Shown here: positions 1 to 64,000 of the stretch, piece after piece
Layout: each line of letters opens with the position of its first letter
Numbering within the stretch: the first letter of the stretch is position 1
Assembly: GCA_004764695.1 (NCBI GenBank)
Contig: SMSO01000007.1
Coordinates: 1,309,270 to 1,373,269 of the forward strand
Source: Schizochytrium sp. TIO01
Taxonomy: Eukaryota > Sar > Bigyra > Thraustochytrida > Thraustochytriidae
Reading direction: 5' to 3'
DNA length: 64,000 nt
The notes under the pieces: model-generated
Seen by the model: the letters and a program-made list of their open reading frames with translations, nothing else
Told to the model about the DNA's origin: nothing
Database searches by the model: none
Translations under genes and position numbers: made by a program

Positions 1-595
1 CTATTAAATAAATCAAACGGTGCTTAGTAGTAAACACCTTTCTTTTTCTGCGGGGTAAGGCACGAAACAGCAGGTTTCCTAGCGATCTAGTTTCAAAAGC
101 TTGAGGAGAGGGCCTTCTCGAGCTGGTGTTTTAAAGGACAAATCAATACTTTGCCGTGTCTTGCGCAGATAGATACCTGTGCATGTCCTTCACCTTCACA
201 CCCCCCCCTCAAACGATTCAAGTCACAGACAAGTTCTGTTCTTCTTTTGTTGTGCATGCTAACCCTATGCATGAAAGATACAGAGCAAAAACTCATACAC
301 TAATATTTTACAAAAATATTTTAACTAAACTGTTTTAGCGCTTCTTTTTTATATGTACTTTTTCAGGAACCTTTTCTTACAGACTAATCGCAATAGTAGC
401 TAATGCAAAGGAAAACTGTAATCTTAATATTTGCTATGACACGAGAACGTCAAGTGTTTACAAAACCAACAGAAAGATCAATACACAAATTTGACTTTGC
501 TTATGCCGAGAACACTTTTCAGAATACTAATGTTTGTAAAGTACAGAAAAAAAAAGAATATAGTGAAAAGAAGAAAGTGATTAACTAAGATATTT
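1..595. other. intergenic, left edge
   Basis: AT-rich sequence downstream of the minus-strand gene ending at 596. It holds only short frames that look accidental. A purine run sits near 545-575. I see no RNA gene or convincing exon. Confidence 0.5.
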
Positions 596-3500
596 CTAGT
601 TTCTAGCAAGGTGAAGTTCACTTTCAAGGGTAGCCACCCTTTCTTCAAGTTTTTTAATACTCTCAACAAGCAATGGAACAAGACGAGAATATTGAACTGC
701 CAACATATCTTCTTGCGACGATAATCCTGAGTGAGTTGATACCACTTCTGGCACCACGCGTTGAACATCTTGAGCGAGAAACCCAATTTCTCGCTGTGAT
801 GTCCGAAGGGAAGTTTTAGGTCTGTATGTAACTCCTTGAAGCTGTCGTACTTGCTGCAAAGCAACGTCTCCATCCAGAACAACGATGTCTTCTTTAAGTC
901 TTGCATCAGATGCTTCCGCGATACCGCCTGCTGAATGGACTCCACCAAAGCCAACATGAAGTTCGCTGATATTATGCAATACAGCTCCATTGATCACTAC
1001 ATTTCGGATGAGATTGCCATTCATCTCGATAGTATCAGACACGTTTAGACCCTGGATACAGCTCATGTGCAAGCACTGTGTCTTCTCATCAAGAACTAGA
1101 GTATTTGCATCGGTTGTAAGAGTTCCATTTGAAGTAAAAAAGGAAGCTCTCAAAAGAGATGAGCTTTCTGGGACACTCTCGTCGGTAGCTAATTTAGTCG
1201 CTCGTAGGCGGCCTGCAGCAAGCTCTACTTCAGATCCAATATGAAGGTCTTTCTCTGCAGTCAAAGAACGAACGCGCTGAAGGTCCATCCCATGCGCTTC
1301 CGGGGCATGCGGACTTTGCCATCGATTTCCATCAAAGATGAACAGGGATACCTGGCCAGGGGTCAAACGAATCATCTTTGGGTCAAGCCCACTTTCCTGG
1401 GTTTGCTTCTTTGACGTTGTTTGTACAAGGAGGTCAATATCTAACATGTTTTGTAACATGAACCAGTCGCCATCTGTTGCTTCTTCTGGAAGAGACATAG
1501 TCGATTCGTCATTATTGTTTTTGGTCGAACTATGTACGCGGATGTATGTAGTTGATTGAGCAACCTCTTCGATGGCATGCCTTCCTACTTCAAATAATCT
1601 AGGCGTAGTTGCTAGTCTTCCAGATACCTCAGCTCTACTTTTTATGCGCAAAGTACCATTGATGGTCACTTCTGTTTCACTCACGTTCATTATCTGAGCG
1701 ATCTGCATTGAATTTGTTTCTGCATCTGCAGTCACAACAAGTGAAGAATTCACAAGCTGGATTGATGATAATCCTGCCAAATTCCCTTCTATCAAAGAGA
1801 CACCTTGAGAAGGCCATACAGACTGGGATGCGTTCACGGAGAAGAATTCCGTACTTTTTAATGGCGTGGTGAAATCAACTTTGCCAAAACTAAAGCTTCC
1901 GTCTCCTAGTTGCACTTGAGTATCGATATGCGACTGCAAACGAAGTGTTTCGTTTGCAAGAATCGATACGCCATCGGTTTCATCAAAGGCAATTTTTCCA
2001 TGTGGCGAGGTCAATGAAAAAGGTTGTGGAACATTCATTCTAGTTTGGAATCCAGTTTTATCTTCCAGACTATGTAAAGATAGCGCTTTGCCAATAAATA
2101 TGCCTGTCTTGTTTGCTACAAGCTCAGACGAACCTAGGTATATAGCACCAGAGGAAAAGTTTGCAAGTCCTGTTACGTTCATAGTTCCATTAATGCTTGT
2201 GTGGTTCCGAAGCAGTGTATGTCCATCAATAGACAAAGATCGGGCAGAAGTATGACCAAGAGCTGAGAAATTACCTGCAACTAACATGTCTTGCGTCACA
2301 GTGAGATTTGCGCGAAACTCTGCGTTGCCATCGCTTGTAATTCCGTTCGACCCCACTACTAAGGTCTCGTTAATTCGCACAGGTGAAAAGAAGGTTGAGT
2401 GACCAGTGGAGTCGATATTAAGTGCTAGAGTGCCTTTCTCATTTGATATTTGAAAACCTTTTTGCACAGTCAAAGCATCAAGAATCAGGACGTTTCCTTG
2501 TATTTCCAATGCATCGCTATCATCTTCAGATTCTGCTGGGATACCAGTGATTCCGAGCGACGGACTTCCAAACAGTATACTTTCTCCAACTGTGATTGAT
2601 CGGTCTACACCCAGACCACCTTGAACAACAAGGGCCCCAGTATCCGGCGAAGTAGAGTCTGTCGGGCTAGTGAAGAGAACGTCTCCTGCAAAATTTGCTT
2701 CGGAGCCTACAGCAAGATTACCAGGTACATTGAGTTTTGACGTTTTACCGAGTAATAGATCTCCTTCGACGCCAACACTTTGTCCGAACAACGATGAACC
2801 AGATACAGCCATGCTTCCCCGAATCACTGCAGATTCAGATTTTCCGTTGAAGCTTATAAACGGGTTGTTTTGATCTCCATCAGAGGCTTCCATTTCAAAG
2901 AGTGTATAGGGGTTTTTGCCTTTAGAAAGGCGCAAACTGTGCGTCACTGATACTTCACCATTGCTAGTGCTTAATGTACCAGCCGAAAATTTGACATCGC
3001 CACCTACCTCAAGTCCTCCAAGTTCGATTGTTGCAGAGCCCTGAATGTGAACGTCGGCATCAAATTGTGCATTCTCTCCAATTTTCAAACTCCCAGAGGA
3101 CTCAAGGCCAGTCTTTGAACGTATTGTCCCATAAGCTCGTATGCTACCTGCATCAATAGTCAGATCCCCAGTCTCGATGGATAATGCCGCTGGGCCTTTC
3201 AGAGCAACATTACCTTTGGTGATCTCAAGATCTCCACCTTGTAGCGTAAGGCCATTATGCAGGGTCGATTTACCGATCGTTTCCTGATTGCCATCGATGT
3301 AAAGGGAGCCCTTTTGCTTTAAATGCAAAGAGCCTCCATTCATTACAATGTTTCCATCGCGTCCAAGCGTGAGGTTAACAGTGTCTGCAAGCTTTAATTC
3401 TTTGCTTGTCAATGACAACTTTGTGACGGGCTGGTTCATGTCAGCAGGTGAACGTAAACGAAACTCAAAATGTCCCGATACTTTATTGATTTCCACAGGA

Positions 3501-4321
3501 GAATCGACGAAGGCCATCAATGAAGCTACAGAGCTCCATTTGTTGCCATCATATGCATCAAAAGCAGCTTCACCTATGACATCATCTTTTAGAACAATCT
3601 GTAGGTTCTGAGCAGAAGGGCCTCGTGCGCGACGCAAGCGCAGCCTTGGGTATGCATTGACAGCAGGTCCAACATGCGAAACAGAAACTTGACCATCTTC
3701 CCCCACAACTAGGGTCTGCGCAGGTGCTCGGGAGCTGACTTGAAATACTGCTGATCCTTCTGCTGCGCTTACCTTTTGGTTGCTGTTCGAAAACGAGAGA
3801 CCCCAGAATTGGCGTTGCGCATTAAAATAAATGTTTGCGCATTGGTGAGATGCGGCATCTCCAAGTCGAACCGCAGCATTTGCAGAATCAGCGCCTTCAG
3901 ATCCCGCTGCGACTCGGCCTTCAAGACGTAAAGCTGAGACTCCTTCAGAGTTCGTAGCATCGATTTGATGTTCAGGATCCTTCGATCCAAGGCCCAAAAA
4001 CCCATTTTGGGTAAGGTGAAGTTTCACGTTTGCCTGATGAGGTTGTTTCTCATTATGAATCTCGAAGCGGATGTCATGCTGGTCAGGTGAATGTTTGATG
4101 ACTGCAGAGATTTTGTCTTCCTGGTTCCAGAATTGCACACCTCGAGCTTGGTTGTTCGGTGCTTTAGACCTCACATTGAACATACACTCTCCTTTTTCAT
4201 CCTCAGTGCACCATGCTTGTGTCTGCAGCGTTGCTGCGGCCCAGCAAAAAATCGTTACAGCCAAAGCCACCGCTCTTGAGAAAGGGATGACAACGACCTT
4301 GCCGACGGTTGAACGGCTCAT
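596..4321 (-). CDS. Secreted or membrane-anchored fibre-like protein with C-terminal peptidase S74 domain
   Basis: A 1241-residue single frame. The ATG at 4321 is chosen because the frame upstream offers only a TTG. A hydrophobic stretch at about residues 10-37 looks like a signal peptide or signal anchor. The body (about 50-1130) is rich in Gly, Ser, Asn and short beta-like repeats, has many N-glycosylation sequons, and reads like a beta-helical trimeric fibre. The last 104 residues match the intramolecular chaperone of endosialidase (S74) family: SDARLK, then EIGFLAQDV, VVPEVV, a YSRLVPLLVESIKKLE helix and a coiled-coil end. In that family a Ser-Lys dyad five residues apart cuts just before the Ser. 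Here these are Ser1138 and Lys1143 (Ser codon at 908-910), so self-cleavage after Ala1137 is expected. The family occurs in phage tail spikes and in eukaryotic MYRF. The substrate or partner of this protein is unknown. Confidence 0.82.
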   Translation of the reverse strand: MSRSTVGKVVVIPFSRAVALAVTIFCWAAATLQTQAWCTEDEKGECMFNVRSKAPNNQARGVQFWNQEDKISAVIKHSPDQHDIRFEIHNEKQPHQANVKLHLTQNGFLGLGSKDPEHQIDATNSEGVSALRLEGRVAAGSEGADSANAAVRLGDAASHQCANIYFNAQRQFWGLSFSNSNQKVSAAEGSAVFQVSSRAPAQTLVVGEDGQVSVSHVGPAVNAYPRLRLRRARGPSAQNLQIVLKDDVIGEAAFDAYDGNKWSSVASLMAFVDSPVEINKVSGHFEFRLRSPADMNQPVTKLSLTSKELKLADTVNLTLGRDGNIVMNGGSLHLKQKGSLYIDGNQETIGKSTLHNGLTLQGGDLEITKGNVALKGPAALSIETGDLTIDAGSIRAYGTIRSKTGLESSGSLKIGENAQFDADVHIQGSATIELGGLEVGGDVKFSAGTLSTSNGEVSVTHSLRLSKGKNPYTLFEMEASDGDQNNPFISFNGKSESAVIRGSMAVSGSSLFGQSVGVEGDLLLGKTSKLNVPGNLAVGSEANFAGDVLFTSPTDSTSPDTGALVVQGGLGVDRSITVGESILFGSPSLGITGIPAESEDDSDALEIQGNVLILDALTVQKGFQISNEKGTLALNIDSTGHSTFFSPVRINETLVVGSNGITSDGNAEFRANLTVTQDMLVAGNFSALGHTSARSLSIDGHTLLRNHTSINGTMNVTGLANFSSGAIYLGSSELVANKTGIFIGKALSLHSLEDKTGFQTRMNVPQPFSLTSPHGKIAFDETDGVSILANETLRLQSHIDTQVQLGDGSFSFGKVDFTTPLKSTEFFSVNASQSVWPSQGVSLIEGNLAGLSSIQLVNSSLVVTADAETNSMQIAQIMNVSETEVTINGTLRIKSRAEVSGRLATTPRLFEVGRHAIEEVAQSTTYIRVHSSTKNNNDESTMSLPEEATDGDWFMLQNMLDIDLLVQTTSKKQTQESGLDPKMIRLTPGQVSLFIFDGNRWQSPHAPEAHGMDLQRVRSLTAEKDLHIGSEVELAAGRLRATKLATDESVPESSSLLRASFFTSNGTLTTDANTLVLDEKTQCLHMSCIQGLNVSDTIEMNGNLIRNVVINGAVLHNISELHVGFGGVHSAGGIAEASDARLKEDIVVLDGDVALQQVRQLQGVTYRPKTSLRTSQREIGFLAQDVQRVVPEVVSTHSGLSSQEDMLAVQYSRLVPLLVESIKKLEERVATLESELHLARN

Positions 4322-5069
4322 TGTGCGCCGACCAAGCTTTCTTCCCCTCGAGTCCAATTCGAGGACGACAGCTCGCCAGGCTGAAGGCAGTGTGATCGAG
4401 GCCTAGCGCGAATGAAGAGAAATGATCCTAATACAGCCTATGGGACTTTGGCAGTGCAGCCGAATTGAGTTTGCTCGAGTGAGGCCCAAGAACTCTGTTA
4501 CGTCGCACATCAAAACAGAAAGAAAACGTTATTACCTATAATAGAACATGTTACTCATCATATCGTAGGACCATATTGTAGGACCATATTGTAGGACCAA
4601 TGTAGATAGTGTTATGTAGACTGTACTTTTGATCAAATCATCAGACATTTCATTTCCTTTGGTTGTTCGAGAGAACCAGTTTATTTCTAATCATATTTCT
4701 AATCATATGTGAGAAATGCAAGCTGCGAACCTGCTTGTAGGGCCACATCGCGTCAATGCGACAGGATATTTTCATTGAAGATACTTAATCTGTGAGACAT
4801 GAGAAACAGTGAATGCTGTGAGGGGCTGCGGAGCAGATTACTAAAAGGAGTCTATTATGACCGGATTACGAGACATAAAAATACTGGCAAGCGGGTAAAT
4901 CTGAACGTTATACGAACTTGAATATTGTTATATGTTTTGGTTTAGACGAACAAAAAATTGAAAGATAGGCGTGAAAAAGAATAATATAGGGGGCCGATCT
5001 TACGATCATTAGAAGTTGATCAATAGGACTTTATTTATAGATGGTTGAAAGACCAAAACAGGTTCTCAT
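4322..5069. other. intergenic spacer
   Basis: About 750 bp between two minus-strand genes. It should contain the promoter of the fibre gene and, near 5040, the 3' end of the prolidase gene. No coding signal is visible. A 13-bp tandem repeat lies at 4559-4597. Confidence 0.5.
4559..4597. repeat. 13-bp tandem repeat, three copies
   Basis: The unit catattgtaggac occurs three times head to tail, the first copy with one change. It lies just upstream of the fibre gene. No function is evident. Confidence 0.85.
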
Positions 5070-6599
5070 TTACGCAGACGATGCAAAGTCCTTGAACTTT
5101 GCGGTGTAATCAAGCTTGCCAGCCAAGACAGCTTCTACATCATCCACAGCACGCGGGCAGTTGGTGAGGTTCTCGATGCCAGTCTCTGTAACAACGACAT
5201 CGTCCTCAAGGCGAATGCCACCAGTATTGCGAAACCGAGCAACAACATCAGCGTTGATGAACTTAGACTGCTTTTCACTGTTGAGGGCCTTATCGAGCGA
5301 GTAATCGTTAAAATAAATGCCGGGCTCCACAGTTAGAACCATGCCAGGCTCAAGGGTAGCACAGCAACGCAAGCTGGTGTATCCGGGGCGTGATTGCTTA
5401 GGATACTTCTTCGCACGACCGCCAACATCGTGTGTATCAAGACCCATAAAGTGTCCGAGGCCGTGGGGCATGAAGACAGCTCCCAAGTCAGCCTCGATCA
5501 TCTCTTCAATATCGCCCTTGACAATGCCAAGCTTGGCGAGATGCGTGAGAATAACACGATATGACAGTGTGTGCATGTCCACGTAGGATACACCGGGCTT
5601 CATGGCGCGCATAACTGACCACTGAGCATCCAGAACAGCTTCGTAAATAGCGCGCTGATCATCAGTGAACTTACCACTCACGGGAAAGGTGCAAGTGATA
5701 TCGCTGGTGTAGCACTTATATTCGGCGCCCATGTCGAGCAGGCACATATCATTCGGCTCAATGATTCCATCATTGGGTGCTCCAGCGTGACCGTAGTGGA
5801 GGATGGCTCCGTTGTTGCCACAACCACAAATGCTTGTGTAGCTCTGATGGCGGCATCCGCCCCTAAAGTATCCCCAGTGCTGGAAAAGACTCTCGAGCTG
5901 GAATTCACGCATGCCAGGCTGAGCCTGTGCCATTACCCAGCAGTGAGCCTGGCTACTGATCTTGTTGATATGGCGCATCATCGCGAGCTCACGCTGAGAC
6001 TTGATCACACGACAATCTACAACAGTATCATAAAGGACTCCATTATCCACGCGGAAGTTTTCAATGCCTACAAAAGTGGCCTCCTTTGCATACATGCCGC
6101 TGTCAGCGTTGAGTCCACGCGTGGTATAGATGACCTTGGGGTCAAGTTTCTCCACGAAGCCCTTGAGCTCAGGCTCAAAGAGGACTTCGTCTACACCATA
6201 CTCTTTCTTGAAGCTTTCTGCAGTGCGGATTTCACCCATAACGATGGCATACGATTCAGGCAATTTGGGAAAGAACAATGTTGATCGTCCCGAATCGATC
6301 TCAAGCACGCCATAAACATCGGGTTCTTTGACACCGAAAAGATACGAAAAGTTGGACTCTTGCCTAAAAACAGGTTCGTGGTCAGAATCATATCGCGTGG
6401 GTGCGGGACCACCTTGGAAAAGAGCAATGCTACCCTGGGCTACATCGTCCCGTTCACGGAGTTTCTGCACGAGCTTCTCGCGGTTCTCCTTGTACATGGC
6501 AAGATCCACTTCATAGAGGTCGAGAGCAGCGCCCCATTTGCCGTTGGCGCCAGCGCCAGCCACGGGTGGTTCTACTTGTCCATTTTGGGAAGCGCTCAT
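5070..6599 (-). CDS. PEPD: Xaa-Pro dipeptidase (prolidase)
   Basis: A 509-residue cytosolic metallopeptidase (M24B) that hydrolyses dipeptides with C-terminal proline. The ATG at 6599 is used because the frame extends only to a TTG. The N-terminal aminopeptidase-P domain spans about residues 25-190 and the pita-bread catalytic domain about 200-495. The five metal ligands are present: Asp289 (LLDMG), Asp300 (TSDIT), His383 (HGLGHF), Glu425 (TVEPG) and Glu465 (IRLED). Their spacing of 11, 83, 42 and 40 residues equals that of human PEPD (276, 287, 370, 412, 452), so an active Mn enzyme is expected. Length is close to the family norm. No targeting signal is visible. Confidence 0.96.
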   Translation of the reverse strand: MSASQNGQVEPPVAGAGANGKWGAALDLYEVDLAMYKENREKLVQKLRERDDVAQGSIALFQGGPAPTRYDSDHEPVFRQESNFSYLFGVKEPDVYGVLEIDSGRSTLFFPKLPESYAIVMGEIRTAESFKKEYGVDEVLFEPELKGFVEKLDPKVIYTTRGLNADSGMYAKEATFVGIENFRVDNGVLYDTVVDCRVIKSQRELAMMRHINKISSQAHCWVMAQAQPGMREFQLESLFQHWGYFRGGCRHQSYTSICGCGNNGAILHYGHAGAPNDGIIEPNDMCLLDMGAEYKCYTSDITCTFPVSGKFTDDQRAIYEAVLDAQWSVMRAMKPGVSYVDMHTLSYRVILTHLAKLGIVKGDIEEMIEADLGAVFMPHGLGHFMGLDTHDVGGRAKKYPKQSRPGYTSLRCCATLEPGMVLTVEPGIYFNDYSLDKALNSEKQSKFINADVVARFRNTGGIRLEDDVVVTETGIENLTNCPRAVDDVEAVLAGKLDYTAKFKDFASSA

Positions 6600-8765
6600 C
6601 TTGCAATATGCCAATCTAAGTCAAGCGCGGGCAGGTCTGCTGAAGCCAACAAGCTTTCGCAGACATCCACAAGCGTTTGGGTTTTGATTGCTTCTCCAAC
6701 TTTATATGTCCGAGTCCGAGTCCTTTTTCTAAAGTATTAAAAAGTTAAAAAAAGATAAAAAGAAACTAAGTGCATTTCCTATATCTGTATCTGCGACATA
6801 TTACAAGACCTCAAAAGGTGATTGTAAAATACAATAATAACAACCGGATTCCGTTAGATACAATCCACGTGGTGTTACTCTCTTTTTTATTAAAAAAAAT
6901 AAATGGAAAGAAGAAGAAGAAGAAGAAAATAGCTTTCTTCTATATCTTTCATGAAGCCGAGAGAATGATAAAGAAGAACCAAGAAATGAAATATAAAAAT
7001 GTAAATGAGTCAGTTTATTTCTGTCCACGGCAATATCTTTTTCCCGGTTAGTTCTTTGCCGTCTCCGAATAGCGCAGACCATGGACGCAGGGAGAATCCG
7101 CCCATCTAGCTCATTTCCCAGTGGGAGATAGATGTGCGACAAATAAATCAACGAGGAGACACAAAAAGTAAGGAAACCAAATAAATAAATAGACTTCACT
7201 ATTTATTTTTAATTAAAATGCTACCTACTATTAGTAAGGGCTACAAGGAATAGGGAAGAACTTTAAGAACGCCACGGATTTCGGGAAGGAAGAGAACGCT
7301 GTAAAGAACGGAGATCAACTGAACATAGTGAAACATTGAGAGAACACGGGAACGCGTAAAACGATAAGTAAAAGAATGGTTACGGATCATCATCAACGCT
7401 AAAACAGTGCAGCATGACAGAACACCAAAAGATCTTCAGGCGCATAGAAGACAAAATTAGGAATGCAAAGACTCACAGTACGACGATTGAGAAGTCAAGG
7501 TTCGATGTGCTTTCAGACGGAAGGCACGAGGCGACAAGATTTGTGACACTTCAGCGCGACGCGTGGCAGATGGGAACTAGAGTCTTGAGAAGAGAGAAGG
7601 TAATGTATTTTAGAAGGCCAAATCAGGAATCTGGAGCGAGGTCTAGAGGCCTTGTCCTTACCTTCTAATTATTTTTTGCTTGCATCCCAGTCAACTTCTT
7701 GAACATCACATCGGTTTTTTATAGATTGGCTGTTTCAAAGGCAGAAGCAGGTGTAGCGAGAGGTAATTTCTCTTTTCATGTAGGTGGAATATCACAAGGA
7801 AAGCACCCACTGGAAATCCGGGTTGCGCAGTTGTCTGACACATTAGTCGATTGGCATGCAAAATTGAGATTCAGGAAAAGGTATAGATATGCCAGGGAGC
7901 ATATGCATTTGCACAACCACCTCCCGTCTCTGACTTATCGTATTCGCCTAGAAGACAGAGTTCTGGCTTAAGAAATAGCTAGGCACTTGAGAAAGAGCTA
8001 GTGATTTACATGACTTCAGCCAGAACAAGAGTGTTCCAGCAGATGGCGCATAGAAGAAAATGTAGCTCGAACTTGTACATTTATGAGAAAATGATCCAGG
8101 GTTCCATATGGTCCTGTTCTCCAGGACTAGCACATTTCATAGCAGCTTGTGAGACAATGATGGGGCTTCAGAGAGATCTTGCATGGTAGCTATCTTATTA
8201 AAGTTTAACAGAGTCCGATTTCTAAAAGTTTGTGGTATCTTTACCAAGCTGAGTTTCTCTTACTATCTTGAGACTATCTTGAGCATTTTGCAAAATAAAA
8301 GTTCTCCTCCCGACAACGCTTCGCCCCAACGTCACCCACTCTCCATCTGAACCTTGTGCATCTCTATAGTAGAGGCCATCAGCACATTGAAATTCTTTCT
8401 CCTCACTGTGTTTCCATCATCTTAGCATCTACTCAATCTCCAGAGGTCTTTTGTAGCAAATGACAGATGATTCATCACACCAGCAGAACGAGGTCCTCCA
8501 CGACCAGCCGAGAATACCTTAATCGATCTTAGTCGGCCCTAGGGCACTCTTACTTCACAAGCATAACGACTCCACTTTTACTTATCTATTGTTAGTCTTT
8601 CATTTTATTGCGCAGGAGTACTTTCTTCTTCGAACAAGCTAGTCTAGTACCTACTTCCTGCCTAAAACCTTCTTTTGGAGCCGAGACTTCGCTCGCATCG
8701 ACCCCGCACGACGCGGTGGTCAGGTGTGAAAGCGAAGGCTACGTCTGGCGACGTTGGAGTCCGTC
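6600..8765. other. long intergenic region between divergent genes
   Basis: About 2.1 kb. The part to 7200 is very AT-rich, with an A/T palindrome near 7204-7217. A frame at 7414-7668 (plus, ATG start) and another at 7699-7971 look weakly protein-like. A possible donor at about 7596 and pyrimidine-rich acceptors near 7690 and 7724 do not join them in phase, so I do not call a gene. Pyrimidine-rich sequence upstream of 8766 is probably promoter and 5' leader. Confidence 0.4.
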
Positions 8766-10478
8766 ATGCCAAACAACGTCAACAATAATAACGCCAAGTC
8801 CAACTCGAGCTCGGGCGGCGCGACATATCGTGGAGGGAATTTGCAGTTGCAGGGTACCACTGTGCAAGGCACCTCGCAGGCTACTTCGCAAGGAAACCTG
8901 CGTCACATGCGAGGAAGAAGTCCTCGAGCAGATTCTGCCACGAGTTATGGCTCTGCAGGAGTGAGGCCTGCAGCTTCGACAACAACTATTCTGTTCGAGG
9001 CTAGACCAGAGCAATTTGACCATATTCAACGCAAACGTGGTGCTGGAATTACAGCAAGACCCCCGGAACTTCAAGCACTCGCATCGCCTCGAGAGGCGTC
9101 ATCGTCTATCTCTTCGACGTTTTCTAGGGCTATACCACCTCCGTTGCAATATGCAAGTCATTATGGTGGCGGCAGCAGCAATAGCAGCAGCAGCAGCAGC
9201 AGCGGGAGCAACAGTAATCTCAATATAAACAGCAATAATGGTAAATTGCCACCACATCACAGAGCAGAGCTGACATTCTCTTCACACCTGCAGACTATGA
9301 GGGGGAGTATTGATACCATGGCACCGTTTATGTCAGGCCGCGCCTCGAATGCAAGTGAATCAGATGAGGCCTCACTGATGAGCCTTGAGCAGGACTTGCC
9401 TGCACCTTACCAACAAGTCCTCAAGGAGCGACTTCATACAGACTTGCTCACACAATTCCGTGAAGCACGGGACCATGAGGCAACGCAAGATGAGAATGGG
9501 CTTATCACTCAAAATAGCGACATGCTTCTTGTTCTTGAATCTGAGCAGCGTCATTTACGAGCGGAGTTGGAGGAACAAGAAGAAGAGTTACGCGAGTTGG
9601 ATCAAGAAGTTCAAGAGGAACTCGAGCTTGTGAGGGAGGCACTTGAAAATACAATTGTACCTGGCTTTCAACGCTGCGAGGAGATGCGTAATGATATAGT
9701 AAAGTATGCGGAAGCACTTTCGCAGCTTCAGCAGGAAGTTGAGCTGGTTGTGCCCGAAGTCGTGGCCGAAAGCATCGAGGATCTTATGAAACGTGTAGAT
9801 AGTATGAGCAAAGACACTGAGAGGCGAGTTGCGAGTGCCCTGCGTAATGTACTTCAAAAGAAGAAGCAGGCCTTCTCAGCTCGTTACGTACCTGCCTGGT
9901 TACGGTCACGTCTCTTACGCAGAAACTCTGATTCAAGTGTAACTAACAGTCTTGCCAATGATCAAGCAAGTCATTCGGGGCTTGGGGCAAGTAACAATGA
10001 TGACAGCCCGCCTGAGGCGGAGTCTCTGGACAAATCTGATCCTGAAGAGGAGGACGAGAGTGGCGCTTTCGATTTACTAGATAAGGAAGACTTTGGCGAT
10101 GAAAATAGAACCAACAGACCCATGGATCGTCTCAACACTGACCCTATCGATCGAGAAGTGAGCCCCGCACTAAGCCTACTAACATCCCATAGGCATGGTT
10201 TTAGCTCTCATACTAGCCTTGCAAGTAGTCTGCGTCTTGGGTCCATAGATACCTCAGATGCTGACGAAGAACCCATGATACTCCAAAGTCCAGTAAACTC
10301 CTCTTCTACCTCTAAACCACGCTATAGAAATTCATCAAGTAGCATCTTGCAGAGCATGTCCTCTGTCGTGCAAAGATGTACCTCACTCATTGCATGGGTC
10401 TTGCAAATTGGTATTGTAGGTGCCATTTTGGCCTTCATTCTGGCAAGCCTTCTCGTATCACAAGAGTCAGATGAGTGA
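8766..10478 (+). CDS. Tail-anchored coiled-coil protein, function unknown
   Basis: 570 residues from the ATG at 8766; a TTG lies four codons upstream. The first 200 residues are low complexity (Asn, Ser and Gly runs, including a poly-Ser encoded by an AGC tract near 9177-9205). Residues about 250-300 form a Glu/Leu-rich coiled coil, followed by a second helical segment at about 310-375 that ends in a basic patch. An acidic, Ser-rich linker follows. The protein ends in a single hydrophobic helix at about 543-566 and a tail of only five residues. This is the layout of a tail-anchored membrane protein facing the cytosol, such as a tether or SNARE-like adaptor. I recognise no family. Confidence 0.75.
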   Translation: MPNNVNNNNAKSNSSSGGATYRGGNLQLQGTTVQGTSQATSQGNLRHMRGRSPRADSATSYGSAGVRPAASTTTILFEARPEQFDHIQRKRGAGITARPPELQALASPREASSSISSTFSRAIPPPLQYASHYGGGSSNSSSSSSSGSNSNLNINSNNGKLPPHHRAELTFSSHLQTMRGSIDTMAPFMSGRASNASESDEASLMSLEQDLPAPYQQVLKERLHTDLLTQFREARDHEATQDENGLITQNSDMLLVLESEQRHLRAELEEQEEELRELDQEVQEELELVREALENTIVPGFQRCEEMRNDIVKYAEALSQLQQEVELVVPEVVAESIEDLMKRVDSMSKDTERRVASALRNVLQKKKQAFSARYVPAWLRSRLLRRNSDSSVTNSLANDQASHSGLGASNNDDSPPEAESLDKSDPEEEDESGAFDLLDKEDFGDENRTNRPMDRLNTDPIDREVSPALSLLTSHRHGFSSHTSLASSLRLGSIDTSDADEEPMILQSPVNSSSTSKPRYRNSSSSILQSMSSVVQRCTSLIAWVLQIGIVGAILAFILASLLVSQESDE

Positions 10479-11180
10479 GGTATTATTCTCTTTCTGAAAG
10501 CAGATAAAGCATTGAGTTCATCTGCTCGGTATTGATGACGCCTCCACTGGTCTGCTTTGTATTTGAGCAATGCTGGTTCCTTCGCGTTGCTTCCAATTTG
10601 TGTTATATAGTGTTTATTGGATTGTGAACTAACAGAAAATTTATTTTGTGCTCTTATAAAAATAAATGTTAATCTTCAACAGAAATTAATTTTTCTTGAG
10701 GTGAAACAAATGTCACTTGCTCTTTCACCATGACGAAAGGGAGGGATATCAATATGGAGATTTGTTTCGAAAATCAAAGCTTCAAGATTGAAACAAGAGC
10801 ATCATGGTAACTGTTCATCATCTTCTCCCAGCAAGTGAAATGTTTAGAACGAAACAGATCATTGGTGTGTTGATTTCTCAAGGAAAGAAATACAAAATAA
10901 AATGAGGATGCTCTCCCCTGTTATCACATCAGTGGCGACTCTTTCAATCAATTACGTTTATGATTAATGTTTGTTATTTGTATCTGTATGTGTATGTGCC
11001 CTTTCTTTTCCACCCTTCTTCTTGATGATCTACTAGTAGTATTTTCTTCTTTTCTTTTCCTATTCATTCACATCAAAACCAAAACATAAAAAAGAACACA
11101 GCGACATTCTTCTTCTTCTTCTACTACTACTTCTTCTTCTTAGCGTTTCGCCAAATGCCTGGCAATCGGCTCACGATTGC
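10479..11180. other. spacer between converging genes
   Basis: About 700 bp of AT-rich 3' sequence between two converging genes, with a (TTC)n/(TAC)n tract at 11106-11141. No gene is seen. Confidence 0.5.
11106..11141. repeat. (TTC)n/(TAC)n microsatellite
   Basis: Imperfect trinucleotide tract immediately downstream of the stop codon of the TTL-domain gene, probably in its 3' untranslated region. Confidence 0.8.
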
Positions 11181-13247
11181 TTAATCTTGTTCACCGCCAA
11201 GAGCGTTACATGAGTTATAAGTGTCTCCTCTTTGAAGCTCCTCTGCCTCATTAAAGACGATTTCCCAACCTCCGTATGCGAAATTAGAGGCGACAGTGAC
11301 ATCTGGTCCCAACGTTTCAGGCTCCCGGTGAAGCTTTGTTAGTAATTCAGTCATGTCATTCCAAATCTGGGGACCAAGACCTGTGCCTGGGTAGTCCGAA
11401 ATAGTAGGGTTGCCGTTGGCTTCGAGGAAGTGAATGTTTTGATCACTATCAATCATCCAGTCCAAGCCAAAAAGCATGAAAGCACCGTGACGACGCTTTA
11501 GTCGCGTGCGAGCCGCTTGAAAGACAAAGTTGGTGACCTTCTTGACATACTTGGGGAATTTACTGCTCATAAAGTCCGATGGAAAGCCCGCTTCGGTCGA
11601 CAAGTATTCGTTGAGTTGGTCAAAACTCCAAAAGTGGCCTTCAGTATTGTCCTGGACCTTATGGTTCGTAATGTGGCTTGCGCGGGAAAAGCTCGAGTCT
11701 GTATAGGCCTTGGAGGATCTACGAATAAATCCACGGTGGTAAAAAACAACAAACGGCTGCGTAGACGCAATAAGAAGATAAGTACGCAAGTCAAACTTAC
11801 GCCCAGCAATAAGTTGCGGGTTGGCAATATACTCCATCATAATGTAACCAGCACTTCCCTTCTTGTCCTTTGTGCAGCGACCATATTTCTTGCGAATCTC
11901 GGACTTGAGACCACGGTAGATCTTGATATTCTTTCCATGGTACGATCCACCATCCTTACCAATCCACAGCTTGTCTGCATTGGCCTCGTCCTTTGCTACC
12001 TCGAAGAAGCGCTCACAATCAGCCTTCTCGCGCAAATTGTATTGCGGTGGTGAGACTTTAATGCTAGAGTACTCGCAACCATGTTTGTTGGCAAGTGCTA
12101 CCTTGCAGCGAAGCTGAGCGCCTTTAGTGCCTCCAATGCAAGAGCTCTTGGAAATTTGGCTGATCATCTTGCCTGTAGACCCAGGTACCTTGGTAATGGG
12201 TTTGGTCACGTACAGCGCCACAGGGGAGGTCGAGTCGTAGCGGTGTTTCCAGCCGGCATGTTCCCATGCACGATAGAGACTGATGAATTTGGTTCCCATC
12301 ACGCGGAAAGTCTTGCGGTACTTGTTGGAAACCTGCGCAAGCAAGTGATGCTTGCCGTTGCCAAGATCAACAAAGCCGAGTTCGCTAGGTTTTGTCAACA
12401 CCGGCTCTTCCTCATCGTCGTCCTCCTCATCTTCATTAGGCTCAGGCTCCAGGTCCTCGGCTGCCTCTTCATCTGGGCGCTCTACAACCATGCCCTTGAC
12501 GCTTTCTTCGCTGAGCTCCACGCCTTCGGGCGCCTGGTCAAGGTCGTCAGCACCATCATTTGCGCCATCGTCCTCATCCAAAGCAAAGTTGCTCTCCTCG
12601 TCAAGGTCTAATGAAAGCCTCAAGCCATTGTTCTCGCCTGCATCATCTTCCTCGTTTTCATCCAGGGAGAGTCCTTCATCCACGGGTAGGTTGTCCGCGT
12701 CCTCGATTTCAACATTTTTGTTATCCTTGCTGATGACTTCATCCGGTTGCGTCAGCACGTTGCTGTCAGACTTCGTAGCTCTTTCGTTTTTATCCATAGG
12801 ATACTCGTTGTTTTGTGTTTCGCGGTGTTGCTGACGTTCCCACATCTGGGATTGAATCTCTTTCACAGTGTCGTCCACATCAGCTTGCTGGCGTAGATTA
12901 AGTCGCTGGTTCTCTCTCTGAAGCGCCTCTACGCGTGTCTGGAGGTCAGCAACGATAGCCTCAAACTTGTGTCGCTCCTCCTCAAGTCCAGCGTCATGAT
13001 CTGCGCGGCTTGGAAAAGCTCTGTCTGTGAGCGGCTCAAACCTCGCGTCCATTTGGCTGTTGATGCAAGCCATGCGCCCATCCAGCGCCAGCAGCGTTAG
13101 CACACACAGGCACACCAGCGAGACAACATCGCGGAACCGCACTGGCGCCATTTCTATCAAAGACTGCCGCAGCGAGCCTGCAGGGCCCACTTCAAGCTCT
13201 GCAGGCCGCTTGTCCAATTGGATTCTGCGGTCCTTTTCACGGTGCAT
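11181..13247 (-). CDS. Tubulin-tyrosine ligase-like (TTL domain) protein with N-terminal membrane anchor
   Basis: 688 residues from the ATG at 13247. Residues about 36-60 form one hydrophobic helix after a basic start, which predicts a type II membrane protein or secreted protein. A coiled coil (about 85-130) and a long Asp/Glu-rich stalk (about 135-285) follow. The C-terminal 370 residues are an ATP-grasp TTL domain, with LWIGKDGGSYHGKNI, YIANPQLI, KFDLRTYLLI, HITNHKVQ, LFGLDWMID and FLEANGNP in the family order. TTL enzymes ligate amino acids to protein carboxylates using ATP and normally act on cytosolic tubulin. The anchor would put this domain in the lumen or outside, so its substrate may be something else. 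An uncleaved anchor with reversed topology is the alternative. Confidence 0.88.
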   Translation of the reverse strand: MHREKDRRIQLDKRPAELEVGPAGSLRQSLIEMAPVRFRDVVSLVCLCVLTLLALDGRMACINSQMDARFEPLTDRAFPSRADHDAGLEEERHKFEAIVADLQTRVEALQRENQRLNLRQQADVDDTVKEIQSQMWERQQHRETQNNEYPMDKNERATKSDSNVLTQPDEVISKDNKNVEIEDADNLPVDEGLSLDENEEDDAGENNGLRLSLDLDEESNFALDEDDGANDGADDLDQAPEGVELSEESVKGMVVERPDEEAAEDLEPEPNEDEEDDDEEEPVLTKPSELGFVDLGNGKHHLLAQVSNKYRKTFRVMGTKFISLYRAWEHAGWKHRYDSTSPVALYVTKPITKVPGSTGKMISQISKSSCIGGTKGAQLRCKVALANKHGCEYSSIKVSPPQYNLREKADCERFFEVAKDEANADKLWIGKDGGSYHGKNIKIYRGLKSEIRKKYGRCTKDKKGSAGYIMMEYIANPQLIAGRKFDLRTYLLIASTQPFVVFYHRGFIRRSSKAYTDSSFSRASHITNHKVQDNTEGHFWSFDQLNEYLSTEAGFPSDFMSSKFPKYVKKVTNFVFQAARTRLKRRHGAFMLFGLDWMIDSDQNIHFLEANGNPTISDYPGTGLGPQIWNDMTELLTKLHREPETLGPDVTVASNFAYGGWEIVFNEAEELQRGDTYNSCNALGGEQD

Positions 13248-14137
13248 TGTCGCCTCCTTCGTTCCCCTTCGTCTTATACATCACTCGTGGCGGCTCCATC
13301 ACTTCTATCATTTTGACTATATACCCCTATGTACATAGTCGTGTCCATCGTAGCGCTCATTTGGGCCAATCGTAACGCGTACATTGGAATTGAAGTTGTT
13401 GGAATCGAGGAGTAAAGTTGGAATCAGACTTGGAACACGGGTCAAGGTGTCTTTTGGTTTCCTATTAAATATTTGGAATGCGTGATTACAGGAATAGGCT
13501 TTGCCGCGCATGAGCACGAGGCTTGGGGACTTTTATGTTTGTGGTGTTGTGATGTGATTTGATGCGATATGGACAAACACAGAGAAATATAAATAAAATG
13601 AAGGTCATGTTCATACGTTCCGCAAGCTTTCAGGAAAAGGGTAGAAAAAAGAGTTGCATATGGCAAACGCTTGAGATAACCAATTGTGTGCATGTCTAGT
13701 TGGTGCTGTTGATGACAAGACGCTGATGGCGAATGCGATAAAGTATTAGGTAACTGTTTAAAACTAGAGCTTCTTTCGAAAGGGGATCAGTCATCACTTC
13801 AACATGAAAGTACAAAATTTAATTTGGTTATTTAAGGAAACTGTTGAATGAACAGAGCTATAGAGTCAAGGCTAAATCACCGTTCTCTCTCGTTGCCAAA
13901 GCCCTCTTATTTAACCTTGATACACTCCTCATCTCTTGCATCTTCTCTTCGATGGCCATCTCTCAACCATTTGCCTGGGTTCGCGTACTTGCCAAACTTC
14001 ATCTCAATATGAAATACAGAGAAACTGATTTTAAGATTGAGAAGCTTTCAATGAAATTTATGGTTCACCTTTAAGTGTTCACTCTCCCAAATTCTAAATT
14101 ATACAAAATTATATACAAGAATAATGCATCAAACTAA
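13248..14137. other. intergenic spacer
   Basis: About 890 bp, AT-rich, holding the TTL-gene promoter and the 3' flank of the protease gene. Short frames here have no ATG or no protein character. No gene is seen. Confidence 0.5.
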
Positions 14138-15406
14138 TCAAACTAGAGTAATTCGCGATGTTGTAGAGAGGTCTGGGCACTCTACAGCACATACAGTACC
14201 GCTTGCTGATGTTGTCTTATCAGGAATAGATTTTTGTGGTGTAAGCTTCATCTTAACTTGGCTTCGCTTATGAGGTTCTCTGTGGAGAAATCTATACCAC
14301 GCTAACACGCATGCGAAAGCAATAAACAGGACGACCCCAAACGTGACTAATCCGACATCTCGAGCGTGGAGTGACGCAGATCTTAATTGTGAAGAGTCTA
14401 GCACTGCGGTGGGACTGTCAGTATTATGGTTTGTCAAGGGAGGAAGTATAAACGTAGGAAGAACCGTTGGTGAACTGGTCCTAGGATGGAACGATGGAGT
14501 GATTGGGGAAGTTGGTGCTCCTGTTGGAAAGAGATATGGACTCGACGTTGGTTCCAAAGATATAATTTGAGAAGAGTTCACAGTTTTGTCTAAGTCATAT
14601 ACGATGGAAGTAATCCATTCACTTAACGCGGAAATTCGAGTATACACACCAATACTGCCAATCCGATTACATGTGCGCCCCCACGATGTGACCCCAACCT
14701 GTCGAGCACGGCCCTGTTCATCAAATCCATATAATGGCCCTCCACTGTCTCCTACACATGTATTTACCAATGTTGCGTTGTCCCCAGCGCATATATTACT
14801 ATCATATAAACTACCTTGGTAAGTTTCATTGCAAAAAACTGTGTCGACCACCGGTACCGTAGCTTGTCGGAGTTGGGTCTCAAAGTGAATCGAGTTCGCA
14901 TCCTCATAGGTGAAACCCCAGCCTGCTATAAAGAGTTCGTGGCCAAGTGCTTCAAGTTGAGTTCCGGATTCAAGTGCAAGTGCAACAGGTTCAATTCCAA
15001 AGACTGCTTCCTGGAGTTCAATCAGAAGAAGGTCATCCCGAATATTATCCTCCGCGTCACCGGAGTATTCGTATGTTGGAGGGTAGTATAGATTTTTCAT
15101 GGATGCACTCACGCCCGACGTAGTATCCTCAAGGTCTGATGCATTGAAGACAATGCGTTGAACCTCAAATATGCCTTCCAGGCAATGTGCTGCAGAAAGC
15201 GCAAAGGAAGGTGATATAAGTGTCGCTCCACAGTAATGGCCAGACCTAGATGCCCACTCGTCCTGAATCGAACCCATCCAAGCAAGGCTATTTTGGTTGA
15301 CACGAGTACCTCCTATGATTCGCGATTGGACCTGGCGCCTACTGTGGAGGTCTTCACGCCACGACGATTCTATAACTTTTTTCGCGTCCAGCCATGGTTC
15401 CGCCAT
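14138..15406 (-). CDS. Trypsin-fold serine protease (S1) with C-terminal transmembrane helix
   Basis: 422 residues from the ATG at 15406; the frame upstream has only a GTG. Activation would be at Arg29-IIGG. The catalytic triad is His74 (AAHC), Asp125 (DDLLLIEL) and Ser221 (GDSGGP). The residue equivalent to trypsin position 189 is Asn215, so Arg/Lys specificity is not assured. A Pro/Ser/Thr stalk (about 285-345) leads to one TM helix (about 358-382) and a short basic cytosolic tail. No signal peptide is visible, although the domain must be extracellular to work in the usual way. An upstream exon ending near the AG at about 15458 is possible, but I could not identify one. The gene is therefore probably 5' incomplete. 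Confidence 0.9.
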   Translation of the reverse strand: MAEPWLDAKKVIESSWREDLHSRRQVQSRIIGGTRVNQNSLAWMGSIQDEWASRSGHYCGATLISPSFALSAAHCLEGIFEVQRIVFNASDLEDTTSGVSASMKNLYYPPTYEYSGDAEDNIRDDLLLIELQEAVFGIEPVALALESGTQLEALGHELFIAGWGFTYEDANSIHFETQLRQATVPVVDTVFCNETYQGSLYDSNICAGDNATLVNTCVGDSGGPLYGFDEQGRARQVGVTSWGRTCNRIGSIGVYTRISALSEWITSIVYDLDKTVNSSQIISLEPTSSPYLFPTGAPTSPITPSFHPRTSSPTVLPTFILPPLTNHNTDSPTAVLDSSQLRSASLHARDVGLVTFGVVLFIAFACVLAWYRFLHREPHKRSQVKMKLTPQKSIPDKTTSASGTVCAVECPDLSTTSRITLV

Positions 15407-16550
15407 GCTGAGCGACGAGTCCAACGCCCCAGCAAAGTACCTCACGAGGTACCCAACCTAGATATGGCAATGTGATGCGAGGAGCGCTGTCCGAACAGTG
15501 TTGTCACGGCTATCCTGCTATTCGACCGCCGAATGGTCTTCTGCAAATAGGAACATAATTTTAATGGAAATTGAATCATTTTTTTATTATTTATTTTTTT
15601 ATAAAATTAAATAAAATGCACGAAGATGCACTGAAATAAATGCACTGAAATAAAATGCAGGCGTAGAGGGTCCAAATACCATGAGGCATTTGAGGCTTGG
15701 CCATATTAGCAGTGCCTCTCTTTTAAAACTGTAAATTCTAGATACTCTGGTTACAATACTTTGACGAAGAGTAGAGACTGTTCTCATTTAATTGCGTCTT
15801 GTGGCAGTATTATATATTCGCACAGGAGCTTTCCTGGGATCTATTCTCAAATCTGAGCTAATTTTTGTCATGCCTTGGCAATCTCGTATCTGGAATCTCT
15901 TACTAAGGCTTTGTGTTGCAGAACAAATTTAATCTGGGAAAACCATTTATCTGTCGCAAACTTCTCAAAGCTCATCTTTGGGGCTTCTTCCGTCATCCGA
16001 GATGCTTGCATTCTTGCGTCAAAGAGTAATAATCAATCCACTAGGATTTGACTTTAAAAGTCATAGCTGAGCATGGACATCTCAAAACTCGTAAGCCTTG
16101 AATTGTAGCTTGGTCTCAAGTTTTTCAATTTAATTGCAGTCAATGTTGCAAAAGGGGGATTCGGAGAATACAAGTATGATGATAAAATTCATCGGCGTTT
16201 GATATGAATCAATTTTTCGAGCTCATTTTATTTTCTAAAAATAATATCATCATTAGACACAGTAAAAGGTACTGGTGCTTTTGATAGTCTGTCAGGGGAA
16301 GCTGCGATATCTCCGTTTTTTCTCAGACTCAGACAAAATGAAGCTGTTTGGGTCCTATTCTGAAATAGTCAAACAACGTCCAGTCCGGAGCGTGTAATCC
16401 AGATATTTGAAACAGTGTACCGCTAGAAGCGTGACTAATTCTTCAATCGAAGATGAGTGAATAAGAGAGGCTTCGGTTGGAGTCCCTGCCGTCGAATACA
16501 TGCGTTTTCAAGAAAGGCGCATTAAGGAGCATCCTCTCAATATGAAACCA
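15407..16550. other. intergenic spacer
   Basis: About 1.1 kb. An A/T-only stretch at 15585-15620 and otherwise unstructured sequence. A missing first exon of the protease gene could lie in the first few hundred bases, but none is identifiable. Confidence 0.4.
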
Positions 16551-18022
16551 TTATTCATCATCTTCCTCATCCGCCGCTACTGCTGCAGCAGCCTCAAGCA
16601 GCTTGATTACTTCCTCACCATCATCAGTGCTGTTCTTGAGCTCAGAACGAGCAATGTCAATGGGTGTTGAGCCATCCAGAGTCTTGGCAGCCACGAGCTT
16701 GTCCAAAAGCTCTTCATCATTCTTGTCCTTCACATATGTAAGCAACGTCCGAGTTGCATAAACATTGCCGTAGAATGCAGCCCAGTGCAAAGCAGTCCAC
16801 CCATCAACATCTTCGAGCAAAGGGTCCGCCCCTGCATCAAGAAGCTCCTTCATAAGAGAGGATGCCTCGTCATAGCAGTGGCGAGAAAGTGCCATAAGGA
16901 AGCTAGTTTTGGTTTCCTTGTGTTGAACATTGACCATAGACGCCTTAATGGCAGCCTTTACGTTCGTCTCGAAAACTTCTACTTGGGGATCAGTCTTGAG
17001 ACCGGCGCTAGCAATTCTTTGAGCGTCAGCCCCAAGCTTGTTTGCCAACACTTCGGAAACACTATCACTACCATATTTAGCGTCAAACTTTTCCCGCTCA
17101 GGGAGCTCATCAACAAGTTCGTCTTGAGCACGTTGTTCTGCAGCCTGGTTTTTAAGTTCGGGGTTCTCTCTCAAAGCCTTTTCCTCAGAGACCGCCTTCC
17201 ATGGGTTTTCGGGCTCGATACCGATTACGTGCATAACAAAAAGTTTGTTTCGAAGGAAGCTCACGGGGATAATGATTGACTGGAGGAGAATTGGCTGGTT
17301 CACCCCAAAAAATTGGGGGAGAACGAAAGAGATAAGAGCACTCATAAAGAGCTGCTTCTGCATTGCTCCGATCTGCGCTTTCTCCAAAGTCAATTCTGAA
17401 ACTTGCACGTAGGGGTCGTTTTTATGCTCTGGAGGCGTATTCGGGTACTGGGCAGGTCGTACCCAAAGCATCTTTTCACTACTGCGTTTCTCTTCGACGC
17501 TCATCCTAAGGAACAGCAGAAAAATCAATCAGCAACAAGTAAGAACGTACTGGTCAGTCATCTTTTCCTACGATAAAATTGTCTCCATCTTTACACGACC
17601 AATGCAAGCCTCACCCGCCACAGCATTCATGCCACAACACTCAAATATTCAGATCAAATGGAATTATTTGTTCGCCGCGACATGTCGAGTGAGACAATTA
17701 CTTTAATCCAGCTGGAAATAACTTACTTGATATACACCAAGATTCCGAAGCAAATGAGGACCTCCGTGGATACAATGAGCTGGCCCATCGCAACGAGTTC
17801 TGGAGTCCAGGTCACTCCTTGCATGAGCAGGACTGCCGGCATAGCGAACATGGGAGTCGGGATCTTCTCAAAGAAGGTCTCCATATCCTCGGGTTCTTCC
17901 TCTTTTTTCTGTGAAGGGGCTACGGGGTCGGTGGATCCACGAATATCATTTTCATTAACCTCAGGTTCGAGCTCCGCCTCTTTAGGCATAGACTCGACAG
18001 CGGAATCTTCGTGTTCCGCCAT
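16551..18022 (-). CDS. Pho88/SND3-like ER membrane protein fused to ankyrin repeats (two exons)
   Basis: Exon 1 is 18022-17727 and exon 2 is 17505-16551. The 221-bp intron between them (17726-17506) starts GTAAGT and ends TTCCTTAG, and joining restores one frame of 416 residues. An acidic N-terminus (1-50) precedes hydrophobic segments at about 57-70, 76-98 and 150-185. Order and motifs match Pho88/SND3: VYIK after TM2, LWVRPAQYP, then QPILLQSI and FVMHVIG near 167-194. SND3 takes part in the SND pathway for inserting membrane proteins into the ER and was first described in phosphate uptake. The C-terminal half adds about two ankyrin repeats at about 290-390 (DGWTALHWAAFYGN and DGSTPIDIA) and an acidic tail. 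Usual Pho88 proteins are near 190 residues, so the ankyrin part is extra. I infer a cytosolic client- or ribosome-binding role for it. Confidence 0.87.
17506..17726 (-). other. spliceosomal intron, phase 2
   Basis: Donor AA|GTAAGT and acceptor TTTTTCTGCTGTTCCTTAG|G, read on the minus strand. Removal joins the ends of two open frames in phase and completes a Lys codon. This is the clearest intron in the window. Confidence 0.9.
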
Positions 18023-18352
18023 GATACTCCTTTCGTCTCAAACGCTGAGTTTCGGGCCGAGCTATCTATAAGTTTCGAGCAGGTTCGCAATTAGGAGCAA
18101 ACAGCAATCGCAAGTGTAGAGTGGCTCCTTCAGAAAGCTTGTGGTCGCCAACAAGCTCGGAGCGGACTTCGTTCGAGTTTGTAGGTTTGTTTCGCTCTGA
18201 TTTTGCTTACCTTTACTCTGCGCCGCACTGCTTTTTAATAGATCTTCCAAGTCCTGAATTATGGGACATGTACCGATGGGATACCACGGCACGGAACTTG
18301 AAGAATCCACTTGGAGAAACCTTCACATAAGCAGAGAAACACGACACTGACA

Positions 18353-18867
18353 ATGTCGGTGATTGTGCTTCGTGTAGGAGGAGGTGAAACCCGCAAGTAT
18401 TGTTCCATGGTGCCTTCTTTCACGAATATCAGGTCACCGTTTTGGGGCACCAGGCCAGCTTGGCATGCTCCCTTCACTGCCCATGAGATTCACTATTTTT
18501 CTTACTTTTTGTTTCCAAATAAGCGATTCTGTTCTTGTGCACCTCTTAGTGCAGCAAATGTTAGTTTTCTACAGCCGAGATTCAGGATGTGACTGCTGAT
18601 GGCATCGACGCGCAGGACATATCACCTCGCGACCATTATATGCTTGTGGCTGCCCATTGTGCCACTCTCGCAGCGAACCTCAACCTCACCAGCTTTGAGG
18701 TTCATACGGGAGACCACACTCAACACACTCAAGACTCCAAGCAGCGCGTGCTTTTCTGGTTCAGAGGCAGTGCAAACTCAGGGTACATGGGTGTCAGGAC
18801 CAGGATACCATGGAAGGCAGTGGTCTACCAGCAAGTTAGTCAGTCGGTAGTGAGTATGTGGCAGTAG
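18353..18867 (+). CDS. Candidate two-exon small protein, unknown
   Basis: The region 18575-18867 is one open frame that reads like a genuine protein end (charged and hydrophobic residues alternating, ending in QSVVSMWQ), but it has no good ATG. A pyrimidine-rich acceptor TTTTCTACAG precedes it. A first exon at 18353-18383 (ATG, then SVIVLRVGG) with donor GAG|GTGAAA joins in phase and gives 107 residues. The donor is weak, and another ATG frame (from 18599) overlaps. It lies divergently 330 bp from the SND3-ankyrin gene. No family is recognised. Confidence 0.33.
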
Positions 18868-19155
18868 CAGTAGATAGGTACCACTCTCAAAGGCAATATG
18901 CGCGACTGGAGGGCATGAAATCTTGCAGGCAAGACAAACTCCACCACTGGTTGGAGCTAGCAAAGAGGTAAACATAGTTGAATGTAATTATTAAGGGGGC
19001 ATTTGTAGGGTAGTAATAGTGTAGAAATAGAGCAAACAAAGATCAGCGGTCAGGTCCTATCAGTTGTAAAATAACAGCGAAGATGCTTTGTTATCGAAGC
19101 TGCGGTGCAGATTGAAAGGCGAGTGGCAAACATTTTGCCATACGATCTGAAAAAG
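18868..19155. other. intergenic spacer
   Basis: About 290 bp between converging transcripts. Nothing recognisable. Confidence 0.4.
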
Positions 19156-21648
19156 TCATTGGGAGCCTTCAAAGAAAGAGAAATCAAGATCATCATCACA
19201 GATGAGATCTGAGTTGGTGCGTAGAAGCGAATTGGGATCTAACAACTTGCGGAAAAATGTACCATCAGACTTAAGTGAGTCTTGGGAAGCCCCTCCGAGA
19301 AATGAATTTTGAGAGAAGTGGCCCAGGTCGATCAAAGAGCCCTGGGAGTTCCCAGTGCTAATCTCAGCCCCTGTGGACGAGTCAACTTGCATGTATGTAG
19401 CCTTATCAAGGCCTTCGTTGGAGTCTTTCTCATGGTGATTACTACCGACTTTCTCAGGTTCATCATCATCATTATCAAAGTGGCTGAGGGACAAGGCATC
19501 GACACCAGCCATAGCAACATTTTCAGGAGACGATTTGGACTCAGATGGTGCAAGTGTTGCTGTTGGATCAAGTTTCCTTTTGGGGCATTCAGTATCGTCC
19601 TCATCAATATCATCGTCGTCCACAGAATCTTCAATGATTTTGTGCTTTCCTTCATCATCTTCATCGTCATCATCATCATCTTGGCTGTTATCATCTTGAC
19701 TCTGGCTTTGACTTTGTCCCCATTCCAAATTTGCATCATCTTCCGTCAAAGTACCTACTTCCTTTCCCGTAGCTTTGGAGTAAAATTCAGCATATCGAGC
19801 CATGAAGGCACGCAAACAGGTTATTTGATAACGAAGCATCTCCGCAGGGGTCGGGATGGATACTTGCGCGTCTCCGCTGTCCAACGGCTTTCCTGTCAGA
19901 GTTTTTCTAGTCATAACGGCACAGCTCGCTGGCTGACCATTGTTTACCTCGGGAACTGGAAGCGAGTGATCTAAGTAAGAGACAGGAACCGAGGCCACAG
20001 GGGGTGGGGGGGCGCGGAACTTTGAAGAGGATGCGGGAGGGGGGGATGAGGGTGAGGACGCATGATCTGGTTTCATTTTCGAAGATGTACTCTGCGGCTG
20101 AGACGGCGGCGTGTTTGCAGCATCAGTTGTTACATCATTCATGTCTTGCCGCGGCACTTGACGTGGAGCCTTGAACGAACGAGGACTAGGTCGCGGCCAA
20201 TTCGAAGCTATGTTCGAATGATAAGAGCCTACGCCTTGCAATTTGTTCACAGAGGAAGCTCCCGTTAGATTGCTTGGTTCTGAATCCTCGACTGCCTCTT
20301 GACTATCGCTGTCGAGATCAATTGGCACAGGATCTTGACTATTGGTGATCCTGAACTTTTTTCGACCTAGCTTTGACTGTGAAGATGATGACTGCGAGGC
20401 AGATGAACGAAGAGATACTTGGGATGACTGCGATGCTTGGGATGCAGAGGATGACGATGGAAAATCAACCGTGCTTTCCACAGGGTCAACGATATTCTGT
20501 GTTGATGCTTGCTTTGGTACACGAAATGGTGCTGAAATTCCACCCTTCTTTCTCGGAGCAGAGAGACCCAAGCGTGGTCGGCTGCGCATTGTGGTATTAC
20601 TCGATTGGGAGGAAGCTTCGCAGTGTGATGACGCGTTTGTGCTTCCTATCGAACCTTCCGATAGGACACGCTGGTTTTTCTGAGGTAAAGGCGACTTCCC
20701 AGTTGCGTCTTGACCTTCTGATTGTTTTTCACCTTGGCGTTGCGCATACCAGGCTTGCATTATCGGCTGGAGTCTATGAGCCAACCTTTGTACAGCCTGA
20801 ATCATCACAGGGCTCCAGAGATACAATTGGCGTGCATTCGTAGCCCTGATGTGAGCAGCCTGTTTTGTGACAAGTTTTAGCGAATGAAAAACTTCTACGA
20901 CTTCCTCTACGTGGATTTTACTCTCAATTGGACGCAGAACATCTTCGTATTTTGCAATGAGGTCGTCTACCGACCATGGATTCAGACGTTTAGGAGTTGC
21001 AATTTCCACATACCCAGCTGCCAGAATACGACGCGCTAAATGAGTACGCGTTGATTTTGTGCACTCTGGTGCTTCGCGCAAAACCTCTTCAATTGCACTT
21101 GAAACGCACCCAAGACCATTCCAGACTAAGTTATTTGTTCTTGCATCTTTGGCAATAACATTGAAGGCACCAATCAAGACGATGGCTTCTTTTAGAACCG
21201 ACTTATCGAATCCAAAGTCACTTACGAGCTCTTCGATCACTAGCACCGTCTGTTTCTCATAAAAGAGGGCGTGGAGTGATTGCACGATCTCGCACGGTCT
21301 CTGAACCTGGCTTAACAGACCATTGCTGCGGCCGTTGAAAGGATCTGAGCTTATGCGTGTCGCAGAACCTTCACTATCTTCATGCAGGTTCTTTTCAGGT
21401 TCTCGTTGTTGTTGCGGTTCCTTTTCTTGATCTTGTTGCTGTTGTGAGTCCTTTTTAAAGTTTTGATGCTCATCCTGCTTCAGTGTCTCATGAGACATGG
21501 AATCTCCTTCTTGGTTGGACCTTTTCAAGGTCGTACCGTCATCGCCGTTACCGCAGTCTATGTCATCTCGAGGCCTTTTTGCAGAAACCCGTTGCGCCAA
21601 GTAGTGATCATCGTCCCCATTGTTTTGGATTTGATCATGTTGCGTCAT
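19156..21648 (-). CDS. Large nuclear-type protein with putative tandem winged-helix region
   Basis: 830 residues from the ATG at 21648. The start is hydrophilic with basic clusters (KRPRDD, LKR) and Gln/Glu repeats. Residues about 118-180 and about 200-280 are the only well-ordered parts. Each has the helix-helix-helix-wing pattern of a winged helix, and the endings LVWNGLG and LYLWSP resemble the final wing strand of E2F/DP domains. The family's RRxYD recognition motif is absent, so E2F relatedness is a structural guess. The rest is disordered: Ser/Pro-rich with FRAPPPP-type segments, then Asp/Glu runs and a Phe/Asp-rich end (DLDFSFFEGSQ) resembling an acidic activation domain. A transcription regulator is plausible but not proven. 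Confidence 0.6.
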   Translation of the reverse strand: MTQHDQIQNNGDDDHYLAQRVSAKRPRDDIDCGNGDDGTTLKRSNQEGDSMSHETLKQDEHQNFKKDSQQQQDQEKEPQQQREPEKNLHEDSEGSATRISSDPFNGRSNGLLSQVQRPCEIVQSLHALFYEKQTVLVIEELVSDFGFDKSVLKEAIVLIGAFNVIAKDARTNNLVWNGLGCVSSAIEEVLREAPECTKSTRTHLARRILAAGYVEIATPKRLNPWSVDDLIAKYEDVLRPIESKIHVEEVVEVFHSLKLVTKQAAHIRATNARQLYLWSPVMIQAVQRLAHRLQPIMQAWYAQRQGEKQSEGQDATGKSPLPQKNQRVLSEGSIGSTNASSHCEASSQSSNTTMRSRPRLGLSAPRKKGGISAPFRVPKQASTQNIVDPVESTVDFPSSSSASQASQSSQVSLRSSASQSSSSQSKLGRKKFRITNSQDPVPIDLDSDSQEAVEDSEPSNLTGASSVNKLQGVGSYHSNIASNWPRPSPRSFKAPRQVPRQDMNDVTTDAANTPPSQPQSTSSKMKPDHASSPSSPPPASSSKFRAPPPPVASVPVSYLDHSLPVPEVNNGQPASCAVMTRKTLTGKPLDSGDAQVSIPTPAEMLRYQITCLRAFMARYAEFYSKATGKEVGTLTEDDANLEWGQSQSQSQDDNSQDDDDDDEDDEGKHKIIEDSVDDDDIDEDDTECPKRKLDPTATLAPSESKSSPENVAMAGVDALSLSHFDNDDDEPEKVGSNHHEKDSNEGLDKATYMQVDSSTGAEISTGNSQGSLIDLGHFSQNSFLGGASQDSLKSDGTFFRKLLDPNSLLRTNSDLICDDDLDFSFFEGSQ

Positions 21649-21995
21649 TTGGAGCTGATGGGTTCTCCAAATACCTCAAAAGAGTTCGCGTTCTTGCTGA
21701 CCTTGAAGATGAGATTCGTCAGACGGGATCTCCACGGATCCGCTTCACCATACACCCCTTTAGCGCAAGAGGGGAAAGTGAAGGGTAACTTATAAAGAAT
21801 TGAACGGTCAAGCAGTCCCCTATGAACCTCCTGCAAGCGAGTCCGGCCGGCCGCCCGCTCGCAGGGCGTTCTCGATTGGACTTTGCGCGTGAGTTTTCCA
21901 GCTTTAATTAGAGTTTATATGAACCATTCCGTACCTGTACCCCTAGCTTTCTACGCTTTCCAATCTTTAGACATGCCGATATTTTGTCCAAGTAC

Positions 21996-22327
21996 TCAAG
22001 TTGTACTAAAACTTCGATCATCACCTGAACAAGATATGTTCTTTGGAGATGCAAAATGTTCATGACGAAAGATCAACAGACGTATATCAACACATGAAGG
22101 AATTGAGACTTGGTGTTGCAGCAGGGGGCTATCATAACCAGGAGACCCTCCAATGACGCTGCGAAGGGCAACGAATTCCGTGATATCCTAGAACAAAGAA
22201 GTTCATTGATTTTCTATATTATTATGAGTCGCTGCTGATTTCTTAAGCATGCTACATCGAGCAATCCGGATACCTCGCGCTGCAGAGCGGTCCCTTTCGC
22301 GGCTTCTCTGCCCACCGTTGCCTTCAT
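21996..22327 (-). CDS. Candidate two-exon small protein (81 aa), unknown
   Basis: Exon 1 is 22327-22274 (ATG start, 18 codons) and exon 2 is 22187-21996. The 86-bp intron begins GTATCC after CGCGAG and ends CTTCTTTGTTCTAG. Both exons are in phase 0 and join without a stop. The joined protein reads as soluble and well balanced (ALQRE|DITEFVALRS across the junction). It lies head to head with the HDAC-like gene, sharing a roughly 580-bp GC-rich intergenic region that would be a bidirectional promoter. No family is recognised. Confidence 0.45.
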
Positions 22328-22908
22328 CGAACCCCTCACGGGACTAGAGTGGGTTTCTAGGAAGTAGGGCGGCGGTCTCTCTCGGTTGAGCGCAACAGGA
22401 GGAAGACTGCGGCAGGATCGCGGTCATCCATTTTCGTTTGCTCTCTCGTTTTTACTCCCTTTCATTCGTTCATCTGCTTGTCCGTCCACTCATAACGGAC
22501 GCAGACGCCCTGCCGCCGTGAATCACTCGCCGCTGAGACATTGACAAAGAACTTGCTATCGCCTGCTGCGAAAGAGGTCTCCGTGTTGAGCAGCTGCAAG
22601 TTCTTCCGGCAAATCCTGGCCATTAGGACGGCCTGGGAAAAACCATCTTGAACTGGAGGAAAAGTACTACACTACATATATTACATACATAGCAGACTGA
22701 GCTGCACAAAACATAAATATCCGCGTTCACGAATAGGAGGATACATAAAATAGTCTGACAGTTATCTCAAGATTGATAGATTGGACACTGGATTTGCAGA
22801 AATAGAAGTTTTGAGGAAAGTAAAATAAACACCTGTTCCTATATCTTGGCGAGATCCGAGGGACTTTTGGCACTGGAAAGACCTATCTTATATACGTAGA
22901 CCTACAAA
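22328..22908. other. putative bidirectional promoter region
   Basis: Between the candidate small minus-strand gene and the plus-strand HDAC-like gene. The first half is clearly more GC-rich than other spacers and the second half AT-rich. No specific site is recognised. Confidence 0.3.
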
Positions 22909-24330
22909 ATGGCCGGTGAGAATAACTTAGCATCTTCTCCTGCAGGAGGTCCTGGTGCCAAGCGCAAGAGATCAGAGTCTGGCGCTGGTTCTGGTGCTGG
23001 GAAAAACTCAAAGGGAACATCTCCTTCTGGCAGCGCTAAAAGCGGCATGAGTCCAAATGGCGTGAGCAACCGCAATGGTGAAGCTTCGAAAGCTGCCAAT
23101 GGGACTGCGATTGATTTGCCGAAGAAACGCGTCGCATACTTCTATGACGCGGAGCTTTCAGTGTATGAGCACAACAGGGGCCACAAGTTTAAGCCCTTCA
23201 GAGCGAAGTTGGCGCATGAGCTCATCGACCAGTACGGCGCATATAAGGATATGATGGATGTGTTGCGCCCTCGTTTAGTCACGCGCACTGACATGGGTCA
23301 ATATCACTCTGATGCATATCTAGAAATTCTGGCCACTGCACAGGCCACTGCGAACAAACGTTTCGGCTGGGCTCCAGAGACTGCTGCTCTCGAGGAGGAC
23401 CCCACTGCACAGCGCAAAGTTGATGAGGTCTTTAAACGCTTCAACATTGAGCTTGATCCTGAAAAGTCCTCAAATGCTGTCTTTCCTGGCGTTCTTGACT
23501 ACTGCCGCCTTTACACAAGTGGTTCAATGGGCTGTGCTTTGCGGCTCACCACGGATGCCGCCGACGTTGCCATCAACTGGTACGGAGGCATGAACCACGC
23601 TCGTGGCTCCCGCGCCCAGGCTGGCTGCTACGTAAACGATTCTGTCCTCGCTACTCTGGAGCTGCTGAAACGCTTCAAGCGGGTCATGTACATCAACTTG
23701 AGTGGCGTTCATGCAGACGCTGTCGAAGAGGCCTTTTACACAACCAACCGCGTAATGACGGTCTCTTTCCACCTTGACGCGAACCACTATCCTCGTGAGT
23801 GGCCGGGAACTGGTTTGATTGAGGATGTTGGGGCCGAAGAAGGCGAAGGTTATGCTGTCAATGTGCCTATGGATCCTGGCATGACTGATGGGATGTTGGT
23901 TTCTACCTTCACAGAGGTCATCTCCAAGGCCATGTCTGTGTATGAACCAGAAGCTATTGTTATGCAGTGCGGAGGCGGTCTTTTATCTACGGAGCGTGGT
24001 GGCGACTTTAACATCACAGAAAAGGGCTATGCGGAATGTGTTCGCCTGGTTCGTGATGCTGATCTTCCGCTGCTCATGTTGGGTGGCAACGGTTCGAATA
24101 TGGCACGCACTGCTCGCATGTGGGCCTACGTGACCATGGTTTTGCTCGGTAAGGAATCACTTCTCAAGGACAATGTTATTCCAGAGCAGGTTCCGAGCAG
24201 GTACTATTTTGAGCCCCTCTTCGAGGTTTATGGTCCTGAGGTGAACATGCCGAACCTCAATTCAGTTGAGCAGAACACTCTTACCAGGAAAAAGGTTGCC
24301 TCCAATCTCAATCGTTTGTTGATCAAATAA
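22909..24330 (+). CDS. Class I histone deacetylase homologue lacking catalytic residues (pseudoenzyme)
   Basis: 473 residues from the ATG at 22909. A basic Ser/Gly-rich N-terminus with a KRKR motif (likely nuclear) precedes the HDAC fold at about 74-440. The fold is well kept: GHKFKPFRAKL, YHSDAYLEIL, INWYGGMNHA, VEEAFYTTNRVMTVSFH, FNITEKGYAECV, PLLMLGGNG. The catalytic machinery is not. Relative to human HDAC1, His140 is Asn229, Asp174 is Asn263, and zinc ligands Asp176, His178 and Asp264 are Ser265, Val267 and Gly357. Transition-state Tyr303 is Ser396. Only His141 (His230) and Asp181 (Asp270) remain. The frame is intact and non-catalytic motifs are conserved, so this is a maintained pseudoenzyme rather than a decayed gene. 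It may act as a scaffold or acetyl-lysine reader in a deacetylase complex. Confidence 0.93.
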   Translation: MAGENNLASSPAGGPGAKRKRSESGAGSGAGKNSKGTSPSGSAKSGMSPNGVSNRNGEASKAANGTAIDLPKKRVAYFYDAELSVYEHNRGHKFKPFRAKLAHELIDQYGAYKDMMDVLRPRLVTRTDMGQYHSDAYLEILATAQATANKRFGWAPETAALEEDPTAQRKVDEVFKRFNIELDPEKSSNAVFPGVLDYCRLYTSGSMGCALRLTTDAADVAINWYGGMNHARGSRAQAGCYVNDSVLATLELLKRFKRVMYINLSGVHADAVEEAFYTTNRVMTVSFHLDANHYPREWPGTGLIEDVGAEEGEGYAVNVPMDPGMTDGMLVSTFTEVISKAMSVYEPEAIVMQCGGGLLSTERGGDFNITEKGYAECVRLVRDADLPLLMLGGNGSNMARTARMWAYVTMVLLGKESLLKDNVIPEQVPSRYYFEPLFEVYGPEVNMPNLNSVEQNTLTRKKVASNLNRLLIK

Positions 24331-25314
24331 ATAAAATATATACTCATGCATTCTATTCCCACGTTTTACCTTCGATTATACATATGATGTGGAAGGTGTA
24401 AAACCTGTGAAAATTCTTTATAAAAATTAACGGGCGAGACACATGACAAGAATTCACAGCTAAAGTTGGAACTGCGACGAATGATTTTCCTTTTGCTCCT
24501 ACCAGCATTCTAAATTATCTTTTAATTAAAAAAGAATGGAGTCAGTACCTGAATAAATTGACAGGTATATTTTCGTAGTTCATTTGTTGCGATGGGTCCA
24601 AAGTGCTTAGGTACTGTCACCTTTGTTGTAAAAAAAAAAAACATACATGAAATCGACAAGGGAGCTTTACAGGTTGATAAAGATAATCGTGTTGTTGAAT
24701 TAAAGAGGTATTTTTAAGTATTATAAGTTTTGTGGTGGTATTTGTTTTCATACGTGAAAAGTTGACCAGGACACTGGAGAACCAGTATCTAACATCAGCA
24801 ATGTTCTGACATGTTAACGCATTGTGAGAGTGTTGCAATTAGTTCATGTCCTCAATTGAGACACCGAGATGTGAATGATTTTCTGGTTTCTGGCCACAAA
24901 GTTTGTTGATACGTGTTATCTTGTTCATTTGGCAATGAAAGGCATCATGGGTCTCGAAGCAAAAGAGAAACATAGCAAAGTAAAGAAGCAGGGCAGGGAA
25001 GAAATGAAATAAGAGCAGTCAAATGCACCTGGGCCCGCAGAAGTCAAGGGGCCAACCTGAAATATCCGATTCTGTTGCCAAGACTGAACGTTGAATTGTC
25101 CAATATATCGTTTGATCTGGGCCAGATAGGAAGATGACCGAGTATCTACATAACCCACTGAGGAATCGTTTGCAAGTAGTCAGCTCTCTTATCAGGGGCA
25201 CGTATTTATAGTCATTTCCATTGAAAGATGTAGGTAGAATTTGGCCACAATGATCTTCAGCATGAATCTTATAGATTGCGCAGATTCCTAGCATGGGTTT
25301 CGCAGTATCTTTAA
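24331..25314. other. intergenic region with a possible 3' exon
   Basis: AT-rich, including an A/T palindrome at 24515-24531 and a poly-A run near 24630. On the minus strand 24952-24839 is open for 37 codons, reads like coding sequence (QMNKITRINKL, ending VSIEDMN) and is preceded by a pyrimidine-rich stretch ending in AG. It could be a last exon of the 67-residue gene upstream (possible donor at about 25320) or a separate gene. Neither is certain. Confidence 0.3.
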
Positions 25315-25518
25315 TTAGCGTACGAATCTGACAAAGTACATGTAATAGAGCACCACCATGACCTGGAAGAGCAATACCGCAGGGATCACGAGCCGCGCCA
25401 CGTGGAGCTCCTCGTTCTGAATGAAGAAGAGCACGACCACCAGCACCGCAAAAAGAAGCTTGAACAAGATCTTCTGCCCCGCCGACGCCTTTGCCGCAGC
25501 CGTACTAGAGTCCGCCAT
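25315..25518 (-). CDS. 67-residue two-transmembrane microprotein, unknown
   Basis: The frame extends upstream to 25638, but the ATG at 25518 has a strong context (AGCAAGATGGCGG) and is the likely start. A short Ala/Ser/Lys-rich N-terminus is followed by TM1 at about 18-33, a polar hairpin loop (QNEELHVAR) and TM2 at about 43-62, ending RFVR. A hairpin with both ends in the cytosol is likely. It may have a further 3' exon (see the spacer at 24331-25314). I recognise no family. Candidates include small ER or mitochondrial assembly factors. Confidence 0.55.
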   Translation of the reverse strand: MADSSTAAAKASAGQKILFKLLFAVLVVVLFFIQNEELHVARLVIPAVLLFQVMVVLYYMYFVRFVR

Positions 25519-26182
25519 CTTGCTACGCGACAGGGATTGTTCGAAGATCTCCACACGCAAACCTTCGTTCCCACTCGGGCTTTGTGGAGCGGTTTGCCGT
25601 CGCTTTGAGCGAGAACGGTCAATCAATTGATCAAGCAATTGAAATATTTTTTATTTATTTTTTATCCTTCTCGTAAAGGGTTTTTTAAACAGGTATTAGG
25701 ATCTTGAGGGTCAAAGGTCTTTCTTGAAATAAAGAGATGGTCTTGGCTGAGAAGACGGCCTTCTCGGGTTTTCACTTATGGATTCTGGCACATTAAACAT
25801 TGACCTCCAAAGCCTTTGTTGCGCTAGAAAACAAAGCTAAACATTATGTAAAGAAAGTAATTGGTATCGTGTGGGCTCATAGTTTTGTTTTCTGTTTTTT
25901 TTTTTTTTTTAGGAGGGGGGGAACAGAAAAAAAAATGTTGATCTTGTTTTTCCAATCTCGCATGCTGATATCGAGTTCAATAGCCAAAATGAACTTTAAA
26001 CTATTCTTCAAAACAACTGTGGCAAACGATGACGGAGATGCGGAGTCCGTGTTTTGTTGTGATCAAAAGTAAAGATGATCTTTGTATGTGATCTCAAATG
26101 AACCTGGATACAGAATTCTAACAATTTCCGTGTCACGTTCTAGTGGGTCTCCTCCACATTAGACCAATAGCCAGTGATAGGT
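25519..26182. other. intergenic spacer
   Basis: AT-rich, with a T15 run followed by a G run at about 25895-25920 and then A9. No coding signal is visible. Confidence 0.5.
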
Positions 26183-28075
26183 CTACTCAAGCTCTGCGTC
26201 TGCTTCGTCTTTTTCATCATTGGTTTCGTCTTCTCCGTCAGCATCGGCAGATTCATCATCGTCGTTGTCATCGAGTATTTTTTTTGCGAGATGGAGGTGG
26301 GTCTCAAGAATTTCCTTTCGGGCGATTCTATAGATCATGGCGGCGCGAAGTCGAGGTGGAATACTCGGGTCTACTTCGAGAGTGGCCAGATCTTGTTCCA
26401 AGCTTGTGCTTTGCTGCTCCAATTCGGCCTCGAGAAGGTCTACGAGGTCATCGAGTGCCGTGAGTTCTGTTTCGACCGATACAGAATCCTTTGGTAGAAT
26501 GGAATCCAGCGTCATACCAGTGTTTCTAGAGGAGAAAGGCACAAATTGGGACATGGAAGAATCCGGATTTTGGCTTATGGGGTCTCGAACTCTTGTCTGC
26601 AATGCATGAAATTCTTCAGATGTGAGCCACGAGAACCGCAGAAAAGCAAGCAATTCTGGATGTACTTGCGGCGTTTTAGATGTCGATTTGCAGAAAGGCT
26701 CGAGGCGAAAAGACCGGAAGCGTGTCATACCGAGAGAACGCAGAAAATCGCTTTTGGCATCATATTCGGGGACATCGGGCTCCATGCGTACGTGAATTTT
26801 GTAAGAGTCCCACTCATTGTTTTCGAGACAAAATCCATACTCTAGCAAAAGGAAACTGTTTGACCTCCGTCCGTAGCTATTGAAAGCTTCCTCACCAGCA
26901 CCGTAACGATTTGAGCCGCTAGGGAATAATCTAAAACATGCCTCCTGGCACTGCAGAGAATCGTTGTTCAACGCGCAAACCTCTTCCTTAAGTTCCATTG
27001 ACGCTAATCCTGCGGAGATAGAATTCTCCACTGCTGGGTGAGCGGAAGTCTTACAGGTGCTATTGCTTCCAGCGGTCTCCTCTTCCTGACCCACCTTGGT
27101 TTTCAAGTTAGGTGTTTGCTCAGCCTCGCGAGCTTGACTTCTCTCTTCGCATCCATCATTTTGGGCATCGCCTTTAACTGAGTTCTGATGTTGACTGGGC
27201 TCGTGGTCTTTGCTAATAGTTTGTGTAGCACTAGATATACTCTCAAGTTTGTTTTTCTTCTCTTTGAGCGTTGCGGCATAAATGGACGGCCGAGATGTAA
27301 GATCATACTTAACAGGAACATTGGCGTGGTTCAAACAGTCCGCAAATGGAACCATTGCGGTCCATGGCAAGCGACGACCGAATGCTCGCGATTGAATAAC
27401 CATCCATGCCCACTTGAATAACTCAAGAGAGTAGTCTCCGAGGTTCAGTCCAGCCGTCTCGAAAGCCTCTGCAGCCTGCAAATATAACCGTTCTAAGGAA
27501 GCCGGACGGCGTCGAGCCTCGCCAACAATTTCGCGATCTTGCAGCTCCAATTGTTCTTGATGAGACCATTCACCAATGCCACCTGGCACAGGCAAAATTT
27601 GCAAATAAGGGTGCCAAAATGAGTCTTTGCCGCGAAGTCGTTCATGCATAAGGAAGACAGCAATAACAAGGTCATCGTCCGCAGTGAAAAAGTGCCATTT
27701 GGCCTGATATACAGGCTGCAAAGCTGCACATCCGAAGCAAACAGAAGGGTAAATCATAAGGCTCTGAGGAATCTCCAACATAGGTTCGTTAGGTTCAATG
27801 TCAACCACAGCGACTGCTCCACGCACACCCGAAATTGTTGCTCGCGAGGGCCAGTCGAGTTTGTCAATCTGAGCTCCATTTTCACGAAGCCAAGCGAGAA
27901 ACTCTTCCTCATGAGCAGAAGTCACGACCTCCGTGCCATCATCGCAGTCAGCGACAGCAACCTCATTTGGGTTGGCGCCGACATTTCCATGAACTTCAAC
28001 CTTAGTCGAGGCGACGGCGTCTAAGGTCGCCATGGAAGCCGTCGGCGCCGAGGATTGCGCCACACAGAACTCCAT
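26183..28075 (-). CDS. SET-domain lysine/histidine methyltransferase, SETD3/Rubisco-LSMT type
   Basis: 630 residues from the ATG at 28075; a TTG lies five codons upstream, and an ATG at 28033 in a strong context is an alternative start. The split SET domain runs from about residue 70 to 445. Visible elements are GVRGAVAVVDIEPNEPMLEIP (start of SET), WAWMVIQSRAF, PFADCLNHA (the NHxx SAM-binding motif, here NHA) and RRSNSFLLLEYGFCL. A poorly conserved 110-residue acidic insert (about 285-395) separates the SET halves and is longer than usual. The C-terminal substrate-binding region is helical and ends in an Asp/Glu-rich tail. Family members methylate actin His73, Rubisco or other non-histone proteins; the substrate cannot be read from the sequence. 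Confidence 0.88.
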   Translation of the reverse strand: MEFCVAQSSAPTASMATLDAVASTKVEVHGNVGANPNEVAVADCDDGTEVVTSAHEEEFLAWLRENGAQIDKLDWPSRATISGVRGAVAVVDIEPNEPMLEIPQSLMIYPSVCFGCAALQPVYQAKWHFFTADDDLVIAVFLMHERLRGKDSFWHPYLQILPVPGGIGEWSHQEQLELQDREIVGEARRRPASLERLYLQAAEAFETAGLNLGDYSLELFKWAWMVIQSRAFGRRLPWTAMVPFADCLNHANVPVKYDLTSRPSIYAATLKEKKNKLESISSATQTISKDHEPSQHQNSVKGDAQNDGCEERSQAREAEQTPNLKTKVGQEEETAGSNSTCKTSAHPAVENSISAGLASMELKEEVCALNNDSLQCQEACFRLFPSGSNRYGAGEEAFNSYGRRSNSFLLLEYGFCLENNEWDSYKIHVRMEPDVPEYDAKSDFLRSLGMTRFRSFRLEPFCKSTSKTPQVHPELLAFLRFSWLTSEEFHALQTRVRDPISQNPDSSMSQFVPFSSRNTGMTLDSILPKDSVSVETELTALDDLVDLLEAELEQQSTSLEQDLATLEVDPSIPPRLRAAMIYRIARKEILETHLHLAKKILDDNDDDESADADGEDETNDEKDEADAELE

Positions 28076-29727
28076 CTGTGCACCAAACAATCGCGGAGCG
28101 CTGCGTTCGGTCTTGAGAAGCCTTGCTACGTTGTTTTCTGTTCTCCTTAGCGTGATCCCTATCCGTGCCTGCCAAGGCGCTGGTTGATCGTGTTATGAAC
28201 TCTACGTTTTGCAGCTTGCGCACCTTGCAAGGCTTTAAGGAGCTCTTTGTGCAATATGGGGGTAGACCAACCTTTGTGAGGACTATCAAAATATGTAACA
28301 CAATTCGCGAGATGTACCACTGGCGAAGCTGAATGCCTGCAAGAATCAAGCAACCCGCTTTGGGGGATGGGCTAGAGATTGGTTCTTGTTTCAAGCACCA
28401 CAGATTGGTTGGACTTGCTCGAGGTCTGATAGAATTTGGCGAGAAAGCGCAGAGAAATGTTACTGTTACAATTAGGTCAGGTGTGCTTGGTACAAGAAAC
28501 AAGCGACGCAAGCAAGCAAAGCGAGCAAACAAGCAAGCAAAGTAAGCAGCATCGTCCTGGCTGAACGAATGCATCAAAGTTTGTAGCTTTCCATGGTTCC
28601 GCAAGAAACCAAACTTAGCTTCTGCTGACGACTCATACTTATGAAATTAGCAATTCGCATTGATCGATTGATTGATTGATTGATTGATTCTGTCTCAAGA
28701 TATCGTCCCTAAACCGTTCCTGCAATATGGGCTAATGGACCATTTACTTCAAAGGCTGCTTTGGGGCAACAGGAGTTGTGTGATGGCGTTCCAGCCCAAT
28801 TGTCGTTTCCCTTCTTCCCAGGCTTAGTCCTTTCTCAGGCTGTGCATGTGCATCTCGAGAACTGCCTTCAAGTTCTTCAAAATCAACCAATCACCGATTC
28901 AATCACTCAATCATCAATCGCAATTTCTTACATACATCACATCACTTAAGCACATTAAATAAACGTTTTAAATTCTCTAATCCACAGCAAAAAGAGACGG
29001 ATCAAAGAGCAAAGAGTCCGCATTTAAAACTAAAGGTTATGGTCGCCTCCTAACCTAAACTGTATAATTATGGCCGTACAAGCTGTTGCACTACAGTAGT
29101 AGTATTGTACAGTAAGCGTCTACCTACTGGAAACACTGAGGAGAGTATTTTCATTTATCACCTATTTATATGATACATGCTTTTTTTCTTTTCTTTTAAT
29201 TTAAAAAAAAAAGCAATTAAAAGAAACGTGCTATCATTCGCACATATGTGATATGTATTTTTCTACTAAAGTTAAAAAAGGTTAAAAAGAAAAGAAAAAA
29301 AGAAAAACAGAATTAAGAAATATAGTGCGTATAGATTTTATTTTTCGTAAACGCGAACACATAAGATTAGTATAAACGAAGTCGTATGTGCTTTTAGGCG
29401 CATAAAGAACAGAACACTTTAAAATCATCTTTTCAAGGTCTGTTGGTCGTACGTAATAAATGATGGAGGACACTCAAAAGAGAAAGAAAAAGAAAAAATC
29501 GAAAAGAAAAAACGAAAAGAAAGGAAAGATAGATCGAAGAACGTAAGTTTCCTATTCGAGAGGTCGCAGAGCCAAAACAGCAGCAATTACATACAGCGCG
29601 CAGCTCGCCACTTCGCAGAGTCTGCATTGCTAAAGGGCCTCCTGACGCGTGTGGATTCAGGTGGGTGCGTGCTTCCTGCTCTATTCTCGCACTCTGTGTC
29701 GTCTATTCTCCTCCGCGGTAACGTGGA
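28076..29727. other. intergenic region between divergent genes
   Basis: About 1.65 kb. It contains CAAG-type repeats at 28497-28543, a (TGAT)n tract at 28665-28689, an A/T palindrome near 29188-29220 and purine runs at 29280-29310 and 29470-29530. A minus-strand frame at 28002-28604 overlaps the SET start out of frame and is not called. A short basic frame from the ATG at 29460 ends in a perfect donor (AAC|GTAAGT at about 29541), which may mark a 5' leader intron of the Kelch gene. Confidence 0.4.
28665..28689. repeat. (TGAT)n microsatellite
   Basis: Six tandem copies of a TGAT-type tetranucleotide in the divergent intergenic region. Confidence 0.85.
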
Positions 29728-32700
29728 ATGGAGACCTTCTCCGCTTGGTCCCAGGACCCTCCGGCACCTGATGAAAATACCTCCACGTCCAGCGCGGATG
29801 GTGACGACGCATACAGCACCAATTCATCAGCGAACCCCATGGAGGCCTCTCTAACCGAGCCTGGCGGTGCTGAGGACGCCTACGTTTTCGACGAGCTCAG
29901 GCGCAGTCTCGGGCCCAGCACCAACACCAACAGCGACACGGGCAGCGACTCAGAGAACGCTAACAGCAACGAAAGATTAACCATGGATATGGGGAGCATT
30001 CTTGGTCGCCGTACGCTAGGGCAGTATTTGAGTGAGGATACAACTGGTGCTGAAACGGGAGATGATGCTGATGATGATGATGAATTGGACGACGACGATG
30101 AGGAGGATGGAGAACTTGTGACATCAGGGAAGAGCTTGGGCGGCCTGGGCCAAGGGATGGGAGACGGGAACATGCTGTTTACAGGTGACCAGTGCTGGAA
30201 GCAGGTTAAAGTAAACCAATATGATGGAGAGATTCCGTCGCAAAGGTCTTTGCATACGGCAGTAGCATATCAACAAAGCATGTATATTTTTGGAGGGTAT
30301 ACGGGTCGCGAGAGAGTCAATAAACTACACAGGTTTGATTTCCTTAGCTCGACGTGGCATGCGTTGGACGATGCGACGGGTGAGCTGCCTGTGGCCAGGG
30401 ATCGACACACTGGCGTTGTGGTTGAGGACTACATGCTCATATTCGGGGGTTATGACGGAATGCTGCGTTGCCATGATACCCACGCGTATGATTTCCGCAA
30501 CAATCGCTGGCTTCCCATCGAGCTTGATACCGCACTTATGCCTTCCCCAAGACATAGCCATGCAGCTTGCTCCTTTGGCAAGAAAATGTATGTCACTTGC
30601 GGCTACGACGGATCGTATCGAAACGACCTCTACGAGTTTCGTGTGAAAAACCTTGTTGAGAGAGGTGTAAATGACGGCGAATCCCCTGACGATACCAGGC
30701 CTCGCCTGCATGGTGAGTGGCGCAAGATCCTAGCCAAGGGCCGCTTTCCCCAAGCTCGTTACCGCGCAACTTGTTGCGTACACGCGTCGCAGCAAAGCTC
30801 TCCGAAAATCGTGCTCTTCGGAGGGCACAACGGTCTCGTGCACCTTAATTGCACGCATATCTTTGATATTGGAACCGAGACATGGTCTAGTCTCCGTACG
30901 ACGGGATCTGTTCCACTTCCACGTGATTCTCACTGTGCTGTTATGTACGGGGACAATATGCTTGTTTTCGGCGGATCTTGCGGGCAACCGCTCAATGATT
31001 TTTCTTTCCTCAATATGACAACTTATGAGTGGAAGCCTGTAAGCGGGGACTCCTGGACCCCGTCGGCTCGCTTTTGTGCATCTGCGGTACTGCATGATGG
31101 AAGTTTCTACCTTTTTGGTGGCTACGACTCTACGGAACGTCTCCGGGATATTCATCGTTTTAATTTCGCCGCTTCTCTTTGTGCTGTTGGCCGCAGTACT
31201 CTCATTGATGACTTTGGGGCGAGCTTTAAACAAGATTATTTGAGCGACATGGTTTTTGAGGCAGATGGACTTGTGATTCCAGCACATCGCGTCTTTTGCA
31301 CTCGCTGTTCTAATATTCTTCAGGACCTTGAAAGCGGTCCGGACAGCAACGGCAGCGAACCTGAAAAGGAAGGTCGTCGATTAATCAGTACGCTCCAAGC
31401 ACAGGGGGCTGTGCGTAATCAATATAAAAAAGACGCCAAGGGCCGCTGGATCGTCGAGCTTCCCAAGAATCTTAGTTTGGCCAATATTGATGCCTTTCTG
31501 GGCTACCTGTATACTGATAAAATTCCTCTGAGTTCACAAACGATGGCATTAGAGATTTTTGCTTTAGCAGACCACTATGCTGTGAAACGCTTGAAAAAGA
31601 TCTGTTTGAATTACATCTCTACCCATCTTAGAGTGGATACTGCCGCCCATATTTTCCAGGCTGCTGATCTCCACAAAATGAGAGAGCTACGTGAGCGGAC
31701 GTTGAATTTCATTTTGCGAAATTTTGACGCAGTATCTAAGACAGATGCGTTTGAAGAAATGGGCCGCATTAATGTTGAACTTGTTTTTGAAGTTTTGCGC
31801 AACCGAGGGGATGAGGTGCACAATGCCACCCCGGAGGAATCTCCTACGGGAGTAGCAGGCTCTATGGACAATCTCATGAGCGATAATGTTTCGTTCACTG
31901 CCTCAATGACAACCCCTCCGGGAAGCATGACTGGAATTTCGAGCGAGACTGGTGCATCCATAGCTCCATACACTGAGCGTGCTCGCCAATGGGTGCCCGT
32001 AGGCATCGAAGATGATACAAACTCTCCAGGCAAGCGCTCTTTGCATGCCATGGCTGTACATAAGGATACCATTTTGCTATTCGGAGGTTATAACGGGCGT
32101 GCTCGCGTGAACGATTTTTTTCAATTCCCTCTAAGGACAAGGCGCTGGGAAATTGTTCCTGTCGCCCCATCTTCTGGTCCACCGCCAAGTGCGCGCGATC
32201 GGCATGCCATAATGCAACTTGACGATCGTCTTTGGGTGTTTGGAGGTTATAATGGCCAATCCCGGGTGAATGAACTTCATGCTTTCAATTTGCGGTCTCA
32301 CGAGTGGCTTGAAATTCCTGAGAGCAGTACGACTCCGTCGCCGCGCCACTCGCACAGCGGGTGCTCTGTTCCTTCTCGTCACTGCTTCTATATTTTTGGT
32401 GGTTATGATGGCAGCTACCTAAATGACTTATACGAATTCGATGGAAATAAATTACAATGGCGTCTGATGGAAGTGAAGGGCGGGAAACCACCCTCGCCAA
32501 GGTATCGCGCGACTCTTGTGTCAATGGGGAACTATCTTGTTTGTGCCATGGGCCATGATGGCTACCGGCACCTCAGTGACCTTTACACATTCAATCTCAG
32601 TACTCAGGAGTGGTCGCAACTGTCTACTTCAGGACCTAGCCCTGCCCCACGAGACTCACATACTGCATGCGCGTTGAGTTCAACACAGATGATCATCTTT

Positions 32701-33459
32701 GGAGGATCTAGTGGTAGTTCTCTGAACTGTATGTATCGTTTAAAGCTTGCCAACGGCGAGGGTGTTTGGAGTCGAGTAGCGTGCAGTGGTATGCTGCCGT
32801 CAGCTCGGTTTTGCCATAGCTCCGTACTGATTGGGAAGACAATGTACACATATGGTGGTTATGATGGCTCAAATCGCTTGGAGGACTGGATCGAGTTTTC
32901 CTTTGGCGAGAATCGAGTCTCACATGTACCACGAAGCACCATCGTGAGCGACATGGCAAGTCTAGTAAACAACCCACGTTGTTCTGATGTAAGCTTTCGT
33001 GTGGAGGGTCGTCTAATTAAGGCTCATCGAATCATCTGCGTGCGTTGCGACTACTTTAAAGCCATGTTTGCTCGTGAGGGTGGATTTCGGGAGTCTCAGC
33101 AGGATGAGATTGTCATTCTAGATGTGCGTTATGACATCTTTTACATTTTGCTTCGCTACTTGTACACTGATCGACAGGAGGTTCCCCTGGATCTTGCAAT
33201 GGAGGTTTTTGTAGGTGCCGATCGTTTTGGAATTGAGCGGCTTAAGAGTATGTGCGAGAACAAGATGCTCGCTTCTGTGGACAGCGATAATGTTTCTGAG
33301 CTCTTTGCGGCTGCTGATCTCCACCACGCGACAGGATTGCATTCTCGTTGTCTGCGGTATATTGTACAACATTTCGATGCTGTTTCTAAAACTTCAGCAT
33401 TCGAGGAGATGGGACGCTCTAACATTGACCTAATCTTTACCATCCTTCAACATCGGTGA
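29728..33459 (+). CDS. Doubled Kelch-BTB-BACK protein (LZTR1-like)
   Basis: 1243 residues from the ATG at 29728 (an in-frame TAA lies three codons upstream). An acidic N-terminus (1-155) is followed by a six-bladed Kelch propeller at about 165-490 (repeated FGGY.G, PSPR.H and PPAR motifs), BTB1 at about 505-625 (VFEADGLVIPAHRVFC) and a BACK region to about 700. A Ser/Thr linker precedes a second Kelch propeller at about 765-1075, then BTB2 at about 1085-1190 and a second BACK. The two halves end alike: FDAVSKTDAFEEMGR and FDAVSKTSAFEEMGR. The gene is thus an internal duplication of a Kelch-BTB-BACK unit. Relatives such as LZTR1 are Cullin-3 substrate adaptors with one propeller and two BTB-BACK units; here each BTB has its own propeller. 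I infer a dual-substrate or self-dimerised ubiquitin ligase adaptor. Confidence 0.93.
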   Translation: METFSAWSQDPPAPDENTSTSSADGDDAYSTNSSANPMEASLTEPGGAEDAYVFDELRRSLGPSTNTNSDTGSDSENANSNERLTMDMGSILGRRTLGQYLSEDTTGAETGDDADDDDELDDDDEEDGELVTSGKSLGGLGQGMGDGNMLFTGDQCWKQVKVNQYDGEIPSQRSLHTAVAYQQSMYIFGGYTGRERVNKLHRFDFLSSTWHALDDATGELPVARDRHTGVVVEDYMLIFGGYDGMLRCHDTHAYDFRNNRWLPIELDTALMPSPRHSHAACSFGKKMYVTCGYDGSYRNDLYEFRVKNLVERGVNDGESPDDTRPRLHGEWRKILAKGRFPQARYRATCCVHASQQSSPKIVLFGGHNGLVHLNCTHIFDIGTETWSSLRTTGSVPLPRDSHCAVMYGDNMLVFGGSCGQPLNDFSFLNMTTYEWKPVSGDSWTPSARFCASAVLHDGSFYLFGGYDSTERLRDIHRFNFAASLCAVGRSTLIDDFGASFKQDYLSDMVFEADGLVIPAHRVFCTRCSNILQDLESGPDSNGSEPEKEGRRLISTLQAQGAVRNQYKKDAKGRWIVELPKNLSLANIDAFLGYLYTDKIPLSSQTMALEIFALADHYAVKRLKKICLNYISTHLRVDTAAHIFQAADLHKMRELRERTLNFILRNFDAVSKTDAFEEMGRINVELVFEVLRNRGDEVHNATPEESPTGVAGSMDNLMSDNVSFTASMTTPPGSMTGISSETGASIAPYTERARQWVPVGIEDDTNSPGKRSLHAMAVHKDTILLFGGYNGRARVNDFFQFPLRTRRWEIVPVAPSSGPPPSARDRHAIMQLDDRLWVFGGYNGQSRVNELHAFNLRSHEWLEIPESSTTPSPRHSHSGCSVPSRHCFYIFGGYDGSYLNDLYEFDGNKLQWRLMEVKGGKPPSPRYRATLVSMGNYLVCAMGHDGYRHLSDLYTFNLSTQEWSQLSTSGPSPAPRDSHTACALSSTQMIIFGGSSGSSLNCMYRLKLANGEGVWSRVACSGMLPSARFCHSSVLIGKTMYTYGGYDGSNRLEDWIEFSFGENRVSHVPRSTIVSDMASLVNNPRCSDVSFRVEGRLIKAHRIICVRCDYFKAMFAREGGFRESQQDEIVILDVRYDIFYILLRYLYTDRQEVPLDLAMEVFVGADRFGIERLKSMCENKMLASVDSDNVSELFAAADLHHATGLHSRCLRYIVQHFDAVSKTSAFEEMGRSNIDLIFTILQHR

Positions 33460-33691
33460 TTTAAGTTCGTATCTAAACTGCTTATTATTGCCAATTTTGT
33501 CTTCTTCCTTTTTATCTTTTAAGATAAAAATAAAAATATTACTTCTTTCCCTTCTACTTTATATGCAGTGTCCATATCTTTCATATCCCACTTTTGCTAA
33601 ATTTGGATAGGAATATAGTATCTCCCTACTAGGTATGGCGTTCTCTTCAGGTTAGCCAGGAGGCGCTGAGAATGGCAGGCAACCTTGAAGT
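33460..33691. terminator. 3' flank of Kelch gene with A/T hairpin
   Basis: A palindrome TTTTTATCTTTTAAGATAAAAA lies at about 33510-33531, some 55 bp past the stop codon, followed by A-rich sequence. A role in 3' end formation is a guess from position only. Confidence 0.3.
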
Positions 33692-34064
33692 TCATTTAAT
33701 AAGAAAGAATACGGACACAAGCAGAAGGTTGCTCCATCTAAATACTTCGCTTGGGGGGCGGGGCTGGCGGGGGGGAGGATGCCCCCCAGCTTCGCAATTT
33801 CCCACGATGCTACTCTTGGTGCCATTGACTGCATCATGTTCAGATTCATCACCCCATGTCAGCAGCAGTTTCAAGCGTTTCCGCCAATCAGTGTCTTTCA
33901 CTTGTGCGATTGAATGTTCCCATGACGAAATAATAATCCACCAGCCAGCTATCTCACGCCTACAGCGCCTGGATGCAGCAGCACCCGCGCGAAGAGGATC
34001 AACGTGGGCCTTTTCACAAGCATATATCCTCAGCATCCCACTCGTATGAGGCCCAATGAGACAT
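33692..34064 (-). CDS. Candidate two-exon small protein (107 aa), unknown
   Basis: Exon 1 is 34064-34018, starting AAAATG, and encodes an acidic, aromatic beginning (MSHWASYEWDAED). Exon 2 is 33968-33692. The implied 49-bp intron begins GTGAAA and ends GCATCCAG and joins the frames in phase; an acceptor 9 bp further on also works. Exon 2 carries a Trp-rich helix-like segment (GWWIIISSWEH) and a basic stretch, then a Pro-rich end. It converges on the Kelch gene. The donor is weak and the frame's 3' part is low complexity, so the call is tentative. Confidence 0.35.
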
Positions 34065-34674
34065 TTTCTAAGGTTTTTTCTTTCCAATCCTCGAACCAGA
34101 AGTCAGCTGCAGTTCTGCAATTCCTGTGCTGAAGGAGCCTTGGTATCGCCCGACGCCCCATGGCCCTGGCCTCGTGAACATTATCACCCTCTCCATGCTT
34201 CCCTATTCATCCCGCCACACCACATCACATCCTAACTCCATCATCATCTTCATTGCACATTCGTGACATCCCCAATTCTGAACTATCCGTTGCGCTGTCT
34301 CCAATTTCGTGTTCTACAGGCGGTCCTACACGCACCTACCCATTACTCCTAGGGTTCCGCGCCATCAGCTTTCTTGCTTGCCACTTTCTGACATTTTGCA
34401 CCGTTCCTGCTTTCCCCTCCCGCACATACTCGCCTCTTCTTCCTCTGCCGCCGTCTGCGTTTGTGCGAGTGCCTCTCTGGGCCGCACCACGAGCCCGACC
34501 GGCCATCCATCACCCCTTCCTTCATCCATCCGCTCGCCCTTCACCCGCTTCTCATCTCTTCTCCCCTCCCCTGCTCTCCTCTCCTCGCTTCTCGTGCTGG
34601 TCGTAACGAACACCTCGGCCTCCTCGACCCGGAGGGCCTGTTGCGTCGAGTTCCTTTCCCCAAGTCCCCGAGCT

Positions 34675-34721
34675 CTCGCTTGCTCAGGCGTCTCGCTTGC
34701 TCGGGCGTCTCGCTTGCTCAG
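34675..34721. repeat. 17-bp minisatellite
   Basis: The unit ctcgcttgctcgggcgt occurs about 2.7 times with one-base variation, just before the (CTTG)n array. Confidence 0.8.
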
Positions 34722-34779
34722 CCAGGAGTCAGCATCTCGACGTTGGACGGAGCTTTCTTGCGGCCAAAAGCGCCTCCCG

Positions 34780-34850
34780 TGCTTGCTTGCTTGCTTGCTT
34801 TTACTTGCTTGCTTGCTTGCTTGCTTGCTTTTACTTGCTTGCTTGCTTGG
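34780..34850. repeat. (CTTG)n array with higher-order unit
   Basis: Three blocks of 4-6 CTTG copies are separated by the interruption CTTTTA, giving a higher-order unit of about 30 bp. Confidence 0.9.
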
Positions 34851-35497
34851 CGCTCTCGGGAACTTGCCGAGCCCGCAAGTTCCGAGGCGGAGAAATTCGT
34901 GCCTGAGTGCTCGAGTGGGTGGGTGGGTGGGTTCCCGAAGGGCCCTCCTGGCGGCGACTAGACGAGCTAGACCCATCGCTGCTTTCTGTGCAGTAAGGCA
35001 GGAGGCAGGAGGAAGGAAGGGGTCACTGCGATGGTCGCGATCGGGTTCGCCGCCATCGGCGCGTCAAGCTCGTCGATGAACCAGCCTGCTGCGCTTTCTT
35101 TATTGAGCTTGTTGAGAATGAGCATGGAGGAATGAATGCGTGGGTCGAACGATGCGCAGGCACTGCTCTGCTCGCTTGGTTACTTGATGAGCTTGACGAT
35201 CCGCTGACCGCACAGCTCGCGCTCTTCATTCTGCCGAGATGCCGAGATGCCGAGCCGCCGCCAGCGAATGAAAAGCTCTGCGCAGAATGAATTCTCCGCG
35301 GCGTCTGTTCCGAAGGTGCAGCAGCAGTGCTGCTGACCAAGCAGGCAGCGCTTGGTGCAGTTCTCGAGGTTTCCTGACGACAGCGCGTCGAACATGTCGC
35401 CGGGCGCCGTTGGCGACTCCGCCTCTAGTGGCCAGCGGCGGCTAAGAGCCTCCCGGGAGCGCCAGCCCGCTGCTCTCGACCACGGCTCACAAGTCCC

Positions 35498-35528
35498 GCA
35501 AGCGAGCAAGCGAGCAAGCAAGCAAGTC
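35498..35528. repeat. (CAAG)n array
   Basis: Copies of CAAG and CGAG run for 31 bp. This is the reverse complement of the (CTTG)n array about 650 bp upstream, so the two are inverted repeats. A further triplicated cctgtaaaaa unit follows at 35535-35562. Confidence 0.85.
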
Positions 35529-36136
35529 TTAGAATCTGTAAAAACCTGTAAAAACCTGTAAGAATCTCGAAATTTGTAGAAGCCCTTGAAGTAAACCTAT
35601 GAACCTGCTACCATCGCGGCGTGCTCTCTCTAGTAGGTGGCTGGATAATTTGCGGAAAGGTAGCAGACCTCCAGGAAACTGACACCCCCTGTGTACTTGT
35701 AGTGCACAGCACGTATGAGAGGCAGCGGGGGGATCATTGAGAGAACTAGAGCACGAGAGTCGATCTGGAGCTGGCTGCTGGTATTAGGAGAAAGCAGGCA
35801 CGCTCAACGTAGGGACCACGTATATATGTACCCGGAATTTAACTTTGGGAAAGATCGCTCCTGAGCCGGTGATTCGGTAAACTGTGAATTAGCCTCGATC
35901 ACCATCGGACTGAATTCTCTGGAAGAAAGCTGTCGCAGAGTGTGTGACTGAGTGGCTGATTGGTTGATTTAGCGGTTAATTGATGACCTGAGCAATAGAA
36001 GTAGTGAAAACCTGAATCAGGCAAACCTGGAACTGGTGCAGACTAATCAGGGCAAAGGTAACCTTGGAAAGAGAGGTATTGGTCGCGTTGTTGCATAATC
36101 CAGTACTTGTTCGTAGACATCTAAAGGTTTGCAAAC

Positions 36137-37531
36137 ATGCTGAACGATGGCGCGGATCGCGCGATGCTGCGGAACTCTGGCAGTGCAGATGAGGATGACC
36201 TCGAATCGCGCAACTATGGCGCTGGCGACGTAAGTTGTGAGAAAAACGCACTGGGAGGTGATGCAGGACTCGAAAATAGGGCGTCAACCTTCGACGCCAC
36301 CATGGAGGATGGTGATTTGACAGAGACGCCTCGCGACATCTACAAGGTTGGTCCGAATGAAACAGGGGCAACTGTTCAAGCTGCGCCTCCAATCCACCTA
36401 CACAAGCCTTCTGTCACAGACTGGGTCAAAATCATCCTAATGAGCGCCGTGATGGGTATTGTTTTTGGAATCGCATTTTCGCGCTCGCGTGTTTTTGAGC
36501 CAATGGTCATTCGAGGGCAATTCATTTTTGCAAATTTTATCATGCTCAAAATGTTCCTCGCTGCCGTAGGTACTTCCGCTCTTTGCTTCCTCATTATCTC
36601 TTTGACTCCATTTAAAGCACGTCTTGAGCGAACACGGCGCAAGCGCGTTACTTCTCGTGGAATTCGCACTACAATCCTTGGAGCCTTCATTCTTGGTATT
36701 GGGTTGGCCATTTCTGCCGCTTGCCCCGGAATGGTGCTGGCGCAGGTTGGAGCAGGCACGAGCCACAGTGGCTACACTCTTCTGGGCGGTATCCTTGGAG
36801 CCCTTCTTTTCCAATGGACAGACCCAATTATCAAACCAATCACCGACAAGTACGGCGGTGGCAAGATGTCTGAGGAATATCTGGACACTTATATTGGTAT
36901 GAATTCATCTGTGGCGTTTGCAGGGCTCTTTATCATGATGACTGCTGCTGTCGTTCTCTTTGAAGTCTTTCTCCCATGGCAAAATGACCTGACTTTCCCA
37001 CTGGCTGATACTTGCAGCACAGATAACGTCAACGATTGCTATGCCTGGCCCCCGTCTCTGGGAGGTGTTCTGATTGGTCTTTTGCAACTGCCTGTTTTTT
37101 GGGTGATGGGTGGTGTCCTCGGGTCATCCACAAGCTATGTTGCAGTCTGTAGTGCATGGTGGTTCTTCCTGCCCAAGGACTACAGACATCTTTTCGAATA
37201 CGCAAAGAGGTTTGCGCACCCCCAGATTGATACTCATTGGCAGCTTATCTTCGTTGTTTTTTCTATTCTTGGTGCTCTTATCTCAGAATCTGCGTCTGGC
37301 ATGTTAGGAAAAGTACATGGAGTAAGCATTGGATATTCTCTGGTTGGTGGAATTCTGCTCGTCTTTGGTGCCCGCATGGCGGGTGGCTGTACTAGTGGAC
37401 ACGGTGTTTCCGGAATGGCACTCCTCTCGATGCATAGCATTGCGGCTACTGCATCAATGTTTGCAGGAGGCATTGCAACCGGATTCATTATTCAGTATGG
37501 TATCGATGACAGCTTTTACACGGGTGCTTGA
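36137..37531 (+). CDS. YeeE/YedE-family transporter (thiosulfate/sulphur uptake type), paralogue A
   Basis: 464 residues from the ATG at 36137. A hydrophilic acidic N-terminus (about 95 residues) precedes about nine or more membrane helices. Family signatures are GIGLAISAACPGMVLAQVGAG near 195-215 and ARMAGGCTSGHGVSGMALLS near 415-435. Both carry the Gly-rich, Cys-containing loops that in bacterial TsuA bind thiosulfate in the pore. The internal two-fold repeat typical of the family is visible. Eukaryotic copies are uncommon. It most resembles the protein at 44549-45886 (shared FEPMV.RGQ and IMLKMF segments), so the pair arose by duplication. The substrate is inferred from the family; plasma membrane or organelle location is not resolved. 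Confidence 0.9.
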   Translation: MLNDGADRAMLRNSGSADEDDLESRNYGAGDVSCEKNALGGDAGLENRASTFDATMEDGDLTETPRDIYKVGPNETGATVQAAPPIHLHKPSVTDWVKIILMSAVMGIVFGIAFSRSRVFEPMVIRGQFIFANFIMLKMFLAAVGTSALCFLIISLTPFKARLERTRRKRVTSRGIRTTILGAFILGIGLAISAACPGMVLAQVGAGTSHSGYTLLGGILGALLFQWTDPIIKPITDKYGGGKMSEEYLDTYIGMNSSVAFAGLFIMMTAAVVLFEVFLPWQNDLTFPLADTCSTDNVNDCYAWPPSLGGVLIGLLQLPVFWVMGGVLGSSTSYVAVCSAWWFFLPKDYRHLFEYAKRFAHPQIDTHWQLIFVVFSILGALISESASGMLGKVHGVSIGYSLVGGILLVFGARMAGGCTSGHGVSGMALLSMHSIAATASMFAGGIATGFIIQYGIDDSFYTGA

Positions 37532-39965
37532 TGTGTCGCTGCCAATTCTATAGTACACTACTAAACATTGAGAAACCGTAAAGCAAAATATGAGTGTCAG
37601 TCATCAAAACTAATGTTTTATAGGAGTCCCAAGATGATTCTACAATCATAGATCTGGCAACATGTTAAAAGAAATGAAATCTGAGCAATTCTTCACGATT
37701 TGATAATCATGTTATTAAAAAAACAAATTAAACTGAATGTTTAGTTTTTATTAGCTTTTGTTTTGCTTTCCGGGGTATTAGGGTATTCATTATCTGCAAT
37801 TGCACGTACGATGTAAAACTCTGCACGTGGCTGGCATCAGTGAGGTGACTTGTGTTCATTTTAATCGCCTCTTTTTTCTAAAAGATAGATATAGATGCTT
37901 ACTCGACCCAGATACTTGTTAAGTTTTCAACAACCTTTGATCAAAATAAGCTACTACTTCTGCTATACTTTTACGAACGAAGATGTTGGTGATTGATTCC
38001 CTAGCAAAGGGTTATAACTATCATTCATATTTGAACCTGTTAAATGCTTTTTCAGGCCTGTGTTCTTAAAAAAAAAAAAAACAGAAACCAAAAACAGAAA
38101 CCAAAAACAGAACGATAGTGCCTAGGTAGGTATATATATACCTCTGTGCTGAAGAAATTCATCAATTCAGAAATATTAAAAAAATGCAAAATCTAGATAA
38201 TAGAATTTCTTCTCTAGGTACCTACTTATACTCTTCGCCATCTCAGCCATTCCTCTCTGCTTTGATGCGACACTTTAGTGTCGTGAACTCATTTGTTTGA
38301 AGCTTGTTAGTTTACAAGAGAAATCATTTGTGTTTTTCCTCTTTGATAAAAAAAACAATAGCCTATCGGTCAAAGGAGTACGTTAAGCATGTAGTTTGGC
38401 TAAACCAACGAGGCTTGAGATCTTTTCACAATGATGACAAAGCAAACCCAGACTATGCTAACTTCATTTGATTGAAGATTCAATATCGGAACCGGCTATA
38501 GGGGAAGTGGGCTGACAGAAGATTACCACCACCCGCGCGCTTTGGCTTAACATTTCATAATGATCAATGATTGAAGCTGAAAATATAAGGGGCCTAGTTC
38601 CTACATTGTAGCCCCAGTTTGCAATTGTCGTCAATGCAACCCTTGTTTTTAGTACGAGACTTTCAAAGCACAAGTGGTATGGCCACTGATGCGTCCGTCC
38701 CGAGCTTGCCTTCTTTTTTACATTTTCTTTTAATTAAAAATTAATACAGAAAAACTTATCCTGCACTCTGACTAGTCACAAGGAATAACTTGAAGCTAAA
38801 ATCTTTGAGCTTGCGTTAAAAACTCAAGCCAGAACTAGTACTGCTCATGGCTCTTTTTACCAATTAGGTACCTGTTGTTGGACTCCTAGCCAGGCAGCTA
38901 GGTAGTATTAACTTAATGTATGAGAGAGTGTGTACTCTTGAAAATGGTAGGTGCGAAGAAGTTTTTAGACATTCCGACATGTTGAAGTCATGATTGTAGA
39001 AAACAACAACATTAAAAAAAACACACACAAAAAGCAAGAGAGAATCACAGAACAAAAATAAACTTCTTTTGCATGCCTGCTTCTCTTCATTTCGCTATGT
39101 TGCTTTTGCATTTTGTTTGTCGATGGATCTTATTTGATTGATTGAAGACCAGGGTATAATGGCGAAACCCTACTCTCGACATGTAAGTGTTTGCATGCGC
39201 GATCAGTGGGGTTTCACGTTAATTGGCTCGCAGAGTCGAGCGCCTTCGCTCATGTTACAGCTCAAAGTTAGCCTGTATATATGCACGTATGTATGCTCGC
39301 GTCCAGGCCAGCAGAGCAACTACTACCTACAAGGTTAATTCGCTGGCTTTGAGTCATCGTGGTGCTTCTTTTTAATTCACGCTGCCCTTCATGCCAGCCC
39401 AACTGAAGTTGATGTAAAGCCTAAACAGCCTTTATATCAGTAACGGGTGATTAAGCTACAAGAGCTTAACCTATTACTTCTGACTCATGACAGTGCCTTT
39501 ACTTGAGCAATCGCTGAGAACCCGCAGTCAAGCTGTCAGCCTGAGCATTGGCAAGCCTCCTCCCGAGAGCGAGCGAGCAGTCCTCCTGAGTGTGCGAGGG
39601 CCTCTGACGGTCAGAACCAATCAACTTTGGTCACTTGCCGGTTTTTCTTGAGGAATTAATATTATAATTCGCGCATGCATGCATTCATTGCATGCGTCAT
39701 GGGTGCCTATCCCTCCATCTATTTTCACCAACCATTAAGTCTTCAAGTTGTTCGAGTATTATTACAAAAAGATCAAGAATCCGTGACACGAAAACTCAAG
39801 AGGTAGGATTTTCCCATCTGTATACCTAAAGTTGAGCGAGCAAAATGGCCAAAATTGGAGCCATGCCACCCCAAACTCATTGACACTGATGAAGAAGTCC
39901 ATCGCAGTCCAGGAAAGTAATCTTTGCAGCTAATTACCAACTCTGGCCTTCACCAGCAGCCGACT
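37532..39965. other. intergenic region, first part of the gene-poor tract
   Basis: Very AT-rich with poly-A runs (about 38068-38080), TAGGTAGG-type motifs (38123, 38217, 38901) and an A/T palindrome at 38727-38746. An ATG at 39159 followed by a perfect GTAAGT donor could start an exon, but no partner is convincing. No gene is called. Confidence 0.4.
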
Positions 39966-40383
39966 ATGTCGTCCAGGTCTGCAGCACCTTCAGGTTGGTC
40001 TTGGTCTAAAGCTCGGGCTGCCGCAATCGTAACATTTGTGCTTGTTGCGACAATGCGCAGCCATTATCACTCGCTCGCTCTCGGGGCACACACACATTAA
40101 TTGTCCTTAAATTGAAAGTGTCTTTTGTCCCCGCAGAATTAACTTCGAGTGGCGACAGCGTCGATCAAGAAGAACTTGGGCTCCAATTACGCATTACTTG
40201 TCTTTGTGGCGCTGCTATCAACTGTTTGAGGACCTGCCTATTTATAAACTTGAACGGCAAGTTCCCTCTTTCAAGCCCTTATGGAAGGGTGCGCAGGAAG
40301 CGAACAAAGACAATCGAGACGAGTCGAGAATTAGCCACCGCAAGCTCTTTTGTATGGAGCTCTCAAACGCAGCTTCAGCGTAG
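39966..40383 (+). CDS. Candidate two-exon small protein, unknown
   Basis: The stretch 40137-40383 follows a strong acceptor (TCTTTTGTCCCCGCAG) and in one frame reads convincingly as protein (LFEDLPIYKLE, SFKPLWKGAQEAN), ending at TAG. A short first exon from the ATG at 39966 with donor TCCAG|GTCTGC joins in phase to give 85 residues. Alternatively the same ATG gives an uninterrupted 44-codon frame with a hydrophobic segment, or a donor at TTCAG|GTTGGT would select another frame of exon 2. The exon is plausible; the gene model is not settled. Confidence 0.3.
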
Positions 40384-40762
40384 TTATTTCCTCGCCAGGT
40401 GCCCAGTTGAAGGCAGCGGGCGTCTGCTGTCGGCCGATCGTTTGCTCATCGCCATCCATGCGTGATATCTTCTTTCGCCTCATTCAAGATATCTTCAGTT
40501 TATAATTGGTTGGTTGGTTCAACTTGAGCAGCAACGACTGACTGAAAGAATGGAGTGCTTACCCGAGTTCCACATTGATAACCTTAGGTCCGCCGCCTTT
40601 TAATGCTCAGCTACACAACAAACGTACTTTCATAACCAGAAATTCCGAGGCCATGATGATGATTGATGTACCTGACTGCAGGCTGCTCCTGCTCGGCTAC
40701 CGCAACTTCTTCTCACGCCGCGATCGTTATGGTGTGCCGATAATAAACAACAGCAGAACTTG

Positions 40763-40793
40763 ACAAAGAAACAAAGAAACAAAGAAACAAAGA

Positions 40794-40831
<38 letters not shown>

Positions 40832-40964
40832 CAAACAAACAAAGAAAGAAACAATCAATCAATCAAACAAACAAAGAAACAAACAATCAAACAAACAAAC
40901 AAAGAAACAATCAATCAATCAAAGAAACAAAGAAACAATCAATCAAGCAAGCAAACAAGCAAAG
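40763..40964. repeat. Compound AAAC/AAAG/CAAT microsatellite
   Basis: About 200 bp made of intermixed tetranucleotides (aaac, aaag, aatc, aagc) in runs. It is open in one frame only because no stop can arise from the unit. Confidence 0.92.
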
Positions 40965-40993
40965 TTTTTACAAAATCAAAAACCCAGCTGTGA

Positions 40994-41245
40994 ATGCAAT
41001 GGTCGCGGATGATTTCATGTTCTGCTGTTGCTATTGATACCGGACGAACGACAATCCTCATGAGCGAGTCCAAAGAATCCGTTGCTACGTGCCGGTCAAC
41101 TTGCCGACTATTCCACTATACACCCTCATACGGCCTCGAGCCACTCAACCCCATGGAGCGAACTGTGCATGAGGAGCGGTCCCGGGTGCTGTATACGACT
41201 TTTAAGCTGCGGGGGAACCCGCACTTTCAGTTTTTGGGTTATTGA
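40994..41245 (+). CDS. Candidate 83-residue protein, unknown
   Basis: An ATG frame just after the microsatellite. The second half (NPMERTVHEERSRVLYTT through QFLGY) has normal protein character and the codons look used. The first 25 residues are less convincing, so it may be a terminal exon. No domain is recognised. Confidence 0.3.
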   Translation: MQWSRMISCSAVAIDTGRTTILMSESKESVATCRSTCRLFHYTPSYGLEPLNPMERTVHEERSRVLYTTFKLRGNPHFQFLGY

Positions 41246-42556
41246 AAGACAGGAGAAGCTAGTTTTCGAAGTTTTCAAGAACTCGAAAGAACTTGAAGGG
41301 CAGTAACGAGCAGTCGTTTGCAAGGAGGCGTGGCTCCGGACTGCCGTGGCTAGCACAGCCAAGCTCCGCGGCGCTGCAAGCGGTCAACAGGTCTGGCACG
41401 CAAGGGGAAAACTCCGCCGGTGCTTGCTCCGGAGACCTTTTCCACAGATAATTTTAAGGGTTGGATGACCAAAATGGATCGAGTTTTCCTCCTCTGTGTT
41501 TCACAATTTTTAAAGTTGCTTCGCTTTGCTTTGCTTATTTATAAACCTCTGCAAAAATCGAAGGGAAAACCCGCGACAAAATACTCTCAGAACACAGACC
41601 AGCGATCAGCGCTGCTTCTCCTGGTCGCTCAAACCGTCCGTCAGTCGCCACGAAGCAGACATTTGCAGAGATAGTGTCGGTATTAGCTTTGGTTGGTGCA
41701 GAGCGCCAGAAATCCAAGACCGATCTTCAGCCGAATAGTAGTTACCAAACTTGTGCAAAACTTTTTCTTTTCAAAATAAAAGGTGTGGAACTTGCTACAA
41801 ACTTAGTGAGATCTTGGCTCTTTCTCACCCTCTGGTCATGGCAAGCCAGCATGCCTGCCTGTACGTCGGTCTGTAGGTCTGTCTGTATGCCTGCACCACC
41901 ATGGCCATTGCAGTGTCGGCAGTGGCTCCGGCCCAAGCTTCGGGTTTCCATGCAGAACTCGCGAGTTAGCATTCCATGTGCACGTGTAACCCACTAGAGA
42001 GTGTTTTATTCGTGCTATCCATATCTCTCTGCCTAGTAGTTTTATTTTAATGGAAAGTAAGTAATTTATTTTTAATTAAAGTATTCATTTTTATTCGAAG
42101 AGAAAAAGAGGAAAAGAAAAAAAAGAGAGTAAAAATGAAAATAGTATTTATCAGCAGTATACAATATTTCGAGTTCAAGCAAAATGCATTCTCTAGCTGT
42201 GAGAGCTACGGAATTTAGCAGCAGAAACCTAGACAATGCCAGCGGGAACTGCGCTCACCCGGTGCTATTTGATATTTATCTGCCGTTTTGGTGCCTGGTG
42301 AGGCTTCTGACTTGTGCTGATTAGGTCGTCACTTCGACCAAACTCAGGTACTCAGCTAGGATCCCTCACTTACTGGTGTTCATTTTATTTCCATTCTTCT
42401 GTAGTATGTTCTTTAATGAAAAGCTTTTCCCCTTTTTGGTTTTTTAGTTTATAGCATCATATGCATGTAATAAACTTCAACTTGGCCATGCGTGAGTTTT
42501 CTGTTTCTTTCCTTTCTTATAATTATTTGGTATGTATTTGGTACTGACACGTGGGG

Positions 42557-42581
42557 TTCTTCTTCTTCTTCTTCTTCTTCT
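42557..42581. repeat. (TTC)n microsatellite
   Basis: About eight TTC copies in a spacer. Confidence 0.9.
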
Positions 42582-42750
42582 ATTTTCGTCTTCGTATGCA
42601 TGTCACCGATTGGCTTGGGTGAATTGCTTTCTTGATCACTTTCCTGTATTTCTCCAACTTCGCAAAATGCAGAACGCACTCAGCTCAATGCAATGCGATC
42701 TGACTGATTGATACACAGGTAGACGGTTTTGCGTTAAGGTCTTTGCAATC

Positions 42751-42811
42751 TTCGAGGTCTTCGAGGTCTTTGAGGTCTTCGAGGTCTTTGAGGTCTTCGA
42801 GGTCTTTGAGC
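42751..42811. repeat. 9-bp tandem repeat gaggtctt(c/t)
   Basis: About seven copies of a 9-bp unit in an alternating 18-bp pattern. On the minus strand one frame reads as repeated KDLEDL, a perfect amphipathic heptad-like series. That frame lacks an ATG, although an acceptor-like sequence (TTTCTTCCAG) lies upstream of it, near 42855. Confidence 0.85.
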
Positions 42812-43196
42812 TTTCGTTGTGTTGTGCACGACTTACTTGCCACAGTGGCGGTGCCCTGGAAGAAACACACTGCTATAGTTTACCATAGGTGAGGGCCAGT
42901 GGGTTACGGGGTCTCCGAAGGACTGAGCCGAAGAACTAACTTTTAACTTTTATGCTCAGCTCAAAGTCTCTTATTGATTGAAGATGGATCCTTTCCTTCT
43001 TCATCTTTGAGTTTCTCGCGCTCACGTTGGTCGGGTTATCTCAAAATGAAATTTGTCTCTAAGTAGCAGGCAGGCAGTAAACCCTTTTCTGCAGCACAGT
43101 CCAAGATGGCCTGGTAGATGTTACAGCAGATGTTTGACATTGCTTTACACTTATCAGGCTTCTTTTTCATCTATTCATGATTTTTATTTAAATCTC

Positions 43197-43199
43197 CAT

Positions 43200-43247
<48 letters not shown>
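43197..43247. repeat. (TTTA)n microsatellite
   Basis: About twelve tandem copies of TTTA. Confidence 0.95.
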
Positions 43248-43740
43248 TTATTACTTTACTTGTTTTATTTTTAACTTTACATTTACAAACGATAGTAAAA
43301 TAAGTGAACGATTGGCTTTTTTTCCTCTCTCCCGTTGAAGACAAAACGTCCTTCTCGCGTACCGCTCCTTCCCGCAAGAGGGTCGCTATCACCTTGACAT
43401 CATCGACTCTCTCAGAGTTACTGTCTCCAGGCTCAGTCTCTTGTACATTTTCGTTTGCCAAACCCACGCATCGAGAGAAGAACTCGAGCAAAGTGCTTAC
43501 AAAAGAAGCAAAGGCAAGGGAACAGAAAATCAATTTCCATTTCCTGGTATCCTATTTTTTTTTAATTTGATTTTTTTTTTAAATTGTTTTTTGTGGATAG
43601 TTGTTTTTGGAAAGGAAAATGTGGTAATTGATTTTTGTTCTCTCCAAGTTCCTCCTTGAAGCACGTGGACCAACACGAGGCATACAAACTCGTGTAAACG
43701 CAACGAAACAAAGTATTACAAACTTATTCTGCAGTCGAAA

Positions 43741-43946
43741 TCAAGTGCGGTCGTGTCCGAGGATCTTTAAAACCCCTCGAGAGCACGCAAAGGCCACTTG
43801 ATCTCCAAGCTCCAAAGCACCAGGTATTGAAGGCGTCACGTCGTCGCTACTCCACTCTTTAAGTTCAACTTGGTGCACTGACCGATCAACGTAAGTCGAG
43901 ACAGTGCAGACCAATCCAGGCTTCCTGCGCACTATAACATCTGCAC
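43741..43946 (-). CDS. Candidate terminal exon, unknown protein
   Basis: Follows an acceptor-like TTCGTGTGCAG (AG at about 43947-43948, minus strand). The frame reads as an ordinary small beta-rich domain (VRRKPGLVCTV, ALELGDQVAFAC, ending LGHDRT). No ATG exists in the frame, and an upstream first exon could not be fixed: possible ATGs near 44150 give donors in the wrong phase. It might be part of a short spliced gene divergent from the second YeeE/YedE gene. Confidence 0.28.
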
Positions 43947-43965
43947 ACGAAGGCAGCTTCGTCAA

Positions 43966-44548
43966 GTTGTTTGTTTATACGACGTGCAATTCAACAGGGT
44001 ACTTAGCTACGTGGCCCAGGTTGATATAGAAAAAGCCTGGGTCTGGAGAAGTTTGTTCTTCAACTGACTGTGCTTTTTGGTTGATTGAATACGTGCATGT
44101 GCAAGTGCCGTGTAGCAGTAGCTATCACAGAGATAAGGTCCATCGCAGCAGCGAAGACATCGTGACAAAAGAACAGCAGAGCAGTACTACCTACAGGTAG
44201 GAAGGTAGGTAGCAACCAGGTAATGCGGTAAGCACGTAAAACACTTTCGTTTAGAGAATTAGAATTACACTAAGTTTGGAGGGTACTCGTGGTGAAGGGC
44301 TCAGCAAAACTCCATCTCCGATAAGGGTCAGGAAGTTGGACGAGCTTCAAGAGGAGTCGTGGCGGCGTGCTTGACCGTTTGAGAGGGAAGGGTGAAAACA
44401 AGCAAAGCTTGTTTGCAGCGAGGAAAGTCTCTAAGGACCTGTAGTGACGGTGAAGAAGACCTGTTGACAGCGGAGGGATTCTGTCTTTGTAAGACCTTAC
44501 GGAAGAGGCAGAGGATCGAGAAGTACTTAAACAAGCATAATTGCAAGA
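43966..44548. other. upstream region of YeeE/YedE paralogue B
   Basis: Contains an inverted and repeated ACCTAC/GTAGGT cluster at about 44188-44213, some 340 bp before the ATG. It is otherwise unremarkable. Confidence 0.4.
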
Positions 44549-45886
44549 ATGAAGAACCCTTTCAAATCCACAAGGACGCACTCCGAGACTGGGATCACGG
44601 TGCGGTCGTCCATGGACGACACAGAATCGACGGATGCCTTTGATGAAACGAACGTGTCTGGCAAAGTTGCTGATCAGCAACTCAGTGTCAAGGTTGATCC
44701 CTTCAGCGGGAATGAGGTGAAGGAGAGTACCAACCGCGTTCAATGTGCGTCATTTACAGAATGGGCCAAAGTCTTTGCCATGGCAGCGGTCATGGGCCTG
44801 ACTTTTGGCGCTGCCTTTTCCAAAGCTCGTGTCTTCGAGCCAATGGTTGTGCGTGGACAGCTTCTCTTCAAGAGTTTTATCATGCTCAAGATGTTCATGA
44901 GCGCCGTGGGCACATCAACACTGTGCTTTGTCATTATCAACAAAACTAGCGTCAAACCACGTTTCAAGGAGTCTAGAGAAAAACGTTGCACAAGCCGTGG
45001 GCTCGGTACAACAGTTATTGGAGCCTTTATTCTAGGAATCGGGCTTGCTCTGGCTGGCGCTTGTCCTAGCATGGTACCCTCTCAGGTTGGCGCTGCCACT
45101 ACTCATTCTGGGTACACCATCATTGGCGCAATAGTTGGTGCTTTGTTCTTTGAGTTCACAGACCCCATCATCAAACCCGTCATGAATCGTTTCTGTGGAC
45201 CCAAGCTTAAGCTGGAGTACCTTGATCAGTTTTTGGGTATAAGCTATACCATTTGTGGTCTCATGCTTGTATGTTGCGCTTTTGCAGCAGCTGTGCTCTT
45301 CGAAGTCTTCTTTCCTTGGGAAGAAGAACTCTACCGGCCTCTTGAGGATGACTGCTCATTGAAACACTTTTGGAACTGCTATGCTTGGCCCCCTGCTATC
45401 GCCGGAGTCATGGTTGGAATTCTGCAAATTCCAGTCTTTCTTCTTATGAGCAACACACTCGGATCCTCAACAGCGTATGTGGCAGTCTGCAGTGCATGGG
45501 TGTACTTGCTGCCTGCCAATTGGCGTCGGCCGTTTGACTATGCTCGCCGTTTTGCTTTCCCAACACCGGACACGCATTGGCAGCTGTTCTTCGTTCTCTT
45601 TGCAATGTTGGGCTGCTTTTTGACTGAGCTACGACACGGTATGCTAGGCACAGCAGAGAGTTTGTCCATTGCATACTCGATTGTTGGAGGATTCCTGTTC
45701 ATTTTTGGTGCTCGCATGGCGGGCGGGTGCACAGCCGGCCATGGCGTCTCGGGCATGGCTCTACTTTCAATTCACAGTATTGCTGCTGTGGCAGCAATGT
45801 TTGGAGGTGGTATTGCTACTTCATACCTTATTTTTGCAGGTATCACAGAGTCTTTCTACATTGCACCAACGGGATATGTGCACTGA
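44549..45886 (+). CDS. YeeE/YedE-family transporter (thiosulfate/sulphur uptake type), paralogue B
   Basis: 445 residues from the ATG at 44549. Same plan as the protein at 36137-37531: hydrophilic N-terminus of about 70 residues, then multiple membrane helices. Signature loops are GIGLALAGACPSMVPSQVGA near 165-185 and ARMAGGCTAGHGVSGMALLS near 390-410. Both loop cysteines are kept, so transport function is likely. Differences lie mainly in the N-terminus and in loop residues (CPSMVPS here, CPGMVLA in A), which may change affinity or substrate. Same strand as A but 7 kb away, so this is a dispersed tandem duplicate with its own promoter. Confidence 0.9.
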   Translation: MKNPFKSTRTHSETGITVRSSMDDTESTDAFDETNVSGKVADQQLSVKVDPFSGNEVKESTNRVQCASFTEWAKVFAMAAVMGLTFGAAFSKARVFEPMVVRGQLLFKSFIMLKMFMSAVGTSTLCFVIINKTSVKPRFKESREKRCTSRGLGTTVIGAFILGIGLALAGACPSMVPSQVGAATTHSGYTIIGAIVGALFFEFTDPIIKPVMNRFCGPKLKLEYLDQFLGISYTICGLMLVCCAFAAAVLFEVFFPWEEELYRPLEDDCSLKHFWNCYAWPPAIAGVMVGILQIPVFLLMSNTLGSSTAYVAVCSAWVYLLPANWRRPFDYARRFAFPTPDTHWQLFFVLFAMLGCFLTELRHGMLGTAESLSIAYSIVGGFLFIFGARMAGGCTAGHGVSGMALLSIHSIAAVAAMFGGGIATSYLIFAGITESFYIAPTGYVH

Positions 45887-47365
45887 GATTAGGGAGCTGA
45901 ATCTACCTTGCGAAACGACAGTGGTTAGTCAGGCGTTGCTATGCTTGCGCACTTATCTTTCACCAGCAGTTTGCCCTCTTGGCATATTCCAGATCATGTT
46001 CCGGAAGCACAGATCCAGAACTTTTACTTTCCTTCCTTTCTCATACAGTCGAAGGTTAATTTATAACACACACCAAAAGAAACAGTGACATTGAAGATAT
46101 GGAGTTTCTGTTTGACTCTGTGTATGTTATATTGTGTGTCTCCTACCTAATGAAATGCAGTGAATATCTGCATTCAATCAACCCCACCTTTCATCTTAAA
46201 TCTATGTGACAATATTAATCTAATTTTCCTTCTTTTTTTTTTCAACGTCACCCTCTTTTGCCGAGCAAAGTTCTGTTTCTAGTTTCCAGAAGCCCCAAAA
46301 GGTAATGAGTAATTCTATCATTCCTATAAAAACAAGCACTTCGAACCACGCCCATTCACCACTCTCCGCTCGTCTAATTTTCTGCTGATCCTAAGCTGTT
46401 TTGATGGTCATTGACTACTCCCCCTGTACCATTGTACCTCCAACCTTCAGAACTCCCATATCAGCTGATCCTAGTACCCTCCATCTCCCGATACACCAAA
46501 CGGTATCTAGGTATGCATCGTCATTTGCTTCATCGCAGCAACTATGGCGCACCACAATCGTGTGGCTGTAGCAGGTACTATTACTCTCACTCGAGCGATC
46601 ACATATTTTGACTTATATATACTTGCTGCAGTTTCTACCCAACTTAAAAAATGATAGGAGTGCACTCTGCGAGTGGAGTGATCGAGGTGGATGCTACCTT
46701 GCAATATACACTGTATAATAAGCTCGTCAGCTCGTGGGTTAGCGAGTTAGTCAGCTATTTATTAAGCGTCTTCGTTTGTTTGTTCGTTCGTCTCCTTCCA
46801 GGCCAGATCTGAAAAGCGTCGGTCAAGCCGTCCTTAAAGTGCCCACGCCGCTCCTGAGCTAGTGCACTGCGGAACTTCATCGGGCTGCATCCTAGTCCTT
46901 GCATTCCTGGCCACCCAAGATGGACCTTAGGCGTTTATCTCATTGTCAGCACGCTCGATTGCAAAGCAGTGCAAACCAAATTAAAACTCCATCGTCGTGG
47001 TGCTCCAAGACTCTTCTCCTGAGCTTGCTTCGTGGTGGCATGCGTTGTTGGGCACTGAGCAAGACAAGTACCTACAGAGGGAGCTGGCAGACTGGCAGCA
47101 GGCTCCAGGTTCCCTCTGCGACATTGATATAGCTCTGCTGAGTAACCAGGTAGGTCCCTACCTAGGTACCTAGGTATGCAAAAGCAAGCGAGAACACCCA
47201 AACCAGTTTGATCGCGCTTTCCGCTCCCAACTAGACTTTGAAGCGCTTTCTCTCCGTGCTGTGCGGGTTCCCGCTGGTCACGCGGTACCCTGCACTACCC
47301 TCCGCTTTCTCACCAGACCCCGTGTCTCTGATACGACAGACTCTATATCTGTGCGTATAATAACC
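45887..47365. other. intergenic region
   Basis: About 1.5 kb with a poly-T run near 46231 and a dense ACCTACCTAGGTACCTAGGT cluster at 47145-47175. Short frames at 46513 and 46899 are not convincing. No gene is called. Confidence 0.4.
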
Positions 47366-47527
47366 ATGGGTCTGGTATTCAAGAATGATCCATTTTGCCG
47401 GGTTCAGATTTGTTTTATTAGTATTATTCAATTATTAAAAGTTCGCGATGAAGACCGCAATTGGATATCAAAGCTGATTGCAGAACTATCCGCTTCACCG
47501 CTTTATAGCTCGAATTGGACTAAATAG
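47366..47527 (+). CDS. Candidate 53-residue protein, unknown
   Basis: Starts at an ATG in an ideal context (AACCATGG). The second half has a normal helical composition (VRDEDRNWISKLIAELSAS). The first half is hydrophobic and Cys-containing. No family is recognised. It could be a first exon rather than a complete gene. Confidence 0.3.
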   Translation: MGLVFKNDPFCRVQICFISIIQLLKVRDEDRNWISKLIAELSASPLYSSNWTK

Positions 47528-48137
47528 TTGCACGCCAGAGCATCAAATTACTGCGAAAGTTGGGACGTCTGGTTTCAAAGGAAGGGCAACATGGATATAT
47601 TGTTGTGGATGCTCTAGCCGGCCAGTTTTTTATCAACGTGGGAAGTTTTTGGCATCTATGTCATACTGAATAAACCCGTCGAGAATGCCGACCTTTGGCT
47701 TTTGCTGCACTGATAGAGCCGCGTCTTCGCTCAGCAAGGCTCCAAGCACGTGGGACCTACGTCACGAAGGCTCAACTTGGAATTAATCACCTTGAACTAC
47801 AGAACAATGGGTCCGTGAACTGCGAAGTAAAATATAAGAAAGAGAAAGATTTTTTTATTTTTTTGATGCGATAGAAGATCTCGACTGAGTGAATAGGAGT
47901 TGGTTAGCTAAAATGGTAGGAGAGGGCTCGTTTTAAAGCAGGGAAAAGATCTTTTTCCCACTTGGACGGAATGTATGTGAATGAAGATATGTAGTAAGGA
48001 CATCACAAACTGCAGCCAAACTCAGTTCGAGACTCGCAGCAAACTCGCAACTCAGCTTGGAGTTTTGGAGAGCTCGCTGCCAGTGCGGAAGAATCGTAGG
48101 AAGGAAAGGGTCAGGTCTGGAAAACCCCACTGCAACC
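47528..48137. other. upstream region of the LarA-like gene
   Basis: About 600 bp. T-rich at 47850-47868, otherwise without features. It should carry the promoter of the gene starting at 48138. Confidence 0.4.
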
Positions 48138-49535
48138 ATGTTGGCTGAAAAGGGCGGCGTGGAGGAGAACCTCTCTGTAGAGGATATGCGTAAACTGGTC
48201 TATGAGGCCCTCGACAAGCTGGAGAAGATCAAGAAGCGCGAAAAGGTGCTCATTCTGCCGCCAGATGCCACCAGGTATACCTCGCGTGCTGGTGAGCTGA
48301 CGCAAATTGTATATGACTACTATGGAGACAAAATCACTGATATCATGCCGGCGCTCGGAACGCACAAGCCCATGACGGACGAGCAAATTGAGTCCATGTT
48401 TGGCTCCAAGATCCCGCGGTCGCTCTACCGTGTGCATGATTGGCGCAATGATGTGGTCACCATTGGTGAGGCCCCCCAGGAGCTTGTTGAGCAGGCAAGC
48501 GAGGGTAAGATCAAGGAAAAGTGGCCTGCTCAGCTCAACAAGCTAGTTTGGGAGGGTGGTCACGATTTGATTCTTTCCATCGGCCAAGTTGTACCACATG
48601 AGGTCATGGGTTTTGCAAATTATAACAAGAACCTTTTCGTTGGTGTTGGTGGCCCGGAGGCAATCAACTTGAGCCATTTCATCGGCGCTGTCTATGGTCT
48701 GGAGCGTATGATGGGCCATGCCGACAACCCTCTGCGCAAGGTTCTCGACTACGCCACCGAGCACTTTCTTAAGGGCAAGCTTCCCGTAGTATATCTCCAG
48801 ACTGTTGTGGCGAACGATGACGGAAAGCTGGCCACCCGCGGTCTCTACATTAGTGAAGATCGCGACTGCTTTGAGAAGGCCGCAGCGCTCTCTCTGCGTT
48901 CCAACTTTGTCCTCGTAGACAAACCCCTGAAAAAAGTTGTTGCCTATCTCGACCCCAAGTTCACTACCACATGGCTGGGTGGCAAGGCAATCTATCGTAC
49001 GCGCATGGCCATGGCTGATGGAGGTGAGCTCATTATTCTTGCTCCAGGTGTTGATGCATTTGGCGAAGACGATGAAATCGACAAGCTTATTCGTGACTAT
49101 GGCTACCGTACTACTCCTGAGATCATGAAGTATCTTGAAACAAGCCGCAGCCTGATGAAGAATCTAAGCGCGGCTGCCCACTTGATTCACGCGTCACCGG
49201 AGAACCGTTTCACAATCACTCATTGTCCTGGTCACCTCACACGAGAGGAGATTGAAGGCGTTGGCTACCAATATGGTGATGTTCACGAAATGATGAAGAA
49301 ATACGATATCAATAAGCTCAAGGACGGCTACAACATGGTTGATGGCGAAGAGATTTACTTTGTTAGCAAACCTGCGCTTGGCCTTTGGGGTGTCAAAGAG
49401 CGTTTCACTCACCTGACAGACGGTGCAGCGGCTGAGGACGAGGCCAACGTTGCTGCTGCAGCATCTTCTAGCACGCCAGATGACGAGGAAGAAACCTCAA
49501 CAGCGAAGAAGCAAAAGGTCGATGATGCTGAGTGA
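48138..49535 (+). CDS. LarA-like nickel-pincer lactate racemase family protein (DUF2088)
   Basis: 465 residues. The ATG at 48138 (CAACCATG) is used; the frame extends upstream only to a TTG. Key residues of Lactobacillus LarA have counterparts here: the DxTR loop (Asp43, Arg46), His76 in GTHKP, His154, Lys164 (pincer attachment) and His180 (nickel ligand). The spacing His154-Lys164-His180 (10 and 16 residues) equals that of LarA 174-184-200. LarA enzymes racemise or epimerise alpha-hydroxy acids with a nickel-pincer nucleotide made by LarB, LarC and LarE; none of those is in this window. The C-terminus adds an acidic/Ala tail (about 435-465) with a basic KKQK patch. Substrate unknown. Probably of bacterial origin. 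Confidence 0.9.
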   Translation: MLAEKGGVEENLSVEDMRKLVYEALDKLEKIKKREKVLILPPDATRYTSRAGELTQIVYDYYGDKITDIMPALGTHKPMTDEQIESMFGSKIPRSLYRVHDWRNDVVTIGEAPQELVEQASEGKIKEKWPAQLNKLVWEGGHDLILSIGQVVPHEVMGFANYNKNLFVGVGGPEAINLSHFIGAVYGLERMMGHADNPLRKVLDYATEHFLKGKLPVVYLQTVVANDDGKLATRGLYISEDRDCFEKAAALSLRSNFVLVDKPLKKVVAYLDPKFTTTWLGGKAIYRTRMAMADGGELIILAPGVDAFGEDDEIDKLIRDYGYRTTPEIMKYLETSRSLMKNLSAAAHLIHASPENRFTITHCPGHLTREEIEGVGYQYGDVHEMMKKYDINKLKDGYNMVDGEEIYFVSKPALGLWGVKERFTHLTDGAAAEDEANVAAAASSSTPDDEEETSTAKKQKVDDAE

Positions 49536-50398
49536 TCTTGAGTATAATGGGCCTGTGAATGCTGCCTCTGAGGGTCATACCTCTCATAGTTACTGCTCTT
49601 CTCCAAACAAACTGGAGCCTTCCAACACTTCTCTTTGCCCATGTTTCTATAAGATGAATGTGATCCCATTGTCTTGCACAACCTCCTGAAGTTTCATTAG
49701 TTAGAACCTTCGAAATTATGGGGTGTGGATCCAAGGCTTTATCTTACACGTTTTGACCTTTTGAAGTTTCTCACAAATATATGCAAAATTTATTTTTTTG
49801 TCCTTTTGAATGCCTTGTCTATTTGACTGCGTTGCACAGACAAAACCAGCAATGGTATGCTTGATTGATTCAAATTTGAGACGAGGCAATGCTGAAAATG
49901 TAGAATTCCACACTCTACAGAAAGCTAAAATATGGAAGCCGCGTTTTAAAAGGCTAAATTTCAATACGGGTTGAGATAGTCCATTGGATGGAGGTTTTGA
50001 CCTTCTTATTAATCTTTTACATATGTTTAGTTCGTTTCGTTGGAGAGTGGGCCTGGACTTCTTATAGGGAAAACCATGAAATACACATACCCTGCTTCTG
50101 GTAAATGAGTATCGCAAGCTTAGTGTCAACTTGCTTTATACCGCGCTACAGCGGCATTATATCTCGTTCCAGAGCCCTAACACTTGGCGCATTTGCATGT
50201 TGGTGGGAAGACTCTATCCTCTCCCTTTTAATACTCGCCGGTTATCATTGCTGATAACATATTGGTGTGCCTTAATAAGCTGGAGGGTACCGCTATTATT
50301 TTCTTTTATATTCATAGAAGAAAACAGGTCATCGTAGATAGTACCGAAGCTTTTTGTTTTTTTCGCAACGTCACAACCGGTCTCCATGACGTTTCAAA
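49536..50398. other. spacer between converging genes
   Basis: About 860 bp. A minus-strand frame at 49716-50129 has no ATG and Arg/Lys/Ser-rich composition and is not called. Nothing else is visible. Confidence 0.45.
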
Positions 50399-51109
50399 TC
50401 ATTTTTCCTCCTTGATTTCGGACACATTGACAAGGTCCATGTCAAATACTCTCATGAACTCTTTGACGAGTCTCGTCTGCACCTCCATCCTGGTGGGTGT
50501 TACTTTTTCAGACCCCAGCAGCTGCTTTAGGCTTGTTACTGTTAGTCCCGGTTCATCGATCCCACACGGCACAATACGATCAAATTGTGTTAAATCTGTG
50601 CTTACGTTGAACGCAAACCCGTGCGATGTAATCCATCGACTCGCATTAAGTCCAATTGCGCAGACTTTTGCATTTTCTACCCACACGCCAGTGTACTCTT
50701 CCTTACGCGATCCCTCGAGGTCATACGTGGCAAGCGTGGCAATGATAGCTTCTTCGACATTCCGCATGTACCAGTGAAGGTCCTTTTTGTGACGGCGCAG
50801 ATCGAGCACAGGGTAGCCTACAATCTGGCCAGGACCGTGGAAGGTGACTTCGCCTCCGCGGTCCACCCGAACCACCTCGAAGCCACCCTGAGCGACGCCT
50901 GGGAGCACATTGGCCTCGTCTGCAGATCTCCCAAGCGTATACACCGGCTCATGCTCCAGCAGAAACAACTTGTCTCTTGGCATCGTGGTTTTCTCGCGCA
51001 GTGCCGCAAGCTTCGACGACATCGCCGACCGCTGCAGGTCCAATCCAAACCCATACGAGCATCTCCCTGCTACATGGGCCACATCCAAGACACGCCGCGG
51101 AGCCCTCAT
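50399..51109 (-). CDS. LIPT2: Lipoyl(octanoyl) transferase
   Basis: 236 residues from the ATG at 51109. Transfers octanoate from acyl carrier protein to apo-lipoyl domains (GcvH and the 2-oxoacid dehydrogenases), normally in mitochondria. Family motifs are HEPVYTLGR, RGGEVTFHGPGQ, YTGVWVENAKVCAIG and IVPCGI. The catalytic pair is Lys148 and Cys182. The start is basic (MRAPRR) but short for a mitochondrial leader. The frame is open and strongly Arg-rich for 37 more codons up to a TTG at 51220, which would make a better leader, so a non-ATG start or an upstream exon is possible. Confidence 0.94.
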   Translation of the reverse strand: MRAPRRVLDVAHVAGRCSYGFGLDLQRSAMSSKLAALREKTTMPRDKLFLLEHEPVYTLGRSADEANVLPGVAQGGFEVVRVDRGGEVTFHGPGQIVGYPVLDLRRHKKDLHWYMRNVEEAIIATLATYDLEGSRKEEYTGVWVENAKVCAIGLNASRWITSHGFAFNVSTDLTQFDRIVPCGIDEPGLTVTSLKQLLGSEKVTPTRMEVQTRLVKEFMRVFDMDLVNVSEIKEEK

Positions 51110-51233
51110 TATCAGGACAGAAAAGCGAGAACACTTCCCAATCCGCCTCAGACGCCTCACGACGTTACGCGTCTGCCGGTCTCCTCGGGCGCCTCGACTT
51201 GAGCATTTCCTTTTCCTCAAAGCAAGTGCTCCT

Positions 51234-51470
51234 GACTTTTGACTCTTCCTTTTCTCTTTCCAGTCACTTCAGTTTTCACTCTTCAGTTCACTCTAAGCGA
51301 AGAAGCGAAGCACCAAGACGATCAGCCAAAGTCTGAAGAGCAACTTGGACTTGCGAACGATCAGCAGCTGGACAGCTGGTCACTGGTGGGCGCGTCGAGT
51401 TCTGAGAACCTAGAAGACGCTCTTCGAAGACGCAGGAATAGTCAGGGGCTCACAAACAGCGAAGGAAGGT
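51234..51470 (+). other. possible upstream exon of the COMM gene
   Basis: A pyrimidine-rich acceptor (CTTTTCTCTTTCCAG) near 51262 and a good donor (GGAAG|GTGAGT) near 51470 bound a frame rich in Glu, Gln and Ser containing DSWSLVGASS. Joining it across about 400 bp to an acceptor (CAATAAAG) at about 51868 keeps the frame into the COMM ATG. No ATG lies in this exon, so it may instead be 5' leader. Confidence 0.3.
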
Positions 51471-51879
51471 GAGTTTGTTTGTTGTCTTACCTTGGAGGCA
51501 GAAAAACAGAGGGCCAAGACATAGCTAGCTAGGTAGCTTTGCAGATATCACGCTGTGATAGAAAGCTCGCTGGAGGCAATCGTGGAGGAATTGTGAATGC
51601 TAGGCTCGAGAAGTTGTGATTATGGAGAACTGACCTGGCGTTATTTTCGTGATCAAGAATTCATTCGGCCAATAGGTTTTGAATTGGGGCCGGGTCTACA
51701 GTGCTAGCTAAAGTTGATTGGCCGAGTATCAACGAAGTTTGGTTTAAAATAGAGGAGATTCACTACCGACCATTTTTAGAGCTTGCCTCTAACGCAAGTG
51801 AGTGTTGCTTCAAACTTTTAAAGTCAAGCGGGGAAACGTGAGATCTATTTCTGTATCTTCGCAATAAAGTGCGGGTAAG

Positions 51880-52209
51880 ATGGAATCCGCAAGAGAATTT
51901 ACGCCTTCTAACATAAATAGTCATCGAATTGCGGCACCTTCTAGTCAGCAGGCCTCAAATAGCTATCTTGAAGATAGCATCAAGACGTTGAAGGATTTTG
52001 ACTGGACCGTTCGGATTGTACAAGGTAGCGATGTTGTTGCAAAAATTGTAGAGCCACTTGTCAGTCTCCACTTTACGCTACAAGATCCGACCAAGCCCAC
52101 ACAAGCTCCCTCCATGCGCGTAATAGAGCTGTCGCTCCCTGAGGCAAGGCACTTGCTGCATGAGTTACAGAGTATTGACACCAAGCTCCGCCACGTCTCC
52201 AGTGATTGA
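51880..52209 (+). CDS. COMM-domain protein (COMMD6-like, short)
   Basis: 109 residues from the ATG at 51880. After a Ser/Asn-rich start of about 37 residues the remainder is a COMM domain: FDWTVRIVQGS at the start, EPLVSLHFTLQ in the middle, and a Leu-rich final helix (LSLPEARHLLHELQSI). COMMD proteins form the ten-subunit Commander complex that works with Retriever and the CCC complex in endosomal recycling and in NF-kB control. Most have an N-terminal helical domain; this one lacks it, as COMMD6 does, unless an upstream exon supplies more sequence. Confidence 0.8.
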   Translation: MESAREFTPSNINSHRIAAPSSQQASNSYLEDSIKTLKDFDWTVRIVQGSDVVAKIVEPLVSLHFTLQDPTKPTQAPSMRVIELSLPEARHLLHELQSIDTKLRHVSSD

Positions 52210-54296
52210 ATTTATGTAATGACTATGCATGTAACCATCTTAATCCAAAATCCCCAATCTCTCCAAGCAATGTTGTACTCTGTCAAAACTACAGTCCATC
52301 AAATCCTAGAACTTCGACCTTTGGCAGAGCTGAGCTTATCCCCTCGGCTCTTGTCCAAGCCCGCCTGCAGCTCTATCGCATCACCTCTATTCTGAAAACC
52401 ACATTGGTTTCCTAGTTGACATAGTCCGTTGTCATCCTCGGCGGCAGATTTGTAGTACCACATTTGCGCTTGTCATCTTTTTTCAGCAGCCTGTCGTTTG
52501 ATACCAATCTCGTACGAACCATATCGTGGTTCTAAGTGGAACCCAAAAGGTTGCAAATCCTGCACATCTACACATTCCTCTGCTCCCCAAAACGCATTTG
52601 AGCCAAATCCATGCGCATGGCTAGCTCGCTGCGAGCACGCCCTGCTCGTCGTCTGTAGCCAGGCTGGCCGGCGCCTGCAAGAGATCTGAGGGGAGGTACA
52701 ATGCCGCCACGTGGTGCTCCGAAAGTACTTCAACGCACAACAGTAACCAAAACAGCAGCCAAATGTAATGCACCAAATACGAGCCCCCCTCAGCACTTAT
52801 GCCACAACTGCTTTTTCTTCGCAATTAAGCTTAACTGCCGCCCTCGGAATTATAAAACACGGGTTTTGAGGGCTTTTGTCACGGTCGAAGTTAATAGTGA
52901 ACATTCTCTGCGCAGCTTTGGAGTCCTTTAGTGCGCTCTTATGGCCATCATCGCCGGTTCCAGATAAGTTCCTGCACGGTTCCAGACCTTCAGATTACTT
53001 TCAATCATAGAGATCATTAGGCAATACTGCAGCGCGTGCAAAAGTCCCAAAACACAAGAAGAGCTGCAAGAATGAGAAACCACGCCACGCAGAAGCCCTC
53101 TGCTGCAGACCAGGGGCAGAGGAGACTAAAATTGCTGAAAGCTAGCATGGCTCTGCTTGCAAGGCGCAATTTGCTCAATAGCTTGGAGCTAGTAATGAGC
53201 CAAAAATCACAATGATGTTGCCCACGCACGAAATATCAAATATACATATCATCTTACATGTATTATAGTTTTGCCTAGTTGAGGTGTCTAGTACATTTTG
53301 TACAAAAAACTTTTACAAATTTTGCGCACTTTTTCATTTTCCTTTCCTTCAGATTATAGTCCTGTAGAAGTTGAAGTTTGGAATCAGATCGTGGTTTGCT
53401 TCGCTCAGCAAGATATCTCTGACCCGTAGCAAGCTCCAGAGCTGATTCTCTCGGCACCCGAGTGGTCGGTGTGGGAGCTGCTTGAGGTTTCTACCTCTTC
53501 ACACGTGGTGTGCAGTTGGTTCTTTTGTTCGTTCTTTTCGTCACTTTGGCGGAGCCCATCGGCAATCTCGAGGTCTCTTGGGCAGACCATCGAAAGGGAA
53601 CAAGCCACCAACACGTCTGCGTCAAACGTGGTGCTTCTAAGAGCATCCAAACAAGCCCTGACGCTGTGTGGGTCCATCGTGGCCTTTCTGACTCTAAAGG
53701 GGCTCCACGTAGGCGTTCCTGAAAGTACGCCGCCAGCTCCGGCGAGCGAGGGACCTTCGTGTGTAATCGCTGCCGCAAAGGCTCTTCTTCTTAGGGAGCA
53801 CAAAAGGCGTGCACGTGCAGAGGTCAAGACCACCTTCATAACTGCAACTCCTGAAGTTGATCTTTGCTCAAGACCCATTACGTTTGGTTTGTAGCTGGTG
53901 GACTTGCAGAGCACGCTCGAGGTAGTGGTTGTTGATCCTTACCTTCTGCTATCAGTATTGTTGGCTGTGTATTAAAGGGTAGGGAGCAGAAACCTGATCA
54001 CAAGGATACATAGATCACGAGCGTTATTTGTTGAGAAAATTGTCCTCGGGTAGCGAAGTTTCTGATTTTGTCATTGTGATTGTACTTAGAGTTGTTGCAA
54101 GCTAATAGTGAAGCAGACTGGGGACCAGGTTCTCATCCGAGTTGGCTTTTCTGCATGGAAAAACTCCCAAACTCCGGAGGTATTCAACAGCAATACGAAA
54201 GATTGAAGTGATATAAAAAGCACGGGCTTTACAGTAGACATCAATTGTGCTTTGAGATACGCTGGAGTGGAGACGGAATTCCTTGTGCAGACGTGA
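52210..54296. other. intergenic region with several weak coding signals
   Basis: Minus strand 52670-52473 (ending AAEKRstop, with GAEECVDVQDLQPFGF) and plus strand 52498-52689 both look protein-like, which undermines both. An ATG frame at 52701-52931 (plus) and a 43-codon minus frame at 53148-53017 with one TM-like segment are further weak candidates. Minus frame 53839-53405 is listed separately. I cannot build a complete gene here. Confidence 0.3.
53405..53839 (-). CDS. Candidate 144-residue protein with Arg-rich leader
   Basis: Starts at the ATG at 53839. The first 25 residues are basic and Ala/Leu/Arg-rich without acids, as in mitochondrial leaders. The remainder is soluble and ends Ser/Glu-rich. 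A plus-strand frame of similar length (53469-53894) overlaps it, so the coding strand is uncertain. No domain is recognised. Confidence 0.27.
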   Translation of the reverse strand: MKVVLTSARARLLCSLRRRAFAAAITHEGPSLAGAGGVLSGTPTWSPFRVRKATMDPHSVRACLDALRSTTFDADVLVACSLSMVCPRDLEIADGLRQSDEKNEQKNQLHTTCEEVETSSSSHTDHSGAERISSGACYGSEISC

Positions 54297-55856
54297 ATGG
54301 CGAGTTCGCGGCGAAGTAGCAGCGTCGCTGATGGCGAACCCAGTGGGAAGAGCTTTACCACTGAGGGTCTCTTTGATTACATCAATGAGTCAGCAGCAGC
54401 GTTAGCACGAGTTGTTTCTGAGCAAAGGCCAGGGGGCAAAAGTAAAGCGGACCATGGGGATAACGGTGCAAGCCATGCCCAGCGCATGTCTCTACGAGCC
54501 TCCATCCGGAATAGAGTATCAGGCCGACGCGTAGAGTATGAAACGCAAGTAGATGTTTTCCCAGTGGCCAAAAAGGTTGATACAAGCCCTAATTCGAAGC
54601 GAAGTAGTAGGCGACATTCTGATGGGTTATCTGCTCTCGACAGCCCTACCCATGATCACGCCAAAGATAATCATCGCAACTCTGCATATACATCATTCTG
54701 GGAAACTTTGAGGCCCCTTTTTCAGCGTTCTGACAGCAAGCCAGAGTCTAAAAGATCTTCTAAGGCTAGTGCAGAGAATAACCTTGACTTAGAGCTTGAG
54801 ATTGAACTTGTGAAGGAGGCGAGTGATGCTGGAGATGACACTACCTTTGATGAGTATGATCAAGAAGACGAATATGATGATGATGGGGAAAACAAAGATT
54901 CAGCGAATCGCAAGTCAGGTGCCTCTTCTTCTTCGTTTTGGCCTAACTCAAGGTCAACACAAAAACACAAAGCCCGGGGTCTTAGCGAAGCCGCTGCCAT
55001 GGCTGAGGTAGATCATGTTTACCCGCCCACACGAAAGAAGTTTGCATATAAAATACCTAGTCAAGAACGTAGGAATCGTGCTTCACAAGATCTTCAAAAT
55101 ATGCACCCCAGCACGGCAAAACTTTCAGCATCACAGGCATCGGCAGCAGCAGCAGCTGGCAAGGTATTGGTTTTGCGAGGGACAGATGGAGTTGCCTTTG
55201 GCGCAGCTGTCAAACGAAAGGTGCAACTTCGCGCAAACAATAGCAAATTACGCGGCCGCCAAAGCCGCCTTGCACGACCGAGTAACCCAACAGGGTTATC
55301 ATCCTCTGTCAGAAATCGACGGAGGACTTTAGTTACGGGTAACAGGCAACGTTCCAGAAGAAACAAGAAAAGCATGAAGCGAAAACCTAGTTTGCGCACT
55401 CCGGGGATCGGCCTCGCCATGCGTCCGAAATATATCTTCTTCTACTATGTGGCCCCACTGATTCTGCTAGGAATTAATGATATGGCGCCTTTATTTGAAC
55501 ATTTGTATTGGAAAGTCACACATCCAAATGTGGATTACAGACTAGAGTCCAGTACGCCAGTGGTGATTCCAATCTGGGTACGCTTGATTTTCCCAAGCCT
55601 TCAGCCTGGATCTGAAGTACTTAAACACACCATGCGATTTGGTTCGTATGTTTTTGAGTTTGGTGGTTTGCTTGTTATGCTGCAAATGCTACACCAACTA
55701 GTAACCTTGTTTCGTGCCGGTCGCGATATCTTTGAAGTCCATGCATCCGATTCTGACGATTCTGACGAAGAAACCGACTTTGAATCTGAAGATTTTGCAA
55801 ATGAGGAACCTGATTATACATTTCTATTTAAGTGGCAAGCTCCACGCTCCACCTGA
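54297..55856 (+). CDS. Two-transmembrane protein with long disordered cytosolic N-terminus, unknown
   Basis: 519 residues from the ATG at 54297. The first 375 residues are hydrophilic, Ser/Arg/Lys-rich and probably disordered, with an acidic patch (DEYDQEDEYDDDGEN) near 185-200 and strongly basic stretches near 310-370 (RRRTLVTGNRQRSRRNKK). Two hydrophobic helices follow at about 379-402 and 451-472, separated by a loop of about 48 residues with several Pro. The C-terminus is acidic (DSDDSDEETDFESED) and ends RST. Both ends are predicted cytosolic. No family is recognised. Confidence 0.75.
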   Translation: MASSRRSSSVADGEPSGKSFTTEGLFDYINESAAALARVVSEQRPGGKSKADHGDNGASHAQRMSLRASIRNRVSGRRVEYETQVDVFPVAKKVDTSPNSKRSSRRHSDGLSALDSPTHDHAKDNHRNSAYTSFWETLRPLFQRSDSKPESKRSSKASAENNLDLELEIELVKEASDAGDDTTFDEYDQEDEYDDDGENKDSANRKSGASSSSFWPNSRSTQKHKARGLSEAAAMAEVDHVYPPTRKKFAYKIPSQERRNRASQDLQNMHPSTAKLSASQASAAAAAGKVLVLRGTDGVAFGAAVKRKVQLRANNSKLRGRQSRLARPSNPTGLSSSVRNRRRTLVTGNRQRSRRNKKSMKRKPSLRTPGIGLAMRPKYIFFYYVAPLILLGINDMAPLFEHLYWKVTHPNVDYRLESSTPVVIPIWVRLIFPSLQPGSEVLKHTMRFGSYVFEFGGLLVMLQMLHQLVTLFRAGRDIFEVHASDSDDSDEETDFESEDFANEEPDYTFLFKWQAPRST

Positions 55857-56599
55857 TTTTAATAATAATAAAAACTATATATATATACATTTTATGAATT
55901 GAGAACACCGATGCATCTTTTGCATACTTTCACTTTTCAGCTCGAGAGTAGATTTCGTGGGGGTATTACTAACAAACCCTTTCATTTTATTTGGAAATTT
56001 TATGTCGTCTCTCAATTTGATTGCTACAAAAAAATCAATTCGAACGCACTGATCGCAAGATTATTATGAGAGTTTGCATCAAGTGAAGTTTCGGATAGGG
56101 GTCGTGCAAATGACTTTAGCCTACAAATTGAATATCTGTGATTAGAACAACAAAACGGCCAAGGAAACGCCAATCGCAAACAAAACAAGACGGATACAAT
56201 TTTACGCTTTTTACTTGAATCTCTACTTTTAGGCTTGAAGAGGGTCAGATATTTTAATTAGATAACATTGATATGCACATTAAGTACTTCCTAGCGCCAA
56301 TAGAGAACAGTCAATAGACGAGTGAGGAGATAAACATGACTCAGTCTTATCTCTTCTACACTCATTGGTGGAAAAAATAATCCAACAAGATAAAGATGGA
56401 ATGTAGTCCCAGGTAGTACACAATTGTTCATCACGATATGGCTACAAGAGCATTAGAAGAGGGCACGAACACAGGCAGTTGACCGGCGAGAAATAGCACA
56501 TTACATGATCCATGTCTCAAAGAGACAGAAATGATATTCGTGAAAGGAGTTTTGGAGTGTAAGGCGGCATGAAGAATATACGCTCGTCTTAACTTAAAA
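55857..56599. other. spacer between converging genes
   Basis: About 740 bp of AT-rich 3' flanks. A minus frame at 56431-56718 overlaps the channel's end and is not called. Confidence 0.5.
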
Positions 56600-59500
56600 C
56601 TAGGGTAAAAGACGAGCCGTATCGTCAATGTCATCTTCCTCTTGATCGATTTCCTTTGGTACATAGGAAGAATGAAGAGTATCGTTGGGCACAAGTGAAT
56701 TTGAGGAAGCAGGATCAACTGATAAGGTAAAGTCTTCCCTCAATCCATTTTTCTGAAAATCTGCTGACATAGACGCGTCTTGTGGAGATACGCCACCATT
56801 TATTGCTCGAGTCTCGTTCTCGTCTAATCTTGCAGATTCAGTTTGCTGAAAGACCATGTCATGGTTATTGAGACGCTCTGAGGGTTGCACAGGGTCATGC
56901 GTAGATCTAGACATACTACCAAAAGAAAACGTTCTACGCAAAGACCACTCACGAGGTCGAATAGACTCCCATAAGGAAACCAAGAAGGCTGCATACGAAA
57001 GGTCAGTAGGTTGAGGCGTACTGCCATCTTCAGTGGAGCCAAGAAGTTCAGGATCAAACAGAAACTTGGCGCGGCGTCGAAACTGTTCCTCAGTTACAAA
57101 AGGCTGATCAGCAAAACCTGCTCCAACAACCATACCTTCATCGTTGTAAGTGTCCACCATGTACACATACAGGGCATCAGATGCTGTGTAAATGAAGAGT
57201 GCAAAAAGAAGTAGCAGCTGGAGGACTGTGCCACGGATAACCTGTGTACCCGGCACAGCCATAGAGCTATCACTGTCAGAGACTACAGTGCAACCACGAG
57301 GGTGTCGACCTGCGGCCACAGGTAAAATCTCATTGCTCACGCACACATAAGAGGAGAAATAGCCGATTGTACCAATTTGAAAGAGTAAAATAGGAATTGG
57401 AAGATAACGAACTGCAGCGCGCCCGATCCGGCATCGCGGTACAGCATGACTCTTTTCACGGCCGTGAACGTAATTGAGCTGATACTCGTCAACACAAAGT
57501 TTAACAAAAAAGTAGATGATCCCAAAGGGAAGTATGATAGGAACTGACATAGAAAACACAACGACCAGCACAAGTACAGAGAGGAAGGTCGCATACTCTG
57601 TACCGAACTCAAATGTGGAAGATTTGTCTCGCAAGATTCTAGATGAACCATTGTTGTTTGCCCAAGGTCTCACGAAACGGCTTTGCATGACGCAACTCTG
57701 AAGAATCTCAGTAAAATCCACCAGCTGGAAAGCTGCACCTACCCATGTCTGTGTAATAATGTAGGTCAAGGTGAAAGCACCAGAAGTCACGACAAAGACC
57801 TGACCCAACAGTGCGAAGGGACTTGCATCTTTCGAGACGAGAGAACCCACAAAGCTTTCCAAGGACTTGAAGGCTAATGCAGGAATGAAGAGAGTGTTAA
57901 GCAGCAAGAAATAAAACATTTTCACCAAAGAGGAAATTTCCTGAGATGAATATGTATGATGGGGCTCCCACTGGCCCAAAGAAGATACGACAACCATCAG
58001 CGCGTCATTAACAATGACAAGAAATAATTGAGGGATGAACACGAAAATAAATCCGCCAAGTTCTGGATAATGTTCGATCATGCTTTCCATTTGCTCCATC
58101 CACCAATTCTCAATACTAAGCACATCATCATTTGAAGAAGACGAGGACTTTCCAATATGCGAAAGTAGACTTGTCGTGGTAGCTGGCATGGTTAACACAA
58201 TCAGCACTAAACCAATCAATAAATTGGCAAGTACCGTGCGAAGCCAATAGACACGAGGATCAAGATGCAAGGATTCCCAAATGAGGTCATGAGGATCAGG
58301 CGAAGGCACCACATCCCACTCACGAATTTTCGAGTTTTCGAATTCGGCTTCGAGACTCTCTGCCATTGTGATAACATCAACGGCTGAATTTCGGCGGGTT
58401 TCATACGGTCTTTTTAGATGGGGTTGCGATGCTTGCTCCAATACCGCCATATCTGGTGTTGATGATGTTTTCCGAATTCCGCGGCGCGTCAATCGTTTTG
58501 AAGGCTTTTCAGAGCCCGGTGCATCCATTCGAATTTTTGATTCAATAGCCCGGGAAATTGCTTTCTCTCTCTCCACCGGATCTGAAAAGGCAAACGCCAA
58601 TTCTGAAGATGAGAAGGTAACAAGACAGCGACCAGCATGGCGTGCTTGCAATGTCTGCCCAAGTCGTCTGAGTTCAAGCAGCTCACGCTCCAGATCTGCA
58701 ACTAGATCATATCCTCGAATCGTAGGTGAGTTGGTGAAGACTCCGGCCGGGTTAATTAAAAGATTGGCATTTTCCTCTAGGCTGTCAATTTCGTCATCAT
58801 TTTCGTGATCGGGGTAATCATCTATACTAAAGTTGTGACACTCAGGACCGCCTCGATGCGCACTTCCCCATGATCTCTGAGTCAGCGAGGTTGTCGAAGA
58901 GCGCGGTGAGGAGTGAGGAGTTGACACATCTAATCCACTCTCTAAATCTTCAACTTTAATCTTGTTTGTAGGACGACCACGTCGGGCATGAGGAGACGGC
59001 GAGGGTGTTCTAGAACGTGAACCTCCAGTGAGAGCCTCCGCATCTCGCTTTGTCTTTTTTGCAGCTTTCACTGTTGCGACAGCAGCACGCAAAGCAGCTT
59101 CAGCTTGAGGATGGTTTCGTACTTTAGAAAGAGATGCAAACTTGCGCAACGTCTTCAGATCCTGCTCAATTTGATACACGCGCTGTTCAATGCGCGAAGC
59201 TTCCGAATTGTCTACAATGATGGTAACATTAGACACCTGGCCAGGATACAAAAGTTCCAACAAGCGCTTTGTTTCTGTCTCAGTAAGATATTCTGGGAAG
59301 CAGTCCTTCACGAATACAGAGGCATCCCACATATCTACAGACCGTGCACCAATTACACCATGCTTCCATGACCACTGTACATGCTGCCGGCAGCGACTAA
59401 CGTATCGGAAATAGATCATCGAAAAAACAAACATGCAAATTGTATGGACCCACAGGAGTGGTGAATGTTTTCGCAAGTGCTGAATGGTTGATCTTGTAAA

Positions 59501-59980
59501 GTCCAAACTCACTTTAGCATCGCCGGCATTGAGATGAAGTGGTAAAAGAATTGAGCAACCGATGACTGACATCATTGTCACTAACACAACAGTTTCTCGA
59601 TGAAGAGCAAGGTAAAGTGCAGCTTCACTTCCCAGATTCTCCAGATCCTCTCCACGACAATGCCGCAGCCTCACCATATTAAGAAAGGCAGCTCGAATTT
59701 GTGAACCGGCGAGCTCCAAGCCAGCGCGAAGACGAGCCGGGAATGTTGCATGATGTTGAACTGCTTTACGGTAAAAGGAGACAGCTGTCACCAGTGCAAC
59801 TGGGAAAAAGACAAGAGCACAGAAAACGCAAACGAGACCAATGGAAGTCCACCCTTCGGGAGGTTCAAATGCATGCGAGTGTTGCAAGTTAGACTTGCTT
59901 GCATCAATAGCTAAGGTCTGAGTAGCTGTGCCTTTGCCCTGTATTGTTTGAGATGACCACGACACCTTCACCAATGTCAT
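56600..59980 (-). CDS. OSCA/TMEM63 (CSC1-like, DUF221) mechanosensitive cation channel
   Basis: 1126 residues from the ATG at 59980. The first helix (about 45-72, GWTSIGLVCVFCALVFFP) fits TM0; TM1 and TM2 lie at about 127-150 and 175-197. A cytosolic loop of about 390 residues follows, with an RNA-recognition-like segment and a Ser/Pro/Arg-rich insert (SRTPSPSPHARRGRP). The pore-forming DUF221 core is at about 590-900 (LPATTTS-like turn, FVFIPQLFLVIVND, LPFGIIYFFVKLCVDEYQLNY), and then a long acidic/Ser tail. Family members are hyperosmolality- and tension-gated Ca2+-permeable channels. The cytosolic loop and tail are longer than usual. The ATG here lies inside the upstream frame 59904-61454, so this start is probably wrong and the two frames are probably one spliced gene. 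Confidence 0.9.
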   Translation of the reverse strand: MTLVKVSWSSQTIQGKGTATQTLAIDASKSNLQHSHAFEPPEGWTSIGLVCVFCALVFFPVALVTAVSFYRKAVQHHATFPARLRAGLELAGSQIRAAFLNMVRLRHCRGEDLENLGSEAALYLALHRETVVLVTMMSVIGCSILLPLHLNAGDAKVSLDFTRSTIQHLRKHSPLLWVHTICMFVFSMIYFRYVSRCRQHVQWSWKHGVIGARSVDMWDASVFVKDCFPEYLTETETKRLLELLYPGQVSNVTIIVDNSEASRIEQRVYQIEQDLKTLRKFASLSKVRNHPQAEAALRAAVATVKAAKKTKRDAEALTGGSRSRTPSPSPHARRGRPTNKIKVEDLESGLDVSTPHSSPRSSTTSLTQRSWGSAHRGGPECHNFSIDDYPDHENDDEIDSLEENANLLINPAGVFTNSPTIRGYDLVADLERELLELRRLGQTLQARHAGRCLVTFSSSELAFAFSDPVEREKAISRAIESKIRMDAPGSEKPSKRLTRRGIRKTSSTPDMAVLEQASQPHLKRPYETRRNSAVDVITMAESLEAEFENSKIREWDVVPSPDPHDLIWESLHLDPRVYWLRTVLANLLIGLVLIVLTMPATTTSLLSHIGKSSSSSNDDVLSIENWWMEQMESMIEHYPELGGFIFVFIPQLFLVIVNDALMVVVSSLGQWEPHHTYSSQEISSLVKMFYFLLLNTLFIPALAFKSLESFVGSLVSKDASPFALLGQVFVVTSGAFTLTYIITQTWVGAAFQLVDFTEILQSCVMQSRFVRPWANNNGSSRILRDKSSTFEFGTEYATFLSVLVLVVVFSMSVPIILPFGIIYFFVKLCVDEYQLNYVHGREKSHAVPRCRIGRAAVRYLPIPILLFQIGTIGYFSSYVCVSNEILPVAAGRHPRGCTVVSDSDSSMAVPGTQVIRGTVLQLLLLFALFIYTASDALYVYMVDTYNDEGMVVGAGFADQPFVTEEQFRRRAKFLFDPELLGSTEDGSTPQPTDLSYAAFLVSLWESIRPREWSLRRTFSFGSMSRSTHDPVQPSERLNNHDMVFQQTESARLDENETRAINGGVSPQDASMSADFQKNGLREDFTLSVDPASSNSLVPNDTLHSSYVPKEIDQEEDDIDDTARLLP

Positions 59981-61454
59981 TACTTGCAGTAGGTGCGAGT
60001 GTCAAAGCTGCAGCGGTCTGAGCAATTTGTTGTATAGTTTGCACGATTGTCGGGGGCACCATTGTAGTGGGTGAGGGTGCATCAACCGGTGGGTAGGAAA
60101 CCGAGAAAGACGGGGGATGTACAGCACCTCCTGGTATGGTCGGATACAAAGGAGGATTTGAGATACCTGAGTTGTCTCCACCCGGGTTTGTTTCCCAGGG
60201 CGTGTTTGGGTTCAGGGGCTCTGGTGCCTTACTATTATCAGAAGAACTGGGGAGTGGTTGACTAGAGACAGTTGGACTGATCACCGTTGGGACTTGCTCC
60301 TGTGGTGATGGCGCTAGAGGCGTTGAAGTACCCACGGGGTCTACAGATCCGCCCGCTCCTGGCGTATCCACATTAGGCATGACAGGGTGTGGGACAGCCT
60401 GGGGATCAGGTTCTGCCAGTGAAGGAGGATTTGTGAAAACAGGCTCAGTTAAAGAAGGAGGAGGAGCTGGCACAGCATTTTCCTGTGGGTGTGAAGGCAT
60501 AGCTGGCTGTTGCGGTGTCTCCGCGACTGGGCTTGATGGAGCATTTAATCCTGGTAAAGTACTGGGTGGCTCTGGAGCGCCAGTCGCCAGCGATGGTGGT
60601 AAAGTGGGCTGCAGAGAAGCCTTTGGGGTGGGCGGAACGGTCGGCGATGACCCTTGACCAATCTTCACACTGGTAACATACTCCGGAGCTTGTTTCGGAG
60701 GCGTTGTTGATTGTTGTATTGGTTGAGCTGATTGTACTGGCTGGGCTGCCACTCCTGGAACCGTGCTGCCTTCTGGAGTTTGCGGATTTGTCGTTATCGA
60801 ACTCGCTGTCTGTGTCGCATATGGTGTAGCTACTGCGGTTTCGCCCTCCGATGCGTTTGGAAGTACATTTTGCGCATTTGTAGTCCCAGGAACCGCCTGC
60901 TGCGGACTGATAGCATTCTGGGTTTGCAGCAGTGGTTGCTGATTCTGATCTTGGTCTTGTTGCGCATTCTGAGGGGGGTGTCCATCTTGGCCTACACCGA
61001 GGTTTTCTGCTTCGACCAAGGCCTGTGTCGTTGGATTCGGAGTGGATACTACGTTCAAATGCACTTCATTACTGGCTCCAGTTTCTGCATTTCTTTGGCC
61101 ATCACTCGCCGTCGACGCCGAGGTCTTCAAGGGGCCCTCTTCGGTGTGAGCATCGGTATCGTCTACAGGTCCGCCTAGATCTCCATCACGGCTAGGCTCG
61201 TGGTTTTCTGCGGCGTGTTGCTGCGACTCGTTGTCGAGGTCGTGGAGTGGTTGACTGTCGGTGCCAGCTGGGTCCTTTTCAACGCTTTCAGGGTTAGTCC
61301 CCACCTTGTTTCCGCGTGTCGCCTCTCCCTGCTCGCTGGGGTGTTGCGGGTCTGCCCTATTCTTATCCCGAGTTGCGTCATCATCGTCCTCCGGCCGCAA
61401 GGTTGTTTCCTCCGCCCCTTGTCCATGTTCATCTTGTCGTATGGCCGCCTCCAT
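59904..61454 (-). CDS. Pro/Thr/Ser/Gln-rich frame, probably the N-terminal exon of the OSCA-like channel
   Basis: 516 residues from the ATG at 61454 (CCATGG context). No hydrophobic segment and no domain. Asp/Glu/Gln-rich to about residue 200, then Pro/Thr/Ser-rich with repeated PPSL, PTP and PVS units like a mucin stalk. It overlaps the channel frame by 77 nt in another phase, unusual for two eukaryotic genes on one strand. A 58-bp intron 59983-59926 (donor GCAA|GTAATG, acceptor GGCACAG|CT) would fuse the frames into a 1598-residue protein. A 52-bp alternative (acceptor at 59932-59933) also keeps phase. In OSCA proteins the N-terminus faces outside, so this would be an extracellular domain. 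Confidence 0.6.
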   Translation of the reverse strand: MEAAIRQDEHGQGAEETTLRPEDDDDATRDKNRADPQHPSEQGEATRGNKVGTNPESVEKDPAGTDSQPLHDLDNESQQHAAENHEPSRDGDLGGPVDDTDAHTEEGPLKTSASTASDGQRNAETGASNEVHLNVVSTPNPTTQALVEAENLGVGQDGHPPQNAQQDQDQNQQPLLQTQNAISPQQAVPGTTNAQNVLPNASEGETAVATPYATQTASSITTNPQTPEGSTVPGVAAQPVQSAQPIQQSTTPPKQAPEYVTSVKIGQGSSPTVPPTPKASLQPTLPPSLATGAPEPPSTLPGLNAPSSPVAETPQQPAMPSHPQENAVPAPPPSLTEPVFTNPPSLAEPDPQAVPHPVMPNVDTPGAGGSVDPVGTSTPLAPSPQEQVPTVISPTVSSQPLPSSSDNSKAPEPLNPNTPWETNPGGDNSGISNPPLYPTIPGGAVHPPSFSVSYPPVDAPSPTTMVPPTIVQTIQQIAQTAAALTLAPTASNDIGEGVVVISNNTGQRHSYSDLSY

Positions 61455-62229
61455 GGTCCCTTAATCGCTTTCTGTGCGGGATCTCTCCCTGCAATGTTGC
61501 CCACGACAGGGACCTCCGCGGCTTGTGCAAGGCAAGGCGGCTTAACCGACCCTCTCGCTTCCCACCACACAGGTCTTTGCCTTCGAGGCCAGCTGTCTGT
61601 CCAGCTGTAGAGCGACTTCGCCTCAGTCCTCGACTCCACTTCGACTTTGACTCAGTCTTTAGGTCTTTGTCTTCTTTTCCTTTTCTCTTTCTTTTTCTCT
61701 TTCTCTTTCTCTTTCTTTTCCTTTTTCGATTAAAGTTACACTCTCTTTGTTCTCTCCTTCAAGTTCTTTCTTTTTTTTCTTTTTTTTCCTTTTTTTTCTT
61801 TTTTTTGTTTGAAGATCATTGAACGATGAATTCGACTTTCGTTCTCAACTTTTGGATTGGATTGTGTGGCTTCGAGAGACTCAAGAAAGAAATCGAGGGA
61901 TGAAAATTGCAAAAAACGACGCCGCTTGGGAAGTCCCTCTGCTTCGCGTTTCCAGAGCTGGGTTCGGAAGGTGATCGCGTTTGCTTCGCTTTGCTTATCC
62001 ACGGGCGTTTCTGTCAAAGCATGCATGTGTGATCTTTTATTGGCTTATTCGGCGAAACCCACAAAAACAACAAAACTTTATTATTTGATGAACGAACTGC
62101 CAAAATTAATTGGCGAAGTTTTTTGACGCAATGCGAAGATGAACGAATATCGTTATATATCTACGTACATCATACTTGGTTACCTTCTGTTACACGAAAC
62201 GTTTGGTCAGCTTTGGCTGTGCCGTGAAC
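61455..62229. other. upstream region of the channel gene
   Basis: Holds a long pyrimidine tract at about 61661-61728 and T-rich blocks to about 61808, probably part of the 5' leader or promoter. A frame across 61316-61822 (plus strand) is a by-product of this tract. The stretch 61830-62110 is open in places but has no convincing gene. Confidence 0.45.
61661..61808. repeat. polypyrimidine (CTTT/CTTTTTT)n tract
   Basis: Tandem CTTTCT units pass into T8C-type units on the plus strand, hence a purine tract on the transcribed side of the channel gene, 200-350 bp before its ATG. Confidence 0.85.
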
Positions 62230-62502
62230 CTATTTGTGTAGGCATGTACGTAGGAGCCTTTGTTTTGGCGGCTCTGCGAGTGTATACGACGCCAATTGGT
62301 GAATGATGGCCACGTCGTCGTCTTTAAGGACTTCGCCATGACGAGCGACCCATTGGCCGGAATCGAACTCTTCTGAGAGCTTCCCTTCCACCTGCAATAA
62401 CAATCTCGTTCACATGCACCTTTTGAGGGCCGTTCTTGAAGAAGAACTTACTTTTGCATACGCTCTTGAGGGTATGGTATGCAGACGGTGCAGGAACGTC
62501 AT
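62230..62502 (-). CDS. Small two-exon protein (70 aa) with mitochondrial-type leader
   Basis: Exon 1 is 62502-62452 (ATG plus 16 codons) and exon 2 is 62391-62230. The 60-bp intron has a perfect donor GTAAGT and an acceptor TTGTTATTGCAG; both exons are in phase 0. Exon 1 encodes a typical presequence (MTFLHRLHTIPSRAYAK: Arg, His, Ser, Leu, no acids). Exon 2 encodes a mixed acidic helical segment (KLSEEFDSGQW, GEVLKDDDVAII, QLASYTLAE) and a basic end. The size and leader suit a small respiratory-chain or ATP-synthase-associated subunit, but I recognise no family. Neither exon is long enough to stand out as a single open frame. Confidence 0.55.
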
Positions 62503-63154
62503 TCATATGAGCTTTCACTTGAGCTCCACGTGTCCGGGCACGTAGATAGATATATCGTGGGTTCTTGCTTTGTCACGCAGTAGGACTTTTTGATTGGACT
62601 TTGATTGTTGATTGACTGACAGGTAGCATTTGACCATAGAAGGAAGTGCGATCAACAATCGATCAATCCATCAACCAATCAATCAATTCATCCATCGATA
62701 CGTCGATAACGTCGATAGTGCGTTGGGCGTCAAGGCGGCAACGCTCAGCGGACTTGAAGAAGGTCAGTTCGTCTATTTATGTAGATCGTACTCATGAAGG
62801 TGGTCGCCAGCGAAACTTTTGAGGCGAGCAACGGTATATCAGCCTTGCTAGTGTGCATCTTGGAAAGGGAGTTCGTCTTGATTGGAATTCTCGTTCATGA
62901 ATCGGGGGTCAGTTTCGACATGGACATGGAAACGAAGGGTACAAGCTCAAGCCAAACAATCACCCATTCATTGCATTGGGTAGTTACTACCTATGATGTA
63001 CCAAACCGCGACAGGTTTACAGAGGCATTCTAGCTCTAGAGAAAAGACAAATAAGTTGAATTTATTTTGCCTTGGAGTTTTAGGAATGTGTCTCAGGGCA
63101 TACTGATACAGAATCGCGCATAACCAACGCCCTGCCGATGTCCTTGGCGATACA
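62503..63154. other. intergenic region
   Basis: Contains CAAT/ATCA-type short repeats at 62650-62705. A plus-strand ATG frame at 62794-63033 (79 codons) has a moderately protein-like first half (ASETFEASNGISALLV) and is only a weak candidate. Confidence 0.35.
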
Positions 63155-63234
63155 TCACAAGCGGGCAAGCCGTGTTGCTCGATTTGAGAGCAATACAATC
63201 TTTTCTCTATGGAGCATGTCGAACAGTGCATTAC

Positions 63235-63469
63235 CTGTCACCAGGAGTGCGATGTATATTGGATACCGGACTAAATACCCGGTCCTGACAGGCGCCATTC
63301 GTGGTATAATTTCATCGACACGTGTGCTGTAAAACCCAATCACATGAGCAAGAGCAAGTTCTGCTGTTACTTCAGCTCGATACATAAGCGTGGCGTATCT
63401 CAGATGAGACTGCTGGAGACGCCTTGATACCACCTCTCTTTTGGATTCTGGAGCCACTTGGTTCTGAAT
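63235..63469 (-). CDS. Candidate internal exon of a spliced gene, unknown
   Basis: Minus-strand frame after an acceptor-like GTTATTCAG at about 63470. It reads as good protein (SHLRYATLMYRAEVTAEL, then a hydrophobic YPIYIALLV), with a GTAATG donor at 63234. The exon 3' of it could begin at 63131 (AG at 63132-63133), where an in-phase frame (RWLCAILYQYALRHIPK) continues. Start and end of the gene are not identified. Confidence 0.28.
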
Positions 63470-64000
63470 AACGCAAGATCAATATAATCTGTTCGACACA
63501 GCTATGCAACAAATCCCTACTCTCTAACTTTGCTCGGCCGGCTTTGCATTTTGATTTCAACGCGAGTAGGTACAATCGGTGCATATACACGTACCTACTT
63601 AGCTAGACTTCCCTTCACATTTTGGATGGCTATTGCCTAAAACTCCACAATACGTGCAATCAAGAAGGTTTCGCAGCACCCATTTTCGTTTTTATTGTAA
63701 CAAGAGAATCATGGTGTCTATGTTCGCTGGTTGACCAGCACCGTTGTATATACGATGCCGCAAATCCTGATCCATCATCATGAAGACTGACACGGAGTTT
63801 TCTGGGGCGCATTCTTAGGGTTTATTAAGTAGGTCTTATTGGCAGTACTTTCTCACACTTTAAAGAGAAAGGAAATGACATTGACATTGACGATGACAAT
63901 GAATTGCAAGGCAAACCTTGTACGTCGCCTCACCGGTCTGGCTCGCTCGAAAACAGAATACCTGGGGGTTCATATAGGCGAGGCTGAGGCAAACAAGCTT
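63470..64000. other. right edge, no gene identified
   Basis: Mixed sequence with TACCTACTTAGCTA-type motifs near 63590. It could hold upstream exons of the minus-strand candidate at 63235, but I see none clearly. Confidence 0.4.

Follow-up and report, generated by a model that had tools for sequence, protein, structure and literature searches.

Class I histone deacetylases (HDACs) act within Sin3, NuRD, CoREST and related complexes. The yeast Rpd3L and S. pombe SIN3L complexes hold two deacetylase copies, one of which is blocked by Rxt2; according to the authors, the reason for the blocked copy is unclear (PMC10224958, PMC10115800). An engineered dead enzyme, HDAC2-H142A, still joins complexes and lowers activity in a dominant-negative manner (PMC4719423).

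Deacetylase relatives that have lost catalysis are also on record. Human HDAC10 carries a C-terminal pseudo-deacetylase domain with the HDAC fold (PMC11532494, PMC2671507), and in Arabidopsis two class I genes of the RPD3 type, HDA10 and HDA17, lack an active site (PMC2671507). The HDAC10 domain belongs to class IIb and is fused to an active domain, and the Arabidopsis genes are short fragments that miss the active-site part. Class IIa HDACs retain zinc and differ only in the replacement of Tyr by His. HDAC4, 5, 7 and 9 of that class are described as poor catalysts, owing to active-site change, with scaffold roles (PMC12383505, PMC4498904). The zinc ligands and the Tyr are present in all of T. 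cruzi HDAC1-4 (PMC8569148), and the excerpts available of an oomycete survey do not mention inactive class I members (PMC5112689).

The gene examined here encodes a stand-alone class I protein, of another class than HDAC10 and the class IIa enzymes, in which the domain is complete and it is single residues that have been exchanged. The fold and motifs are common to it and to HDAC1/2/3, Rpd3 and Clr6, and the Rpd3-type surface residues are partly kept, whereas the zinc ligands, the Tyr and the tunnel of those enzymes are all lacking. It is called pseudo-HDAC below. The literature search yielded nothing relevant on class I pseudo-HDACs in protists or thraustochytrids, and the open-access papers searched describe no intact stand-alone HDAC of class I in which every zinc ligand is replaced. 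Support for novelty is weak, because most subscription journals fell outside the search. The preliminary description of this DNA knew of no such pseudoenzyme; in the papers searched this holds for a full-length, stand-alone class I protein, but not for catalytically lost HDACs at large, as the HDAC10 domain and HDA10/HDA17 are published. A gene whose very sequence imposes inactivity would allow the structural role of class I HDACs to be told apart from their catalytic one.

Gene, fold and descent

The gene lies on the forward strand of the window, the 64,000-nucleotide stretch of DNA that was analysed, and is laid out as follows.

22909-24330, + strand: class I pseudo-HDAC gene, single exon, 473 aa (open reading frame, PF00850, HDAC2 match, single copy)
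22909-23121, + strand: N-terminal extension (residues 1-71) with much Gly, Ser, Ala and Lys; disorder is predicted from this composition
22960-22971, + strand: KRKR in the translation, residues 18-21, candidate nuclear localisation signal
23182-24141, + strand: histone deacetylase domain, residues 92-411 (Pfam PF00850)

The reading frame runs from ATG to TAA over 473 codons with zero stops or frameshifts. Residues 92-411 match the Pfam profile Hist_deacetyl (PF00850) with an E-value of 3.6e-50 over positions 1-297 of 298. A domain-only genome annotation would label the product a histone deacetylase. Human HDAC2 is on top of the PDB matches (E 9.1e-87, residues 72-469), and the best relatives there are human HDAC2, HDAC1, yeast RPD3 and human HDAC3 (E 9e-87 to 1e-75). 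The intact frame and the class I motifs across the domain, both reported in the preliminary description, are thus borne out. The identity is about 43% to HDAC2, and likewise to the paralogue L004 of the same genome. The alignment with HDAC2 has no gaps around the motifs. It contains an insertion of about 19 residues near 145-165 and four additional residues beside the F206 loop, both specific to the pseudo-HDAC, and a C-terminal tail beyond the domain is absent. The NCBIfam search gave no match for the pseudo-HDAC; this blank is uninformative, because the active paralogue L003 gave none either.

A structure was predicted by AlphaFold2 from the pseudo-HDAC and its own-genome paralogues, with L003 as a control from the same six sequences. 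The model displays the HDAC fold (pTM 0.76, mean pLDDT 69.7). Its top match in the PDB is HDAC2 (E 1.8e-35), and it superimposes on HDAC8 with an rmsd of 2.7-2.9 Å over about 343 columns. The active-site blocks of L003 have pLDDT values of 85-94, against less than 50 for the loop 231-239 of the pseudo-HDAC. The model was left out of the judgement of pocket geometry because its active-site loops lie below 50.

The genome, searched over 64 Mb in 37 contigs, contains about a dozen HDAC genes. The pseudo-HDAC gene is single-copy at the DNA level; neither another copy nor an allele of it turned up there. Its nearest proteins there are the class I paralogues, and L002, L003, L004 and L006 have all zinc ligands and the catalytic Tyr intact. 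Searches of viral and prokaryote contigs brought up no relatives, which is no surprise with a eukaryotic gene. In the tree the pseudo-HDAC falls with class I, split from the class II-type rows with a support of 100/99. By domain and tree, it is a class I HDAC (Rpd3/HDAC1-3) by descent. It has no settled place inside class I, where the AU test does not reject HDAC8 as its partner (p 0.23). A position as sister of L004, supported at 81/82 in one tree, vanished once other rows were removed and is not claimed. The branch is long, with 1.5-2.0 changes per site versus 0.2-0.47 in the active paralogues L002-L004.

Replacement of the active site

The following replacements were read from the alignment. 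HDAC2 numbering is that of PDB chain 7kbh.

23470-23472, + strand: S188 for the rim Asp (HDAC2 D100), which holds the substrate backbone
23593-23595, + strand: N229 for the first active-site His (HDAC2 H141)
23623-23625, + strand: G239 for the tunnel Phe (HDAC2 F151)
23695-23697, + strand: N263 for Asp (HDAC2 D175)
23701-23703, + strand: S265 for the zinc-ligand Asp (HDAC2 D177)
23707-23709, + strand: V267 for the zinc-ligand His (HDAC2 H179)
23977-23979, + strand: G357 for the zinc-ligand Asp (HDAC2 D265)
24094-24096, + strand: S396 for the catalytic Tyr (HDAC2 Y304)

The three zinc ligands Asp, His and Asp are therefore S265, V267 and G357, the catalytic Tyr is S396, and the tandem His is reduced to its second member, H230, next to N229. 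These five replacements had been listed in the preliminary description, and they align to HDAC2 D177, H179, D265, Y304 and H141. Seven changes come in addition, at HDAC2 D100, G150, F151, D175, F206, L272 and G302; those outside the list above are G150 to A238, F206 to W298, L272 to G364 and G302 to N394. Still present are the equivalents of HDAC2 H142 (H230), D182 (D270) and G301, and H268 is also kept. A misalignment, a frameshift or zinc ligands situated elsewhere in the fold are ruled out by the PDB match and the alignments; intact ligands elsewhere, which the earlier text had considered, are not present.

Because the zinc ligands, the catalytic Tyr and the tunnel are gone, there is hardly any doubt, judging by the residues, that the protein does not work as a zinc deacetylase. 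It is almost certainly catalytically dead. The earlier statement that deacetylase activity could not survive such changes would hold, in that the residues argue against any normal zinc deacetylase.

The extent of loss was compared inside and outside the pocket. The reference set consisted of 127 positions invariant in L002, L003, L004, human HDAC2, HDAC3 and yeast Rpd3; the sequences of HDAC3, HDAC8 and yeast Rpd3 were checked residue by residue against PDB entries. Known HDAC structures place fifteen of these positions in the active site. The pseudo-HDAC retains 3/15 active-site positions (12/15 changed) versus 78/112 elsewhere (70%, with 34/112 changed), a difference with a Fisher p of 3.1e-4. 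Two other divergent proteins have the reverse pattern: 13/15 active-site and 57/112 other positions are retained in the paralogue L006, and 14/15 and 68/112 in human HDAC8. The loss is thus centred on the catalytic pocket, which fits a pseudoenzyme and not general decay or chance drift.

Retention of the protein and its possible role

Codon usage of the gene is like that of other genes, with a z of 7.5 above synonymous codons drawn from the local non-coding composition. When neutral drift was simulated, the frame was open in 7% of the trials at 0.05 substitutions per site and in 0/400 at 0.2. The replacements of D by S, H by V and F by G need at least two base changes per codon. As several replacements are of this kind, catalysis was lost long ago. 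The indirect evidence of frame, codons and the rest of the domain favours retention of the protein long after catalysis went, and the gene very probably encodes a maintained pseudoenzyme. The look of a selected rather than decayed gene, noted at first sight, is sustained by the open frame, the coding-like codons and the 70% of other invariant positions kept. The long branch shows that selection constrains the protein less than it does the active paralogues, or in another way.

Partners of a Sin3-type complex are encoded in the same genome. The Sin3 homologue combines PF08295 (E 1.1e-29) with three PAH domains in one frame of 1591 aa, and carries the HDAC-interaction domain. Homologues of Sds3 (E 2.1e-6) and ING (E 8.7e-9) are present. 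Genome searches for an ELM2 (NuRD/CoREST-type) partner and for RXT2_N, both run without a positive control, gave no match.

The surface that would contact such partners is partly conserved. HDAC3 K25 and R265 have kept equivalents, and that of R301 is A. In the inositol-phosphate/basic patch, with positions as in the HDAC3-SMRT structure, 3/5 residues remain. The residues of HDAC1 that are important for partner contact have been mapped, and the Y333A/Y336A variant lost every partner (PMC12448893). The equivalents of HDAC1 Y48, L161 and Y333 are kept, and that of E63 is D, as in several active enzymes. Those of K126, K144 (to G) and Y166 (to R) are changed, and that of Y336 is missing through a three-residue deletion. 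Of the corepressor-contact residues tested, about half are lost. The SIN3B gate loop touches H179, F206, L272 and P30 (PMC10156912); all four are replaced in the pseudo-HDAC, so that any binding of Sin3 would take another form there. G233 stands in the place of Clr6 K141, a residue that bonds Sin3. As read from these residues, the surface evidence for a Sin3-type complex is mixed.

It is proposed that a duplicated deacetylase gene came to encode a protein that no longer binds zinc or catalyses and no longer has the acyl-lysine tunnel, and that this product was retained in a folded and probably nuclear form. This protein would bind a Sin3/Rpd3-type corepressor complex as a non-catalytic subunit or as a competitor. 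Its place would be an HDAC seat, such as a second silent seat like that of yeast Rpd3L, and in this way it may tune assembly or lower the activity of the complex. A dead subunit or competitor is the most economical mechanism because of the blocked Rpd3/Clr6 copy, the behaviour of HDAC2-H142A, and the presence of Sin3, Sds3 and ING. The proposed parallel with the blocked copy is that of a non-catalysing class I chain in a complex (PMC10224958, PMC10115800). There, an active polypeptide is stopped by Rxt2, whereas the pseudo-HDAC is the product of a separate gene, inactive by sequence, and its membership of a complex is putative. By analogy, a stand-alone class I pseudo-HDAC that works non-catalytically in a Sin3/Rpd3-type complex is the likeliest reading, held tentatively. 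The Sin3-type scaffold of the preliminary description fares accordingly: the Sin3, Sds3 and ING homologues speak for it, but the contact residues are only partly kept. The pseudo-HDAC could make the question of yeast's inactive deacetylase copy testable in a culturable protist. A more specific version, in which Labyrinthulomycetes evolved a dedicated dead class I subunit with a gene of its own that permanently takes up one of the places in a dimeric Sin3/Rpd3L-type complex, as an active/inactive heterodimer that replaces the regulated blocking of fungi, is considered rather unlikely.

A somewhat more doubtful alternative to the non-catalytic subunit is that the protein was neofunctionalised outside HDAC complexes, as an arginase/deacetylase-fold protein with another partner or ligand and a remodelled pocket. 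The accelerated branch (1.5-2.0 against 0.2-0.47 changes per site), the unique insertion, the extra residues by the F206 loop, the loss of about half of the tested contact residues and the missing tail would all be accounted for in this way. The retention of 70% of the invariant class I positions outside the active site is less easily reconciled with it, as are the kept equivalents of HDAC1 Y48, L161 and Y333 and of HDAC3 K25 and R265.

The accelerated branch would also be expected of relaxed selection, with a pseudogene in the making that is functionless today. This is improbable, as the multi-base changes from D to S, H to V and F to G put the catalytic loss long ago while the frame is still open, the codons are coding-like with 70% of the other invariant positions kept, and none of 400 simulated frames stayed open at 0.2 substitutions per site.

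Least probable of all is an acyl-lysine reader, or an enzyme with another metal site or chemistry in the old pocket. With H230, D270 (the Asp paired with this second His) and H268 still in place, part of the charge relay remains, but all three zinc ligands have been lost, as have the Tyr, the rim Asp, the two tunnel Phe and the tunnel Leu, no His/Cys/Asp cluster is evident for a new site, and the AlphaFold2 model is unsure of the pocket loops. The reader option, which the preliminary description had entertained, is disfavoured in particular because the residues that hold acyl-lysine are all replaced (D100 by S, F151 by G, F206 by W and L272 by G).

Other observations in the window and genome

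The gene adjoining the pseudo-HDAC (window 26183-28090, minus strand) encodes a Rubisco LSMT substrate-binding domain (PF09273), and is likely a SET-domain lysine methyltransferase. There is no sign of a functional link between these two neighbours.

At 596-4402 (minus strand), a frame of 1268 codons ends with a C-terminal endosialidase-type intramolecular chaperone domain (PF13884, E 2.4e-14). Such domains are known from membrane-bound transcription factors of the MYRF type and from the tail proteins of phages. Two Sulf_transp (PF04143) genes, of a mostly bacterial transporter family, are located on the plus strand at 36125-37531 and 44531-45886. Close to this pair, a gene with a lactate-racemase N-terminal domain (Lar_N, PF09861) occupies 47985-49535 (plus strand). 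The three genes are possibly bacterial acquisitions.

Elsewhere in the genome, a class II-type HDAC gene (L012/L014, G000:C3:1632409-1634129, minus strand) ends C-terminally in a Sin3-like PAH domain (PF02671, E 1.2e-13) and has, by eye, ankyrin-like repeats upstream in the reading frames. A deacetylase and a corepressor-type domain are apparently combined in one gene.

The Labyrinthulomycete 18S primer LABY-A has 43 exact sites in the genome and one with a single mismatch, against zero for the reversed control, so that the source is likely a thraustochytrid-like organism. The 44 sites lie scattered on many different contigs, often close to the ends, and the one locus that was checked (L018 554-3018) is an 18S-5.8S-28S rRNA unit. 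This suggests that the rDNA is dispersed and partly subtelomeric.
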